This document shows, in pieces, positions 1 through 64,000 of a DNA stretch of 64,000 bases. The translations under genes were made by a program, and so were the position numbers. This DNA is from an uncultured Verrucomicrobia subdivision 3 bacterium (GTDB lineage: Bacteria; Verrucomicrobiota; Verrucomicrobiia; Limisphaerales; UBA11358): NCBI GenBank assembly GCA_903858275.1, contig CAIOIC010000109.1:1-64000 (forward strand), given 5' to 3'. A model generated the notes under the pieces. The model did not search any database, was not told where the DNA came from, and saw only the letters and a list, made by a program, of their open reading frames with translations. Every line of letters begins with the position of its first letter. Position 1 is the first letter of the stretch.

Positions 1-2
1 GC

Positions 3-716
3 CTCGAAAAATATCAGATGCGCTTCAGCACGCACGCGGCGGAAGGGCTCGGCAAGAAATACGTCAACGAACCGGAGTTGTGGAAGAAGACCGAGGACAT
101 GGTGCGCAAGGTGTTGATCGAATCCGGCATCAACTACGTGGAGGTCGCCAACGAGGCGGCGTTCTACGGGCCGAAGATTGACGTGCAGGTGTGGAGCGCC
201 ATCGGCCGCGAATTCACCATCGCCACCAACCAGGTGGACTTCGCCGTGCCCGCCAAGTTCGGCCTGACCTACCGCGACAAGGACAACTCGAACAAGACGC
301 CGCTGTGCATCCATCGCGCGCCGCTCGGCACGCACGAACGGTTCATCGGCTTCCTCATCGAGCATTACGCGGGCAACTTCCCGCTCTGGCTCGCGCCGGA
401 TCAGGTGCGCGTGATCACCATCGGCGCGGAGGGCGATCCCGCGTCTGAACCGTTGATCAAATATGCGAAGAACATCGTGAATGAACTCCGCGCCCAAGGC
501 GTTCGCGCGGATGGTGACTACGGCACCGATCCGATGAAGGCTAAAATCGCCGAGGCCGAAAAGCTGCGCGTCCACACGATGCTAGTCATCGGCGGCCGCG
601 ACATGGAGGCCGGTGCAGTTTCCGTCCGCTTGCACGGCAAAGGCAATGTCGGCGCGAAGCCGAAGGCGGAGGCTGTGGCGGATATTCTGGCGAGCATCAA
701 AGAGCGACGCGCATAA
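3..716 (+). CDS. thrS: Threonyl-tRNA synthetase, C-terminal part (5' truncated by window edge)
   Basis: ORF contains class II aaRS core and anticodon-binding domain (ATNQVDFAVPAKFGLTYRDKDN, IHRAPLGTHERFIGFLIEHYAGNFPLWLAPDQVRV, GAVSVRLHGKGNVGAKPKAEAVADILASIKERRA). Confidence 0.95.
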   Translation, partial: LEKYQMRFSTHAAEGLGKKYVNEPELWKKTEDMVRKVLIESGINYVEVANEAAFYGPKIDVQVWSAIGREFTIATNQVDFAVPAKFGLTYRDKDNSNKTPLCIHRAPLGTHERFIGFLIEHYAGNFPLWLAPDQVRVITIGAEGDPASEPLIKYAKNIVNELRAQGVRADGDYGTDPMKAKIAEAEKLRVHTMLVIGGRDMEAGAVSVRLHGKGNVGAKPKAEAVADILASIKERRA

Positions 717-950
717 AATGAATTGATTGACCTGCGTGGCAGCCGAGTTGCGGCGACGCACCGTCACATGCCCGGGATGTTGGTGCTGTTGTTACTGGCC
801 TGTTCGGTGATGGCGGTCGGGGCAGTGGGCTACAGGCTTCGGCGTGGCCGGAAAACGGAATGTGACATTGACCACAGCATTGACCATCCTCGCCGGGGAC
901 TCATTCGTGCGGATCAATAACCCATGCCGGATGTGCAGAAAAGTCTGGAG
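717..950 (+). pseudogene. Decayed duplicate of the 3' end of the DUF4239-like gene at 8011-8781
   Basis: Near-identical stretches: aatgaattgattga..tggcagccg, caccgtcacatgcccgggatgttggtgctgttgttactggcctgttcggtg.tggcggtcggggcagtgggctac, catcctcgccggggactcattcgtgc.gatca; internal deletion and frameshift. Confidence 0.85.
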
Positions 951-961
951 CACAATCCGCC

Positions 962-1068
962 GGCGCAGTGAGATTGCGTCTCCACAGCGGCGGCCGGCAA
1001 GGCGCGAAGCCGGAGGAGGGAAATCGTCGCGGACATTCTGGCGAGCACCAGAGAACGAAGGGTGTGAC
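962..1068 (+). repeat. Degenerate copy A of thrS 3' end
   Basis: Reads AVRLRLHSGGRQGAKPEE then, after a frameshift, a VADILAS-like tail (ggcgcgaagccg...gtcgcggacattctggcgagcaccagagaacg); aligns to thrS 615-716. Confidence 0.75.
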
Positions 1069-1302
1069 AGTGCGCTATCAACCGCCGAATGATAGCCCTC
1101 CGCAAGAAGTTTCAACGCAAAGACACGGAGTCGTAAAATGAGAACCGAAAACACGGGAACACTTCACTCACTCCGCCTCGAACGCGGAGAGGTAAAGCGA
1201 CCGAGAATAGCCACGGCGAGCAAATCCGGACCGCGACCCGGGTGAATCAGACCTGAACCGAACACTGCTTGAATCCTGTTTGAAAATTCCGCTTGACTAC
1301 TA

Positions 1303-1320
1303 ACATACCCGCCGGTATGT
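1303..1320. promoter_or_regulatory. Probable TetR-family operator palindrome
   Basis: ACATACC-CGCC-GGTATGT perfect 7-bp inverted repeat directly before a TetR gene; TTGACT at 1293 as possible -35. Confidence 0.65.
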
Positions 1321-1331
1321 ACTATGTCATA

Positions 1332-1964
1332 ATGAAGCGCAAGAGCTCACCCGCACCGCGCAAGCAGCCGCGCAGCGCCACGGCGATGCCAGACAAACTT
1401 GCCGCCAGCGCATTTGCCCTCTTTTCCGCGCGCGGCATCGGCCAGGTCAGCCTGGACGATATCGCCACACATGCCGGAGTGACCAAGGGGAGTTTTTACT
1501 GGCACTACCAATCCAAGGACGACCTCATAAAAGCCGCCTGCGCGCATTACTACCGGGTATATCATCGCCGCATCAATTCCGAGCTGGCGCATATCACCAA
1601 CCCGGTGGAACGGCTGGCGCGGACAATCGAAACTGCAGTCAATATATGCCTGATGGATCGCGCAAACCGGGTCTTCACCACCGAGGTTTTTACGCTAGCC
1701 GTGCACAACCCCGAACTTGGCCGCAGCTGGAGGCAGTTCAGTGACAGCGTGCGGGAGTTCTATCTGGGTTTGTTGAAAGCGGCCATGGCGGCGGAGGATT
1801 TAAAGACTACGGACCCCGAGCAAGCCGTGGATTTCGTACTCTCAGCAATGGAAGGAATCAAACTGCGGGCACAGCATGAACCGCATCTTTGCTCAAAACA
1901 GAGCAAGCGATCAATCGTAACGAGCCTGAAACGCAACCTCGGCATTATCGAGACTGAACAATGA
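1332..1964 (+). CDS. TetR/AcrR family transcriptional regulator
   Basis: N-terminal HTH: AFALFSARGIGQVSLDDIATHAGVTKGSFYWHYQSKDDLIKAA; ORF open from 1293, ATGs at 1317 and 1332. Confidence 0.92.
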   Translation: MKRKSSPAPRKQPRSATAMPDKLAASAFALFSARGIGQVSLDDIATHAGVTKGSFYWHYQSKDDLIKAACAHYYRVYHRRINSELAHITNPVERLARTIETAVNICLMDRANRVFTTEVFTLAVHNPELGRSWRQFSDSVREFYLGLLKAAMAAEDLKTTDPEQAVDFVLSAMEGIKLRAQHEPHLCSKQSKRSIVTSLKRNLGIIETEQ

Positions 1965-2869
1965 ATCTGGCCAAATCCATACTCAAAGGTATTGCCTCGA
2001 TGATAACCTGCGAGCCGGATCGATATTGGTCCCACAATCGCCCCGGCGCCTTAAGACCCGGCATCCGAACCGTGCGCTGGCTGGGACTGACCGTCTCCCT
2101 GGCAGCCGGAGCCTGCAGTATTCAGAAAACCCTACTGGCCGGGCCGGCGGAAACAAATCAGCTACGCATTCTGTTGGTTACCGGCCAGGATTATCCCGCG
2201 CATGTCTGGCGCGAAACAGCGCCCGCCCTGCGCCGGCTGCTGGAGGATGACGCCCGCTTCAAAGTGCGCGTCATAGAAGACCCGCATGCGCTCGACTCCG
2301 CGATGCTCACCAACTACGACGCCGTTTTACTGCATTTCCAAAACTGGCAACAGCCCGGACCGGGCGCAGCGGCGCGCGACAACCTGCAGCGCTTTGTGAC
2401 AAACGGCGGAGGACTTGTGAGTGTGCATTTCGCCTGCGGGGCGTGGCACGGCGAATGGCCGGAATTTCAAAACATTATGGGCCGCGTCTGGCACGGCCAG
2501 GGGCCGGGCAAGCCGCAGCATGACAAACGCGGCAAATTCCTCGTCGAAATCGCGGACAAGACCCACCCCATCACCGCCGGTTTGACCGACTTTGAAACAA
2601 CCGACGAACTTTACACCTGTTTGACGGGCGACGCGCCGATCCATCTGCTCGCCCACGCGAAATCGAAGGTGGACCAGAAATATCATCCGCAGGCATTCAG
2701 CCGCGAGTACGGCAAGGGTCGCGTATTCCTGACGACGCTGGGCCACGACGTGTTTGCCTACACGAACAACCCGGTCGTGGGTGAACTACTACGGCGCGGC
2801 ACCGCGTGGTCAGCAGGCGTTTCCACACAACCGGCCAAGCAAACAAACTCGCAACCCCACCTACATTAG
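1961..2869 (+). CDS. ThuA-like domain protein
   Basis: LLVTGQDYPAHVWRETAPALRRLLE...VSVHFACGAWHGEWPEFQNIMGRVW...GKGRVFLTTLGHDV. Confidence 0.88.
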   Translation: MNLAKSILKGIASMITCEPDRYWSHNRPGALRPGIRTVRWLGLTVSLAAGACSIQKTLLAGPAETNQLRILLVTGQDYPAHVWRETAPALRRLLEDDARFKVRVIEDPHALDSAMLTNYDAVLLHFQNWQQPGPGAAARDNLQRFVTNGGGLVSVHFACGAWHGEWPEFQNIMGRVWHGQGPGKPQHDKRGKFLVEIADKTHPITAGLTDFETTDELYTCLTGDAPIHLLAHAKSKVDQKYHPQAFSREYGKGRVFLTTLGHDVFAYTNNPVVGELLRRGTAWSAGVSTQPAKQTNSQPHLH

Positions 2870-2870
2870 C

Positions 2871-3740
2871 ATGAAAATCGGATTCCACACCGACGCCTTC
2901 AACTCCGCCTACTGGTCTTTTGAGAAATGTCTCCAATGGGCCGAACGGAACAACGTCCACTACATCGAATGCGGCTTAATTGACGGCGTCAGCTGGATTC
3001 ACGGCCTTGGCTACCAGCCGCATGTCGCCCTCTACGAAGATCCCGCCCTGCTTCGCCGGAAGATGGACAAATATGGCGTGCGCTTCTCGCAGGTGGACGC
3101 CGCCTATCCGCTCTCGCAGCCGGACGGCCCGCTGCGCGGCGTGCCCTATGTGCTGAAGTCCGTCGCCTGGGCCGCGCAAATCGGCTGCCCCTGCGTGGAC
3201 ACAACCGACGGCCTTCACGCGCCCAAGGGCCTCAAGGACCCCGAAGCCATGTCACTGATGAAGCGGAGCTACGAACAAATCATCACGGTGGCCGAGGCTC
3301 ACAAGGTCATCGTCAACATCGAGCCGCACGGCTACTTCACCACCAACCCCGACCGCATGGCCGAGATGCTGGCGTTCGTGAAAAGCCCGGCGCTGCGGAT
3401 GAACATGGATACCGGCAACACCTTCATTGCCGGCAACAATCCGGTGAAATATCTGCGGCGCTTCATCAAAAAGGTAAGCCATGTCCATGTGAAAGATGTG
3501 TCCGAATCCTTGGCGTTGGCGTTGCGCGGCAAGGACACGGGTATCGCGGTCAGCGCCTGTTCGCTTGGCGGTGGCGTGAACGCAGGCAACATCAAGAAGT
3601 GCCTCGCCGTACTGCGGGACGCCGGTTACAACGGCGTGTTGAGCATCGAGTGCGAAGGCCAGGGCGGACCCATGATTGAGCAATCGCTTGCCTGGCTGCG
3701 CTCCACGCTCAAGGAACTCGGCATCAAGGAAACGGCCTAA
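2871..3740 (+). CDS. Sugar phosphate isomerase/epimerase (xylose isomerase-like TIM barrel)
   Basis: MKIGFHTDAFNSAYWSFEKCLQWAERNNVHYIECGL...VNIEPHGYF...HVHVKDV...GVLSIECEGQGG. Confidence 0.88.
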   Translation: MKIGFHTDAFNSAYWSFEKCLQWAERNNVHYIECGLIDGVSWIHGLGYQPHVALYEDPALLRRKMDKYGVRFSQVDAAYPLSQPDGPLRGVPYVLKSVAWAAQIGCPCVDTTDGLHAPKGLKDPEAMSLMKRSYEQIITVAEAHKVIVNIEPHGYFTTNPDRMAEMLAFVKSPALRMNMDTGNTFIAGNNPVKYLRRFIKKVSHVHVKDVSESLALALRGKDTGIAVSACSLGGGVNAGNIKKCLAVLRDAGYNGVLSIECEGQGGPMIEQSLAWLRSTLKELGIKETA

Positions 3741-3799
3741 ATCTGATTTAACCAAATGTCCAAGACTACGCACCCCAAAGAATAACCGCTGGCAAAACT

Positions 3800-5140
3800 G
3801 TGAAAGAATCTATGAACACCGGAATCAAGATATCCACAGGCAATGTCACCCGGCGTGACTTCCTGAAAACCTCCGCCACCGTCGCCGCCGCCACCGCATT
3901 CGGCTCGCTGGATCTTACCCGCTCAGCTCACGCCGCCGGCAGCGACATCATCAAAGTCGGCCTGATTGGGTGCGGCCTGCGCGGAACCGCCGCCGCCATT
4001 GATGCTCTGGATGCCGACCCCGGCGTCGAGTTGACGGCCATGAGCGATCTGTTCAGCGACAAGATTGAGGCCTCGCTTGCGATAATTCGACAAAGCCATC
4101 CCAATCGGGCAAAGGTTCCCATGGATCGGCGTTTCACGGGTTTCGATGGTTATCGCCAGGTGATCGTCGGTTGCGACGTCGTTCTCATCGCCTGCGCCTC
4201 GCGTTTTCATCCGTATTACCTGCGCGCCGCGGTGGATGCCGGGAAACACGTCTTCGTGGAGAAGCCCCACGGCATCGACCCGGTCGGCGTGCGAGCCACG
4301 AGAGATGCCTGCATCCTCGCGAAGACCAAGGGATTGAGCGTGCTCTCCGGGCTGCACAACCGTTTCAACACCTGCGTGAAGGAGACAGTCCAGCGCATCC
4401 ACGATGGCGCAATCGGGGAGGTTCTTTCGCTAGAGGTCAATTTTCTGCGAGCACCTTACGTACTCGTGGAACGGCAGCCGGGCTGGAGAGAGATCGAATA
4501 CCAGTGCCGCAACTGGTATCACTTCTCATGGCTGTCGGGCGACGACGTTACGCAGTCGCTGGTGCACAGCCTTGACAAGGCCTGCTGGGTCATGCGCGAC
4601 GACCATCCAATCACGGCGCACGGGCTGGGCGGCCGCTCGGCCTCCTTCGGCCCCATCTACGGCGACGTCTTCGACCATCATTCCGTGGTCTATGAATTCC
4701 CCTCCGGAGTCAAGGTGTATGCATTCTGCCGAACGCAGAAGGACTGCCATGACGGGACCTCTGACTACATCGTCGGCACCAAGGGCCGGGCATCACTGCT
4801 CATCGGGAAGATCACCGGAGAAAACACATGGAAGTTTGCCGGAAACGTAGAGCCCCCCTACAAAGTCGAGCAGCGGGAATTCTTCAAAGCGATCCGGGCC
4901 GGCGTGCCCATCAACTGCGGCGACTATATGGTCAACAGCACCATGACGGCGGTGATGGGCCAGATGGTCTGCTACAATGGCAGGAAGCTCGGCTGGCCAA
5001 AGCTAGCCAATTCGCTCTTTGCCTTCCCGCCGCAGGGCCCGTACGATTTTAACATCAAGCCGCCGGTTCAGCCTGGCGCCGACGGGCAGTATCCCGTCCC
5101 TGCCCCAGGCCGGAACCAGATTGGAATCGATGGCGCGTGA
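3800..5140 (+). CDS. Gfo/Idh/MocA family oxidoreductase with TAT signal
   Basis: RRDFLKTSATVAAATAFGS signal; VGLIGCGLRGTAAAIDAL, HVFVEKPHGIDPVGVRATRDAC. Confidence 0.93.
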   Translation: MKESMNTGIKISTGNVTRRDFLKTSATVAAATAFGSLDLTRSAHAAGSDIIKVGLIGCGLRGTAAAIDALDADPGVELTAMSDLFSDKIEASLAIIRQSHPNRAKVPMDRRFTGFDGYRQVIVGCDVVLIACASRFHPYYLRAAVDAGKHVFVEKPHGIDPVGVRATRDACILAKTKGLSVLSGLHNRFNTCVKETVQRIHDGAIGEVLSLEVNFLRAPYVLVERQPGWREIEYQCRNWYHFSWLSGDDVTQSLVHSLDKACWVMRDDHPITAHGLGGRSASFGPIYGDVFDHHSVVYEFPSGVKVYAFCRTQKDCHDGTSDYIVGTKGRASLLIGKITGENTWKFAGNVEPPYKVEQREFFKAIRAGVPINCGDYMVNSTMTAVMGQMVCYNGRKLGWPKLANSLFAFPPQGPYDFNIKPPVQPGADGQYPVPAPGRNQIGIDGA

Positions 5141-5159
5141 CTTCCGAAAGGGAACGCCA

Positions 5160-5304
5160 CCAGATGATTTTGGTCATCAGCGGTAACAACACGGGAACCG
5201 CCGCGGTGAAGATGCGTCGCCTCCACGCCGGCCCGCAAGGCGCGAAGCCTAGGGCGAATGTCGCGGCGGATATTCTGGCGGACATTAAAAAGCGCCGGGC
5301 GTAA
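5160..5304 (+). repeat. Degenerate copy B of thrS 3' end
   Basis: Open-frame translation MILVISGNNTGTAAVKMRRLHAGPQGAKPRANVAADILADIKKRRA* versus thrS MLVIGGRDMEAGAVSVRLHGKGNVGAKPKAEAVADILASIKERRA*. Confidence 0.88.
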
Positions 5305-5342
5305 AATCTGCCGTTCGGGAAAACATTGATTCAATCTTAATT

Positions 5343-6269
5343 ATGAAGAACAACCGGAATGTGATTTCCCGGCGGAATTTTCTCGCCGTTTCCGGGGCGA
5401 CCATTGCCGTCCTCGCCACAAAGACCACCGCTTTAGCCGCCAGCGAAATCACACCGGCAGCTTCGCCCGGCACCGCCGCAAAGAAATATCCGATCGGGCT
5501 GGAACTTTACTCTGTCCGAACCGAACTCGCCCGCGATCTGCCGAACACCCTCCGTACGGTTGCGAAGATGGGGTATGAAGTCGCGGAGTTTTATGCGCCC
5601 TATTCCAGTTGGACCCTTTCCTATGCGAAAGAGGTCCGAACCTTGATGGACGATATCGGGCTGCGCTGTTACTCGACGCATAATAATATCGCGTCGTTCA
5701 CGCCGGGTGACTCAATGTCCAAGGCGATAGAGCTGAACCAGATTCTGGGCGTGCGCCATCTCATCCTTGCCAGTGAACCCGGCGGCACCAAGGGATTGGA
5801 TAGGTGGAAAAGACTTTGCGACCTACTCGCGGCGGCGGCAGACCAGCTTAAACCACACGGTTTGTCCGCCGGATTCCACAATCATCAGTCCGAATGGGCG
5901 ATCCTCGATGGCAGGATGCGGATTATGGATTTTATCGCAGCCAATACGCCCAAGGAATTTGTGCTGCAACTGGACGTCGGCACCTGCGTGGAAGCCGGCA
6001 CGGATCCCGTCGCCTGGATCAAGGCGAATCCGGGGCGCATCAAAATCGCGCACCTCAAAGATTGGGCGCCAGGGAGCCGCGCGGATGAAAAGAATTATCG
6101 CGTCCTCTTCGGCGAAGGCGTCTCGCCCTGGAAGGAAATCACCGCAGCCCTTGAATCAACCGGTGGCGTAGAATGTTATCTACTGGAACAGGAAGGCAGC
6201 CGGTTTTCGGAATTTGAAACGGCGCAGCGCGAACTGGATGCGTGGAATAAATTCAGGAAAGGTGCCTGA
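5343..6269 (+). CDS. Sugar phosphate isomerase/epimerase with TAT signal
   Basis: SRRNFLAVSGATIAVLATKTTALA signal; YPIGLELYSVRTELARDLPNTLRTVAKMGYEVAEFYAPY, LQLDVGTCVEAGTDPVAWI. Confidence 0.9.
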   Translation: MKNNRNVISRRNFLAVSGATIAVLATKTTALAASEITPAASPGTAAKKYPIGLELYSVRTELARDLPNTLRTVAKMGYEVAEFYAPYSSWTLSYAKEVRTLMDDIGLRCYSTHNNIASFTPGDSMSKAIELNQILGVRHLILASEPGGTKGLDRWKRLCDLLAAAADQLKPHGLSAGFHNHQSEWAILDGRMRIMDFIAANTPKEFVLQLDVGTCVEAGTDPVAWIKANPGRIKIAHLKDWAPGSRADEKNYRVLFGEGVSPWKEITAALESTGGVECYLLEQEGSRFSEFETAQRELDAWNKFRKGA

Positions 6270-6313
6270 TCCGCGCATCGGTTCGTATTCCGAGCAAGAA
6301 TTCAGAATCAGAC

Positions 6314-6363
6314 AAAAGTCCCGGCGAATATTCTGGCTGGCATTTAAAAACTGCGTCCGTAAG
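6314..6363 (+). repeat. Degenerate copy C of thrS 3' end
   Basis: gtcccggcgaatattctggctggcatttaaaaactgcgtccgtaag aligns with copy B gtcgcggcggatattctggcggacattaaaaagcgccgggcgtaa. Confidence 0.65.
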
Positions 6364-6395
6364 ATTAACTTCACGACCCACAAGATTGAATCCAT

Positions 6396-7499
6396 ATGAA
6401 TTATAAGAATATTAGTTTCCAATTCCTGTTCGCCGCCGCGTTGCTGGGACTTTTGACCGGCTGCACGACAACCAAAAACTGCAAAACAGAGGCTTTCTCC
6501 GACTGGCCGGCGGGCAAATCTCCGCGCGAAATCGGCTACAAGGTGGCGACCAACATGCTGCCGCGCTGGATCGTCACCAAGCCTTACGTCCATTACGCGG
6601 AGGATTCCACGTGGGTGCATGGGCTACAATTTGCCACGCTCACCGGCGATGCCCAGCTTAAGGAGGCGTTGATCCGGCGCTATGACCGATTCCTCGCACC
6701 CGGCGGAACGAACCTGATTTCCATGAAACAGCACGTGGATCATTCCATCTTTGGCATCGTTCCCCTCGAGCTTTATATCCAGACGAAAGACGCAAAGTTT
6801 TTGAAACTCGGCAAAATGCTGGCGGACCGGCAATGGGAACAGCCGTTGACCAACGGCTTCTCCGGTGAAACGCGCTTCTGGATTGATGACATGTATATGA
6901 TCACGATCCTGCAGTTGCAGGCGTATCGCGCAACGGGCGACAAGGTTTATCTGGATCGCGCGGCGCTGGAAATGGTCGCCTATCTGAACAAGTTGCAACA
7001 ACCCAACGGGCTGTTCCATCACGGACCGGATTTCCCGTTTTTCTGGGGACGCGGCAACGGCTGGGTAGCGGCAGGCATGACCGAATTACTCCGCTTTCTT
7101 CCGTGCAATCATCCGCAACGGCCCCGCATCCTGGCGGGTTATCTGAAAATGATGTCCGTATTGCTCAAGCACCAAGATCCCGACGGCATGTGGCATCAGT
7201 TGATTGACGGGCCCGATTCCTACAAGGAAACCTCCAGCACCGCGATGTTCACTTACGCCATGATTAACGGGGTGAAGCGCGGCTGGCTGCCTGCGAAACC
7301 ATACGCCTCAGCCGCCCGCAAAGGCTGGCTCGCGCTGACGGATTATATTGATGCTGACGGCAACGTGGATCAGGTTTGCGTCGGCACAGGACAGAAAAAC
7401 AGCCGGCAATTTTACCTCGATCGCCCCCGGGTCAAAGGCGACCACCACGGCCAGGCACCCACTTTGTGGTGCGCCATGGCCCTGCTGCGGTCAGAGTAA
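6396..7499 (+). CDS. Glycoside hydrolase family 88/105 (unsaturated rhamnogalacturonyl hydrolase-like), lipoprotein
   Basis: LLTGCTTT lipobox; WIDDMYMITILQLQAYRATGD, GRGNGWVAAGMTELLRFLP, SSTAMFTYAMINGVKRGWL. Confidence 0.9.
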   Translation: MNYKNISFQFLFAAALLGLLTGCTTTKNCKTEAFSDWPAGKSPREIGYKVATNMLPRWIVTKPYVHYAEDSTWVHGLQFATLTGDAQLKEALIRRYDRFLAPGGTNLISMKQHVDHSIFGIVPLELYIQTKDAKFLKLGKMLADRQWEQPLTNGFSGETRFWIDDMYMITILQLQAYRATGDKVYLDRAALEMVAYLNKLQQPNGLFHHGPDFPFFWGRGNGWVAAGMTELLRFLPCNHPQRPRILAGYLKMMSVLLKHQDPDGMWHQLIDGPDSYKETSSTAMFTYAMINGVKRGWLPAKPYASAARKGWLALTDYIDADGNVDQVCVGTGQKNSRQFYLDRPRVKGDHHGQAPTLWCAMALLRSE

Positions 7500-7526
7500 A
7501 TATCATCCCGCCCTTCGCCTTGACAG

Positions 7527-7550
7527 AGCCGCACCCTGTGGGTCGGCTTT
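7527..7550 (+). terminator. Intrinsic terminator-like hairpin
   Basis: AGCCGcACCC-tgt-GGGTCGGCT followed by tt, just after the GH105 stop. Confidence 0.55.
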
Positions 7551-7615
7551 CCTCCGCTTGCAATCTTGCAGCGGCTTGCTAATTATTGGCGGAAATTGAG
7601 ACGAAAACCAATATC

Positions 7616-7942
7616 ATGAATCCAATGAAAAATCCCGCGCTCAAACACCACCTCTTGCTCCTCCTTGCCGTAGTGCTCACCGTTTACCTCGCCAGCTGCA
7701 AAGAAAAGCCCAAGGCCGAGCCAGTCGTTGAGAAACCCAAAACCGCCGCCAAAGAAGCGGGTGATGCCATCAAAGACGCCGCAAAAAAAACCGGCAGCGC
7801 CGTTGAGGGCACGGCCCTGAAAGCCTGGGAAGGCATCAAGAAAGGTGCACATGAAGTTGGTCAGGTGGCTACAAATGTAGCCGGCGAGGTTAAATCCGGG
7901 GCCGTGAAAGTGGGAGATCAAGTCAAGGATGCCACCAAGTAG
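7616..7942 (+). CDS. Small Ala/Lys-rich lipoprotein (YtxH/LEA-like)
   Basis: VYLASCKEKPK lipobox followed by AKEAGDAIKDAAKKTGSAVEGTALKAWEGIKKGAHEVGQ repeats. Confidence 0.65.
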   Translation: MNPMKNPALKHHLLLLLAVVLTVYLASCKEKPKAEPVVEKPKTAAKEAGDAIKDAAKKTGSAVEGTALKAWEGIKKGAHEVGQVATNVAGEVKSGAVKVGDQVKDATK

Positions 7943-8010
7943 AAATCGCATCTTTCGCCTTGCGATTGTTAACCTGGAAGCAAGCTGATGACCAAACGGA
8001 TACCATCATC

Positions 8011-8781
8011 ATGGAAAATAGTTCGGGAATAATTCAAACGTTGACCGCACTGATTCTGTTCGGTGGATTGACGGCGGCGTTGGAGGCCGGATTTCGCTTT
8101 GGCCAGCGGGTGCGGCGACAGCATGCCGAACCGGCGGATCAGCTCGCCACGGTTCAGGCAGCCATTCTCGGCCTGCTCGCGCTCTTGCTGGGCTTCAGTT
8201 TTGCCCTAGCGGCGGGGCGTTTCTCGGCCCGCAACCAACTGATCCTAGATGAAGCCAATGCCATCGGCACAGCCTGGCTGCGCTGCGACCTGCTTTCCAC
8301 CAATGATCGGCGCGAAGTGCGCGACCTTCTGCGCCATTACACCGCCGAGCGGGTGGTGCTTTACGATGCGAAAAATGATGCGACGCAAATGACCGCCATT
8401 GCCGAATCCGAGGCGCTACAGGCCAGGATTTGGAATATCGTCGCCAATGCGGCCAAAACAAAATTAGATTTAGCGAACGTATTGCTGCCGCCATTCAATG
8501 AATTGATTGATTTGCATGGCAGCCGGGTGGCAGCGGCGCACCGTCACATGCCCGGGATGTTGGTGCTGTTGTTACTGGCCTGTTCGGTGGTGGCGGTCGG
8601 GGCAGTGGGCTACGGCTTCGGCGTGGCCGGCAAACGGAATGTGGTATTGACCTCGGCGCTGGCTTTCCTCATTGCCGCCGTGCTGTGGGCAATCATCGAT
8701 TTTGATCATCCTCGCCGGGGACTCATTCGTGCCGATCAACAACCCATGCTGGATCTGCAAAAAAATCTCAAGCCCAAATAG
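8011..8781 (+). CDS. DUF4239-like membrane protein
   Basis: Four TM segments, LGLLALLLGFSFALAAGRFSARNQLILDEANAIGTAWLRCDLL; ORF extends upstream to 7960. Confidence 0.75.
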   Translation: MENSSGIIQTLTALILFGGLTAALEAGFRFGQRVRRQHAEPADQLATVQAAILGLLALLLGFSFALAAGRFSARNQLILDEANAIGTAWLRCDLLSTNDRREVRDLLRHYTAERVVLYDAKNDATQMTAIAESEALQARIWNIVANAAKTKLDLANVLLPPFNELIDLHGSRVAAAHRHMPGMLVLLLLACSVVAVGAVGYGFGVAGKRNVVLTSALAFLIAAVLWAIIDFDHPRRGLIRADQQPMLDLQKNLKPK

Positions 8782-8951
8782 CCGCACCAATCAGAATAAA
8801 TTTTAACTCCATCGTTACGGCTTGCTGGCGGAAGGCTTCAAATCATTCCAAGACGCATGAATCCAGCAGAATATCGGACAGTTACAAAATTCAATTGAGG
8901 CAGCCCGTTTTGCTGGTAAAATTTTCTGGCTGAAAACTTCCAGCAAAACCG

Positions 8952-9761
8952 ATGGATGAGTTAGAAAATCTAGTTCCCGAAGACAGCGGCTCTGCACCGG
9001 CGCTGGAACCCATTGCCATGGTGGCGCTGGATGCGGGCCGGATGCTGATGGAAGCCGGCGCGAGCGCGAACAGCGTGGACGAAATCGTGGCCAAGTTCGC
9101 GCGCGGACTCGGTGCTGACCGGGTGGATTTGCGCATCGGCTACGCGTCGCTGGCCATCACCATCGGCATCGGGCCCAACGGCATCACCCGGATGCGCGAA
9201 GTTGGACACCTCGGCGTGAATCAGCGACTGGATCAGGAACTCTGGCATCTGGCGGCGCGCGTGGCGCAACAAAGCCTCACCCCGGAGCAAACGCGCGCAG
9301 AACTCACCCGGCTCGCGACAAAAACACCGCGCCATTCCGCGTGGGTCATGGCCATCGCAGTGGGGCTGGCGTGCGCGGCATTCGGTCGGCTCCTGAAAGT
9401 GGACTGGCTGGGCACCGGACCGGTATTTCTCGCGGCGATGATTGGCCAGTTTGTCCGGCGCGAACTGCTCACGCGCCATGTGAACGTCTTCATCTGCGCT
9501 TCGCTGGTTTCGTTTTTGAGTTCGCTACTCGGCGGACTGGGCGCGCACTGGGCTGGGAGCGCTACAACCACGACGGCAATGATCGCCTCCATTTTACTAC
9601 TGGTTCCAGGGGTGCCATCCGTCAATGCGCAGAATGACATTCTGGAAGGCCATCCAACGCTGGGTAGCGCACGGGCGGTGACGGTGGCGGTGATTTTGAT
9701 TTTTGTGGCGGCGGGCCTCTGGTTCGGACAAGTGCTGCTGGCCAAGTCGTTTGGAATCTGA
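8952..9761 (+). CDS. ThrE-type threonine/serine exporter, N-terminal subunit
   Basis: GRMLMEAGASANSVDEIVAKFARGLGADRVDLRIGYASLAITI; polytopic C-terminus with LLVPGVPSVNAQNDILEGH. Confidence 0.88.
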   Translation: MDELENLVPEDSGSAPALEPIAMVALDAGRMLMEAGASANSVDEIVAKFARGLGADRVDLRIGYASLAITIGIGPNGITRMREVGHLGVNQRLDQELWHLAARVAQQSLTPEQTRAELTRLATKTPRHSAWVMAIAVGLACAAFGRLLKVDWLGTGPVFLAAMIGQFVRRELLTRHVNVFICASLVSFLSSLLGGLGAHWAGSATTTTAMIASILLLVPGVPSVNAQNDILEGHPTLGSARAVTVAVILIFVAAGLWFGQVLLAKSFGI

Positions 9762-9764
9762 ACC

Positions 9765-10229
9765 ATGGATTTTCCTTTTCTCATCCACCAAACCGTCTGC
9801 GGCGCGATTGCAGCGGCGGGTTTCGGCGTGCTGTTCAACATTGGTTTCCGCTCACTGCCATGGTGCGCGGCGAGCGGTGCGGTGGCGCTGGCGGTGCGGA
9901 CTTATTGCCTGGGCGTCGGCTGGAACCTGGAGGCCTCGTCATTCACGGCCGCACTCGTGGTCGGCGCCGCGGTGCAGGTGCTGCGGGCGCGCACGGACAT
10001 CTCACAGAACGCGCTGGACGTGGTCGGCTGCATCCCCATGGTACCCGGCAGTTTCGCAGCGAAGGCGATTCTCGGCCTGTTTGCGCTTACGGCAACAGAC
10101 ACGACCGACGCCTCGCAAACGCTTATCACGGCCGTGCAATACACCCTGCGCGTGACCTTCACCATCGGCGCCATCGGCACTGGCCTGGCGATCCCCACGC
10201 TGCTGCTGCGCGTGCGGGTGACGCGTTAA
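9765..10229 (+). CDS. ThrE_2-type threonine/serine exporter subunit
   Basis: FNIGFRSLPWCAASGAVALAVRTYCL...IPMVPGSFAAKAILGLFAL; adjacent to ThrE. Confidence 0.85.
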   Translation: MDFPFLIHQTVCGAIAAAGFGVLFNIGFRSLPWCAASGAVALAVRTYCLGVGWNLEASSFTAALVVGAAVQVLRARTDISQNALDVVGCIPMVPGSFAAKAILGLFALTATDTTDASQTLITAVQYTLRVTFTIGAIGTGLAIPTLLLRVRVTR

Positions 10230-10232
10230 AAA

Positions 10233-12524
10233 TCAAGGCACCCAGCACAAACGGTAAAACGCCTGAACCGGTTTACCGCCGAGGTCGGCAAAATCATCCA
10301 GAAGCGAAATCACGCCATCCGCCCACGCCTGCGTACTCCAAGTCTGCACGGTGCCAGCAAACGCGGCGTTAGTCCCGCGCTGGACTTCGTAATAATACCA
10401 CGGCACACCGGAGAAATTCACACTGGCCATGCCCGGCGTCGTCTTCAGATCCAACGAAAGCACATGGCTGTCCGGGCGGGCGATGATGGCGATATATGCC
10501 GTGCCGGTGGCGTTGTAGCCGTTGCCGTCATTGATGGTGTAGGTGAAGCTGTCGGCGACTGAATTCGACGGAACCAGAATCTGCGTGGGGGTGGTGGCAA
10601 GCGCGAGGCCGTTGCTGGTGGTCGCGCTGGCGCCGGTGAAATAGACGGGGTCGCCGTCCGGATCATGATCAAACGCCATCAGATCTCCGATGTTGATGGC
10701 GAGCGGTGTGTCGGAGAGCTGATAGAATGTTCCGCCCAACGCCTGCGGCGGCGGGTTCGTGACGAAGTTGGCGACAAGCGTGCGGTTGGTGATCACAATG
10801 AAGCTGTAGGCAGGCAGCGTTTCGACCACCGTTCCGTTCTCCGTCCAGTTGGCGAAATCAAACCCGTAATTCGCCGTCGCGGTCAAAGTGGCCGTGGATC
10901 CGCCAGCATAGTTGCCCGCGCCGGAAATAAATCCCGCATTCGTTGGCGAAGCGTTGGCAGTGAGATTGAAGCTCTGTGCCGTGGCGCGTTGTGCGATGAT
11001 GTTGTCCACGAAAAGAAATCCCGACACAAGCCCGATGGGCGCGATGTCAATCGTGACAATGGTGAACGGCGTGGCCGAGGAAAAATTGATGTGGCCATCG
11101 GGATACGCACCGTTGGCCCAGGTTCCCTGCGCCGTGCCGGAACCGACGGCGGGCGTGGCCGTGGAATTGGTGTAAGCGGTGATGCGCACGGTGCTGGGGG
11201 TATTGTATTCGCTGGAGACATCGCCCGTCATGAAGTCGAACGCGAGGTTGGTAATGGGCGCGCTGAACTGGATCTGGAACGAACTCCACCATGTGCTCGG
11301 ATATAGAAAATTTCCCGAGAACGACGGTGGCGCGCCGATGACGGACGATTGTCTGGTCTGGATGGACCAGCCGCCGCCGATCGTGCTGAAGGCAGCCGTG
11401 AGCAGATTGTTGGATTGCGTGCCGGGCATGCCCTGACCTTGACCAACCGACGGCCAGCCGGTATCGAAGTCAAAAAGCGCGGTCTGCGGCAGCATGGCGA
11501 AGTTGGCGGTAAGCGCGTGGCTGCCGGTGATGGTAAAAGAATAATTCGTCGCGGTGCTCACAGGAGTGCCGTAGTCGGTCCAATTCACGAATTGAAATCC
11601 GCTGGCGGCCACCGCGCGCACGGTGACGGTGGAATTGCTGCTGAACATTCCTCCGCCACTCGCCGAACCGCCATAGCCGGGTGCAACAGCCGTCGTGACC
11701 GTGTAAGCCGGAACGAAATTGGCGATGAGCGTGCGGTTGGATCTCACGGTGAAATTATAAGCGGCTGACGAGCTGACCTGCGTGCCGTTCTGCGTCCAGT
11801 TCTTGAAGCCCCAACCGGCGTTGGGCGAGGCGGTGAGCGTGCAGACGGAGTTGCTCGGATAATTGCCCGCGCCACCCACGGTGCCCGCGCCGACGGGCGA
11901 TGCGCTGGCAGAGATGGCATTCGTGATGGTGGAGACCGGAACAACAGGATTGGTATCGGTCAGCGTGAGGGCGGTGAGCGCAAAATCCCCCCACATGTGA
12001 ATTTTATAGGTGTCGTAACCAGTGAAAGCCGGAGTGTAGGAAAAGCTCTGTCCCCAATAGCCGGTGCAGTCATACATCATTGGATCAGCAAAGGCGTCAT
12101 TGCCGTTGAGCTGCGGCATGATTTCAAACGCGCCGCCGGCCCCGGCAGTGTTGAGGAGAATTTTTCCGGTGAACGACTGAAGGTCAAATAGTTTGCCATC
12201 GGTTCGCTTGATGGTGATGTTCGCACCGCTACCACTTAACAGACCGGCGGTATAAGCCTGCGCCTGCACGCCGTTCGGCCAGACAACGCTAAAATAACGT
12301 CCCACTGGATTCGTCAGCCCCACTCCACCGGTGAAATAGCCGTCTTGCGAATAGGTGAAAAGAAAGCCGCCGCTGTTGATGGTCACCGCCGTCATATTGC
12401 TTGCCGTGACGGTCATGGTTTGCGAGGCGTTGAAGTAGATGGTGGTGGTTGTGGCGTGGGCCGGCAAAACGCAACCGATGACGTTGGCGGCAATGACGAT
12501 AGCTGATAGCAATATCTGTTTCAT
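10233..12524 (-). CDS. Secreted protein with multiple InlB-type B-repeat domains
   Basis: MKQILLSAIVIAANVIGCVLPAHA signal peptide; three repeats of ...GxGxYxxxxxxTLTAxAxxGxxFxNWTxxGTxV...TANF. Confidence 0.85.
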   Translation of the reverse strand: MKQILLSAIVIAANVIGCVLPAHATTTTIYFNASQTMTVTASNMTAVTINSGGFLFTYSQDGYFTGGVGLTNPVGRYFSVVWPNGVQAQAYTAGLLSGSGANITIKRTDGKLFDLQSFTGKILLNTAGAGGAFEIMPQLNGNDAFADPMMYDCTGYWGQSFSYTPAFTGYDTYKIHMWGDFALTALTLTDTNPVVPVSTITNAISASASPVGAGTVGGAGNYPSNSVCTLTASPNAGWGFKNWTQNGTQVSSSAAYNFTVRSNRTLIANFVPAYTVTTAVAPGYGGSASGGGMFSSNSTVTVRAVAASGFQFVNWTDYGTPVSTATNYSFTITGSHALTANFAMLPQTALFDFDTGWPSVGQGQGMPGTQSNNLLTAAFSTIGGGWSIQTRQSSVIGAPPSFSGNFLYPSTWWSSFQIQFSAPITNLAFDFMTGDVSSEYNTPSTVRITAYTNSTATPAVGSGTAQGTWANGAYPDGHINFSSATPFTIVTIDIAPIGLVSGFLFVDNIIAQRATAQSFNLTANASPTNAGFISGAGNYAGGSTATLTATANYGFDFANWTENGTVVETLPAYSFIVITNRTLVANFVTNPPPQALGGTFYQLSDTPLAINIGDLMAFDHDPDGDPVYFTGASATTSNGLALATTPTQILVPSNSVADSFTYTINDGNGYNATGTAYIAIIARPDSHVLSLDLKTTPGMASVNFSGVPWYYYEVQRGTNAAFAGTVQTWSTQAWADGVISLLDDFADLGGKPVQAFYRLCWVP

Positions 12525-12842
12525 AAAATCACGGGTGATGGAGCTGGAAGAATTCATTTCCCGCCGGCGGAGGAATGGCGGCGCAGCGCTGGCTGCCATT
12601 TGGCGACCGCCAGACGGGGAGCAACATGCCGGGGCCGGCAGGCGGCCGAGTATAGCGTGCAGAGGCTTTGTTTGCACAAACAAAAGCCAGCAAGAGCATC
12701 ATGCATAGAATTCTTTTCATAAAGACACGACTAGATTACGAATAACCGGTTAAAAAACACACATGGCGGAAATTAATAATATTTTATATTCCAAACCGGC
12801 AGCGGGATTGAAACCAGTGACGGGGTTTGTTAGCCTAGCGAC

Positions 12843-13574
12843 ATGGGACGCCAATGGCTTCATGCCAAACGATTGGTCGCCGGCCTCAAAAAAGGCCGGA
12901 CGACCGGAAAACTGGTTCGCGAAATTTCCGTTGCCGCCAAAATGGGCGGTGCCGACCCCGCGATGAACGCGCGACTGTTCACCGCCGTGGAAAAAGCGAA
13001 GAAAGAAAGTGTGACGAAGGACGCCATCCAGCGCGCCATAAACAAGGGCGCCGGTATCGGCGACGAAAAGATGATCATGGAGCACGTCACCTATGAAGGC
13101 CGCGCGCCGCACAACGTGCCCGTCATCGTCGAAGTTTACACCGATAACGTGAACCGCACCGCCCCTGAAATCCGCGTGCTCTTTAAGAAAGGGCAACTCG
13201 CCACCAGCGGCAGCAACAAGTTTCTTTTCGACCATGTAGGCCTCGTCGAGGCGCATCATCCCGACGCGAACATTGACCGCGAGGCCGCCGCCATCGAGGC
13301 TGGTGCAAACGAAGTTGAAGCGCTGACACACGAGCAGAATGACGATATTCCCAAGGAGGCAACCGGCGCAAAGTTCGTCTGCGAACGCACGGAAGTCGCA
13401 AATGTTTCCAAATGGTTATCCGCGAACGGCTGGACGGTGGTGACGAGCGAAATCGGCTATGTGCCGAAACAATTTCCAGAACTCGCTGAGGCACAGCAGA
13501 ATGAAGTCGGCGAATTTCTCCAAACTCTTGATGAACACGATGATGTTCATCGCGTCTGGGCAGCGGTGAAATAG
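12843..13574 (+). CDS. yebC: YebC/PmpR-TACO1 family protein
   Basis: AAKMGGADPAMNARLFTAVEKAKKESVTKDAIQRAINKGAG...YEGRAPHNVPVIVEVYTDNVNRT. Confidence 0.95.
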   Translation: MGRQWLHAKRLVAGLKKGRTTGKLVREISVAAKMGGADPAMNARLFTAVEKAKKESVTKDAIQRAINKGAGIGDEKMIMEHVTYEGRAPHNVPVIVEVYTDNVNRTAPEIRVLFKKGQLATSGSNKFLFDHVGLVEAHHPDANIDREAAAIEAGANEVEALTHEQNDDIPKEATGAKFVCERTEVANVSKWLSANGWTVVTSEIGYVPKQFPELAEAQQNEVGEFLQTLDEHDDVHRVWAAVK

Positions 13575-13590
13575 CCGAGAACATTTTCAG

Positions 13591-13620
13591 AGCCGAGTTC
13601 AACTGAACGCGGCTTTTCTT
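13591..13620. terminator. Intrinsic terminator between convergent genes
   Basis: AGCCGAGTTCA-ac-TGAACGCGGCT (one mismatch) + TTTTCTTTTT. Confidence 0.8.
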
Positions 13621-13621
13621 T

Positions 13622-14908
13622 TTATCGCTTCAACGCCGGCACTTCCACCTTGCGCGTGTCGCTGATGGCGTGATCGGCGGCCAGATTTTCGCCCGACCAG
13701 ATCTTTTGCGAAGTCCATTTTGCGGCCGGCGCGCGCCAAAACTCATCCAGCGGCGACAAACCAAGTGGCAGCAAACCGGCAGCGCACAGATATAAACTGC
13801 CGGTGGAAATGTAAGTTTCACCCAGTGCCGGCTGGTATCCGCAGAAGCCGATTTGCAGCCAGCCATTGGCGTCGAAAGTTCCCGGCGCCTCCATCATTTT
13901 GCGGATGACTGCCGTGAGCGCGCCACGAACTTGCGCCGGCCTGGTTTCAGCCGGCAAATCCCGCATCAGAGAAATCTGCGCCAGCGTCTGAAACGCACCG
14001 AAGCGATAGGCCATCGAACGTCCAACCAAGGGGAAAGTCCCATCCGGCGCGATGAATCGCTCCTGGATTTCCGCATAGCGTTTTGCCCGCTTAAGCTGGA
14101 CCGCCAAGGCGGGGGCAAAACGCACGTCGTGCTTTCTCAAAACCGCCAGCACGTCCAGCAGCATCGGCTGGATAACGAAACTGTTGTAATAATCAAAATG
14201 AAAAAACTCGCCGTCTCCATAGGCGCCATCACCGCAATACCAGCCGAGCATCTTGCGCACGCAGTTTTCCAACCGCTCCTCCAGCGTCAGCTCGCCGAAT
14301 TCCAGTAGCGCCGCTTCAACCATCGCAGCGAACATCACCCAGTTGTTGCCAGCAGGCGTCGGGATTTTACGCGATGACTTGAAGGCCTCGATGACCTGCA
14401 TTTTCACTCGCGGCTCTAGCGGCGCCCACAAGACATCGGGCGCACGCAATATGCCCTGGGCCAGAAATGCCGTGTCTACGAGCGGCTGGCCGCCGGTGGT
14501 GAAATTCATGAAATCCGGCGATTGCGGATCGGTTGCCACATCCAGCGCAGCTTGCGCAAGCTTGATGAACTCCTGCTGCAGTTTCAATTCCCCGCCCGAC
14601 AGGTCGTCCAGCGCCAACCACGGGGCGATGCCGCAGAGCAACCGGCCGAAAGCTTCGAGATGCGTCACAATTTCTCGCTTGGTTGCCTGCGGATGCGCCG
14701 CCACCGGCATATTTTTTCTCAACTGCCGGCGGGTCAGGTTTTCCAGGACCGGCCGCGCAATTTTTTCCGTGACGGAAACCCAGTAACGCCGGTCATCGCC
14801 GGGGGCGGCGGCTTCGATTTTGTTTTCCACCGCGCGCATTGGCAGACCAGCGGCACCGAGCGCACCAAGCACGGCGGCGGATTTGAAGAATTCACGACGA
14901 GTTTTCAT
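13622..14908 (-). CDS. DUF2264 domain protein with TAT signal
   Basis: MKTRREFFKSAAVLGALGAAG; LEAFGRLLCGIAPWLALD, NNWVMFAAMVEAALLEFGE, WYCGDGAYGDGEFFHFDYYNSFVIQPML. Confidence 0.9.
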   Translation of the reverse strand: MKTRREFFKSAAVLGALGAAGLPMRAVENKIEAAAPGDDRRYWVSVTEKIARPVLENLTRRQLRKNMPVAAHPQATKREIVTHLEAFGRLLCGIAPWLALDDLSGGELKLQQEFIKLAQAALDVATDPQSPDFMNFTTGGQPLVDTAFLAQGILRAPDVLWAPLEPRVKMQVIEAFKSSRKIPTPAGNNWVMFAAMVEAALLEFGELTLEERLENCVRKMLGWYCGDGAYGDGEFFHFDYYNSFVIQPMLLDVLAVLRKHDVRFAPALAVQLKRAKRYAEIQERFIAPDGTFPLVGRSMAYRFGAFQTLAQISLMRDLPAETRPAQVRGALTAVIRKMMEAPGTFDANGWLQIGFCGYQPALGETYISTGSLYLCAAGLLPLGLSPLDEFWRAPAAKWTSQKIWSGENLAADHAISDTRKVEVPALKR

Positions 14909-14917
14909 ATGCTAAAG

Positions 14918-17900
14918 CTAATCATCACCGCCACCGCCGGTATTTTTCTTTTCCCAACTGCGCCGGTTTTTTTCCGGCAGCGACTTGTCCACGACGGCGT
15001 AAAATGTTTTATCGCCGAACAGCCGGTTGGCGGCATGTTCCAGCGCCACCGATGGCGCGACACCAAAGCGGTCATGCGTCTGGATAAAGATTGTTCCACC
15101 TTCGGGGCGCATGAAACAGAGGTATAGCGGGCATTTGCCTAGATGCGCGGCGACAAGTTCCGCGACTTTGGCCATATCGTCCGGCTGCAAATGCGCCATC
15201 GGCAGACGCAGGTGAACCTGCTTGGTGTATTTCTTCGGCGCATCTTCCAGCGGTATGATTTCCTGCGGAAATATCTTCGGCTTATCCTCACCGGTGCTGA
15301 CTTCGCCAATGACGAGCAATGCCTTGTTCGGCTCCAGCAGCGGACGATATTTGTCATAGTCGTTCATCACGAGCAACTGCACCGAGCCATCCAAATCCTC
15401 AAGGGTCACCATCGAATATGGCTTGCCGGATTTTTTGGAGACGCCGTGGCTCACGACGGAAATCATACCGCCAATGCGGGTCATGCTGCGGTTTGCCACC
15501 GTCTCAAGCTGCGCGGTATTGTGCAAGGAGAACCGCTGCAACAGCGGCGCAAGCGGCGTTAACGGATGTCCGCTCACATAGAAACCCAGCAGCTCTTTTT
15601 CGTGGGCGAGCAGTTCATGCTGCGGCCACTCCTGCAGATTACTTTCGCGTTCCGGCATCGGCGGGGCTTTTTCCTCGATGGCCCCGAAGAGCGAGCTTTG
15701 ACCTTTTTGCTTGTCCGACAGAATGCTCGCCGCCCGCGCCAGCGTGCGCTCAATCTGCGCCGTCAAGGTCGCGCGCGTCTGGCCGAAACAGTCGCAAGCG
15801 CCAGTTTTGACGAGTGCTTCCAAGGTCTTTTTACCAAGGGAGCGTCCATCCACCCGCTCGCATAGTTCGGAAAGCGTCTTGAATTTTCCGCTTTCACCCC
15901 GCGCTTTCAGGATCGTCTCGACGGCGCCTTCACCCACGCCCTTGATCGCCGCCATGCCGAAGCGGATGGCTTTGCCGTTTTGCGCCGGGGCGAAATAAAC
16001 ACCACTTTCATTAACGTCCGGCCCGAGCACCTCGATACCCACTTCGCGCGCCTCGGCGATGTATTCGCTTAATTTTTCCGTCGCCGCCATATCGTTCGTC
16101 ATCATGGCGCAGTAGTATTCGACCGGGTAGTTCGCCTTAAGATACGCGGTCTGATAGGCGACGATGGCGTAAGCGGCAGCGTGCGACTTGTTGAAGCCGT
16201 AGCCGGCAAATTTTTCGAGCAAGTCGAAAATCTGGTTCGCCTTGGTCTTGGGAATGTTGTTTTTCTCGTGACAGCCCTTGACGAAGGTCTCGCGCTGCTT
16301 CGCCATTTCTACAAGATCCTTTTTGCCCATCGCACGACGCAGCAGATCCGCGCCGCCAAGCGTGTAGCCAGCAAGCAGCTGCGTTGCCTGCATCACCTGC
16401 TCCTGATAAATCAGGATGCCGTAGGTCTCCTTGGAAATCTGTTCGAGCAGCGGATGCTCGTATTCCACTTTGATTTCACCATGGCGCCGTTTAACGAAAT
16501 CACCAATTAATTCCATCGGGCCGGGACGATACAACGCCACGAGCGCGGTGATGTGCTCGATGGAGCTGATCTGAAACTTTTTGCACAGTTCGCGCATCCC
16601 GCTGGATTCCAGTTGGAACACGCCCAATGTTTCCGCACGGTTCAACAGGTCGTAAGTTTTTTGGTCATCGAACGGCAGGTGATCAATGTCAATGGTGACA
16701 CCTTGCGTGCGCTTGACCATTTCACAGGTGTTGCGGATGACGGTGAGCGTCTTCAAACCGAGGAAATCCATCTTCAGCAAACCGAGTTTGCCGACGGGGT
16801 TCATCGCATATTGCGTGACGAGCGTGCCGCTTTCATCCAGCTTGAGCGGCAGGAGGTTCACGAGCGGTTCCGGGCCGATGACGACGCCTGCGGCGTGCAC
16901 ACTAGCGTTACGCGTGAGATCTTCGAGGATGAACGCGGTGTCAATCAACTCGCGGGTGACATCTTCGTTCTCGTAAGCCTCCTTCAGTTCCGGCACCTGC
17001 TTGAGCGCCTTCGTCAAATCCATCTTCAGGTCGGCGGGAATCAATTTTGCGAGCCGGTCGCCGTCGCCGTAGGGCAAACCCATCACGCGTCCGACATCGC
17101 GCACAACGGATTTCGCGCCCATCGTGCCGAAGGTGATGATCTGCGCCACGGCATCGCGTCCATATTTTTCACGGACGTATTCAATCACATCCGCGCGGCG
17201 GTCATCGGCAAAATCAATGTCAATATCCGGCGGGCTGACGCGCTCAGGATTCAGGAAGCGTTCGAACAGCAACGCGTAGCGAATGGGATCCACGTTCGCG
17301 ATTTCCAATAGATAGGTAACGATAGAGCCGGCGGCGCTTCCGCGGGCCACGCAGGAAATGCCCTTGCTGCGGCCGTATTGCACAAAGTCCGCGACGATGA
17401 GGAAATACGAGATATAGCCCTGCATTTCGATGACCTTGAGTTCGACTTGCAGGCGGTCGATGACCGTCTGAATGGCTTGCTCCTGGTTAGGCTGATTGGG
17501 ATCGAAGGTGGGCAACCGTTTGGGCTCATCAACGCCAGTGACAATGAATTCTTTTCCCTCCGCCTCCGCGTGAATCGTGTAGCGACGAAACAAACCTTCC
17601 GCGAGCAGATGTCGCAGGTAGCCGTCGCGCGTGAAATGTTCCGGCGGATTGAAAACCGGATAAAAACGCGTGTCGCCCCCTTTGGGAAAAGGAATTTCAA
17701 GATTACATTTTTCAGCTACCTCCAACGTGTTTAACACCGCTTCCGGCACCTCGGCGAAACGCGCTTTCATTTCCTCCGCGCTGCGCAGAAAAAACTGCTC
17801 CGGCACATAGCCCGCACTCATGCGCTTCGGGTCACTCAACATGGACTGCGTGCCGATGCAGACCAGGCAGTCGTGCGCGTGCGAGTGGCCTTTTTCGATA

Positions 17901-18532
17901 TAATGCACGTCATTCGTCGCGACGCATTTCAAGCCGAACTCTTTGGCGAAGATGAGCAACTGCTTGTTAACCTTGGTTTGCTCGGGAATGCCGTGGTTTT
18001 GCAGTTCGAGGAAAAAATTTTCTGCACCGAGCGTTTGTTTGAACCAATCCACCGCATCGCGCGCCTTGGCGATTTGATCCTTCATGATCAAATCCGGAAT
18101 TTCGCTAGCGAGACAGCCGGACATGCCAATCAAACCAGCGCTGTGTTGCGCGAGAATATTTTTATCAATGCGCGGCTTGTAATAGTAGCCGTCAAGGTGC
18201 GCCGCCGTAGTAAGCTTGATGAGGTTTTTGTAGCCGACCTCATCCTTCACCAGCAGGCCAAGGTGATGATACTTGTCGCCCTCGACTTTTTTACGCTCCA
18301 GACGCGAGCCAGGCGCGACATACATTTCGCAGCCGACGATGGGCTTGATGCCTTTCGCGCGGGCGGCCTGATAAAATTCAATCACGCCATGCATCGCGCC
18401 ATGGTCGGTGATGGCCAGCGCGGGGAATTTCAGCTCGTGCGCCCGTTCCATGAGTTTGTCCAATCGGCAGGCACCATCGAGCAATGAATACTCGGTGTGC
18501 AGATGCAAGTGGACAAAGTCAGCGTGCGACAT
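14918..18532 (-). CDS. dnaE: DNA polymerase III subunit alpha
   Basis: PHP domain FVHLHLHTEYSLLDGACR; PPDIDIDFADDRRADVIEYVREKYG; ~1200 aa. Confidence 0.98.
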   Translation of the reverse strand: MSHADFVHLHLHTEYSLLDGACRLDKLMERAHELKFPALAITDHGAMHGVIEFYQAARAKGIKPIVGCEMYVAPGSRLERKKVEGDKYHHLGLLVKDEVGYKNLIKLTTAAHLDGYYYKPRIDKNILAQHSAGLIGMSGCLASEIPDLIMKDQIAKARDAVDWFKQTLGAENFFLELQNHGIPEQTKVNKQLLIFAKEFGLKCVATNDVHYIEKGHSHAHDCLVCIGTQSMLSDPKRMSAGYVPEQFFLRSAEEMKARFAEVPEAVLNTLEVAEKCNLEIPFPKGGDTRFYPVFNPPEHFTRDGYLRHLLAEGLFRRYTIHAEAEGKEFIVTGVDEPKRLPTFDPNQPNQEQAIQTVIDRLQVELKVIEMQGYISYFLIVADFVQYGRSKGISCVARGSAAGSIVTYLLEIANVDPIRYALLFERFLNPERVSPPDIDIDFADDRRADVIEYVREKYGRDAVAQIITFGTMGAKSVVRDVGRVMGLPYGDGDRLAKLIPADLKMDLTKALKQVPELKEAYENEDVTRELIDTAFILEDLTRNASVHAAGVVIGPEPLVNLLPLKLDESGTLVTQYAMNPVGKLGLLKMDFLGLKTLTVIRNTCEMVKRTQGVTIDIDHLPFDDQKTYDLLNRAETLGVFQLESSGMRELCKKFQISSIEHITALVALYRPGPMELIGDFVKRRHGEIKVEYEHPLLEQISKETYGILIYQEQVMQATQLLAGYTLGGADLLRRAMGKKDLVEMAKQRETFVKGCHEKNNIPKTKANQIFDLLEKFAGYGFNKSHAAAYAIVAYQTAYLKANYPVEYYCAMMTNDMAATEKLSEYIAEAREVGIEVLGPDVNESGVYFAPAQNGKAIRFGMAAIKGVGEGAVETILKARGESGKFKTLSELCERVDGRSLGKKTLEALVKTGACDCFGQTRATLTAQIERTLARAASILSDKQKGQSSLFGAIEEKAPPMPERESNLQEWPQHELLAHEKELLGFYVSGHPLTPLAPLLQRFSLHNTAQLETVANRSMTRIGGMISVVSHGVSKKSGKPYSMVTLEDLDGSVQLLVMNDYDKYRPLLEPNKALLVIGEVSTGEDKPKIFPQEIIPLEDAPKKYTKQVHLRLPMAHLQPDDMAKVAELVAAHLGKCPLYLCFMRPEGGTIFIQTHDRFGVAPSVALEHAANRLFGDKTFYAVVDKSLPEKNRRSWEKKNTGGGGDD

Positions 18533-18688
18533 GGGAATAATTTAACTTCCAGGCGCCAAGACACCAAGCTGCAAAGTTTCCAAAAAAGTCTTTTATTACT
18601 AACCAACGACGATGTCGTGAAATTTCAGGATGCCAGCGGCTCGCCCTTGAACTCATTTCTTGAACTTAACGGCTAGCATCCGCACAAC

Positions 18689-20536
18689 TTACGGAGCAAT
18701 GCGAACTTTGATGCGATAGAACTGGGTCATGTCAGATGGTGAATTTGCCTGGCTCAACTCGAGCAAACCCGCGTTTCCGGCGATGTCAACCTGGCCGGAT
18801 ACCGAGGTCCACGAACCCGACCCCAGATTCGTCCGGACTTCCAGAGTGTAGAGGCGGTTGAGTGCCGATTGGAAGGACAGAACACATATGGAGCCGGAGG
18901 CAATGGACGCAATATGAAAAAAGTCGGTTTCATCCCGCGGGTCAGTGCCAGCAAGATATTCATACAAATTGATGACTCCGTCGTTATCGGAGTCCAGGGC
19001 TGCGTCGGACGAGTCGTTCGGGTTGAGGTTGTGCCAGAGTTCCCACCAGTCGGGTAGGCCATCGCCGTCGGCGTCATTGAGGCCGAGCGCAGCTAAGGCA
19101 TCCACGCGGCCCCAGCCATAAGTATTATTGGGAATTTCGGTGCCGGCAACACCTCCGCAGGACTCGGAGTTTGTGAGGGGCACGGCGGTATGTTCAATGA
19201 TGCGCTCGATGCCGTCCACTTGGCCTTTGAGTTCTGGGTGCGCTGAAATCAACAAGGCTACCACACCGACGACGTGTGGTCCCGCCATGCTCGTGCCGCT
19301 CCAGCCGCTCGCATAACCGTTGACGGGCACGCTGGAGCGGATGTTAACACCCGGCGCGGTGACATTGGGCTTGAGCCGGCCGCTACCGTCCACCGCCACC
19401 GGGCCGCGGCTGCTAAAACCGGCAATGATGTCGCTACTGTCGGTGGCCCCCACACTGAACGACGCGTCGTAAATGGCTGGCGACGTGATGGTACTGCACG
19501 CAGGGCCCTGGTTGCCGGCGGAAACGACGACCACCACCCCGGCGGCGCGGAGATTCTCGACGGCAGTTTGAAAAACCAAAAGATTGGTGGTGCCTTCGGA
19601 GGCGTCGGAATACCAGGAATCGTTGATGACATCAGGGGCCTTGGCGGGATCGGGATTTTGTCCGGCAAGATCCGTCGGCGCGAGAAACCACTGAAAACAT
19701 TCGGCATAAGCGGCTGGTGTCCCCCAGCCGCGCTCCATGTTGCGACAGCCAATCCATCTGGCCCCGGGGGCGACGCCAATCTGGTTGCCGGCACCGTCAT
19801 CACCCGCCATGGTGCCCATGGTGTGAGTGCCATGTCCGTTGTCATCGCAGGGAGAAGTCGTATTGTAGCCGTAGGGATTGGTGCTGGTGAAGTGAGAATC
19901 AGTCGTGTGAATGGCATCATGCCAGTTGTAATTATGATTGGCATTGGTGCCGTCCCAGCCCCGGTAGTGATGGATGAGCGCGGGGTGATTCCATTGGTAG
20001 CCGGTATCCTGGCCACCGACCACGACACCCTGACCGGTATAGCCCAGTGCCCACACATCGGGGGCGTGGATTTGGGCAATGTTCCATTCCAGCGTCGTGG
20101 TTAATTTGGAAGCTACGCTCCGGGAAGGAACCTCGGGCGCGCGGGCGTGAAAATTGGCAATCAGACGCACGGTCTCGGTCCTTTGCGCCAGTGCTTGAAT
20201 GGACGCGACATCACCTTGCGCCCAGATTGCATTCGCGATCCAAAATGAACGATGTTTCAACCCTCGCCGTTGAAGCTCATCCAGCACCGGTGCTTGTGTG
20301 CGTTGCGCCGTTTCCGATAGACGCTCATAAACATAACGGCCCTTGGCCTCCTTGGTTTTAAACGCCGCCGCACCGCTTAAATCCGCCTGTTCGGAGAAGA
20401 CGAGAATAAATTCATTGGTGGCCGGCGCGCCTTGCAGCAGGCGCGGGTCCACTTTATTCTGCCAGTTTTCCGGGAGGCCGGCTCGTCCGGTCAAAACCAC
20501 CAGAACCAGACCGGCACATTTTACGATCCATTTCAC
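18689..20536 (-). CDS. S8 family serine peptidase (subtilisin-like), secreted
   Basis: VVVGGQDTGYQWNHPAL (Asp), DDNGHGTHTMGTMAG (His), GWSGTSMAGPHVVGVVALLIS (Ser). Confidence 0.95.
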   Translation of the reverse strand: MKWIVKCAGLVLVVLTGRAGLPENWQNKVDPRLLQGAPATNEFILVFSEQADLSGAAAFKTKEAKGRYVYERLSETAQRTQAPVLDELQRRGLKHRSFWIANAIWAQGDVASIQALAQRTETVRLIANFHARAPEVPSRSVASKLTTTLEWNIAQIHAPDVWALGYTGQGVVVGGQDTGYQWNHPALIHHYRGWDGTNANHNYNWHDAIHTTDSHFTSTNPYGYNTTSPCDDNGHGTHTMGTMAGDDGAGNQIGVAPGARWIGCRNMERGWGTPAAYAECFQWFLAPTDLAGQNPDPAKAPDVINDSWYSDASEGTTNLLVFQTAVENLRAAGVVVVVSAGNQGPACSTITSPAIYDASFSVGATDSSDIIAGFSSRGPVAVDGSGRLKPNVTAPGVNIRSSVPVNGYASGWSGTSMAGPHVVGVVALLISAHPELKGQVDGIERIIEHTAVPLTNSESCGGVAGTEIPNNTYGWGRVDALAALGLNDADGDGLPDWWELWHNLNPNDSSDAALDSDNDGVINLYEYLAGTDPRDETDFFHIASIASGSICVLSFQSALNRLYTLEVRTNLGSGSWTSVSGQVDIAGNAGLLELSQANSPSDMTQFYRIKVRIAP

Positions 20537-20570
20537 AAAGTCTGCCGGCGCATAGCAGAGGGCAAATCAG

Positions 20571-21614
20571 TTACTGATCCGTCACCGTGTCGTAGAACTT
20601 CAAGACATCGCCCTTCTCGCCCTTGAGTTCGGCTTCCTTGAACTTGATGGCGGTGCGCGGATGCTGGTTCAACATACCAGTAAGCAGATACGGAAGGTCA
20701 TAGCCCCAAAGCAACTTCGCACGCAGCGGCTCGATATGGTTTTGTACGCAGTCGAGCACGGGACGCAGTTCGTATTTGGGGTTGTGCAGAAACGCGAGGA
20801 GCAATTCCATCTGGCAGTTGCCCGCACCGCGACCGAGGCCAGCCATGGTGGCATCAATAAAATTCGCCCCCTCAACAATGCCCTCGATGGTATTGGCAAA
20901 GGCGAGGTGCATGTTGTTGTGCATGTGCATGCCCACTTCCTTGCCGGAGGCCTTGCAGTAGCCGAGATATTTTTTTACAAGCGCGCGGATCTGTTCGCTA
21001 TAGAACGCGCCGAAGCTGTCCACCACATAGATTGCCTTGGCCTCGGATTTGGCCATCATTTCCAGGCCCACTTCGAGTTCGTCATTGGGAATGGTGGAAG
21101 CAGCCATGAGATTGAGGGTGGTTTCGTAGCCCTTGTCGTGCGCGTCCTTGACCATTTCCAGCGCGGTGGGCACCTGGTGGATGTAGGTTGCCACGCGAAT
21201 CATGTCCAGAACGGAATCCTTCTTTGGCAGAATGTCCTCGTGGTAATCGCTGCGCTCGGCATCGGCCATGACGCAGAGTTTCAATTTGGTTTTGTTGTCG
21301 CCCACGATGCGGCGGATGGATTCCTCAGTGCAATATTTCCAATCGCCATGTTCGCCGACCTTGATGCTTTTGCGCGACGATTTGTAGCCGATCTCCATGT
21401 AATCCACGCCAGCGGCGACACAGGTGTCATAGACGACCTTGACGATTTTGTCCTCGAAATGGTGATTATTCATCAAGCCACCGTCGCGGATGGTGCAGTC
21501 CACCACCTTGATTTCAGGGCGGTAGGAGAGCCAGCGGCTGGCGGCGTTATTATTTTTTGATTCGTCGGCTTTCATAATTTTCAATGACTTCAATTTATCT
21601 GGGTGAGTGAACAT
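20571..21614 (-). CDS. HMGL-like aldolase (4-hydroxy-2-oxovalerate aldolase type)
   Basis: VVDCTIRDGGLMNNHHFEDKIV, GMHMHNNMHLAFANTIEGIVEGANFIDATMAGLGRGAGNCQMELLLAFL. Confidence 0.9.
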   Translation of the reverse strand: MFTHPDKLKSLKIMKADESKNNNAASRWLSYRPEIKVVDCTIRDGGLMNNHHFEDKIVKVVYDTCVAAGVDYMEIGYKSSRKSIKVGEHGDWKYCTEESIRRIVGDNKTKLKLCVMADAERSDYHEDILPKKDSVLDMIRVATYIHQVPTALEMVKDAHDKGYETTLNLMAASTIPNDELEVGLEMMAKSEAKAIYVVDSFGAFYSEQIRALVKKYLGYCKASGKEVGMHMHNNMHLAFANTIEGIVEGANFIDATMAGLGRGAGNCQMELLLAFLHNPKYELRPVLDCVQNHIEPLRAKLLWGYDLPYLLTGMLNQHPRTAIKFKEAELKGEKGDVLKFYDTVTDQ

Positions 21615-21691
21615 TGTCGCTAAAATGGATAGAAGATGAACAGAACAAATTCAGCCAACCTTTCGACGCTTTTTGCGGCGGTTCCAACCGA

Positions 21692-22714
21692 TCAATGTTT
21701 TCCAAGCACTTTTCCCATTGCAGTCAAAACTTGCGCGGGCAAGATTTCCGCAAGGCAATGTCGGGCAGCGCAGCAAACGGCGGAATTGCCGTCACAATCA
21801 CACCTGCCGCCGGTCAAAACCTGATGGCGGGCACCCATTGGCGCCCAGCGGGAAGGCGAAGTCGGTCCGAACAACGAAATCGTCGGCACGCCCAGGCCGG
21901 CGGCGAAATGCAGCGGCCCGGTGTCGCCGGAAATGAAGATTCCTGCCCGCGCCAGCACCGCGAGAAACAGTGGCAACTCGGAAATCTGCGGCAAAATCAC
22001 GGCCTCCGGCGCGAGTTTTTTCAATTCCGCCATCAACGCGGCTTCGCGTTCACCCCGTGCGGTGGTAAAGACAACACGGCAACCGCCCGCCGTGGCGAGC
22101 CCATGAAATTCCGCCCAATATTTCAGCGGCCACTCTTTTTTTTGCTGACTCGAAGCGACGTGGCAAATCACTGCCTGTTCACCCAGGAGAATTTTTCCCG
22201 CCGCATCCGCCAATGAAGTATCCGCATGGATTTCAGCTTCAAGCGAAGCCGACGGCGGAATTTGCCAGCCGGACAAGAGCCGTACCAGTCGCAGGGATTC
22301 ATGCGGGAAATTCTCTTCCGCTACGACACGCTGGTTATAGAAAAGTTTTCTCCCAATAAACCCGCCGCGCTCATCCCAGCCCAGCCGGTGCTTTGCGCCA
22401 ATGAGAAGACTTAAAATCGCCCCACGGTCGTTGCTGGCAAAATCCACGGAACCATCAAAACGCTCACGGCGCAAGGCGCGGATTAGCGGCCAAGTAACAC
22501 TCAAGCTGGCGCGGCCACGCCGCCGCGGCATGGCCCAAACACGTGTCAACCAAGGTAAATGTTGAAAAAGCGGCGCAATTTCCGCCGGAACGAGCAGATG
22601 GATTTCACTCTGCGGAAAGTGTTCACGCAGAGCGCGGAGCGCTGGAGTCATCAGCACGGCGTCGCCGAAGTATTTGAACTGCAGCGCGAGAATTTTTTGG
22701 GGCGGGACGTTCAC
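21692..22714 (-). CDS. Glycosyltransferase family 9 (ADP-heptose:LPS heptosyltransferase-like)
   Basis: ILALQFKYFGDAVLMTPALRALREHFP; FISGDTGPLHFAAGLGVPTISLFGPTSPSRWAP. Confidence 0.93.
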   Translation of the reverse strand: MNVPPQKILALQFKYFGDAVLMTPALRALREHFPQSEIHLLVPAEIAPLFQHLPWLTRVWAMPRRRGRASLSVTWPLIRALRRERFDGSVDFASNDRGAILSLLIGAKHRLGWDERGGFIGRKLFYNQRVVAEENFPHESLRLVRLLSGWQIPPSASLEAEIHADTSLADAAGKILLGEQAVICHVASSQQKKEWPLKYWAEFHGLATAGGCRVVFTTARGEREAALMAELKKLAPEAVILPQISELPLFLAVLARAGIFISGDTGPLHFAAGLGVPTISLFGPTSPSRWAPMGARHQVLTGGRCDCDGNSAVCCAARHCLAEILPAQVLTAMGKVLGKH

Positions 22715-22800
22715 GCCGGGGACCCCTTGCCTTCCGCCATCGTTGTCATGGTTTGAAATTAAAGGCGCGGGTTGATTTAGTCCAGCCGCCAGACGCTACC

Positions 22801-23133
22801 TCAGCCCGCCTTGCCAGAAAACAATTTCAAACCCATCGTACCCGCAACAATCATCACCAGACAGACAATGCGGCCAACTTCACGGGATTCGCCCAGAATC
22901 AGCATGCCAAACAACGCCGTGCCCGCCGCGCCGATGCCGGTCCACACTGCGTAAGCCGTGCCCATCGGAATTGTCTTAAGCGATAGAGAAAGAAGATAAA
23001 AGCTGACGGTCATGGTGGCGAAGGTGGCGGCGGTTGGCCAGAGACGCGTGAAGCCGTTCGTGTATTTCATGCCGATGGCCCAGCCGATTTCCAACATACC
23101 GGCAACCAGAAGATAAAACCAAGCCATAATCAA
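22801..23133 (-). CDS. SMR transporter, SugE/Gdx-like
   Basis: MAWFYLLVAGMLEIGWAIGMKYTNGFTRLWP, MGTAYAVWTGIGAAGTALFGMLILGE. Confidence 0.93.
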   Translation of the reverse strand: MIMAWFYLLVAGMLEIGWAIGMKYTNGFTRLWPTAATFATMTVSFYLLSLSLKTIPMGTAYAVWTGIGAAGTALFGMLILGESREVGRIVCLVMIVAGTMGLKLFSGKAG

Positions 23134-24422
23134 TTCCCCCTCACTTCCGCCGACATGCCATGCGCGTCGAGGCCTTCCAGCTCGGCGAATTTCTTCACGC
23201 CCTTCAGCGCTTTTCTGAGCGAAACCCGGTTGTATTCCACCACGCTTGTGCGGCGCTGAAATTGATCCACGGTCAAGCCGGCGAAGCTTGCACCCGCACC
23301 ATCGGTCGGCAATACATGGCTCGGCCCGGCGACATAATCACCCAGCACCGTCGGCGACCAATTGCCGAGAAAAATCGCGCCGGCGGTGATGATGCCGGTG
23401 CTCACCTTGCGCGCGTCACGCGTGATAACTTCGCAGTGCTCCGGCGCAATCTGGTTTGCCAGCGCCACGGCCTCAGCGAGGCCAGCCACCTGAATCAACC
23501 AGACATTCCGCTCTAAAACACGCCGGATTAAATCACGGCGGGAACACTTGGGAAGCTGCCGGGCAATTTCCTTTTCGACCGTCGTGAGAACTTTCGCGGA
23601 GGTCGTCACCAGCCAGACACGTTCGTGGCCGGAGCCGTGCTCAGCCTGCGCCAGCATGTCTGAGGCGACAAACTTTGCATTCGCGGTGTCGTCGGCCAGC
23701 ACGAGCAAATCGCTCGGCCCGGCGAGCAGGTCAATCGCCACGCGCCCGACCAGCAACCGCTTGGCCATGCTTACATAGGCGTTGCCGGGGCCGAAGATTT
23801 TCTGCACGCGACGAATCGTGTTGGTGCCGTAAGCCATCGCGGCCACCGCCTGCGCGCCGCCGACACGGTAAATTTCCGTCGCTCCCGCCGCGCGCGCGGC
23901 AAAGAGGATTGCGGAATTGATGGATCCGTCCTTGCCGCACGGCGTGGTGACGACGATTTCCTTGCAGCCCGCGACTTTGGCGAGCGTGATGGTCATCAGC
24001 GCCGTCGAAACGAGCGGCGCGGTGCCGCCGGGAATGTAAACGCCAACGCGGGTAAAGGGATCAAACTTCTCGCCTACGCTCGCGCCATGGGAATTCTTCG
24101 CCGACCAGCTTTTGCGCAAGGATTTTTTTGCGAAACCGGCGATGTTCGCTTCAGCTTCAGCCACCGCCGCGCGCAATGATTCATCGGCAACGAGCGAGGC
24201 GTTGAACAATTCCGCCTGCGTCACGGCGAGTTGTTCAGCGGCCAGCTTGGCACCGTCAAACTTTTCCGTAAATTCCAGCACCGCATCGTCACCGCGCACG
24301 AAGACCTCGTGCAAGATCGCCTTGGTGCGCTGCTCGATTTCAGCGTCAAACAAACTGGTATCCGCAGAAAGCGCGCGAATCTTCGCAGCGTAATTCTTGT
24401 CGGTATGGCGAACGGTTTTCAT
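23130..24422 (-). CDS. hisD: Histidinol dehydrogenase
   Basis: YIPGGTAPLVSTALMTITLAKVAGC, KIFGPGNAYVSMAKRLL, DLLAGPSDLLVLAD, AEHGSGHERVWLVT, GPSHVLPTDGAGASFAGLTVDQF. Confidence 0.97.
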   Translation of the reverse strand: MKTVRHTDKNYAAKIRALSADTSLFDAEIEQRTKAILHEVFVRGDDAVLEFTEKFDGAKLAAEQLAVTQAELFNASLVADESLRAAVAEAEANIAGFAKKSLRKSWSAKNSHGASVGEKFDPFTRVGVYIPGGTAPLVSTALMTITLAKVAGCKEIVVTTPCGKDGSINSAILFAARAAGATEIYRVGGAQAVAAMAYGTNTIRRVQKIFGPGNAYVSMAKRLLVGRVAIDLLAGPSDLLVLADDTANAKFVASDMLAQAEHGSGHERVWLVTTSAKVLTTVEKEIARQLPKCSRRDLIRRVLERNVWLIQVAGLAEAVALANQIAPEHCEVITRDARKVSTGIITAGAIFLGNWSPTVLGDYVAGPSHVLPTDGAGASFAGLTVDQFQRRTSVVEYNRVSLRKALKGVKKFAELEGLDAHGMSAEVRGN

Positions 24423-24511
24423 GGCCACAGGATATGAAGAATCTGCGGCCAAGTCAAAATTCGCGGGTGCACTTTTCTGGAATCTGTGTATATCTGTGTG
24501 CATCTGTGGCT

Positions 24512-25216
24512 ATGAAAAATCCCATCATCGTGGCGCTCGACGTGCCGTCGGCGGAACAGGCATTGAAACTCGCGGAACAGGTCGCGCCCGCCGTCGGAGC
24601 GTTCAAGATCGGCAAGGAACTGTTCGTTTCCGCCGGGCCGGACATCGTGAAGCGTGTCCGCGCGACCGGGGCAAGCGTGTTTCTCGACCTGAAATTTCAT
24701 GACATCCCGAACACTGTCGCCAAGGCGGTCGCCGCCGCCACGCGGCTGGACGTGCAGATGATCACCATCCACACCAGCGGCGGCGGCGAGATGATGCGCG
24801 CGGCGGAAAAATCCGCACAGGACACGGCAAAGTCACTCAGCCTGCCCGCGCCGCTTGTGCTCGGCGTCACGGTGCTGACCAGTTCGGATGCGAACACGCT
24901 CGCGGAAATCGGCTGTGAATCCAACGTCGGACGGCAAGTCGAACGGCTCGCGACGCTGGCGGTGAAATCCGGTTTGCGCGGTCTGGTCTGCTCGCCGCTG
25001 GAAATCGCGGACTTGCGGCAGATTCTTCCGCCGGAGATTCAGCTCGTCACGCCCGGCATCCGCACCGGCGCAGAAAAGGCCGACGACCAGAAGCGCACGC
25101 TGTCACCCCGCGAGGCGATTCAGGCCGGCGCAAGCTGGCTGGTGATTGGCCGGCCGATTTACGCGGCAGAAAATCCGCGTCTAGCGGCAGAGAAAATTTT
25201 GGAATCCATTTTTTAG
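24512..25216 (+). CDS. pyrF: Orotidine-5'-phosphate decarboxylase
   Basis: IIVALDVPSAEQALKLAEQV, VFLDLKFHDIPNTVAKAV, LVTPGIR, GASWLVIGRPIYAAENPRLAAEKI. Confidence 0.97.
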   Translation: MKNPIIVALDVPSAEQALKLAEQVAPAVGAFKIGKELFVSAGPDIVKRVRATGASVFLDLKFHDIPNTVAKAVAAATRLDVQMITIHTSGGGEMMRAAEKSAQDTAKSLSLPAPLVLGVTVLTSSDANTLAEIGCESNVGRQVERLATLAVKSGLRGLVCSPLEIADLRQILPPEIQLVTPGIRTGAEKADDQKRTLSPREAIQAGASWLVIGRPIYAAENPRLAAEKILESIF

Positions 25217-25252
25217 CCACAGACAGGCACAAATGAAACACAGATTGAAATT

Positions 25253-25552
25253 ATGAATATAAAAGCCATTACCGTGGTTGCCACGTTTGAAGCCAAACCC
25301 GGCAAAGAAATTGAATTGCGAGCCGCGCTGATTGGATTGGTCGCACCCACGCGCAAAGAAGCGGGCTGCCTCAATTATGATTTGCACATTTTGCCCGAAG
25401 ACCCGGCAAAGTTTCTCTTCCACGAAAACTGGACGAGCAAGGCGCATCTCGACGCGCACTTGCAATCAGCACATATCAAAGCCTTGCTGCCGCGCGTGGA
25501 CGAGCTTTGCACGGCGTTCCCAACCATCACGATTTGGGAAAAAATCGGCTAA
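25253..25552 (+). CDS. Antibiotic biosynthesis monooxygenase (ABM) domain protein
   Basis: VVATFEAKPGKEIELRAALIGLVAPTRKEAGCLNYDLH, FLFHENWTSKAHLDAHLQSAHI. Confidence 0.9.
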   Translation: MNIKAITVVATFEAKPGKEIELRAALIGLVAPTRKEAGCLNYDLHILPEDPAKFLFHENWTSKAHLDAHLQSAHIKALLPRVDELCTAFPTITIWEKIG

Positions 25553-25561
25553 GAAGATTCC

Positions 25562-26287
25562 ATGAAAACATATTTTGGAGTCTGCCACTATTTTCCGCTG
25601 GCACTATTGCTCGCCGCTGGTTGCGCGACCGAAAAGCCCTCGACCCGTTTCGTTGGAACGGATTTATCCGGCTGGCGCCAGCCGGCCGGCGATTGGAAGG
25701 TTGCGCGTTCGGTTGCGCTCGATCCGAGCGACGCCGCGAAATTCGTTGTGACCCCGGGCGCGGGCATTTTCGTAAACGGCGACCAAGGCAAGACATCGCA
25801 TTTCACAACCGAGGCGGAGTTTGGCGACGCAAACATTCACATCGAGTTCTGCATCCCGAAAAATTCCAACTCCGGAGCCTATGTCATGGCCCGTTATGAG
25901 GTGCAGGTCTATGACAGCTTCGGCGTGGCGCAGGACAAATATCCGGGCATCGAATGCGGCGGGATTTACCCGCGCTGGATCAATGAGAAAAACATCGAGG
26001 GACATTCGCCGCGCGTGAACACCAGCAAGCCGCCGGGCGAATGGCAGACGTTTGACATCACCTTTCGCGCGCCACGCTTCGACGCAAGCGGGAAGAAGAT
26101 TGCCAACGCGAAGTTCATAAAGGTCCGACACAACGGCCAGATCATCCATGAAAATGTTGAATTGAACGGACCGACCCGAGCTTCGTTATTCGGCGACGAG
26201 AAGACGACCGGACCACTGATGTTGCAGGGAGATCACGGCCCGGTGGCGTATCGAAACATCCGCATCACGCCGGCAAAACTCGATTGA
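25562..26287 (+). CDS. DUF1080 domain protein (3-keto-disaccharide hydrolase family), lipoprotein
   Basis: LLAAGCATEKP lipobox; LSGWRQPAGDWKV..., SNSGAYVMARYEVQVYDSFG, GPLMLQGDHGPVAYRNIRI. Confidence 0.9.
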   Translation: MKTYFGVCHYFPLALLLAAGCATEKPSTRFVGTDLSGWRQPAGDWKVARSVALDPSDAAKFVVTPGAGIFVNGDQGKTSHFTTEAEFGDANIHIEFCIPKNSNSGAYVMARYEVQVYDSFGVAQDKYPGIECGGIYPRWINEKNIEGHSPRVNTSKPPGEWQTFDITFRAPRFDASGKKIANAKFIKVRHNGQIIHENVELNGPTRASLFGDEKTTGPLMLQGDHGPVAYRNIRITPAKLD

Positions 26288-26458
26288 TCAGGTTAGGACT
26301 TCGTGGATCAGCTTGCCGAACTTCGGGCGATGGGGCGAAACAACAAACGCGGCCTTCAATCCCGCCAGCGCTGATTTTACGCCAGCCTCGCTCTCGGCGG
26401 TCCTGGCCAGAGTGCTACCGACCACCACTTTTTGACCAGACATCGCAAGCTGGTTCAT
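26288..26458 (-). CDS. Possible 56-aa ORF downstream of fabF
   Basis: MNQLAMSGQKVVVGSTLARTAESEAGVKSALAGLKAAFVVSPHRPKFGKLIHEVLT; no family recognised. Confidence 0.3.
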   Translation of the reverse strand: MNQLAMSGQKVVVGSTLARTAESEAGVKSALAGLKAAFVVSPHRPKFGKLIHEVLT

Positions 26459-26473
26459 TCTCAGTCTGACTGA

Positions 26474-27733
26474 TTATCCGACGAACCTCTTCGCCGCGAT
26501 GGTCGAGTTGTGGCCGCCGAAGCCAAACGAATTGTTCACGATGGCGTTCACCGGCATCTGGCGCGCGGTGTTGGCCACATAATCCAGGTCACATTCGGGA
26601 TCAGGATTCTGCAGGTTGATGGTCGGCGGGACGATGCCGTGCTTGATGGCCAGGGCGCACGCGGTCATTTCCACCGCGCCGGCCGCGCCCAGCATGTGAC
26701 CGGTCGCGCCTTTGGTGGAGCTGACAACGAGCTTGCGCGCGTGATCGCCGAAAACCGTTTTTACCGCCTGCGTTTCGCAGACGTCACCCTGCGGCGTGGA
26801 GGTGCCGTGGGCGTTGATGTAGGAGATGTCAGTCAGATTCAGGCCGCCGGAACGCAAAGCCATTTTCATGCAGCGCGCCGCGCCTTCACCGCCGGGTGAC
26901 GGCGAGGTGAGATGATGCGCGTCGGCCGTATTGCCATAGCCGGCAATTTCGCAATAAATCTGCGCACCGCGTTTTCTGGCATGCTCCAATTCTTCGAGCA
27001 CCAGCACGCCGGAACCTTCGCCCATGACAAAGCCGTCGCGATCCTTGTCGAACGGACGGGAGGCCGTTTTGGGGTCGGCGTTGCGCGTGCTCATGGCGCG
27101 CATGGCACAAAAGCCGCCGATGCCGATGGGCACAATCGTCGCCTCGGCTCCACCGGCCAGCATGACTTGCGCATCGCCCATTTTGATGGTGCGCCAAGCC
27201 TCGCCGATGGCGTGATTCGCCGTGGCGCAGGCGGAGCAAGTGGCGAAGTTCGGCCCGCGCAAATTGAAATACATCGAGACGAGACCGGAGGCCATGTTGG
27301 AAATCAACATCGGGATCATGAACGGCGAGAGCCGGCCGGGGCCGCGTTCGAACAAGATTTTCAACTGCTCGCTGGTCGTCTGCAATCCGCCGATGCCGGA
27401 GCCGAGGAACACGCCGATTTCATCGAGGTTTTCCTTGTCGAGTTCGAGCCCAGAATCTTTCAGCGCGCTCCACGCGGCATAGACGCCGAATTGCGAGTAG
27501 CGATCCGTGCGCCGGATTTCCTTGGGCGAAGAAAACGCGGGCGCCGGGTCAAAGTTTTTCACCTCACCCGCGATCTGCGTGGCGAACGCCGACGCGTCAA
27601 ATGCGGTGATTTTATCAATGCCGCACTGGCCGGTGATCAGGTTTTGCCAGAACGTTTTCAGGTCGTGGCCGAGCGGCGTGACGACGCCCAAGCCGGTGAT
27701 GACCACGCGACGGTCAGAATAGTTGCTTGCCAT
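26474..27733 (-). CDS. fabF: 3-oxoacyl-ACP synthase II
   Basis: RRVVITGLGVVTPLG, GPNFATCSACATANHAIGEAW, YINAHGTSTPQGD, SSTKGATGHMLGAAGAVE. Confidence 0.98.
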   Translation of the reverse strand: MASNYSDRRVVITGLGVVTPLGHDLKTFWQNLITGQCGIDKITAFDASAFATQIAGEVKNFDPAPAFSSPKEIRRTDRYSQFGVYAAWSALKDSGLELDKENLDEIGVFLGSGIGGLQTTSEQLKILFERGPGRLSPFMIPMLISNMASGLVSMYFNLRGPNFATCSACATANHAIGEAWRTIKMGDAQVMLAGGAEATIVPIGIGGFCAMRAMSTRNADPKTASRPFDKDRDGFVMGEGSGVLVLEELEHARKRGAQIYCEIAGYGNTADAHHLTSPSPGGEGAARCMKMALRSGGLNLTDISYINAHGTSTPQGDVCETQAVKTVFGDHARKLVVSSTKGATGHMLGAAGAVEMTACALAIKHGIVPPTINLQNPDPECDLDYVANTARQMPVNAIVNNSFGFGGHNSTIAAKRFVG

Positions 27734-27746
27734 GGGAAAAGGAAAC

Positions 27747-27782
27747 GGGGCAGTTCGGGCTGTGTCCAGCCAAAACTGCCCC
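27747..27782 (-). other. Intercistronic hairpin between acpP and fabF
   Basis: GGGGCAGTT-cggGCTGtgtcCAGCca-AACTGCCCC, perfect 9-bp outer stem. Confidence 0.7.
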
Positions 27783-27799
27783 GACAGTTCAATTTTTGT

Positions 27800-28042
27800 T
27801 TATTTGGCGTTTTCTTCGACGTATTTCAGCACGTCGCCGACGCTCTGGAGTTTTTCCGCCTGGTCATCCGGCACTTCGATGCCGAATTCCTCTTCCAGCG
27901 CCATGACCAGCTCGACGGTGTCGAGTGAATCGGCACCGAGGTCTTCGATAAACTTGGCGGACGGAACGACTTGATCCGGCTTCACACCGAGTTGTTCGAC
28001 GATGATATCTTTTACGCGTTGTTCGATAGGTTTGTCTGACAT
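27800..28042 (-). CDS. acpP: Acyl carrier protein
   Basis: [51 protein letters not shown]. Confidence 0.98.
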
Positions 28043-28184
28043 AATTTGACTGTTTATCTAGCTTGCAACCGCCGTCGGCGTCAAGCCTCGATTTGAATTT
28101 TATTTCGCTCCGAAAAAACTTTACTGTTGCCGCCGCGCCAGCCAGCGCCGGCGAAAAGTCTGGCCATTTACGCTGCACCAGTTT

Positions 28185-28928
28185 TTACATCACCATTCCG
28201 CCGTCCACCGTCAGCACTTGACCGGTAACGTAACGCGCCGCAGGGCTGCCGAGGTAAAGCGCCGCGCTCGCGATGTCGTCCGCCTCGCCGAAGCTGCCGA
28301 GCGGAATCTGCTTGAGCAACGCCGCCTTCATTTCCTCTTTCAACTCGGAAGTCATGTCCGTCTGGATGAAGCCCGGCGCAATGGCATTCACCGTGATGCC
28401 GCGACCCGCGAGTTCCTTGGCGCACGACTGCGTGAAACCGATCAAACCGGCCTTGCTCGCCGCGTAATTGCATTGGCCGGCATTACCAATGAGGCCGATG
28501 ACCGACGAAATGTTGATGATGCGGCCCGTGCGCGCCTTGATCATCGCGCGGCTGAATGCCTTCGTGACGAGGAACGCGCCCTTAAGATTGGTGTTCAGCA
28601 CGGTGTCCCAGTCCGCATCGCTCATGCGCATCAGCAGACCATCGCGCGTCACACCGGCATTGTTGACGAGAATGTCCACCTTGCCGGCCTCGGCCAAAAT
28701 CTTCTCGGCGGCGGCATTCACGGCGGCGGCATCCGCCACATCCACGGCGTGCGCCCACGCCTTGCGACCGAGCGCGCGGATTTCCGCCGCGACCTTCTCG
28801 GAATTTTCCTGCGTGCGCGAAACGACAACGACATCCGCGCCTTCTTGGGCGAATTTCAAGGCGATGGCGCGGCCGATTCCACGCCCCGCGCCGGTGACAA
28901 CAGCAATTTGATTAGCAAGTGAACTCAT
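28185..28928 (-). CDS. fabG: 3-oxoacyl-ACP reductase
   Basis: AVVTGAGRGIGRAIALKFAQEGADV, LVNNAGVTRDGLLMRM, NYAASKAGLIGFTQSCAKEL. Confidence 0.96.
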   Translation of the reverse strand: MSSLANQIAVVTGAGRGIGRAIALKFAQEGADVVVVSRTQENSEKVAAEIRALGRKAWAHAVDVADAAAVNAAAEKILAEAGKVDILVNNAGVTRDGLLMRMSDADWDTVLNTNLKGAFLVTKAFSRAMIKARTGRIINISSVIGLIGNAGQCNYAASKAGLIGFTQSCAKELAGRGITVNAIAPGFIQTDMTSELKEEMKAALLKQIPLGSFGEADDIASAALYLGSPAARYVTGQVLTVDGGMVM

Positions 28929-29232
28929 AGGTTTAAATGATATTGGACAGATTTTTTCGGTTTAGACAGAATTTTTTGAGCAATAAATTATTTCGTCAGA
29001 TTTTTCATTTGAGAGTTTATTCCTCTGGTGTGTCAATGAACCAGGAGCTTCGCATCGCACTGGGAATCACACGGATCAACCTAAATCCCGCAGGTTGCCT
29101 CGAAAGATTACCAGACAAGAAGTCGCTTCCACTTCCGGGGGGGGGCAGTCAATAAAACGGAAGTTTTGGCACAAAAAATCAGATGGTAGAAAATTCATCC
29201 TTATTTCCAAGGACTTACCGGAGGAAGGTTCA

Positions 29233-29279
29233 GGGGGAAATCCATCACGAGCCTTGATGGCTCGTGAAATCTCTCCCCC
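29233..29279. other. Long hairpin in fabD-fabG gap
   Basis: GGGGG..tCACGAGCC-ttgat-GGCTCGTGa..CCCCC; 9-bp perfect inner stem plus outer G5/C5. Confidence 0.65.
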
Positions 29280-29478
29280 AAGCGGGACAAATAGGAAGGT
29301 ACAAGGAGAGGAACTCCCCAGCACGTTTTCAAGTAGTTCGCTTGACCATCCGACTCATCCAGATATGGGCAAACAGGTTCGCAACGCAAACCCAGTCTGC
29401 CGTTTTCAAGCGGCTGCGCCAGGCATTCCACTAAAAACTTTAACGATACACTTTTCTTTACCAAGTTCAGGCTGATTG

Positions 29479-29506
29479 TTTTAAGTGCTTGATAGAGCAC
29501 TTAAAA
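29479..29506. other. Perfect 10-bp hairpin in fabD-fabG gap
   Basis: TTTTAAGTGC-ttgataga-GCACTTAAAA. Confidence 0.75.
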
Positions 29507-29989
29507 CTTTACCAATCCTTTACCATTTTTATTTTTCGGGTGGTAAAGTTCGGGCGGAGAAAGAACATGGACGGTGCAGCGCGCCCGCCCTTACCGGTGC
29601 CATTTCCGAACTGGTTGAGTTTATTCATCAGCGATAGTTACAGTTTCCAGCCCAAGCACACAAACCGCACGCATGATTTACACCCCCTCTCCCCAGGGAG
29701 AAGAGCCAAAGAAAACTTTGGAAACAGCCACCACCCGGCAGTGCCGTCGACAAGAAACTTTTTACGCCGAGTGCCGCCGATTGTCAAAAAGATTTTTCGA
29801 AGAAAAATGCGGAGAAAATTCCAGGCAGGAACAGACACGAATTAGCACGAATTTACGGGCAGCACATCGGCCGTGAAAGGGCGCAGAAGCCCCGAAAAGC
29901 TCCACCGTGAACCATGCCGGGCACACGAAAATGGACGCGGGAAGAGCAACCCCAGACGGGCCCCAATGAAACACTGATGGGGGCCACAA

Positions 29990-30016
29990 AAAGGAACCCG
30001 AGGGTGACCCGAGGTT
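29990..30016 (-). terminator. Probable terminator downstream of fabD
   Basis: Minus strand GAACCTCGGGTCACCCTCGGGTTCCTTTTTG hairpin + T-tract. Confidence 0.55.
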
Positions 30017-30040
30017 CAACCCAACAGCGGTTTCCTGGGT

Positions 30041-30970
30041 TTATAGTTTTAGAACCTTCTCGGTGGCTTCCAAACTAGCCACGTCCGCGACATTCAGCAT
30101 CGTCGCCGTTTTATCAATGCGCTTCATGAAACCGCTCAACGCCGTGCCCGGTCCGAGTTCGATGAACCGCGTAAAACCCTGCGCCAGCAACGCGCGCATC
30201 GAGGTTTCCCACAGCACCGACGCGCAAACCTGCTCGACCAGCTTGGCGGAAATATCCACCGCCGCGCCGTGGGCCCGGGCCGTGACGTTGGAAATCACCG
30301 GCACGCCGGGCGAAACCAGATTCACCTTCGCCAGTTCCGCCGCGAGTTTCGGCTGCGCGCCCGCCATGAGCGGCGAGTGATAAGCGCCCGCCACTGGCAG
30401 CGGCAACGCGCGTTTTGCGCCCCTGGCCTTGGCGAGTTCGCACGCTTTCGTGATTTTTTCCGCGGCGCCGGAAATCACGAGCTGGCCGGGGCAATTTAAA
30501 TTTGCCAGCACCACGCCCGCCGCCGCACAAACCTCGCGAGTCGGCACTTCGTCCAGACCGATGATCGCCGCCATGCCGCCTCCGGTCACGTCACAGGCTT
30601 CCTGCATGAATTTGCCGCGCTGCCGCACCACGCGCAGTCCATCCTCAAAACTCATCGCGCCGGCGGCCGTCAAGGCCGTGAATTCGCCGAGCGACAAACC
30701 GGCAGTCGCTTCATATTTCAGATCCGGCACCTGTTCCTTGAGCAATTGGAAGCAAACCCAGCTCACGAGGAAAATTCCCGGCTGGGCGTTTTCGGTCTTG
30801 GTCAAATCGACTTCCGGGCCGTTGAAACAGACGCCGGCAAGATCGTAGCCCAGCACGATGTTGGCGCGGTCGAACCACGCCCGGGCGGACGGGAATTTCC
30901 CGGCAAGGTCCTGGCCCATGCCGACAACCTGCGCGCCTTGACCAGCGAATAACAATGCGGTTTTGCTCAT
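30041..30970 (-). CDS. fabD: Malonyl-CoA ACP transacylase
   Basis: MSKTALLFAGQGAQVVGMGQDLA, ATAGLSLGEFTALTAAGAMSFEDGLRVVRQRGKFMQEA. Confidence 0.97.
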   Translation of the reverse strand: MSKTALLFAGQGAQVVGMGQDLAGKFPSARAWFDRANIVLGYDLAGVCFNGPEVDLTKTENAQPGIFLVSWVCFQLLKEQVPDLKYEATAGLSLGEFTALTAAGAMSFEDGLRVVRQRGKFMQEACDVTGGGMAAIIGLDEVPTREVCAAAGVVLANLNCPGQLVISGAAEKITKACELAKARGAKRALPLPVAGAYHSPLMAGAQPKLAAELAKVNLVSPGVPVISNVTARAHGAAVDISAKLVEQVCASVLWETSMRALLAQGFTRFIELGPGTALSGFMKRIDKTATMLNVADVASLEATEKVLKL

Positions 30971-30981
30971 GCGGAAATTTT

Positions 30982-31052
30982 AACAACAAAGACCCAAAGA
31001 CGCGAAGGGGAAAATTTTCATTCTGCTTTGCGCCCTTGCGGCTTTGCTGTTT
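30982..31052. repeat. Inverted-arm intergenic repeat (CAAAGAC..AAG.CGC.AAG type)
   Basis: Left arm aacaacaaagacccaaagacgcgaag; reverse complement of right arm aacagcaaagccgcaagggcgcaaag (20/26). Confidence 0.75.
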
Positions 31053-31122
31053 AATTCAAGGAATATGTTTTCACACGTCGTGATGTGATTGACATTAGTG
31101 ACAAAGTTAAAGAACAGATAAT

Positions 31123-31434
31123 ATGAATCAAAAAGCCTTTTCCCACATCGTCATTTTTTGGACGGACCCGGCCAAACCCGAGGCTGCGGATGCCGTCATT
31201 GCCGGCGCCAACAAATTTCTCAAGCCCATTCCCGGCCTCACTCATTTTCACATCGGCAAAATGGCCGGCAGCCACCGGCCAGTCGTGGATCAAAGCTACC
31301 AGCTTGCGCTCAACACGGTTTTCACCAGCAAACAGGCACAGGACGAATATCAGACGCATCCCCAGCATCTGGAATTCATCGCGCACTGTGTAAAGCCGTT
31401 CGTGAAGAAAGTCGCGGTTTACGACTTTGAATAG
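31123..31434 (+). CDS. Dabb (stress-responsive A/B barrel) domain protein
   Basis: FSHIVIFWTDPAKPEAADAVIAGANKFLKPIPGLTHFHIG...YQTHPQHLEFIAHCVKPFVKKVAVYDFE. Confidence 0.9.
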   Translation: MNQKAFSHIVIFWTDPAKPEAADAVIAGANKFLKPIPGLTHFHIGKMAGSHRPVVDQSYQLALNTVFTSKQAQDEYQTHPQHLEFIAHCVKPFVKKVAVYDFE

Positions 31435-31527
31435 AAATTCCCGCCGCCGACCGGCCGCCGTTTGCCCGCCGGTTTGTATTAAATTCTCGTCGTGACAGTC
31501 CGGCGGCGCGTGGCTTAACCTGCGCCA

Positions 31528-32379
31528 ATGCAACAAACGACGCTGACTCTTGGCCACTCGCCCGACCCGGACGACGCCTTTATGTTTTACGCCTTGGCGA
31601 AGGATTTGATTCCCACGCATGATTTTCGGTTCCAGCACATTTTGCAGGATATCCAGACGCTGAACGAACGCGCCATGCGCGGCGAACTCGACATCACCGC
31701 CGTCAGCATTCACGCTTACGCCTTCGTCTCTGACAAATACGCGCTGCTGCCCAGCGGCGCGAGCATGGGCGATGGTTACGGCCCGATGCTGGTGGCGAAA
31801 CAGAAGTTTTCCCGCGAAGAAGTTGCGAAGAAGAAAATCGCCGTGCCGGGAACCATGACCAGCGCGTTTCTAGCACTGCAACTCTGGCTGGGCAAGCCGG
31901 CGAAGGAAATCAATTTTGTCATCGTGCCCTTCGACCAGATTTTTGCCGCCGTGAAAAATGGGGCGGCGGAAATCGGCCTCATCATCCACGAAGGCCAGTT
32001 GACCTACCAAAACGAAGGACTCGTCGTGTGCGAAGATCTGGGCGTCTGGTGGGGCAAACAAAACGACGGTCTTCCCCTGCCCCTCGGCGGGAATGTGATC
32101 CACAAGAAATTTGACCGCGCCACGCGCAAGCAGATTTCCGACATCCTCACAGCAAGCATCCAGTTCAGCCTCGACCATCGCCCGGAGGCGGTTCAGCACG
32201 CCCTGCAATACGCCCGAGACATGGGCTGCGACCTCGCGGACAAATTTGTCGGAATGTATGTCAACCACTGGACACTCGACTACGGCGACAAGGGCCGCGA
32301 ATCCATCCGCCGCTTCCTCGGCCAGGCCTTTGAGCGCGGACTGATTCCGCACCGGCAGGAATTAGAATTCGTCGTTTAA
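31528..32379 (+). CDS. mqnD: 1,4-dihydroxy-6-naphthoate synthase-like (futalosine menaquinone pathway)
   Basis: LTLGHSPDPDDAFMFYAL, ELDITAVSIHAYAFV, YGPMLVAK, AEIGLIIHEGQLTY, LPLPLGGNVIHKKF. Confidence 0.9.
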   Translation: MQQTTLTLGHSPDPDDAFMFYALAKDLIPTHDFRFQHILQDIQTLNERAMRGELDITAVSIHAYAFVSDKYALLPSGASMGDGYGPMLVAKQKFSREEVAKKKIAVPGTMTSAFLALQLWLGKPAKEINFVIVPFDQIFAAVKNGAAEIGLIIHEGQLTYQNEGLVVCEDLGVWWGKQNDGLPLPLGGNVIHKKFDRATRKQISDILTASIQFSLDHRPEAVQHALQYARDMGCDLADKFVGMYVNHWTLDYGDKGRESIRRFLGQAFERGLIPHRQELEFVV

Positions 32380-32464
32380 ACTGTTCACCTCCACAGCAGC
32401 CTGGCGAATTCCACGCCTTCTTTGGCTAGCAAAGTATTTGCTTTACCAGCCAACGTGCAGCACT

Positions 32465-32488
32465 ATATTGTCATTGTATTGACAATAT
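32465..32488. promoter_or_regulatory. Palindrome upstream of glutaredoxin gene
   Basis: ATATTGTCA-ttgtat-TGACAATAT perfect 9-bp inverted repeat, 10 nt before ATG. Confidence 0.6.
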
Positions 32489-32498
32489 TTGCAAACCT

Positions 32499-32825
32499 AT
32501 GAGCAAACCGAAGATCATTGCCTATTTGAAGCCGACTTGCGGCTGGAGCAATGGCGTGCGCGCCATCCTCAAAAAATACGACCTGCCGTATGAGGATCGC
32601 GACATCATCAACAATCCTGCCCAGCGCGCGGAAATGATTGAGAAAAGCGGCCAGATGTTCAGCCCGTGCGTTGAGATCAACGGCCAGATGCTGGCCGACA
32701 TCAGCGGCGACGAGGTGGAGGCGTGGATGCTGTCAAACAACATTGTGACTCCGAATGACCGCGTGCCAGATGCGCCAACCAATGAGTCATGCAGCAAGCA
32801 CACGCATCTGTATGCCAAGGTTTAA
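32499..32825 (+). CDS. Glutaredoxin-like protein with CGWS motif
   Basis: KIIAYLKPTCGWSNGVRAILKKYDLPYEDRDI...SPCVEINGQMLADISGDEVEAWM. Confidence 0.85.
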   Translation: MSKPKIIAYLKPTCGWSNGVRAILKKYDLPYEDRDIINNPAQRAEMIEKSGQMFSPCVEINGQMLADISGDEVEAWMLSNNIVTPNDRVPDAPTNESCSKHTHLYAKV

Positions 32826-32846
32826 ATAAATTTTGGGGTGGGGGAC

Positions 32847-32880
32847 AAACGCCGCATCGGACTCCGATGCGGCGTTTTAT
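32847..32880 (+). terminator. Intrinsic terminator
   Basis: AAACGCCGCATCGGA-c-TCCGATGCGGCGTTTTAT, perfect arms. Confidence 0.9.
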
Positions 32881-32912
32881 TTCGTGAAATCAGAGCCAAA
32901 TTCGATTAAACC

Positions 32913-33779
32913 ATGCGCATGCGAATTGTCCCGAAGGCTGCCGCGATGCAAAAACTCGCCCGGCACTGGAAACGCGCCGGGGTGAAAATCGGCCTGGTGC
33001 CGACGATGGGCTATCTGCACGCCGGCCACCTGAGCCTGGTGCGCGAAGCGCGCCAGCGCGTCGGCAAAACCGGCAAAGTCGTGGTCAGCATCTACGTCAA
33101 TCCCACCCAATTCGCGCCAACCGAAGATCTTGCCAATTATCCGCGCGATTTGGAGCGCGATCTGAAAATGTGCCACGCCGAGGGCGCGGACGTGGTGTTC
33201 ATGCCGGGCGACGCGGAAATGTATCCGGGCAAAGCGGAAGGAAAATACAGCACTTACGTCGTCGAGGAAAATCTGGGTCGCGGGATGGAAGGCGCGGCGC
33301 GACCGGTGCATTTTCGCGGCGTGACGACGGTGGTGGCAAAATTGTTCAACCTTGTTTTACCGGACGTTTCCGTATTCGGGCAGAAAGATTTTCAGCAGGC
33401 GGCCATCATCCGGCGCATGGTGGGTGATTTGAATTTTCCCGTGCAAATCATCGTCGCGCCGACGCGGCGCGAGGCGGACGGGTTGGCGATGAGTTCCCGG
33501 AACAAATATCTGGATGCGGAACAGCGCGCGCAGGCGGTGATTCTGTTCCACGCGTTGCAGGCGGCAAAAAAAGCGGCGGCAAAAAAAACCGTGCGGGCGG
33601 CGCGGTTGAAAAAGGATTTGCAGGAATTCATCACCGCTGCGCCGCTGGCGCGACTGGATTATGTGGAGTTTTTTGATCCCGAAACCTTGCAGCCGGTGGC
33701 GCAGGTGAAACGTGGCACGCACATGGCGCTGGCGGTATTTTTCAGCAAGACGCGGTTGATTGATAACGCGCAAATTTAG
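32913..33779 (+). CDS. panC: Pantothenate synthetase
   Basis: LVPTMGYLHAGHLSLVREAR, VSIYVNPTQFAPTEDLANYPRDLERDL, VFGQKDFQQAAIIRRMV. Confidence 0.97.
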   Translation: MRMRIVPKAAAMQKLARHWKRAGVKIGLVPTMGYLHAGHLSLVREARQRVGKTGKVVVSIYVNPTQFAPTEDLANYPRDLERDLKMCHAEGADVVFMPGDAEMYPGKAEGKYSTYVVEENLGRGMEGAARPVHFRGVTTVVAKLFNLVLPDVSVFGQKDFQQAAIIRRMVGDLNFPVQIIVAPTRREADGLAMSSRNKYLDAEQRAQAVILFHALQAAKKAAAKKTVRAARLKKDLQEFITAAPLARLDYVEFFDPETLQPVAQVKRGTHMALAVFFSKTRLIDNAQI

Positions 33780-33910
33780 GCCTGCGCCGAAAATATTTTA
33801 GCCTTGTAAAACAGGGTTGTTGAATGTCGCAGTGGCAGTTAGATTGGACATTATTGATGAACCCGATTCTATTTAACCTGCTTGTTGTTCCGGCCTTTCT
33901 TGCTTTACGC

Positions 33911-35875
33911 ATGCGCAATACGATTCTTCTGATTTCCTTTGCTGGCGGTATGGCCCTGAATGTCTCCTCAGTCTTGGCTGACAATCAGGAGGTCAATGGG
34001 CAACACGCGGGAATCGGTGTCGTTGAAGTTAAGAAAAACAACCAGCATACCCAGCATCCCGATGCCCAATGGTTTCCGGAGGCCGGGCTTGGCCTTTTTA
34101 TCCATTGGGATGAAGCTTCCGTTCGTTATCTGGAAACTTCATGGCCGATGATTGCCGGCACAGGTCTTTTTTGGGCCAATCCTCCAAAGGTGATCAAAGA
34201 TGATCCCGCCGAGTTCGCTCGCATCATCCGGGAGCAGGATTATAATCTGGACGGAAAAAAACCGCAAATCACCCCGAATCAATACTGGGCGCTGGCGAAG
34301 GAGTTTAATCCCACCAATTTTCATCCGGAAATCTGGCTCAAGAAAGCAAAGGAAGCCGGGTTTGTTTATGCGGTGTTGACCACCAAGCATCACAATGGAC
34401 TTGCCTTGTGGCCTTCCGCCTATGGCGGGTTCAACACCAAGGACACGCCCATGAACGGGCGGGATTTAGTGAAAGAATATGTTACGGCCTGCCGCGCTGT
34501 TGGTTTGAAGGTGGGGCTTTATTTTTCCGGGCCGGACTGGCATTTCGAGCGGGATTACATGAATTTCATGTATCACAAAACCGCCAAAAAATATGCCGGC
34601 AAATTGCCCGAACTGGGACCAGATCACGAAGCTCGCCCGCTCCAGCACACGCCTGAAGAGATTGCGGCCCACCAAAGAGCCGTGGCCGAGATGGTGCGCG
34701 GTCAGATTGAGGAATTGCTTACAAAATACGGCAAGATTGATCTGATCTGGTTTGACGGCGGGCCTTCGTGTCCGGAACGTGGTGACATCATGCCGATTGA
34801 GCGCATCCGGCAGCTCCAGCCGGGCATTGTCATCAATCCCCGCTTCCACGGCCACGCTGATTTCATCACACCCGAAGGGAAATTACCCGACGGACTCCAT
34901 TTGAAGGCCGATGAATGGGGAGAACTTTGTTCCTGCTGGGCAACAAGCTGGTCCTACACCCAAAAACCATTCCGTTCACTGAACAATGTCCTGACCGAGT
35001 TGGTGCGCTGCCGTGCCGCTGGAATCAACAACCTGCTGGACATTGGCCCGATGTCCACCGGCGATTTTCCGCCGGAGGCGTATCCAAACTTGGAGGCATT
35101 GTCGTCGTGGATGAAAAACAACAGTGAATCCATCTATGGCACACGCGCATTGCAGGGCAAAGAAGAGGCTTGTGTGCCGGCAAGTTCCAAAGGTGACTTC
35201 CGTTATCTGTATCTGGTGCCCAACCGGAAAGGCAAAAAAGAACTCACATCCGCCTCCATTTCCGGCATCCGTCATCCCGGTCCTTATCAGGCGCGGATAC
35301 TGGGCGATGCCCGGGAATTGTCCGTCAAAATGGAGGGCGATTTTTCCCCGACGCAGCCGGTGACGAGCCTGAAAGTTGGCAGTCCGAGCGGGCACAAGGG
35401 AAATGGGGCGCAAGGCGTGGAATCCTCCGTCGATGAAGATACCTCGACCAAATGGTGTGTGTCTCATGGCGGACGGTTTCCCATCATCTGGCAGGCTGCG
35501 GTGGTCGGCAAACGTCCTCCGGTCAATTCCTATACCTTGACATCGGCGAATGACATGCCGGATCGCGATCCCCAAGCTTGGCGCTTCCTCGGCTCCAACG
35601 ATGGCTCCAATTGGACGCAACTCGACGAACGGAAAGGTGAAGCCGTCTGGGCGAAGCGGTTTTCCCCCAGGATCTTCACTTTTTCCACCCGCACCGCCTA
35701 TGCCTACTATCGGATTGAGTTTTTGGGTGTCCACAACAAATCCACCCTGTTCCAGCTTTCGGAAATTGCGCTCGGACCGGAACCCGCCAGCGGCGGCACT
35801 ATCACGGTGTCACTTCCCGCTGATATCGCCGACGGAAGTGTGCGTGTAATCAAGTTGTTCCCCAAAATCCAATAA
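33911..35875 (+). CDS. Glycoside hydrolase family 29 alpha-L-fucosidase-like, secreted
   Basis: Signal peptide MRNTILLISFAGGMALNVSSVLA; GLGLFIHWDEASVRYLE, VLTTKHHNGLALWPS, IDLIWFDGGPSCPERGDI; C-terminal F5/8-like domain; ORF open from 33824. Confidence 0.92.
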   Translation: MRNTILLISFAGGMALNVSSVLADNQEVNGQHAGIGVVEVKKNNQHTQHPDAQWFPEAGLGLFIHWDEASVRYLETSWPMIAGTGLFWANPPKVIKDDPAEFARIIREQDYNLDGKKPQITPNQYWALAKEFNPTNFHPEIWLKKAKEAGFVYAVLTTKHHNGLALWPSAYGGFNTKDTPMNGRDLVKEYVTACRAVGLKVGLYFSGPDWHFERDYMNFMYHKTAKKYAGKLPELGPDHEARPLQHTPEEIAAHQRAVAEMVRGQIEELLTKYGKIDLIWFDGGPSCPERGDIMPIERIRQLQPGIVINPRFHGHADFITPEGKLPDGLHLKADEWGELCSCWATSWSYTQKPFRSLNNVLTELVRCRAAGINNLLDIGPMSTGDFPPEAYPNLEALSSWMKNNSESIYGTRALQGKEEACVPASSKGDFRYLYLVPNRKGKKELTSASISGIRHPGPYQARILGDARELSVKMEGDFSPTQPVTSLKVGSPSGHKGNGAQGVESSVDEDTSTKWCVSHGGRFPIIWQAAVVGKRPPVNSYTLTSANDMPDRDPQAWRFLGSNDGSNWTQLDERKGEAVWAKRFSPRIFTFSTRTAYAYYRIEFLGVHNKSTLFQLSEIALGPEPASGGTITVSLPADIADGSVRVIKLFPKIQ

Positions 35876-35898
35876 GCTCCCAGGTTGAATAGAAAAAC

Positions 35899-37524
35899 GT
35901 GAAACAATTCGACTATCTCATCCTCGGCAGCGGGATTGCGGGGCTGACCTTCGCATTGCAGGTGGCGCCGCGCGGGCGCGTGGCCATCGTCACCAAAAAA
36001 GACCGCGCGGAGTCAAATACCAACTACGCGCAGGGCGGCATCGCGGCGGTGACCAGCAAGGAGGATTCTTTCGAGTTGCACGTCCGGGACACGCTGGAGG
36101 CCGGCGCGGGCCTGTGCAAGGAAAGCGTCGTGCGCACGATTGTCGGGGAAGGCCCGGCGCGCATCGCGGAATTAATCGCGCTGGGCATGAGATTTTCGGA
36201 AAACGAACAGCGCGCGGAGGATGGTTCCCGCGAACTGGATCTGGGCCGCGAAGGCGGTCATTCCAAACGACGGATACTGCACGCCAAGGACGTGACCGGA
36301 CGGGAAATTGAACGCGCCTTGCTGGCGGCCGTTTCGCGCCAGCCGAACATCGAGATTTTTGAGAACCATGTCGCGATTGATCTGATCACCAGCCAGAAGT
36401 TGGAAAAGGCGGAAAGCGGAAAGCGGAAAGCGGACCTTAAAAACTGCTGTCTCGGCGCGTATGTTTTCGACAAGAAAGCGAATCGCGTCGGGACGTTTGC
36501 CGCGCCGGTAACGGTGCTGGCAACGGGCGGCTGCGGCAAGGTTTACCTCTACACGACGAATCCAGACATCGCGACCGGCGACGGCGTGGCGATGGCGTTC
36601 CGGGCGGGCGCGAGCATCGCGAACATGGAGTTCGTGCAGTTCCACCCGACGTGCCTGTATCACCCGAAGGCAAAATCATTTCTCATCAGCGAAGCCGTGC
36701 GCGGCGAAGGCGGCGTTTTGAAAACGCTCGACGGCAAGGAATTCATGGACGCGGTTCATCCGATGAAATCGCTGGCGCCGCGCGACATCGTGGCGCGCGC
36801 GATTGACAGCGAGATGAAAAAAACCGGCGCGGATTGCGTGCATCTGGACATCACGCACAAGCCGGCGAAATTCATCATCGAGCGGTTTCCGAACATCTAC
36901 CAGACGTGTCTGCGCCACGGCATTGACATCACGCGCGAGGCGATTCCCGTGGTGCCGGCGGCGCATTATCAATGCGGCGGCGTGGTGACGAACGCGGACG
37001 GCGGGACGGACATCGCCGGGTTGTTTGCCATCGGCGAGGTGGCCTGCACCGGACTGCACGGCGCGAACCGGCTGGCGAGCAATTCGCTGCTGGAGGCGCT
37101 CGTCTGCGCGCATCGCGCGGCGGAAAAAATTCTTTCCGCCCCGCTGCCGAAATCCGACCTCAAAATCCCAGTATGGCAATCCGGCAATGCGACGAATGCG
37201 GATGAACTGGTCGTCGTCGCCCACAACTGGGACGAGATCCGGCGGCTGATGTGGGATTACGTCGGCATCGTGCGGACGAACAAGCGGCTGCAGCGCGCGC
37301 AATCGCGGCTGGCGAACTTGCAGCAGGAAATCCAGGAGTATTACTGGAATTTCATCGTGACCGCCGACCTGCTGGAACTGCGCAACATCGCGACGGTGGC
37401 GGAACTGATTGTGCGGTGCGCGCTGATGCGACCGGAAAGCCGCGGGCTGAATTACAACCTGGATTTTCCGGATTTGAATCCCGACTGGGCGCAGCGCGAC
37501 AGCGTGGTGCGGCGGGGAAATTAA
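35899..37524 (+). CDS. nadB: L-aspartate oxidase
   Basis: [95 protein letters not shown] start. Confidence 0.96.
36409..36434 (+). repeat. 7-bp tandem repeat (GCGGAAA x3.7) inside nadB
   Basis: gcggaaa gcggaaa gcggaaa gcgga. Confidence 0.9.
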
Positions 37525-37525
37525 A

Positions 37526-37549
37526 AACCGCCACCCGGAGGCGGCGGTT
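37526..37549. terminator. Hairpin after nadB
   Basis: AACCGCC-acccggaggc-GGCGGTT. Confidence 0.5.
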
Positions 37550-37570
37550 GTAAAACAAGTTTACACAAGC

Positions 37571-38470
37571 TCACGCCCAAAGTTTTTCCGGATAATCGCC
37601 CTTGGCAATGAGCTGGCGGATGCTTTCGACGACTTGCGGGCGGTCTTCGCGGTAGGTCACGCCAAACCACGAGTCGGCCGAGCGCAGCACCCGGCACTTG
37701 GCGCGGCCGCTGGTCACGATGTCGCCCACGGTGGCGGGAATGTAGCACTCGGATTTCTGCTCGCCGCCAGCCTTCGCCAAAAACTTCCCGAACTCCACCC
37801 GGAGCTGCGGGAACAGCGCGGGCGTGAAACCCCAGAAATTCATCGAGACCGCCTCGTCGCCGGTGAGCTGGGTGATTTTGCCGTCAGCCTCGGTATTCTT
37901 CGCGCCGCCGCCATCCGGCTCAATCTTCATCATCTCGACGATGTGCGTGAGATAATTATTGGCATCCACGCGCGAGACGCCGCGCGCCACGCTGCCGTGG
38001 GCGGACAGCGTGTTTTTAAGAATGAAACCGACCATCGCGTAGTCCGGCGTGCCGGAGGTCAAGTGTTGGGCGAGAACTTTGTAAGCCTGCTGGCCGTAGA
38101 AATCGTCGGCGTTGATGGCGGCGAAATTTTCTTTGACGATACCTTCGGCCATGAGGATGGCGTGCGTGGTGCCCCACGGCTTGGTGCGGCCGGCGGGCAA
38201 TTGGAAAGGCGCGGGCAGTTTATCGAGTTCCTGATATACGTATTCCACGGCGATGCGCTGCTCGAACCGCGCGCCGACAATTTCGCGGAACTGCTGCTCG
38301 ATGTCCTTGCGGATGACGAACACGAGCTTGCCGAAGCCGGCGCGCAGCGCGTCGAAAATGGAGTAGTCAATGATGGTCTCGCCGTTGGGGCCGACGGGAT
38401 CAATCTGTTTGAGACCGCCGTAGCGGCTGCCCATGCCGGCGGCGAGAACGAGTAGGGTAGGTTTAGCCAT
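37571..38470 (-). CDS. Sugar nucleotidyltransferase family protein
   Basis: LLVLAAGMGSRYGGLKQIDPVGPNGETIIDYSIFDALRAGF...WGTTHAILMAEGIVKENFAAINADDFYG. Confidence 0.9.
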   Translation of the reverse strand: MAKPTLLVLAAGMGSRYGGLKQIDPVGPNGETIIDYSIFDALRAGFGKLVFVIRKDIEQQFREIVGARFEQRIAVEYVYQELDKLPAPFQLPAGRTKPWGTTHAILMAEGIVKENFAAINADDFYGQQAYKVLAQHLTSGTPDYAMVGFILKNTLSAHGSVARGVSRVDANNYLTHIVEMMKIEPDGGGAKNTEADGKITQLTGDEAVSMNFWGFTPALFPQLRVEFGKFLAKAGGEQKSECYIPATVGDIVTSGRAKCRVLRSADSWFGVTYREDRPQVVESIRQLIAKGDYPEKLWA

Positions 38471-38665
38471 GAGTTGGATTTTAATTTTCCAGCGGCAACT
38501 GTCGAGGAAATGTGTGAAAAAGCATCAAATGGGCAACGAAATGCTCCCGTAACGCAAACGCAACACTGCTTTAAGAACTAATTCTATTTTCTTCCTTGAA
38601 ACGGTCTGCTCAATGGGCGACTATGAGAAATAATTATCCGCTGAAAGATTACTTTTAAGCAACCC

Positions 38666-39346
38666 GTGCAACAGATTTTTAAAACAACGAAGCTGGCAAT
38701 CCTCGCCCTGTTGGGCTTGGGGTTGGTTTTTGGCGGTGTTGCACGCGGGCAAACTTACACGAACAACGTCAATTCCTCGATTTCCGACGGCAATCCGGTG
38801 GGTTTGGCTTCGACCACCACGGTTTCCGGCCTGACGAACGTCATCAGCAGCATTCAGGTGAACCTTGATATCACCGGCGGGTTTAATGGCGATTTATACG
38901 CCTATCTGCTGGGTCCACAAGGCGGGTTTGCCGTTTTGCTGAACCGGGTGGGCATGAGCAGCGCCAATCCCTTTTCCTACAGCGACGCGGGCTTTAATAT
39001 AACCTTAAGTTCCGGCGCACCCAACATTCATTCTTATCTGAATGTGACCGACCCCCTGGGCGGTCAATTGACCGGAACCTGGGCTCCGGACGGACGCAAC
39101 ATCAGCCCCGGTTCCGCTCCCAGCGTATTCGATACGGCGGGGACTTCAGCCAATTTCGACCTCTTTGCCAGCACGATTCCGAATGGTGATTGGACTTTGT
39201 TTATCGCCGATTTGGGATCAGGCGGTGGCCAATCCACGCTGGTAAGCTGGGGGCTGACCATCGTTACGGTGCCCGAACCGCAGACTTGGATGCTGATTGC
39301 CGGCGGCTTTGGCGCTTTGCTGGCAACGCGACGTTTCCGCAAGTAA
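38666..39346 (+). CDS. PEP-CTERM sorted protein (proprotein convertase P-domain-like)
   Basis: Signal peptide; VNLDITGGFNGDLYAYLLGPQGGFAVLLNRVG; C-terminal VPEPQTWMLIAGGFGALLATRRFRK. Confidence 0.85.
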   Translation: MQQIFKTTKLAILALLGLGLVFGGVARGQTYTNNVNSSISDGNPVGLASTTTVSGLTNVISSIQVNLDITGGFNGDLYAYLLGPQGGFAVLLNRVGMSSANPFSYSDAGFNITLSSGAPNIHSYLNVTDPLGGQLTGTWAPDGRNISPGSAPSVFDTAGTSANFDLFASTIPNGDWTLFIADLGSGGGQSTLVSWGLTIVTVPEPQTWMLIAGGFGALLATRRFRK

Positions 39347-39411
39347 TCCCCCCTCCTCCTCCTCCCGCTGCCGGTTTTGAACTGCCAACCATATTGAGGT
39401 GGCTTGTAATG

Positions 39412-40050
39412 TTAGGCCAGTCGGCTCCGAAATTCCGCGCAAGCCTTCGCCACATCCGGAGCGTTAAGGATGGCGGAAACGACACAGATTCTTTGCGCCC
39501 CTGCCGCCAGCACAGCGTCCAGCGTCTGCAAATTGATGCCGCCAATGGCAAACCACGGAACGGTCACATTTGCCGCCGCCCAATGGACGTATTCGAGCGT
39601 CACGGGCTTAGCCGTCGGCTTGGTACCGGTGGCGTAAATTGGCCCAATGGCAACGTAATCCGCCCCCGCATCGAGCGCACGCTGCGCTTGGTCCGGCGCG
39701 TGCGTGGACAGGCCAATTTTAAGCTTTGAATTTTTGGCTTTAAGCTGGTCAACGTGCGCAGGCCCAGCGTCGAAAAAATCTTCCTGGCCGAGATGACAGA
39801 AGTCCACGCCGACTTCGCGCGCAATTTCCAGATGGTCGTTGATAACGAGGCCGACGTTCGCGCGGCGGATGACTGGCAGGATATTCTCCGCCATGACGCG
39901 GATTTCATCGGCTGAAGAATTCTTTGCGCGAAGTTGAATGAGGTCGCTGCCGCCGTCGCAAAGCTGCTGGGCGACGAGTTCCGGCGCGCGGCCATGCAAA
40001 TAGGCCGTGTCAACAAAGGTGTAAAGCTGGCAGTCCGCGAGCGGTTTCAT
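39412..40050 (-). CDS. thiE: Thiamine phosphate synthase
   Basis: LYTFVDTAYL...GGSDLIQLRAKNSSADEI, LVINDHLEIAREVGVDFCHLGQEDF, YVAIGPIYATGTKPTAKPVTLEYV. Confidence 0.93.
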   Translation of the reverse strand: MKPLADCQLYTFVDTAYLHGRAPELVAQQLCDGGSDLIQLRAKNSSADEIRVMAENILPVIRRANVGLVINDHLEIAREVGVDFCHLGQEDFFDAGPAHVDQLKAKNSKLKIGLSTHAPDQAQRALDAGADYVAIGPIYATGTKPTAKPVTLEYVHWAAANVTVPWFAIGGINLQTLDAVLAAGAQRICVVSAILNAPDVAKACAEFRSRLA

Positions 40051-40059
40051 TCCCGGAAA

Positions 40060-40135
40060 TTGAACAGCAAAGACACCAAGGCGCAAAGAAAAACCATTCT
40101 CACAAACTTTGCATCTTCGTGGCTTTGTTGTTCAA
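40060..40135. repeat. Inverted-arm intergenic repeat (same family as 30982-31052)
   Basis: ttgaacagcaaagacaccaaggcgcaaag versus reverse complement of right arm ttgaacaacaaagccacgaagatgcaaag (24/29). Confidence 0.8.
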
Positions 40136-40188
40136 AACAAAAAACGGCGGCAGGAAATCTCCCACAACCGCTTGCAAAATGGGTGTGC

Positions 40189-41478
40189 TTACTTCAAACC
40201 GACCAGATAGCCGAAGCGGGCGCGGAACTGGTCGGGCGTCACCTTAATGACGGCGGCAAGCTTCGCAAGCTGCTTGACGTCTTCGAAGTCTTCGCGTTCG
40301 AGGCGGATCATGTAGGCGCAGGCGCATTCATAGGCTTCGCCGTCCACGTTCACGCGGCGGTTCTGCATGCGGCCGGTCTTGGGATCGAGCATTTTTTCGA
40401 ACGGCAGCGGATTCATCTTGCCGTCCACAAAGCTGATGATGGCGCCGTATTTCTCGGCTTCGGCCGAGCGGAGGAATTTCACCGCGGCATAGCCGAGGTC
40501 GCGGGTGTATTCGGCGTCAAACGGAATGGGATCGGCGCAGCGGAGTTCATAGCCAAGATCCTTGTCAATGAAGGCCATGTTAATGCCGAGCTTTTCCAAG
40601 CGCTGGGTCAACAGCTCTTTCATCAGGCGGCCAAATTCAATTTCGCCGAGCCGCAGATGACCGTGATCATCTCGGATGATTTTGCCAAAATGCTGGAGTT
40701 CGCCTTCGGGCAGCGCAGCCAGCAGGCCCTTTTCACCGATGCCTTCAATCAAGCCTTCCGCGAGCACCACCAAGCCGTATTTGGAACCCTCGGCTTTGCG
40801 CTTGATGATGGAGCCGATGATAATGTCGCAGATTTCATCCACCGTGACCGGGCGACCGCGAAATTCTTCCAGGATGATGGACAGCGTGGCGGCGCTCGCC
40901 TTGGCGATGCCCAGCGCGAGATGACCCGCCGCGCGACCCATGCTGACAATGAGATACCAGCGCGACGTCGTGCGCGCGTCTTCCATCAAGTTGCGGACGA
41001 GCTGCACGCCGTAGTGGCGCGCGGTTTCGTAGCCGAACGTCGGCGCGGTGCCGGGCAGCGGCAAATCGTTGTCAATCGTCTTGGGAACGTGGGCGACCTT
41101 GATCTTGCCCTGGCTGTGCTTGGCGACGTAGCTGGCGGAAAAGGCCGTGTCATCGCCGCCGATGGAAACCAGGGCGGTAATCCCAAGCTTTTCAAACACG
41201 GTGAAGATATTTTTCATCTGCTCCTCGGACTTGGTGGGATTCGTCCGCGCGGTGCCGAGAATGGAGCCACCCTTGAGGTGGATATCCTTCACGTCGCGGA
41301 TGGTCAGCGGCTTGATCTGCGTGGTATCGCCCTGCGCGATGTATTTGAAGCCGTCGCGGAAACCTATGACTTCATAGCCTTGATTGATACCTTCGATGGT
41401 GGCGGCGGAGATGACGCCATTGAGTCCGGGCGCGGGACCACCGCCAACGAGAATTCCAAGTCTGCCTTTAAAGCTCAT
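40189..41478 (-). CDS. pfk: 6-phosphofructokinase
   Basis: MSFKGRLGILVGGGPAPGLNGVISAATIEGINQGYEVIGFRDGF, LVSIGGDDTAFSA, VPKTIDNDLPLPGTAPTFGYETAR, VSMGRAAGHLALGI. Confidence 0.92.
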   Translation of the reverse strand: MSFKGRLGILVGGGPAPGLNGVISAATIEGINQGYEVIGFRDGFKYIAQGDTTQIKPLTIRDVKDIHLKGGSILGTARTNPTKSEEQMKNIFTVFEKLGITALVSIGGDDTAFSASYVAKHSQGKIKVAHVPKTIDNDLPLPGTAPTFGYETARHYGVQLVRNLMEDARTTSRWYLIVSMGRAAGHLALGIAKASAATLSIILEEFRGRPVTVDEICDIIIGSIIKRKAEGSKYGLVVLAEGLIEGIGEKGLLAALPEGELQHFGKIIRDDHGHLRLGEIEFGRLMKELLTQRLEKLGINMAFIDKDLGYELRCADPIPFDAEYTRDLGYAAVKFLRSAEAEKYGAIISFVDGKMNPLPFEKMLDPKTGRMQNRRVNVDGEAYECACAYMIRLEREDFEDVKQLAKLAAVIKVTPDQFRARFGYLVGLK

Positions 41479-41583
41479 ATTTTGAATGTTAAGTTGATGA
41501 CCGCGAGATTGGCGCATATTGCCCGCATTGGGGAAAAATTCAATTCCATTCTTGCCGCAAACACCCCACAATTTGGCTGCATC

Positions 41584-42129
41584 ATGAACCGCGCCGTATT
41601 TCTCGACCGCGATGGCACGCTCATCGTCGAAAAAAACTACCTGCACCGACCCGAAGAGGTGGAGGTTTTTTCCGGCGTCGGCCCGGCGTTGAAACGGCTG
41701 GTGGACGCGGGGTTCAAGCTCATCATCGTCACGAACCAGTCCGGCATCGGGCGTGGTTATTACACGCTGGCCGACGCCGTCCGCGTGAACGAGCATGTCT
41801 GCAACCTGCTCGCCCGCGAGGGCGTGCCGATTGAAAAATGTTACATCGCGCCGGAAGCGCCCGACCAACCCAGCCGCGGGCGCAAGCCGTCGCCGCAGTT
41901 TTTATTCGAGGCGCGGGATGAAATTAATTTGAACCTCCCAGAGAGTTTCATGGTTGGCGACAAGTTGATCGACCTCGAATGCGGCTGGAATGCCGGCGTC
42001 AAAAAAAGCATACTCGTCCGCACTGGCTACGGCGCAAAGGAAGAAAAAATGTCGCCGGCGGCGGTTGCCCGCGCGGTGGCGGTCAATGATTTGACGGAAA
42101 TGGCAGATTGGGTTTTGAACTGCCAATAA
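41584..42129 (+). CDS. gmhB: HAD-IIIA phosphatase, D-glycero-D-manno-heptose-1,7-bisphosphate phosphatase-like
   Basis: MNRAVFLDRDGTLIVEKNYLHRPEEVEVFSGVGPALKRLVDAGFKLIIVTNQSGIGRGYY...GRKPSPQFL...MVGDKLIDLECGWNAGVKKSILVRTGYG. Confidence 0.9.
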   Translation: MNRAVFLDRDGTLIVEKNYLHRPEEVEVFSGVGPALKRLVDAGFKLIIVTNQSGIGRGYYTLADAVRVNEHVCNLLAREGVPIEKCYIAPEAPDQPSRGRKPSPQFLFEARDEINLNLPESFMVGDKLIDLECGWNAGVKKSILVRTGYGAKEEKMSPAAVARAVAVNDLTEMADWVLNCQ

Positions 42130-42131
42130 AT

Positions 42132-42203
42132 CCGCAGATTGCGCCGATTTTCGCAGACAATTTCTGCGTCAAAATAATCTGCGTTCATCTGCGAAATCTG
42201 CGG
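42132..42203. repeat. Inverted-arm intergenic repeat upstream of glmS
   Basis: ccgcagattgcgccgattttcgcaga versus reverse complement of right arm ccgcagatttcgcagatgaacgcaga (21/26). Confidence 0.75.
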
Positions 42204-42214
42204 TTAAATGTTTT

Positions 42215-44065
42215 ATGTGCGGCATCATTGGATACGTTGGAAAAAAAGCGGCCTCGCCCATCCTGCTGGAAGGCTTGCGGCGGCTGGAATACCGCGGCTA
42301 TGACAGCGCAGGCGTGGCGGTTTTGGACAAAGCAACCCTGACCGTCCGTAAAAAACTAGGTAAGATTGACGAGGGCATCGCGCGCCTGCTGAAGGCCGAA
42401 CCCGTCACCGGCACGCTTGGCATTGCCCACACCCGCTGGGCCACGCATGGCGTTCCATCCGATAAAAATTCCCACCCGCACCTCGACGCCTCCGGCAAAA
42501 TCGCCGTCGCCCACAACGGCGTCATCGAAAACTACGACTCACTCAAGCAGAAGCTGATTCAAGCCGGGCACAAGTTCAAATCCGACACGGACACAGAAGT
42601 GCTCGCGCATCTTATCGGCGATTATTATGCCAAACGCGCCGGCAAGAACGGTGATTCGCTCACCCAGGCCGTCTGCGACGCGCTGCGCGAAGTCATCGGC
42701 ACCTACGGTCTGGTGGTCATCTGCACGGATTTTCCGGACATAATGGTGGGCGCGCGGCGCGGTTCGCCGCTCATCATTGGGATCGGCAAAGATGAAAATT
42801 TTATTGCCAGCGACGCCAACGCCATCGTGGCGCACACCAAAAAAGTGATTTACCTGAACGACTACGACGTGGCGACCGTCACCGGCGACCGGTTCGACGT
42901 GCAGAATCTCGGCACGGAAACAGCCAACGTCCAGATCAGCAAGCTGGAATTTTCACAGGAGGACGCGGCGCGCGGCAAGCACGCGCATTTCATGCTCAAG
43001 GAAATCTACGAGCAGCCGCAGACGGTGCTGAACGCGCTGCGCGGGCGTTTGGATTTTGAAGGCGCGACGGCGAAGTTCGGCGGCCTGAACATGACGGCGG
43101 CGGAACTGCGGAACATTGACCGCATCGTCATCGCCGCCAGCGGCACGAGCTGGCACGCGGCGCTAGTAGGCGAATATTTGATCGAGGAACTGGCACAAAT
43201 TCCGGTCGAGGTGGAGTTCGCGCACGAGTTCTGTTACCGGAATTGTCCGCTGGAAAAAAACACCGTGCTGCTGGTGCTTTCGCAGTCCGGCGAAACGGCA
43301 GACACCCTCGCCGCACTGCGCGAAGCCAAGCGGCGGGGCCACCGCGCGCTGGCCATCGTCAACGTCGTCGGCAGCACCATCGCGCGCGAATCGGACGGCG
43401 GTATTTATATGCACGCCGGACCGGAAATCGGCGTCGCCTCGACGAAGGCATTTGTCTCGACCCTTTCCATTTTAACGCTGCTGGCGGTTCATCTCGGTCG
43501 GCTGCGCCATCTTTCCGCCAAGCGCGCGCTGGATGTTTTGCACGGATTGGAAGCCTTGCCAAAACAGATTGAAAAGTTACTGACGCAAAATGATTTGCTG
43601 AAAAAGCTGGCAAAGAAATATGCGAAGGCGGAGGACTTCTTTTTTCTCGGCCGCGGCTACACGTTTCCGATTGCGCTTGAAGGCGCACTGAAGCTGAAGG
43701 AAATTTCCTACATCCACGCCGAGGGCTATTCGGCGGCGGAGATGAAGCACGGGCCGATCGCACTGATTGACGCCAAGACCCCGACGGTTTTTCTCGTGCC
43801 GCAGGACGCGATGTATGAGAAAACGATGGCAAATCTCGCCATGATCCGCGCCCGCAAAGGCCCGATCATCGCGGTGGCAACCGAAGGCGACAAGGCCACA
43901 AAAAAAGTCGCGGAAGACATGATTTACCTGCCAAAGACGCTCGACTTGCTGAATCCGATTCTCGCCAGCGTGCCGCTGCAATTGTTCGCCTATCACATCG
44001 CTGTCGCGCGCGGCTGCGATGTGGACAAGCCCCGCAACCTGGCCAAAAGCGTGACCGTGGAATAA
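42215..44065 (+). CDS. glmS: Glutamine--fructose-6-phosphate aminotransferase
   Basis: MCGIIGYVGKKAASPILLEGLRRLEYRGYDSAG ... AVARGCDVDKPRNLAKSVTVE. Confidence 0.98.
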   Translation: MCGIIGYVGKKAASPILLEGLRRLEYRGYDSAGVAVLDKATLTVRKKLGKIDEGIARLLKAEPVTGTLGIAHTRWATHGVPSDKNSHPHLDASGKIAVAHNGVIENYDSLKQKLIQAGHKFKSDTDTEVLAHLIGDYYAKRAGKNGDSLTQAVCDALREVIGTYGLVVICTDFPDIMVGARRGSPLIIGIGKDENFIASDANAIVAHTKKVIYLNDYDVATVTGDRFDVQNLGTETANVQISKLEFSQEDAARGKHAHFMLKEIYEQPQTVLNALRGRLDFEGATAKFGGLNMTAAELRNIDRIVIAASGTSWHAALVGEYLIEELAQIPVEVEFAHEFCYRNCPLEKNTVLLVLSQSGETADTLAALREAKRRGHRALAIVNVVGSTIARESDGGIYMHAGPEIGVASTKAFVSTLSILTLLAVHLGRLRHLSAKRALDVLHGLEALPKQIEKLLTQNDLLKKLAKKYAKAEDFFFLGRGYTFPIALEGALKLKEISYIHAEGYSAAEMKHGPIALIDAKTPTVFLVPQDAMYEKTMANLAMIRARKGPIIAVATEGDKATKKVAEDMIYLPKTLDLLNPILASVPLQLFAYHIAVARGCDVDKPRNLAKSVTVE

Positions 44066-44094
44066 TCCTTCAATGATACCGCGGTTGTTGTTGA
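44011..44094 (+). repeat. 84-bp exact direct repeat, proximal copy (native glmS tail)
   Basis: cggctgcgatgtggacaagccccgcaacctggccaaaagcgtgaccgtggaataatccttcaatgataccgcggttgttgttga, identical to 49651-49734. Confidence 0.97.
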
Positions 44095-44459
44095 TGCATA
44101 CGGCACGACGATGGCCGCGCCTTGCGGGAAACTTACGCTGGCTGGTAGTCGATGGACTTGGGATAACTGACACAACGCAAACTCAGCGTAACTGCCGGCG
44201 GTATAAACCGAGTCGCCCGGATTGAACGCACTCACCTCACCGCGACCGCTTCAACAATCCCTGCCGCATCGCTACCTGGCGTGTAAAGCAACGCCGGTTT
44301 GCGGGCGTAATTTCCGGAACGGATGTAAGTCTCGACCGGATTAACCCCGACGGCACGCACGCGAACAAGAACTTGCCCGACATCTGGCTGTGGAACTGGC
44401 AGCTCCAGCAAACGCAACACGTCAGGTTCACCGAATTGATCTACGCGAATGGCTTTCAT
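44095..44459 (-). pseudogene. NADPH:quinone reductase / zinc-type ADH-like, 5' fragment, frameshifted and truncated
   Basis: [72 protein letters not shown] / frameshift / SAFNPGDSVYTAGSYAEFALCQLSQVHRLPASVSFPQGAAIVVPYA, ending at the 84-bp repeat. Confidence 0.88.
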
Positions 44460-44575
44460 GTTTGCTATCGGTTCACGGATAATCACACGGTGCTCAACCT
44501 CACTCAGTTTCATAAGGGAAATTATGATTTCACATTTGAATTGCCCAAGGTAAAATGCTATGATAATTTTTCCAG

Positions 44576-44686
44576 ATGAAGTCCAGTTTGTCAGGCTTTG
44601 CTAAATTATTTTTCAAGGCGGTTGGCCGCAACAAAAATAAAGCAGGCGTGATTCGCTTGTGCCAGGCGGCTTTCAAAAGAGCCTAA
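44576..44686 (+). CDS. Possible 36-aa basic small ORF upstream of the MFS gene
   Basis: [36 protein letters not shown]; stop lies 8 nt before MFS ATG. Confidence 0.3.
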
Positions 44687-44694
44687 AACAGAAA

Positions 44695-45951
44695 ATGAAA
44701 ACGGCACCAACTTCACAATCCGGTGCTGTCCCGCATTGGTATAAGTGGGAAATGTTGGTGGTTCTCTGGATTGCTTTTTTCCTCCATCAAGGCTGTCGCC
44801 AGATTTACAATTCAGTGATCCCGCTCATCAAAACTGATCTCGGCTTGACCGATGTTCAGGCTGGCTTGGTCAGTTCCATTTTCACCTTGGTTTATGGTGT
44901 TCTGGTGCCGGTGGCGGGTTTGGTCGGCGACCGGTTTCCCCGCAAATGGATTATCTTTGCAAGTCTGTTGGTTTTCAGTAGTGGAACGTTGCTGACGGGG
45001 TTTAGCACCAGTCTCGTGATGATGGTGCTGCTCATCAGTATCACTACCGGCGGCGGCGAGGCGTTTTTTTATCCTTCGACCACCTCGCTGCTCGCGCAGT
45101 TTCACGAAAAAACCCGGGCGCTGGCATTGGGGCTTTTGCAAACCGGCCTTTACATCGGGATCACCGTCAGCGGGCTGCTGGCGGGCTGGATTGGCCAGAC
45201 ACACGGCTGGCGCAATTCGTTTCTGGTCTTCGGTGGAGCGGGCATTCTGTGGACAATCGTGATTGCCTTGCGTTTGCGCAACTCGCCGTTGCCGGCAGTA
45301 AGCACTAAGAGTACGATGGATAAAATCCCTACCCGAGAAGTTTTGTCCTATCTAATGCGCCGGCCAACGGTCTGGATGTTGAGTCTGGCCTTTGGCGGCA
45401 TGGTGTTTGTGGGGGTAGGCTATATGACGTGGATGCCGACGTTTCTCTACGAAAAGTTCCATCTCTCCGTAAAAGATGCCGCACTAAACTCGATGCTCTA
45501 CCACTTTAGCTTCGCCTTCCTTGGCGTGCTGGTGGGAGGGCGGGTTTCCGACGGGTTGGCGGCGCGACGACCAACAATCCGGATGGAAATTGGAATTCTC
45601 GGCCTGCTGCTCGGCGCACCGTTCATCTGGTTGATGGGCGCTTCGACAAATCTGACCATTGTCTATGTGGCGCTGGCGGGTTTTGGATTCTTCCGCGGGT
45701 TGTATGACTCGAACCTCTTCGCCGCCCTTTATGATGTGATTCCCGCGCGTTATCGTTCCTCGGCCACCGGGCTGATGCTCAGTTGCGCATTCACCGTGGG
45801 CGCGACATCGCCCGTTCTGCTGGGCTATCTGAAACAGCACATTAATCTCGGTATAGGTTTATCAGCGTTGGCGTTCGTTTATTTTTTCGGGGCAGCCTTG
45901 CTCTTCATCGCGTTGAAAGTCTTTTTTGCAAGAGATTATGTCCGCGAATAA
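44695..45951 (+). CDS. MFS transporter
   Basis: 12-TM pattern; DLGLTDVQAGLVSSIFTLVYGVLVPVAGLVGDRFPRKW, GRVSDGLAARRPTIRMEIG. Confidence 0.93.
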   Translation: MKTAPTSQSGAVPHWYKWEMLVVLWIAFFLHQGCRQIYNSVIPLIKTDLGLTDVQAGLVSSIFTLVYGVLVPVAGLVGDRFPRKWIIFASLLVFSSGTLLTGFSTSLVMMVLLISITTGGGEAFFYPSTTSLLAQFHEKTRALALGLLQTGLYIGITVSGLLAGWIGQTHGWRNSFLVFGGAGILWTIVIALRLRNSPLPAVSTKSTMDKIPTREVLSYLMRRPTVWMLSLAFGGMVFVGVGYMTWMPTFLYEKFHLSVKDAALNSMLYHFSFAFLGVLVGGRVSDGLAARRPTIRMEIGILGLLLGAPFIWLMGASTNLTIVYVALAGFGFFRGLYDSNLFAALYDVIPARYRSSATGLMLSCAFTVGATSPVLLGYLKQHINLGIGLSALAFVYFFGAALLFIALKVFFARDYVRE

Positions 45952-46002
45952 TCCTGATTCAACACACATGGATTCAACCATGCGGTTAATGAAACTCTTC
46001 AT

Positions 46003-46761
46003 ATGAAACTGGCAAACATGACCTGGCCTGAAATGGCCAAGCTGAAACGCGATCTTGTCGTTGTCCATCCGATTGCCGCGCTGGAACAACATAGCCGCCA
46101 TCTGCCCTTCTTTACGGATGCAATCCTTTGCGGTGCGGTGGCGGACGGCGTCGAGGCCACGCTGCCCAGCGATGTGTTGCTGCTGCCGGTGCAGTGGCTC
46201 GGGGCCTCCACCCATCATCTCGGCATGGCGGGTACCGTGAGCGCAGAAAACGAGACGCACATCAAACTTATCGCCGAACCGATGCGCTGCCTGCTGCGAC
46301 ACGGGTTCAAGCGGCAGTTCGTGCTTAACGGCCACGGCGGCAACAAGGATGGTTTTCACCTAGCCCTGCGCCAGCTCATCCTGGAGTTCCCCGACGCGCA
46401 GCTTTTTGGGGCGAGTTACTGGGAAGTAGCGACCGATGAAATTGCCAGGATTTTACAAGGCCCGATCAAGGCCGTCGGTCACGCATGCGAGTGCGAGACG
46501 GCGATGATGCTGGCCATCCAGCCGGACTTGGTGCGCCGCGACGCAATCCACAACGACCTGCTGGCCACGCGCCAGCCAAAGACTTTACGCGGCGTTTACG
46601 TCGCCCCTGACATGAAAGTACAAACCGAACACGGCGGCGTGGGCTACGCGGAACTCGCCACGGCGAAGAACGGGAAATTGCTGCTCGCGGCCGTTGTAAC
46701 ACGAGTCGTGGAAGTAATCCGGGCGACGCAGGTCATAAAACGGCGCGGCAAACGCAGTTGA
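46003..46761 (+). CDS. Creatininase family amidohydrolase-like protein
   Basis: VVHPIAALEQHSRHLPFFTDAILCGAVADGV, FVLNGHGGNKDGFHLALRQLILE, GHACECETAMMLAIQPDLV. Confidence 0.9.
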   Translation: MKLANMTWPEMAKLKRDLVVVHPIAALEQHSRHLPFFTDAILCGAVADGVEATLPSDVLLLPVQWLGASTHHLGMAGTVSAENETHIKLIAEPMRCLLRHGFKRQFVLNGHGGNKDGFHLALRQLILEFPDAQLFGASYWEVATDEIARILQGPIKAVGHACECETAMMLAIQPDLVRRDAIHNDLLATRQPKTLRGVYVAPDMKVQTEHGGVGYAELATAKNGKLLLAAVVTRVVEVIRATQVIKRRGKRS

Positions 46762-46768
46762 ACCAAAT

Positions 46769-47959
46769 ATGAGAATCATTGACCTCAAAGCACGGTGTGT
46801 GGCAATCCCGTTGGATTGCCAGTTGCGGCACAACACAGGCGTCCATCCGGGATATTTCCTGCGGACGATCTTGGAAATCATTACCGACGAAGGCATCGTC
46901 GGCCTCGGCGAAGTCGGCGGCGGGGACCAGCGCGGTGCGTTGTTGAAACTCAAGCCGCGCATCGTCGGCCTTGATCCGTTCCACCTTGAAGTCATCAAAC
47001 TCAAGGTTCTCCGCAGCATTTATTACATGTCCAACTCCAGACTCTACGGCGCGATCGAGATCGCCTGCCTCGACATCCAGGGCAAGGTGCTGGGCCGACC
47101 GGTAAGCGACCTGCTCGGTGGCGCGGTGCGAGATCGCGTGCCGATGATGGGCGAGCTAAGCTGGCGCTATGATCGTCCCGGCGGCGGCGACGACACCTGC
47201 GCCGAGGATCTCGTCGAACAAGCCGTGGAACTGCATGAGACGCTCGGCGTGAACACGGTGAAAATGAAAGGCGGCGTGGTGGATCCGGATACGGAGGTTC
47301 GCGTAATGGAACTTTGCCGCAAACGGATGGGGCCGAACTTCAACCTGCGCGTGGACGCCAACGGCGTTTGGTCGGTGGCGACGGCGGTGCGGATCGGCCG
47401 GCGGTTGGAGCCGCTCGGCCTCGAATACTTTGAAGACCCGGCGTGGGGCATCGAAGGACTGGCGGCGGTGCGGCGGCAGGTGCGTATTCCGATTGCGACG
47501 AATATGTATCCAGCGAAGTTTGACGACCTCGGTCCGGCGATCCGGCTCGACGCGGTGGACATCGTGTTGACCGATCTGCACTACTGGGAAGGTCCGCGCG
47601 GAGTGAAGGATCTTTGCGCCGTGCTGCGGACTTTCAATCTCGGGGTCGGCATGCACAGCGGCGCGGAATTCGGCATCGAGATGTCGGCCATGCTTCACAC
47701 CGCCTGCACGATTCCCGAAATGCACTTCGCCGGCGACGCCGTCTATAACCATCTCACCGACGACATCATCGTCGGCGGCAAGATGCGTTATGAGGGCGGC
47801 TGCCTGCGCGTGCCGACCGGCCCTGGCCTCGGCGTCGCGCTCGACGAGGAAAAGATGGAAAAATACGAGCGCTACTACGCGGAGAAAGGCGACTACTACG
47901 CACGTTTCCACCAAGATCCGCGCCGGCCGGACTGGTATCCGATTGTGGGCGGAATGTAA
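46769..47959 (+). CDS. Mandelate racemase/muconate lactonizing enzyme family (enolase superfamily)
   Basis: IACLDIQGKVLGRPVSDLLGG, VNTVKMKGGVVDPDTEV, NLRVDANGVWSVATAVRIGRRLEPLGLEYFEDP. Confidence 0.92.
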   Translation: MRIIDLKARCVAIPLDCQLRHNTGVHPGYFLRTILEIITDEGIVGLGEVGGGDQRGALLKLKPRIVGLDPFHLEVIKLKVLRSIYYMSNSRLYGAIEIACLDIQGKVLGRPVSDLLGGAVRDRVPMMGELSWRYDRPGGGDDTCAEDLVEQAVELHETLGVNTVKMKGGVVDPDTEVRVMELCRKRMGPNFNLRVDANGVWSVATAVRIGRRLEPLGLEYFEDPAWGIEGLAAVRRQVRIPIATNMYPAKFDDLGPAIRLDAVDIVLTDLHYWEGPRGVKDLCAVLRTFNLGVGMHSGAEFGIEMSAMLHTACTIPEMHFAGDAVYNHLTDDIIVGGKMRYEGGCLRVPTGPGLGVALDEEKMEKYERYYAEKGDYYARFHQDPRRPDWYPIVGGM

Positions 47960-47967
47960 GGCTTGCT

Positions 47968-48726
47968 ATGAAAACTAATCAGTTAAAAGATAGGGTCGCC
48001 ATTGTGACGGGAGCTTCGCGCGGCATCGGCCGAGCCATCGCGATCGGGCTAGCGGGCAAAGGCGCAGCCATCGTCGTCAACTACGCCACCAAGTCGGCCG
48101 CCGCCGAGGAAGTCGTCAACCAAATCCTAGCCAGAGGCGGCCAAGCGGTCGCCGTTCAGGCTGATATGAAAGACCTCGCGCAACATGAGCGGATCGTGGC
48201 GGCGGCCTGCAAGCATTTCGGCAGAATTGACATTCTGGTTAACAACGCAGCCATTACACACAGGCACCCGTTTCAGGAAGCGACCGCCGCCGCTTGGGAT
48301 GAAATCATGGGGGTTAACTTGAAAGGCGTCTATTTTTTAACTCAAGCGGTGGCGCGCGTCATGGCCCCGCAACACACGGGCAAAATCATTAACATCTCCA
48401 GCGTCCACGACACGCGGGCCATGATGAACAACTCGATCTACTCCATTAGCAAAAGCGGCCTTGTGATGCTGACGAAGTCGCTCGCGCTCGAACTCGCGGA
48501 AAAGGGCATACAAGTGAACTGCATTTCGCCTGGCGCAATCGTGACTGACGAAACCCGCGACCGACTGTCAGACCCCGCATATCGTGACCGCGTCCTAGCG
48601 AAAATTCCGAGCCGCCGCGTCGGCGAGCCGGAGGAAGTGGTCGGCGCCGTTGTGCTACTGGCGTCGCCCGAATCAGATTACATCACCGGAACCACCCTCT
48701 ATGTGGATGGCGGCATGTTGTTGTAA
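47968..48726 (+). CDS. Short-chain dehydrogenase/reductase
   Basis: RVAIVTGASRGIGRAIAIGLAGKGAAIVVNYA, LVNNAAITHRHPF, YSISKSGLVMLTKSLALELAEKGIQVNCISPG. Confidence 0.95.
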   Translation: MKTNQLKDRVAIVTGASRGIGRAIAIGLAGKGAAIVVNYATKSAAAEEVVNQILARGGQAVAVQADMKDLAQHERIVAAACKHFGRIDILVNNAAITHRHPFQEATAAAWDEIMGVNLKGVYFLTQAVARVMAPQHTGKIINISSVHDTRAMMNNSIYSISKSGLVMLTKSLALELAEKGIQVNCISPGAIVTDETRDRLSDPAYRDRVLAKIPSRRVGEPEEVVGAVVLLASPESDYITGTTLYVDGGMLL

Positions 48727-48749
48727 AAACATTCAGCGAAAGAACTCAT

Positions 48750-49283
48750 ATGGCATTTGACATCAAACAGCGCGGCAAACTGACCTACTACTATCGCGCC
48801 AGCCGACCCGTATTCTCCTTCGTCGTCACGGAGGCGATGCCGGATGGCGATCTCCGGGTCTATCTCGCAGGACTGACCGGAGGCGAATCGGCCACGCGCA
48901 ATCTCGGCCTGTCTGACACGGCCACGATGGATCCCGACCGGGAGATTCCGCGCGTGTTCGAGACGTGGGAAGACTGGCTAAAGGAAGCGGGTGTATGCAA
49001 TTCGATCACGGAACTGGATTTCATCGAAATGCATGTTTTTGGTTGCCAACCGAAGTCGCCCAGTCCGCTCGCCGATCCCGCCGGCTATGCCGCCGAAATC
49101 GAGCGCTTGCGCACGGCCTACGGACGCGCCTACGCCGCTTACTTCCATGACCATCTGCCGGAACACGGCCTGCCCGCGCGGTTCACCGTTCATGTTGTGG
49201 ACGTGCCAGACAAGGTGGCGTCCTATGAGTTTTACACAACGGCGCTCCGGCAAAAAAACCGGACCGGAATAAAATCCATCTGA
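48750..49283 (+). CDS. Uncharacterised protein in catabolic operon
   Basis: Intact 177-aa ORF MAFDIKQRGKLTYYYRASRPVFSFVVTEAMPDGDLRVYLAG..., 24 bp after the SDR gene; no family recognised. Confidence 0.75.
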   Translation: MAFDIKQRGKLTYYYRASRPVFSFVVTEAMPDGDLRVYLAGLTGGESATRNLGLSDTATMDPDREIPRVFETWEDWLKEAGVCNSITELDFIEMHVFGCQPKSPSPLADPAGYAAEIERLRTAYGRAYAAYFHDHLPEHGLPARFTVHVVDVPDKVASYEFYTTALRQKNRTGIKSI

Positions 49284-49364
49284 ACACGGCTAAAAAACCT
49301 CTACGGGAAGGCTTGGGTTGTTGGGGGGGCGTATTCCGAGATAATGCATTACCAACCAAACGCC

Positions 49365-49650
49365 ATGAATTTGAAACCAAAGATCACGACACTCGTTATC
49401 GGCCCAATTTTCCCGAAAGCCCATGTTTCGATTCAAGCGGCAAGCTCTGGTTCACAGAATGTAAAGCAGGCTGCCTGACGTGTTTTGCCGACGGAAAACT
49501 GGAGCGCCTTGCCGCCGGTGGCAAAATCGACTGCCTGTCATTTGATGCCGCTGACGACATTTGGTTCACCGATCCGGAAAGCCACAAGTTACGCAAATAT
49601 CTCCGGCGGGAACAGTGCTTCGAGGGCGTGCTGGAGAGAGCGGGGGCGAA
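49365..49650 (+). pseudogene. SMP-30/gluconolactonase-like 5' fragment, frameshifted and fused to duplicated glmS tail
   Basis: MNLKPKITTLVIGPIFP / frameshift / ESPCFDSSGKLWFTECKAGCLTCFADGKLERLAAGGKIDCLSFDAADDIWFTDPESHKLRKYLRR then GANG|CDVDKPRNLAKSVTVE*. Confidence 0.82.
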
Positions 49651-49734
49651 CGGCTGCGATGTGGACAAGCCCCGCAACCTGGCCAAAAGCGTGACCGTGG
49701 AATAATCCTTCAATGATACCGCGGTTGTTGTTGA
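49651..49734 (+). repeat. 84-bp exact direct repeat, distal copy of glmS tail
   Basis: Identical to 44011-44094 base for base; flanks diverge immediately on both sides. Confidence 0.97.
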
Positions 49735-49743
49735 AGTAGAGAA

Positions 49744-49783
49744 ACAAAAGAATTTGTTACTAGACAATATTCTTTGTAACTAG
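49744..49783. repeat. Two adjacent 20-bp imperfect tandem repeats / hairpin
   Basis: ACAAAAGAATTTGTTACTAG | ACAATATTCTTTGTAACTAG (15/20); also AAAGAATTTGT..ACAATATTCTTT hairpin. Confidence 0.7.
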
Positions 49784-49910
49784 AAATTAAGTTGGCAGCG
49801 CAAGCGTGCTTATAAGCGTTTACACCAACAAAAAAACCAGTTTCCCCATGCCAGCAATTGACTCGGCACAGGCGAAAACACAAACTCCAATTTAATCCGC
49901 TTATTTATCT

Positions 49911-52643
49911 ATGAAAATTTGCTGTCTTGTTTTATTCGCTGTGCTCCTCCCCAACATGGTTTCGGCTGCTGATTTATTCATTGCCACCAGCGGTGATGAC
50001 ACCAATCCCGGCACGAAAGCAAAACCGTTTGCAACCTTGAATCGGGCGCGCGCTGAAACCCGCAAGTTCAAGGAACAAGGAGTGACGGTGTGGCTGCGCG
50101 AGGGCACCTATTGCTTTGAGCAGTCGTTTGAATTGAACCAGGCGGATGGAGGTGCTGAAAACCGGCCGGTCGCCTATCGCGCCTTTCAGAACGAGACCGT
50201 TCGGCTGGCGGGTGGCCACCAGATTTCAGCGAGCGACTTCAAACCCGTCACGGACCCTCAAATTCTCAACCGCATCGATGAATCGGCGCGAAACAAGATG
50301 CTTCAAGTCGATCTCAAGGCCATGGGAATCACAAATTTCGGCAGGTTCCCGGATGTTTATCGAGGAAACGCTCCCCTTTTGGAACTCTTCTTCAACGGCC
50401 AACCGATGCCGCTAGCGCGCTGGCCAAACGACGCCTGGATGACCGTCGCACGGACGGTTGCATCCGGGGCAAAACCCTCGCCCGCCAACCCCAAGGGCAT
50501 ACCCAGCACGTTCCTGTATCATGGCGACCGACCGCAGCGGTGGACGAAGGCGGACGAAGTAATGCTTCATGGGTATTGGTGCCAAGACTGGTTTGACGAG
50601 ACCCTGAAGGTCAGGACGATTGACACCGTAGCGCAGACCATCAAATTCGCCGCGCCCGCCGCGTATGGCTTGGGCAGCGGTCTGCGGCGCTACTATGCCC
50701 TGAATCTGCTGGAAGAAATTGATATGCCCGGCGAATGGTATCTGGACCGCAAGACGGGCATTTTATATTTCTGGCCGCCGGCGCCGCTGGCGCGAGCACA
50801 GATGTGGGTCTCGACGCTGGCTAAACCGGTTATCTCAATAAAAGACGCTTCGCATGTGACGCTGCGTGGCCTAACGGTCGAATTTTCGCAAGGCGACGGG
50901 GTGGTCATTGAGGGCGGCCAAGAAAATCTTATTGCCGGCTGCACACTACGCAATCTCGGCGGCATCGCGGTTACTATCAAGGATTTGCCGGGGGCACTGG
51001 GCGGTGGACGGCATAACGGCGTGACCGGCTGCGACATCTCCGAAGTGGGCCGCGAGGGTATCATGCTCAATGGTGGCAATCGAAACACACTTGCCCCGGC
51101 AAAACATTTTGCGGTTAACAACCATATCCATCATTTCGGCCGGTTGATGCGGACCTACGCCGGAGCCATCAGTGTGGATGGGGTTGGCAATCTGGTTGCC
51201 CATAACCTGCTCCATCATGCCCCGCACTCGGCTGTGTTCTTCAAGGGCAACGACCATGTCATCGAATTCAACGAAATGCACCACCTGATGCTGGAGACGC
51301 ACGATGCGGGCGCGATTTATATGGGGCGTAACTGGACCTGCACGGGAAACATGATCCGCTACAACTTCATCCATCATCGCGGCGCGTTTGGCATCGGGTC
51401 GTCCGGAGTCTATCTCGACGACGGAAATGCCGGGAATACAATCTTGGGGAACGTCTTTTACAAGGGAACGTGGGCGACCGTGCTCGGCGGCAGCCGTAAT
51501 ACCACGGTGGCAAACAACATCTTTATCGACTGCGAGCCAGCCGTGAACGTGGACGATCGGGCCTACGTCCACATGGGTGAGAAGGGAACACTTAATCTCA
51601 CCCTGGCGCAGATTCCATACCAACAACCGCCGTGGAGCACTCATTATCCCTACCTCGTCAACATTCTTGAGGATGAACCGGGCGAACCAAAATACAATGT
51701 CGTGACGCGCAATGTTCGCGTTGGCGGGACGTGGACTTGGCTGATTCGCCGCAAGGATGAGACGAAGCCGCCATTGGACCAGCTAATTAAGATCAAAGAC
51801 AACTGGATTGACGGTGATCCCGGATTTGTGGATGCCAAAAATCTCAACTTCAACCTCCGTGACGACTCCCCGGTATATCGGAAGATACCCGGTTTTCAGA
51901 AAATCCCGTTCGATCAAATCGGGTTATATCAGGATGAACTTCGGGCGACCTGGCCCATTTCCGGGGCAAACGAGGCGCGCCAGGAGCCGATGCTCGCCGA
52001 CAAAATTATTTATCCGGCCAAGGTGTTGTGGGGAAAGCCGGGACCGATTCAAGCGTATCGGCTTGAGAAGCCCATCGCCCTCGACGGCAAGGAAGGCGAG
52101 GGAGAATGGCCGAAAACGGGCAACGGAAAGCCCGCAGTCATCGAGCAGGCGCCGGATCGGACGAAGGTGACTGAAACCACGCCGAGGAGCTATGCGCGGG
52201 CTGCGTACGACGATGAATTTCTTTATGTGCTGCTCGTGAATCGTGTGCGCGACGTGAAAGCCCTGACCAGGGGCAAAGAATGGGGCAGGGACGATGGGGT
52301 TGAGATTAGTTTCAAGGATCCGGCCAGCAAGGGACCGGTCCACGTCATCCACGGTTTTGTTTCCGGAATGGTCGAAGCTTCCACCGTGGCGGGCTCAGGC
52401 TTGGAACAGAAAAAACGAATTGAGGACTCCGGCTTGAAACTAGCAACCTCCGTCGGCGACAACTATTGGACGGCGGAATTCCGCCTTCCGCTGAGGACGA
52501 TCGGCATCATGCCGGTGAAGGACAGGAAACTGCAGTTTAATATCGCCACCCGGCAGGCAGCCGCGAATACGCCGTTAGTCTGGACGGGCACCTTTGCGCA
52601 AAACTGGAAAGTCGAGGATGCGGGCGAGTTGGTTTTCAAATGA
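49911..52643 (+). CDS. Secreted right-handed beta-helix protein with C-terminal CBM9-like domain
   Basis: Signal MKICCLVLFAVLLPNMVSA; FIATSGDDTNPGTKAKPFATLNRARAE; repetitive NxIxxxxG motifs; C-terminal YARAAYDDEFLYVLLVNRV..GVEISF. Confidence 0.87.
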   Translation: MKICCLVLFAVLLPNMVSAADLFIATSGDDTNPGTKAKPFATLNRARAETRKFKEQGVTVWLREGTYCFEQSFELNQADGGAENRPVAYRAFQNETVRLAGGHQISASDFKPVTDPQILNRIDESARNKMLQVDLKAMGITNFGRFPDVYRGNAPLLELFFNGQPMPLARWPNDAWMTVARTVASGAKPSPANPKGIPSTFLYHGDRPQRWTKADEVMLHGYWCQDWFDETLKVRTIDTVAQTIKFAAPAAYGLGSGLRRYYALNLLEEIDMPGEWYLDRKTGILYFWPPAPLARAQMWVSTLAKPVISIKDASHVTLRGLTVEFSQGDGVVIEGGQENLIAGCTLRNLGGIAVTIKDLPGALGGGRHNGVTGCDISEVGREGIMLNGGNRNTLAPAKHFAVNNHIHHFGRLMRTYAGAISVDGVGNLVAHNLLHHAPHSAVFFKGNDHVIEFNEMHHLMLETHDAGAIYMGRNWTCTGNMIRYNFIHHRGAFGIGSSGVYLDDGNAGNTILGNVFYKGTWATVLGGSRNTTVANNIFIDCEPAVNVDDRAYVHMGEKGTLNLTLAQIPYQQPPWSTHYPYLVNILEDEPGEPKYNVVTRNVRVGGTWTWLIRRKDETKPPLDQLIKIKDNWIDGDPGFVDAKNLNFNLRDDSPVYRKIPGFQKIPFDQIGLYQDELRATWPISGANEARQEPMLADKIIYPAKVLWGKPGPIQAYRLEKPIALDGKEGEGEWPKTGNGKPAVIEQAPDRTKVTETTPRSYARAAYDDEFLYVLLVNRVRDVKALTRGKEWGRDDGVEISFKDPASKGPVHVIHGFVSGMVEASTVAGSGLEQKKRIEDSGLKLATSVGDNYWTAEFRLPLRTIGIMPVKDRKLQFNIATRQAAANTPLVWTGTFAQNWKVEDAGELVFK

Positions 52644-52659
52644 AAAACAAAGACTTAAA

Positions 52660-53556
52660 ATGAAATTATACATCCGACCTTTATATCTGACTGTGGCCTC
52701 GACCATCTTGTTGCTATCACTTACTTTTTCCCGCGCTGAAATGCAAAAACCCGTTCCACTCTGGCCCGATGGCGCGCCCGGCGCGCTGGGCAGTTCCACC
52801 AACGACATTCCCACCCTCACTCCGTATTTGCCGGACGCCACCAATGCGACCGGCGCGGCAATGGTGATTTGTCCCGGCGGCGGCTATGGCGCTCTCGCGC
52901 CGCATGAAGGCAAAGACTACGCGCTCTGGCTGAACCAGCACGGCATCACTTGTTTCGTTTTGAAATACCGTCTTGGTTCCAATGGCTACCGGCATCCGGC
53001 GATGCTCAATGACGCCGCCCGCGCCGTGCGCTGGGTGCGGGCACATGCGGATGAATTCAAGGTTGATACACGCCGCGTCGGCATCATGGGATCCTCGGCC
53101 GGCGGACATCTGGCTTCCACCCTGGTGACCCATTTTGATTCGGGGAACGCCCAGGCCAAAGACCCGGTTGAACGACAAAGCTCGCGTCCGGATTTGGGGA
53201 TTCTTTGCTACGCCGTGATTTCGCTGGGTGAATTCACCCATCAAGGTTCGAAGAATAATCTGCTGGGGAAAACACCGGCGCCGGAACTGGTGAAACTGCT
53301 TTCCAACGAACTGCAAGTGACCACGAACACACCGCCGTGCTTTTTGTGGACGACGTTTGAAGACAAGGCGGTGCCGATAGAAAACACCCTGCTGTTCGCC
53401 GGCGCGCTGCAAAAAAACCGTGTCCGGTTTGACTTGCACATTTACGAACAAGGCCGGCACGGCATCGGGCTCAAAGACAAGCCGCCCTTTGCCAATCCGC
53501 ATCCGTGGGCGGGCGACTGCCTGTTCTGGCTCAAGGTTCAGGGGGTTGTGAAATAA
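52660..53556 (+). CDS. Secreted alpha/beta hydrolase (BD-FAE-like esterase)
   Basis: VICPGGGYGALAPHEGKDYALWLNQHGITCFVLKYRLG, VGIMGSSAGGHLASTL, RHGIGL. Confidence 0.92.
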   Translation: MKLYIRPLYLTVASTILLLSLTFSRAEMQKPVPLWPDGAPGALGSSTNDIPTLTPYLPDATNATGAAMVICPGGGYGALAPHEGKDYALWLNQHGITCFVLKYRLGSNGYRHPAMLNDAARAVRWVRAHADEFKVDTRRVGIMGSSAGGHLASTLVTHFDSGNAQAKDPVERQSSRPDLGILCYAVISLGEFTHQGSKNNLLGKTPAPELVKLLSNELQVTTNTPPCFLWTTFEDKAVPIENTLLFAGALQKNRVRFDLHIYEQGRHGIGLKDKPPFANPHPWAGDCLFWLKVQGVVK

Positions 53557-53563
53557 TAGGGTT

Positions 53564-54346
53564 GTGAAGTTTTCGCGCATCAGCCGCCGCCAATTTATTG
53601 CCGCCGCCCTTTTGGCGACACCGGGCGCGCTAGTTGCCGATGCCAAGTTAATCGAGCCGACATGGCTGAAAGTCCAAAAACTGCGCATTGGCAACAATCT
53701 TCCGACTCATCGACTTGTTCACTTCACTGATTTACACCACAAGGGCGACATTGATTACCTGGAGGCAGTTGTCGGAAAAATCAACTCTTTGGCTCCGGAT
53801 TTCGTTTGTTTTACCGGGGACATCATTGAGGAGGAAAAGTTTTTAGGCGAGGCATTAGAGATTTTATCCGGCATTAAATCGCCCATGTTTGGCGTGCCGG
53901 GCAATCACGATTATTGGAGCAAGGTTTCGTTTGAGCCCATTCACCGATGTTTTAAAGCTGCCGGTGGAGCATGGCTGATGGATGAACATCGGATTATCGC
54001 CGATGGCAAAATCAATCTGATTGGCATCACCTGCAGCCATGACAACCAAGCTCGAATGCCGCTTGATCCCGCGCAAACCAATATTCTGCTCATGCATTAT
54101 CCAGCATGGGTTAAGAAACTTGGCGGACAAAAATTTAATCTCATGCTTTCCGGACACTCCCATGGGGGCCAAGTGCGGATTCCTTTTTATGGACCACTGA
54201 TGGTGCCGTATGAGGTGGATGAATATGATTGGGGGCTTTTTGAGACCCAATCCGGACCTTTGTATGTGAATTCCGGCATTGGTTACGTTTACGGCTTCAA
54301 TTTTCGTTTTAATTGTCGTCCTGAAATCACCGTGATTGAGATTTGA
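53564..54346 (+). CDS. Metallophosphoesterase (YkuE-like)
   Basis: LVHFTDLHHKGDIDYLE, FVCFTGDIIEE, GVPGNHDYWSK, LSGHSHGGQVRIP. Confidence 0.93.
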   Translation: MKFSRISRRQFIAAALLATPGALVADAKLIEPTWLKVQKLRIGNNLPTHRLVHFTDLHHKGDIDYLEAVVGKINSLAPDFVCFTGDIIEEEKFLGEALEILSGIKSPMFGVPGNHDYWSKVSFEPIHRCFKAAGGAWLMDEHRIIADGKINLIGITCSHDNQARMPLDPAQTNILLMHYPAWVKKLGGQKFNLMLSGHSHGGQVRIPFYGPLMVPYEVDEYDWGLFETQSGPLYVNSGIGYVYGFNFRFNCRPEITVIEI

Positions 54347-54371
54347 TCCGGCGGTTTGTATCGTGCGGGCA

Positions 54372-56414
<2,043 letters not shown>

Positions 56415-56418
56415 ATCC

Positions 56419-56760
56419 ATGAGAATCCCGATTTTAATCCTGATGGCGGTTTCAGCGGGAGTGGCCGGCTGCGGCGACAACTCAAAATCCAAGCAGGTGA
56501 TCAAGGCGGCTGACGAGGTGGCGTCCGCCCCGGCGAATTATGTGAGCGGCGTGGTGCAGGCGCAAAAACACGCGGTCAATGTCATTGACGTATCCGCCAT
56601 CAATCAGGCAATCCAGATGTTCAACGTGCAGGAAGGTCATCTACCCAAAACCTTGCAAGAGCTGGTGCCGAATTACATCGCGAAAATCCCAGAGCCGCCG
56701 TTTGGCCATAAAATTGTCTACAATCCCGCCACTGCCACCGTATCTGTGGTAAAGCAATAA
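56419..56760 (+). CDS. Small hypothetical lipoprotein
   Basis: VAGCGDNSKSKQ lipobox; INQAIQMFNVQEGHLPKTLQELVPNYIAKIPEPPFGHKIVYNP. Confidence 0.75.
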   Translation: MRIPILILMAVSAGVAGCGDNSKSKQVIKAADEVASAPANYVSGVVQAQKHAVNVIDVSAINQAIQMFNVQEGHLPKTLQELVPNYIAKIPEPPFGHKIVYNPATATVSVVKQ

Positions 56761-56762
56761 GC

Positions 56763-57314
56763 ATGAAAGAAACAACTTTCAACCAAACTGGAATCCTGCC
56801 TTTCGAGCGCGGGCTTTGGAATCGGGCGTGGTTCATTATTTTGCTGTGCCTAGTGTTTGTGGAAGTGGACTGGGAATTGGTGCCGCTGACGATGTTTCCC
56901 TTCATCTTTATTTTCCCGGTGATGCTGGCGGCCTGGAACCGCAGTCTCCTTTTTACGATGGTTTGCGGCGGAGCACTGTCGCTGACACGGCTGACCCATC
57001 AGTTCATTTTTGATCGAGCTCCCGATACCGCAAATGAATTTACCGCCGCGCTGATCCGCTTTTTTGTATTGATGCTGCTGGCGGCATTAACCCATCAGCT
57101 CGGGCGGCAGTCGCGCCAGTTGCGCAAGCGAGTCCAAGCGCTGGAAGGCATGCTACCCATCTGTTCTTTCTGCAAATGCATCCGCAACGAAAAGGAAGAA
57201 TGGGTGCAGCTCGAAAATTACATCTCCGGTCATTCCAAGGCGATTTTCACCCACGGCCTCTGCCCCGATTGCGCGACCCGTCATTACGGGGATTATGCGC
57301 CAAAAAAACCATAA
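56763..57314 (+). CDS. Membrane protein with C-terminal two-Cys-pair motif
   Basis: Several TM helices then LEGMLPICSFCKCIRNEKEEWVQLENYISGHSKAIFTHGLCPDCATRHYG. Confidence 0.8.
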   Translation: MKETTFNQTGILPFERGLWNRAWFIILLCLVFVEVDWELVPLTMFPFIFIFPVMLAAWNRSLLFTMVCGGALSLTRLTHQFIFDRAPDTANEFTAALIRFFVLMLLAALTHQLGRQSRQLRKRVQALEGMLPICSFCKCIRNEKEEWVQLENYISGHSKAIFTHGLCPDCATRHYGDYAPKKP

Positions 57315-58958
57315 TCACCGCAGCGGCACGGCACTCCATTGGTAGATGACAAATTCCTCGGGTGGCATACGACCGAAACCGAACGGCAGAGGCCCCAAAG
57401 TTGCCGCATAAAAGCCGGCACCGGCGGCGCGATTCCAAGTGGCCAACCAGCGCGGCGACGGTAAATCAAACCGCTCGATCACCGTGGCTTTATTGGTGGC
57501 GGGCGGCAAAACACTGGTGTTTTGCAGATGAATTGCCAGCCGGTCACCGGGTTTTAACGTCGGATTTTTCAAGTCCATCGCCCGGGCTCCGCCGACTTCC
57601 AGGTATGCCTGAAATCCCCAGTGCCCCTGAAACCATAGCGGCTTTGCCTGTCCAGCCTGACGCGACAAAACTTGCAACGCCCCAGCCCGCGCGGTGGCGG
57701 CATAGAAATAATCGGCGCGGGCAACCAGCAACGCCAGCGCCGCGCTCAATCCCAGCGCCATTCCCATCCACCAACCAGAGGCCGAAGGCAGGCGACGGGC
57801 CAGCAAAATCCCCACAGCGGGAGCCATCGGCAAAATCGTGCGGCCGTTGACCGTCCAGTTGAATAAAGCGGCGAATAGAAAAGTTCCCGCCACCCACAAC
57901 CCCGGCAGCCAGCCGTCGGCATCACGTTTCCACCATTCATCCACCACCAGCAGCAGCACCATGACGCCACCGATGGCCCAGAAGATGATCTGGATTTCCA
58001 CCAACGGACGGACCGAAAGATCGAGCCATGGATAGCGCCTTTGGATCATGCCCGAAGCAAAAATCGCCAGCGAACCGCCGGCGGTGATCGCTGCTGCTAT
58101 AGTGATTTTGCGCCAAGACCAGATCTGGGGTGACAGAAACATCACCATTGCCAAACATCCGCCGGTGAATGTCAAAGTTTGGAGCAAGGAAATCATCCGT
58201 GGATAAAATCGCGGGCTCCCGGCGGACAAGGCAAAACTGGACGCCGCCGAAAACAGCGGCAGACCGTAAACTTCCCGGGTCCACCATTGATATGCGGCCA
58301 GCGCCGCCAGCGGCAGCAGGAAATAGCCGGCCCAGTCCTTGAACCGTTTCCCCCGCGCCAGACTCCACGCCACCAGCAACGGCACGACGCAGAAGCCGAA
58401 GTATTTGGTGAACATGGCCAGCGTCATCAGCAGCGCCGCAAATAACAGTTTTCCGCCGCGATTTTCTTTCAAACCTTCCAGCCAGAAAACCATCGCCCAC
58501 GTCCAGAAAGCCAGCATCAGCATATCGCACATCAAAGTCGTGCCCGACACCACAAACGCCGGCATCACCACCGTGGCCAGGGCGGCGAACAGCGGCTGGC
58601 GGCAAAACATTTTGGCCAGCCGATACGTTCCGAACCCCACCGCCAGCGCGGGAAGCAGGAAAGCCAGATGCAGCGCCACTTCACTCCAGCCCAGCGCGCC
58701 GCCCACCAGCGCCAGAAAATAGCAGGCCACCGGGGGATTTTCCGTAGCATCCCACATCGGACAGGGCGCGCCATACCAATTGATGCTGAAACCGAACGGA
58801 TCCAGCGGCTGCGCCCAGATATGCTGCGCCACCCGGATGAAGAGCGGATCGTCAATATGGAAGGGTTTATCGAGAAACGGCCCCAGCAATCCGACCACCG
58901 CCAGCGCCAGGGTCAGATGCGGGCGGGCGGTGAAATAGCGGTAAATTCGCTCAAGCAC
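57315..58958 (-). CDS. Glycosyltransferase family 39 (ArnT-like) membrane protein
   Basis: FLDKPFHIDDPLFIRVAQHIWAQPLDPFGF..., multiple TM; ORF open to 59126, GTG at 58958 chosen because the next ATG overlaps the guaA start. Confidence 0.8.
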   Translation of the reverse strand: MLERIYRYFTARPHLTLALAVVGLLGPFLDKPFHIDDPLFIRVAQHIWAQPLDPFGFSINWYGAPCPMWDATENPPVACYFLALVGGALGWSEVALHLAFLLPALAVGFGTYRLAKMFCRQPLFAALATVVMPAFVVSGTTLMCDMLMLAFWTWAMVFWLEGLKENRGGKLLFAALLMTLAMFTKYFGFCVVPLLVAWSLARGKRFKDWAGYFLLPLAALAAYQWWTREVYGLPLFSAASSFALSAGSPRFYPRMISLLQTLTFTGGCLAMVMFLSPQIWSWRKITIAAAITAGGSLAIFASGMIQRRYPWLDLSVRPLVEIQIIFWAIGGVMVLLLVVDEWWKRDADGWLPGLWVAGTFLFAALFNWTVNGRTILPMAPAVGILLARRLPSASGWWMGMALGLSAALALLVARADYFYAATARAGALQVLSRQAGQAKPLWFQGHWGFQAYLEVGGARAMDLKNPTLKPGDRLAIHLQNTSVLPPATNKATVIERFDLPSPRWLATWNRAAGAGFYAATLGPLPFGFGRMPPEEFVIYQWSAVPLR

Positions 58959-59049
58959 GGTGGCGTTGTAGTCCAGATTTGTGCCGGGGAAAACTTTTTT
59001 CGCTCGCCAACCACCCTCCGGCGAAAGAGAATTCACTTCCGTTTTATCC

Positions 59050-60591
59050 ATGAACGAACAAATCGTCATCCTCGACTTCGGCTCGCAATACACGCAGGTC
59101 ATCGCCCGGCGCGTCCGCGAATGCAACGTCTATTCCACCATCGTCCACTTCAACACGCCCGCCGCCAAGATCGCGGCGATGAAGCCGAGCGGCATCATCC
59201 TGTCCGGCGGTCCCTCCAGCGTGTATGCGCCCAAGGCGCCACTGCCGGACGAAAACATTTTCAACCTCGGCGTGCCCGTGCTCGGCATCTGCTTCGGCGT
59301 GCAACTGCTCGCGCAATTCCTCGGCGGCAAGGTCGAGAAAGGCCAGAAGCGCGAATACGGCAAAGGCACGCTGACCATCAAGGACAAATCCTGCGCGCTG
59401 TTTTCCAAACTGCCGAAGTCGCTCCAGGTCTGGAATTCCCACGGCGACAAACTCACGAAAATCCCCAACGGCTTCAAACCCGTCGCCGTCACGGAAAACT
59501 CCGAATACGCCGCGATTGAAAACCGCGCGAAGAAATTTTTCGGCCTGCAATTCCATCCTGAAGTCGTCCACACGCCGCGCGGCAAGGAAATCCTTGCCAA
59601 CTTCGTCCACGGCGTCTGCGGCTGCGGCAAAAACTGGACGATGCGGAATTATCTCGAGCAGGCCGTCGAGGAGATCCGCGCGCAAGTCCGCCAGGAAAAA
59701 GTCATTCTCGGCTTGAGCGGCGGCGTGGATTCCAGCGTCGCGGCGGCGCTGCTGCACAAGGCCATCGGCAGCCAGCTTACCTGTATTTTTGTCAACAACG
59801 GCCTGCTCCGCGCCCGCGAAGCGGACGTGGTGCGGGAAGTTTTTGGCCGCAACTTCAAGATGAAGTTGCAATATGAGAATTCCTCCGCGCTGTTCCTCAA
59901 AAAACTCAAGGGCGTCACCGATCCCGAGACGAAGCGCAAGATCATCGGCCGGGCGTTCGTGGATGTTTTCCAGGCGGCGACGAAGCGCGCCGGCAAGGCA
60001 AAATTCCTCGCGCAAGGCACGCTGTATCCCGACGTCATCGAATCCGTGCCGATCGCCGGCAACCCAGCCGCGCTCATCAAGAGCCATCACAACGTCGGCG
60101 GTTTGCCGAAGAACATGAAATTTCAGCTCGTCGAGCCGCTCAAGAACCTGTTCAAGGACGAAGTCCGCCTGCTCGGACTCGAACTCGGCTTGCCCAAGGA
60201 AATCGTCTGGCGGCAGCCGTTCCCCGGCCCCGGCCTCGCCGTGCGCATTCTCGGCGAAGTATCGCCCAAGCGCTGCGAGATTTTACGCAACGCCGACGCC
60301 ATTGTCGTGGAGGAGATGAAGGCCAGCGGACTTTACTACAAGATCTGGCAGAGCTTTGCCGTGCTGCTGCCCGTGCGCAGCGTGGGCGTGATGGGCGACG
60401 AACGCACCTACGATTACACCATCGCCATCCGCGCCGTGGAATCGCAGGACGGCATGACCGCCGACTGGGTGAAACTGCCCTACGATCTGCTGGAAAAACT
60501 CGCCAGCCGCATCATCAACGAAGTGAAAGGCGTGAACCGCTGCGTGTTCGACATCACCAGCAAACCGCCGGGAACGATTGAGTGGGAGTGA
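59050..60591 (+). CDS. guaA: GMP synthase (glutamine-hydrolysing)
   Basis: [88 protein letters not shown]. Confidence 0.98.
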
Positions 60592-60593
60592 AA

Positions 60594-60955
60594 TTACCGT
60601 TTCCGTTTCAGTTGGTGAGCCATCAGCAAAACGGCACCGGCACCAAACAAGCTCAAAACTTCAGGTTCGGGAACCGCTGCCAAATTGAAGAAGGCTGACT
60701 GGCCGACGTTCAGCAATGGAATACCATTGTTCCACGAACCATTTTGGAATGTGGTGGTGTTTAAAATCTGCGACGAAGCATTCAAGCTAGTAACCGACTC
60801 ACCATTTTGTGGATCACGCCCGACTACATCAAAAAAAGTTGCCGAGTTTATAGGCACATAACAGGACAAAAGAAGCGTCCCATAGATTGAGACGAGCGGT
60901 GGATTATATGATCCGGTGACATTAAGCCCAGACCAGATACTTCCGACCAATGTGT
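60594..60955 (-). pseudogene. PEP-CTERM protein C-terminal part, 5' end replaced by IS fragment
   Basis: ...SIWSGLNVTGSYNPPLVSIYGTLLLSC...FNLAAVPEPEVLSLFGAGAVLLMAHQLKRKR. Confidence 0.75.
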
Positions 60956-61133
60956 CGATGTCGCGCAAACTTTCGCGCCAAGTCAGTTGGGCGAAAGCCA
61001 GCACGAGGAACTGTTCATAAGCGGGGAATTTGCGGACGCGGTGGTTGCCGTGGTAACGAGCAACACACTTGTCGAACTCGTATTTGGGGAGGAAGTCGAG
61101 AAGTTGGGCGAAGACAATGCGACCTTCGTTCAT
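60956..61133 (-). mobile_element. Truncated IS4-family transposase (DUF4372-type N-terminus) remnant
   Basis: MNEGRIVFAQLLDFLPKYEFDKCVARYHGNHRVRKFPAYEQFLVLAFAQLTWRESLRDI, then fused in frame to the PEP-CTERM remnant. Confidence 0.82.
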
Positions 61134-61677
61134 ATGGTGGGAAACCGCAGGAATGCGGGGAGCCACCCTCAGGGAATCGTCGCCGAATTGAAATCGAAAA
61201 AAGACCGGACTGCGGTTTTATCCAGTTTTTACAATGATGAAATCGCTGTCACCAAAAACTAAACCGGACAGTAGTGTAACCGATTATGTTTGTTTGATAG
61301 ACTTGAGCGCGGACTGAAGACATGAACCCAACCCAACAAATTAATCCAAAACAAACAGTAGCTTTGAATTTCCTCTGATTCATCACACCAAATTCTGATA
61401 CTTGAGTTAATACTAGTCAAACAAACCCTTCAGCTATGAACTAAAAGTTATCCCGCCAGTTTTGATTTATATCCTAGCCCGTTGCCAATCCTAAGTTTTC
61501 CGCTGAAATAGCCCCTACCCTCGGCACGTCTCCACACCATGCAATGCGTCTTGTTCCCGCCCGATTCTTTGCTACCGTCTGCGACCTGTGAAATTGACTT
61601 TTGAGTTCAGCCACCGGCAGCGCGCTTCGGAATTTTCCGGCGGTTCGCCATCCGTCATTTGCCGGTCGTAATTTGCC

Positions 61678-63582
61678 ATGTCCACCATCATCAACGCCAC
61701 CGACGTCATCGTCCGCTACAACGAACGGGCGGTTCTCGATGCCGCCACGCTGGCGATCGACGAGGGGCAGCGCCTCGGCCTCGTCGGGCGCAACGGCTGC
61801 GGCAAGACGACGTTCCTGAAAATTCTCGCGGGTCTGCAGTCGCCGGATGGCGGCACGGTCACCCGGCGGCGCGATCTGGTGGTGAGCTATCTCGCCCAGG
61901 ATTTCACGCTCGATCCCGCGCTCGATGTGCGCGCCAACGTCCGCGCCGGCGCGGAACACGTCCTGGGTTTGATTGCGGAATTTGAATCGTTGCCCGCCGA
62001 TTCCAAGCGGCACGAGGAACTGGAACAGCGCATCCAGACGCTCGAAGGCTGGACGGTGGATCAGCGCGTGGAATCGGCCCTGTCGCACCTGAACTGCCCG
62101 TCCGGCGAGCGGGACATCGCCACGCTTTCCGGCGGCGAAAAACGCCGCGTGGCGCTGGCGCGGGCGATTGTTTCGCGCCCGGACTTCCTGATGCTCGACG
62201 AGCCGACCAACCATCTGGACCCGGAATCCATCGAGTGGGTCGCGGATTTTCTGGAGCATTTCGACGGCACCTTTCTGGTCGTCACGCACGACCGCTATTT
62301 TCTCGACCGCGTGGTGAACCGCATCGTGGAGCTGTGCGACGGCACATTCTGGTGGCACGACGGCAATTACACCGATTACCTGCTCGACAAGGCGGAACGC
62401 CAGGCCGCCGACGTGGTGGTGGAGCACAAGCGCCAGATGTTCCTGAAAAAGGAGCTAGCCTGGGTGCGCCAAGGCCCGCGCGCCCAGCGGAGCAAGCAGA
62501 AGGATCGGTTTGAGCGCTACTATGATGAAGCCGCGAAGACCGGCCCGACGCTGGAGGAGGATATGGAGCTGTGCATTCCGCCGCCGCCGCAACTGGGCAA
62601 CCGCACAGTCGAGGTCGGCAATCTCGGCATGGAAATCGCCGGGAAGAAATTGTTTTCCGGATTCAGTTTTAATTTTGAAAACGGCAAGCGCGTGGGCATC
62701 TGCGGGCGGAACGGTCTCGGCAAAACCACCTTGCTCAAGATCATCATCGGCCAGCTCGCGCCAACGGACGGCACGGTGAAAGCCGGCCAGCTCACGAAGT
62801 TCAATTACGTGGACCAGGGCCGGCTGCAATTGAACGAGGAGCGCACGGTGCTGGACGAATGTTCCGACGGCTCGGAATTTGTCATCTGGGGCGAATCACG
62901 GATATCCGTGCGCTCGTATCTCAAGCGGTTTCTCTTTGCGGACGACCGCATCACGACGCAGGTCAGAAAACTTTCCGGCGGCGAGCGCAGCCGGCTGCTG
63001 CTCGCGCGGATTTTGAAATGCGGCGGCAATTTCCTCATCCTGGACGAGCCGACGAATGATTTGGATTTGCCGACGTTGCGCGTGCTGGAGGAGGCGTTGA
63101 TCGCGTTCCCCGGCGTGGTGTGCGTCGTCAGCCATGACCGCTATTTTCTCAACCGGGTCTGCACGGACATCCTGGCGTTTGAGGGCGACGGCAAAATCCA
63201 CCACAGCGTCGGCGACTACGATTATTATCTGGAGAAAAAGCAGAAGGCAGCCAAGGCGCAAGAAACGGTCGTTCGCGGACTGGCCGCCAAATATACCGCG
63301 CCGGAAGTTCCACCGGTAAAATCAAAAGGCAAGCCGCGCAAGCTGTCGTTCAAGGAAATGCACGAACTCGCCGGCATGGAAGCGCACATCCAGGCGGTGG
63401 AAGCGGAGATTTGCCGGCTGGAAAACCTGTTTGCCACGCCGGATTTTCATCGCACCCACGCGACGCAAACGAGTCAACTGCTGGCCGAACTCGAGGCGGA
63501 AAAGAAAACCCTCACCAAGCTGTTTGCGCGCTGGGAAGAACTGGAGGCGCTGCGGGCGGCTTCCGCTCCGCCGCAGGATTGA
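61678..63582 (+). CDS. ABC-F family ATP-binding cassette protein (Uup-like)
   Basis: Two ABC cassettes: GLVGRNGCGKTTFLKILAG, TLSGGEKRRVALARAIVSRPDFLMLDEPTNHLD; GICGRNGLGKTTLLKII, LSGGERSRLLLARIL. Confidence 0.96.
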   Translation: MSTIINATDVIVRYNERAVLDAATLAIDEGQRLGLVGRNGCGKTTFLKILAGLQSPDGGTVTRRRDLVVSYLAQDFTLDPALDVRANVRAGAEHVLGLIAEFESLPADSKRHEELEQRIQTLEGWTVDQRVESALSHLNCPSGERDIATLSGGEKRRVALARAIVSRPDFLMLDEPTNHLDPESIEWVADFLEHFDGTFLVVTHDRYFLDRVVNRIVELCDGTFWWHDGNYTDYLLDKAERQAADVVVEHKRQMFLKKELAWVRQGPRAQRSKQKDRFERYYDEAAKTGPTLEEDMELCIPPPPQLGNRTVEVGNLGMEIAGKKLFSGFSFNFENGKRVGICGRNGLGKTTLLKIIIGQLAPTDGTVKAGQLTKFNYVDQGRLQLNEERTVLDECSDGSEFVIWGESRISVRSYLKRFLFADDRITTQVRKLSGGERSRLLLARILKCGGNFLILDEPTNDLDLPTLRVLEEALIAFPGVVCVVSHDRYFLNRVCTDILAFEGDGKIHHSVGDYDYYLEKKQKAAKAQETVVRGLAAKYTAPEVPPVKSKGKPRKLSFKEMHELAGMEAHIQAVEAEICRLENLFATPDFHRTHATQTSQLLAELEAEKKTLTKLFARWEELEALRAASAPPQD

Positions 63583-63601
63583 ACCCTGTCGCCCAACCGG
63601 C

Positions 63602-64000
63602 TTATTTTGCCGGCGCCGTCATGGTGTAGGGAATTTCAAACTGGCTGTCCCCGTTGGTTTGATACTGGTTGACCCAAGGCGAATAAGTTTTCACCCGGAT
63701 GACATTCTGCGCGGGTGAGAATTGATAGAGGCGAAGAAAGCCGTTGCCGCCATTGGTGTAGCTCTGGAAATCACTGAGGCAGGTGTTAATGGTGTGGCCA
63801 TCGAAGACATCCGTCCGGCGGGCTTCGCCGTGATTGTGGCCGGAGAGCATGAGGAAGAGGTTAGTGCAGCTTCGCAGATTATTGTAAATCGCCTGTCCGC
63901 GAGGATCCCATTCACCGGACACCGCCAGCAAATCGTGACTGACGACGATGGCTCGCCGGCGGGCATTCGCTTTAAGCACGCGATGAGACCAGACATCCAA
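63602..64000 (-). CDS. Metallophosphoesterase, C-terminal part (runs off window)
   Basis: RRAIVVSHDLLAVSGEWDPRGQAIYNNLRSCTNLFLMLSGHNHGEARRTDVFDGHTINTCLSDFQSY. Confidence 0.8.
   Translation of the reverse strand: MDVWSHRVLKANARRRAIVVSHDLLAVSGEWDPRGQAIYNNLRSCTNLFLMLSGHNHGEARRTDVFDGHTINTCLSDFQSYTNGGNGFLRLYQFSPAQNVIRVKTYSPWVNQYQTNGDSQFEIPYTMTAPAK

What the first reader, a model, noticed from the sequence alone, without database searches (positions are those of the whole stretch)
44011..49734. 5.6 kb accessory block bracketed by an exact 84-bp duplication of the glmS 3' end
Bases 44011-44094 and 49651-49734 are identical over 84 bp (last 17 codons of glmS, stop and 29 bp downstream) and diverge immediately outside the repeat. 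Between them lies a catabolic block (MFS, creatininase, enolase-superfamily, SDR, unknown) with no integrase or transposase visible. Known background: the glmS 3' coding end is the Tn7 TnsD target, with insertion about 25 bp past the stop, close to where this repeat ends at +29. Tn7 makes only a 5-bp duplication and does not recreate the glmS tail. The pattern fits an integrated circle or att-like site carrying its own glmS tail, or an undescribed gene-tail-targeted insertion route.
Basis: partly seen in the sequence, partly recalled or inferred. Interest (0 to 1): 0.85.

Follow-up and report, generated by a model that had tools for sequence, protein, structure and literature searches.

The report
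Rearrangement scar at a Tn7-like docking site
A sugar-catabolism gene block next to the essential gene glmS sits between two identical copies of the glmS tail, and the edges of those copies suggest an accidental, microhomology-driven rearrangement at the place where Tn7-like transposons insert, rather than a new kind of integrating element.

Summary
The 84-bp repeat is real: 44011-44094 and 49651-49734 are identical and are the only two copies in the 3.66-Mb MAG. What sets its edges argues against an integrase att site. The block is cut off mid-gene at both ends: a quinone-oxidoreductase (QOR) pseudogene at 44095 and an SMP-30-like pseudogene at 49650. Intact paralogs of both lie on another contig of the same genome, so both junctions can be read. 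The right junction (SMP-30'|glmS tail) falls on 5 bp, CGGCT, shared by the SMP-30 paralog and glmS. The repeat's right edge (+29 past the glmS stop) is exactly where a Tn7-like transposon end begins in the distal copy: AGTAGAG plus two 19-bp TnsB-like sites. It matches a complete 208-bp mini-Tn7-like element elsewhere in the genome. So the repeat is one attTn7 segment, and the block lies between two copies of it. Most likely a break or exchange at an occupied attTn7 was repaired by illegitimate, microhomology-guided joining or template switching. That step is inferred. No recombinase lies in the block or is listed on this contig, no TnsB/TniQ is found in the genome, no empty-site relative is held, and no read data were available. 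One unrelated genome has other orphan glmS tails, so recurrence is not excluded.

The parts
42215..44065 (+). glmS, intact
   Evidence: ORF; 79-93% identical orthologs in relatives; upstream pfk/hisB order kept in nearly all relatives read
44011..44094 (+). R1, proximal copy of the 84-bp repeat (attTn7 segment: glmS tail, stop, 29 bp)
44011..44015 (+). CGGCT in glmS: 5-bp microhomology with the SMP-30 gene; left edge of the repeat
44090..44094 (+). GTTGA, last 5 bp of R1; same 5 bp precede the Tn7-like end at R2 (candidate target duplication)
44095..44459 (-). QOR', N-terminal part of a quinone oxidoreductase (ADH_N), truncated at R1 and frameshifted
   Evidence: PF08240; paralog on own contig C106, 90% aa over residues 1-72
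44659..45951 (+). MFS transporter
   Evidence: PF07690
46003..46761 (+). creatininase-family protein
   Evidence: PF02633
46769..47959 (+). enolase-superfamily (mandelate racemase/MLE-like) enzyme
   Evidence: PF13378/PF02746; 72-94% identical in many phyla
47968..48726 (+). SDR oxidoreductase
   Evidence: PF13561
48750..49283 (+). protein with no Pfam match, conserved next to enolase/SDR in Verrucomicrobiota
49365..49650 (+). SMP-30/gluconolactonase-like gene, frameshifted and truncated at R2
   Evidence: homologs; paralog on C106, 71% aa
49651..49734 (+). R2, distal copy of the 84-bp repeat (orphan glmS tail)
49735..49783 (+). Tn7-like right-end remnant: AGTAGAG terminus (expected TGTAGAG) with TnsB-like sites at 49743-49761 and 49763-49781
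   Evidence: 89% match to the mini-Tn7-like element at C28:78374
49911..52643 (+). beta-helix/CBM9 protein, first gene right of the Tn7-like end

Best explanation
The 84-bp repeat is one attTn7 segment (glmS tail plus 29 bp) left on both sides of a 5.56-kb catabolic fragment by an illegitimate, microhomology-guided rearrangement. It is not the att pair of an integrase. Shown: the right edge of the repeat is the terminus of a Tn7-like transposon end present only at the distal copy, and the left edge lies on a 5-bp match (CGGCT) between glmS and the SMP-30 gene that the distal copy truncates. Inferred: the chromosome broke at (or exchanged at) the Tn7-like terminus downstream of glmS. The broken glmS..GTTGA end was joined to, or primed synthesis on, a QOR...SMP-30 gene cluster. 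The join then returned to the glmS tail of an unbroken copy at CGGCT, 84 bp upstream of the exit point, re-copying R and the transposon end. A one-sided homologous exchange between an empty and an occupied attTn7 allele, with the same CGGCT joint, would leave nearly the same product.
For: Exact 84-bp identity with sharp edges. Both ends of the block are mid-gene truncations. CGGCT shared at the SMP-30/glmS joint, read from the C106 paralog GCGACCGGCTCAAGC versus block GCGAACGGCTGCGATG versus glmS GCGCGCGGCTGCGATG, with a further CAAGC/CCTGGC match 10-30 bp on (chance about 0.001-0.006). Tn7-like end starting at 49735: two adjacent TnsB-like sites, the second a perfect match to the 19-bp pattern derived from the C28 element. 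A complete 208-bp element with the same ends, two close sites on one end and three spaced sites on the other, flanked by TTGA, is at C28. Position +29 and the close-spaced end facing glmS agree with the Tn7 target (about 20-25 bp past the stop, orientation-specific: PMC2918618). Tn7-like repeats also follow glmS at about +21 in relative G027.
Against: The order of events is inferred from one genome. The parental SMP-30 and QOR genes are not available, so the microhomology is read from 71-90% identical paralogs. No other end of the Tn7-like element is on the contig, no TnsB or TniQ family member is found in the genome, and no donor copy of the block exists in the assembly. An orphan glmS tail in G079 starts within 1 bp of the same position.
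Confidence: 0.55

Rival explanations
1. Two-allele version: the block is native next to an empty attTn7 (glmS-R-QOR'...SMP-30), and DNA from a strain with an occupied attTn7 (glmS tail-R-Tn7-like end) was joined to SMP-30 at CGGCT by homology-facilitated illegitimate recombination after uptake, or by unequal exchange.
For: Automatically puts the right edge of R at the transposon terminus; needs one illegitimate joint, at the observed microhomology. Region downstream of glmS differs among the relatives read.
Against: Needs QOR' to have been truncated, independently, at exactly the Tn7-like insertion point. No relative shows QOR or the block beside glmS.
Confidence: 0.2
2. Site-specific integration: R1 and R2 are attL/attR of a recombinase-less integrative element (CIME-like) whose attP carries the glmS tail, mobilised in trans.
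For: Long direct repeat restoring a gene 3' end; seven Phage_integrase matches elsewhere in the genome. G079 has an orphan glmS tail beginning within 1 bp of the same base, with only synonymous differences from its native tail, beside a toxin-antitoxin pair.
Against: No recombinase in the block or listed on the contig. Block ends are broken genes, not element ends. The left arm of the possible palindromic core around 43994-44023 is absent at R2. Edges explained by microhomology and a transposon terminus. Two of 320 genomes of the order have an extra tail in the strict search; two other double-hit genomes simply have two full glmS genes.
Confidence: 0.12
3. Assembly or library artefact: a chimeric joint between two strains or loci at the shared 84 bp in a metagenome assembly.
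For: The genome is a 136-contig assembly; an 84-bp repeat can be mis-threaded; CGGCT-type microhomology is also typical of amplification chimeras.
Against: Even a mis-threaded graph needs real reads for the SMP-30'|R joint; the contig continues 39 kb to the right of R2 and block and flanks have similar GC.
Confidence: 0.1

Closest known systems
Tn7 / Tn7-like transposons at attTn7 (glmS 3' end)
   Same: Transposon end with tandem TnsB-like sites starting 30 bp past the glmS stop, close-spaced end toward glmS, preceded by a 5-bp candidate target duplication
   Different: Only one end remains, terminal T changed to A, no TnsB/TniQ genes found; Tn7 itself duplicates 5 bp, not 84 bp of target including the glmS tail
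Homology-facilitated illegitimate recombination / microhomology template switching
   Same: Addition of kilobases with a GC-rich 5-bp microhomology at one joint and duplicated target sequence
   Different: Not observed experimentally here; donor molecule unknown
CIME / genomic island with gene-3'-end att sites
   Same: Cargo flanked by direct repeats that duplicate the end of a conserved gene, no integrase inside
   Different: Edges lie inside host-type coding genes at a microhomology and at a transposon terminus; no second element at this site with the same edges in the genus

Membership tests
Tn7-like element at attTn7 | TGT...ACA termini with repeated TnsB-binding sites | tested here: met
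   One terminus only: AGTAGAG (T to A) and sites at 49743, 49763; matches both-ended C28 element
Tn7-like element at attTn7 | Insertion about 20-25 bp past the glmS stop, fixed orientation | tested here: met
   End begins 30 bp after the stop of the R2 tail; close-spaced (right-type) end faces the glmS tail (PMC2918618)
Tn7-like element at attTn7 | Second end and matching 5-bp duplication | tested here: not met
   No second end on the 89-kb contig
Tn7-like element at attTn7 | TnsB/TniQ genes present | tested here: not met
   PF06527 and PF09299: none in G000; TnsA, TnsC and TnsD not searched
Integrase-type island / CIME | Flanking direct repeat at a gene 3' end | tested here: met
Integrase-type island / CIME | Recombinase in the element or a related autonomous element using the same att | tested here: not met
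   None in block or listed on contig; no lone glmS tail in viral contigs
Integrase-type island / CIME | Empty site in close relatives | tested here: inconclusive
   Relatives lack the block's enolase, but none shares this downstream sequence
Homology-facilitated illegitimate recombination / template switching | Microhomology at the illegitimate joint | tested here: met
   CGGCT, read from a paralog
Homology-facilitated illegitimate recombination / template switching | Identified donor molecule | tested here: not met
   No second copy in assembly; nearest enolase elsewhere 94% aa

The most novel reading that the evidence does not exclude
The glmS tail is itself a mobile recombination site in Verrucomicrobiota: small recombinase-less cassettes (catabolic block here; toxin-antitoxin pair in G079) are added behind glmS, each bringing a tail copy that starts at the same base, through an unidentified enzyme acting in trans or through Tn7-like excision repair.
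Probability: 0.1. Interest if true: 0.8.

Novelty: new member of a known kind. Interest (0 to 1): 0.35.

Why it matters
It shows how a catabolic cluster can land beside an essential gene without any integrase, and suggests that transposon docking sites such as attTn7 can also be sites of illegitimate DNA capture. Repeats of this type can be mistaken for att sites in genome surveys; reading both edges against paralogs separates the two.

Tried and rejected
Searched for more copies of R in the genome (two only) and for lone tails in 320 genomes of the order and 388 drawn from the phylum: only G079 has true orphan tails; G329 and G444 have two full glmS genes. The single extra tail seen in G004 lies at a contig end, from a divergent second glmS copy. 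Viral contigs with the tail all hold glmS running to a contig or locus end or a full glmS; one of them carries Mu-like phage genes (L165). Integron/cassette reading dropped: no attC-like structure seen by eye. Foreign-composition test uninformative: block GC 0.566 versus window 0.569. Literature searches for duplicated glmS tails found nothing relevant.

Full report
OBSERVATION. The repeat is exactly as reported: 84/84 identical bases at 44011-44094 and 49651-49734, spacing 5640, and no third copy in the 3.66-Mb, 136-contig assembly. The contig runs to 88,987 bp, so the window edge is not a contig edge.

WHAT LIES BETWEEN. The block holds MFS, creatininase, enolase-superfamily, SDR and one Pfam-orphan gene. 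Homologous combinations occur in many Verrucomicrobiota and other phyla, so the cargo is ordinary. Among 49 genus genomes only this one has the enolase at E <= 1e-100. The ends are the informative part. Next to R1 is the first third of a quinone oxidoreductase on the minus strand (44095-44459), with a 1-nt frameshift. Next to R2 is an SMP-30/gluconolactonase-like gene (49365-49650), also frameshifted and cut at R2. The own genome has a second, diverged cluster on contig C106 with intact QOR (90% aa over residues 1-72), MFS (66%), enolase (78%), SDR (52%) and SMP-30 (71%). That makes both joints readable.

RIGHT JOINT. The C106 SMP-30 reads GCGACCGGCTCAAGCGCCCCAATGACCTGGCG. The block reads GCGAACGGCTGCGATGTGGACAAGCCCCGCAACCTGGCC. 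glmS reads GCGCGCGGCTGCGATGTGGACAAGCCCCGCAACCTGGCC. The first five bases of the repeat, CGGCT, are therefore shared by SMP-30 and glmS, and weaker similarity (CAAGC.CC, CCTGGC) follows. A run of five by chance at a joint has probability of about 0.001 to 0.006. This is the signature of an illegitimate joint. The caveat is that the parental SMP-30 gene is represented by a paralog.

RIGHT EDGE OF THE REPEAT. The first 171 bp after R2 were searched in the own genome. Bases 2-48 match contig C28 at 89%. There they form one end of a 208-bp element: TGTAGAGAGACAATAGAGTTTGTTACT...AGTTACAAACATTATTGTCGCTCTACA, flanked by TTGA on both sides, with 19-bp sites GACAATAnnnTTTGTnACT at +8 and +28 on one end and more widely spaced sites on the other. 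This layout, and the resemblance to the Tn7 terminus (own knowledge of the Tn7 ends), identify a mini-Tn7-like element. The window copy has the same two close sites at 49743 and 49763, and its terminus is AGTAGAG, one base off TGTAGAG. Tn7 inserts about 20-25 bp past the glmS stop, in one orientation, with a 5-bp duplication (PMC2918618). Here the end starts at +30, right-type end toward glmS, preceded by GTTGA. R1 ends with the same GTTGA but continues into QOR'. So R is the attTn7 segment from 81 bp inside (toward glmS) to the last base before the transposon. No second end is found on the contig, and no TniQ or Mu-transpos_C (TnsB) match is found in the genome, so this is a dead remnant. Downstream of glmS, relative G027 shows three tandem 20-bp Tn7-like repeats after a TGT at about +21, and G026 and G007 show weaker candidates (read by eye). 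That suggests glmS is a used attTn7 in this genus.

MECHANISM. Shown: both repeat edges have a local cause, microhomology on one side and a transposon terminus on the other. Inferred: a break at the Tn7-like terminus (for example after excision) or an exchange between an empty and an occupied site was resolved by joining or copying a QOR-to-SMP-30 fragment and re-entering the glmS tail at CGGCT, 84 bp back. One event of this kind gives the duplicated R, the two broken genes and the absence of a recombinase. The donor was probably foreign or has been lost, since no second copy is in the assembly. The 100% identity of R1 and R2 suggests a recent event, although both broken genes already carry frameshifts. 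The template-switch version and the two-allele exchange version cannot be separated with the data in hand.

ALTERNATIVES. An integrase att pair is not supported: no recombinase in the block or listed on the contig, and block ends that are host-type genes. No viral contig carries an isolated tail. The best argument for recurrence is G079 (another family): behind its glmS lie a decayed tail (T2) and a clean orphan tail (T3). T3 starts within 1 bp of the window repeat and differs from the native tail only at synonymous positions, with a toxin-antitoxin pair between T2 and T3. I could not relate T3 to a Tn7-like end. Surveys found no other orphan tails in 320 genomes of the order or 388 genomes drawn from the phylum. 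An assembly artefact remains possible without reads, but any assembly path still needs reads across the SMP-30'|R2 joint.

VERDICT. Real observation, mostly explained, modest novelty: a remnant Tn7-like insertion site with an illegitimate rearrangement scar. The novel reading (a glmS-tail cassette route) is kept at about 10%.

Noticed in passing
L189:1500-1707 (own contig C28:78374-78581): Complete 208-bp mini-Tn7-like element (MITE) inserted at the stop codon of an rsgA-like GTPase gene, flanked by TTGA; no TnsB or TniQ family member found in the genome.
   Followed up: partly
L174 (G079:C135), reverse-strand 15173-15223 and 15875-15929: Two orphan glmS tails behind the native glmS, one decayed and one with only synonymous differences, enclosing a likely toxin-antitoxin pair in about 0.7 kb.
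   Followed up: partly
L011 (G027), L014 (G026), L018 (G007), first 150 bp after glmS: Tandem repeats resembling Tn7-like right ends about 21-29 bp past the glmS stop in genus relatives; clear in G027, weaker in the others.
   Followed up: partly
L165 (IMG/VR 3300036819_000241): Contig beginning in a Verrucomicrobiota glmS tail and continuing into what read as Mu-like phage genes (DDE transposase-like, MuB-like ATPase, replicative helicase; judged from sequence only), suggesting a prophage close behind glmS.
   Followed up: no
glmS in G001, G003, G016, G020, G030, G031, G035, G045: GlmS carries an insertion of roughly 25 residues near residue 145 in several relatives (two separate tblastn segments).
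   Followed up: no
own contig C106:59,100-71,200 (L186, L187): Second, diverged copy of the same kind of catabolic cluster (QOR, MFS, SDR, SMP-30, enolase) in the genome.
   Followed up: yes
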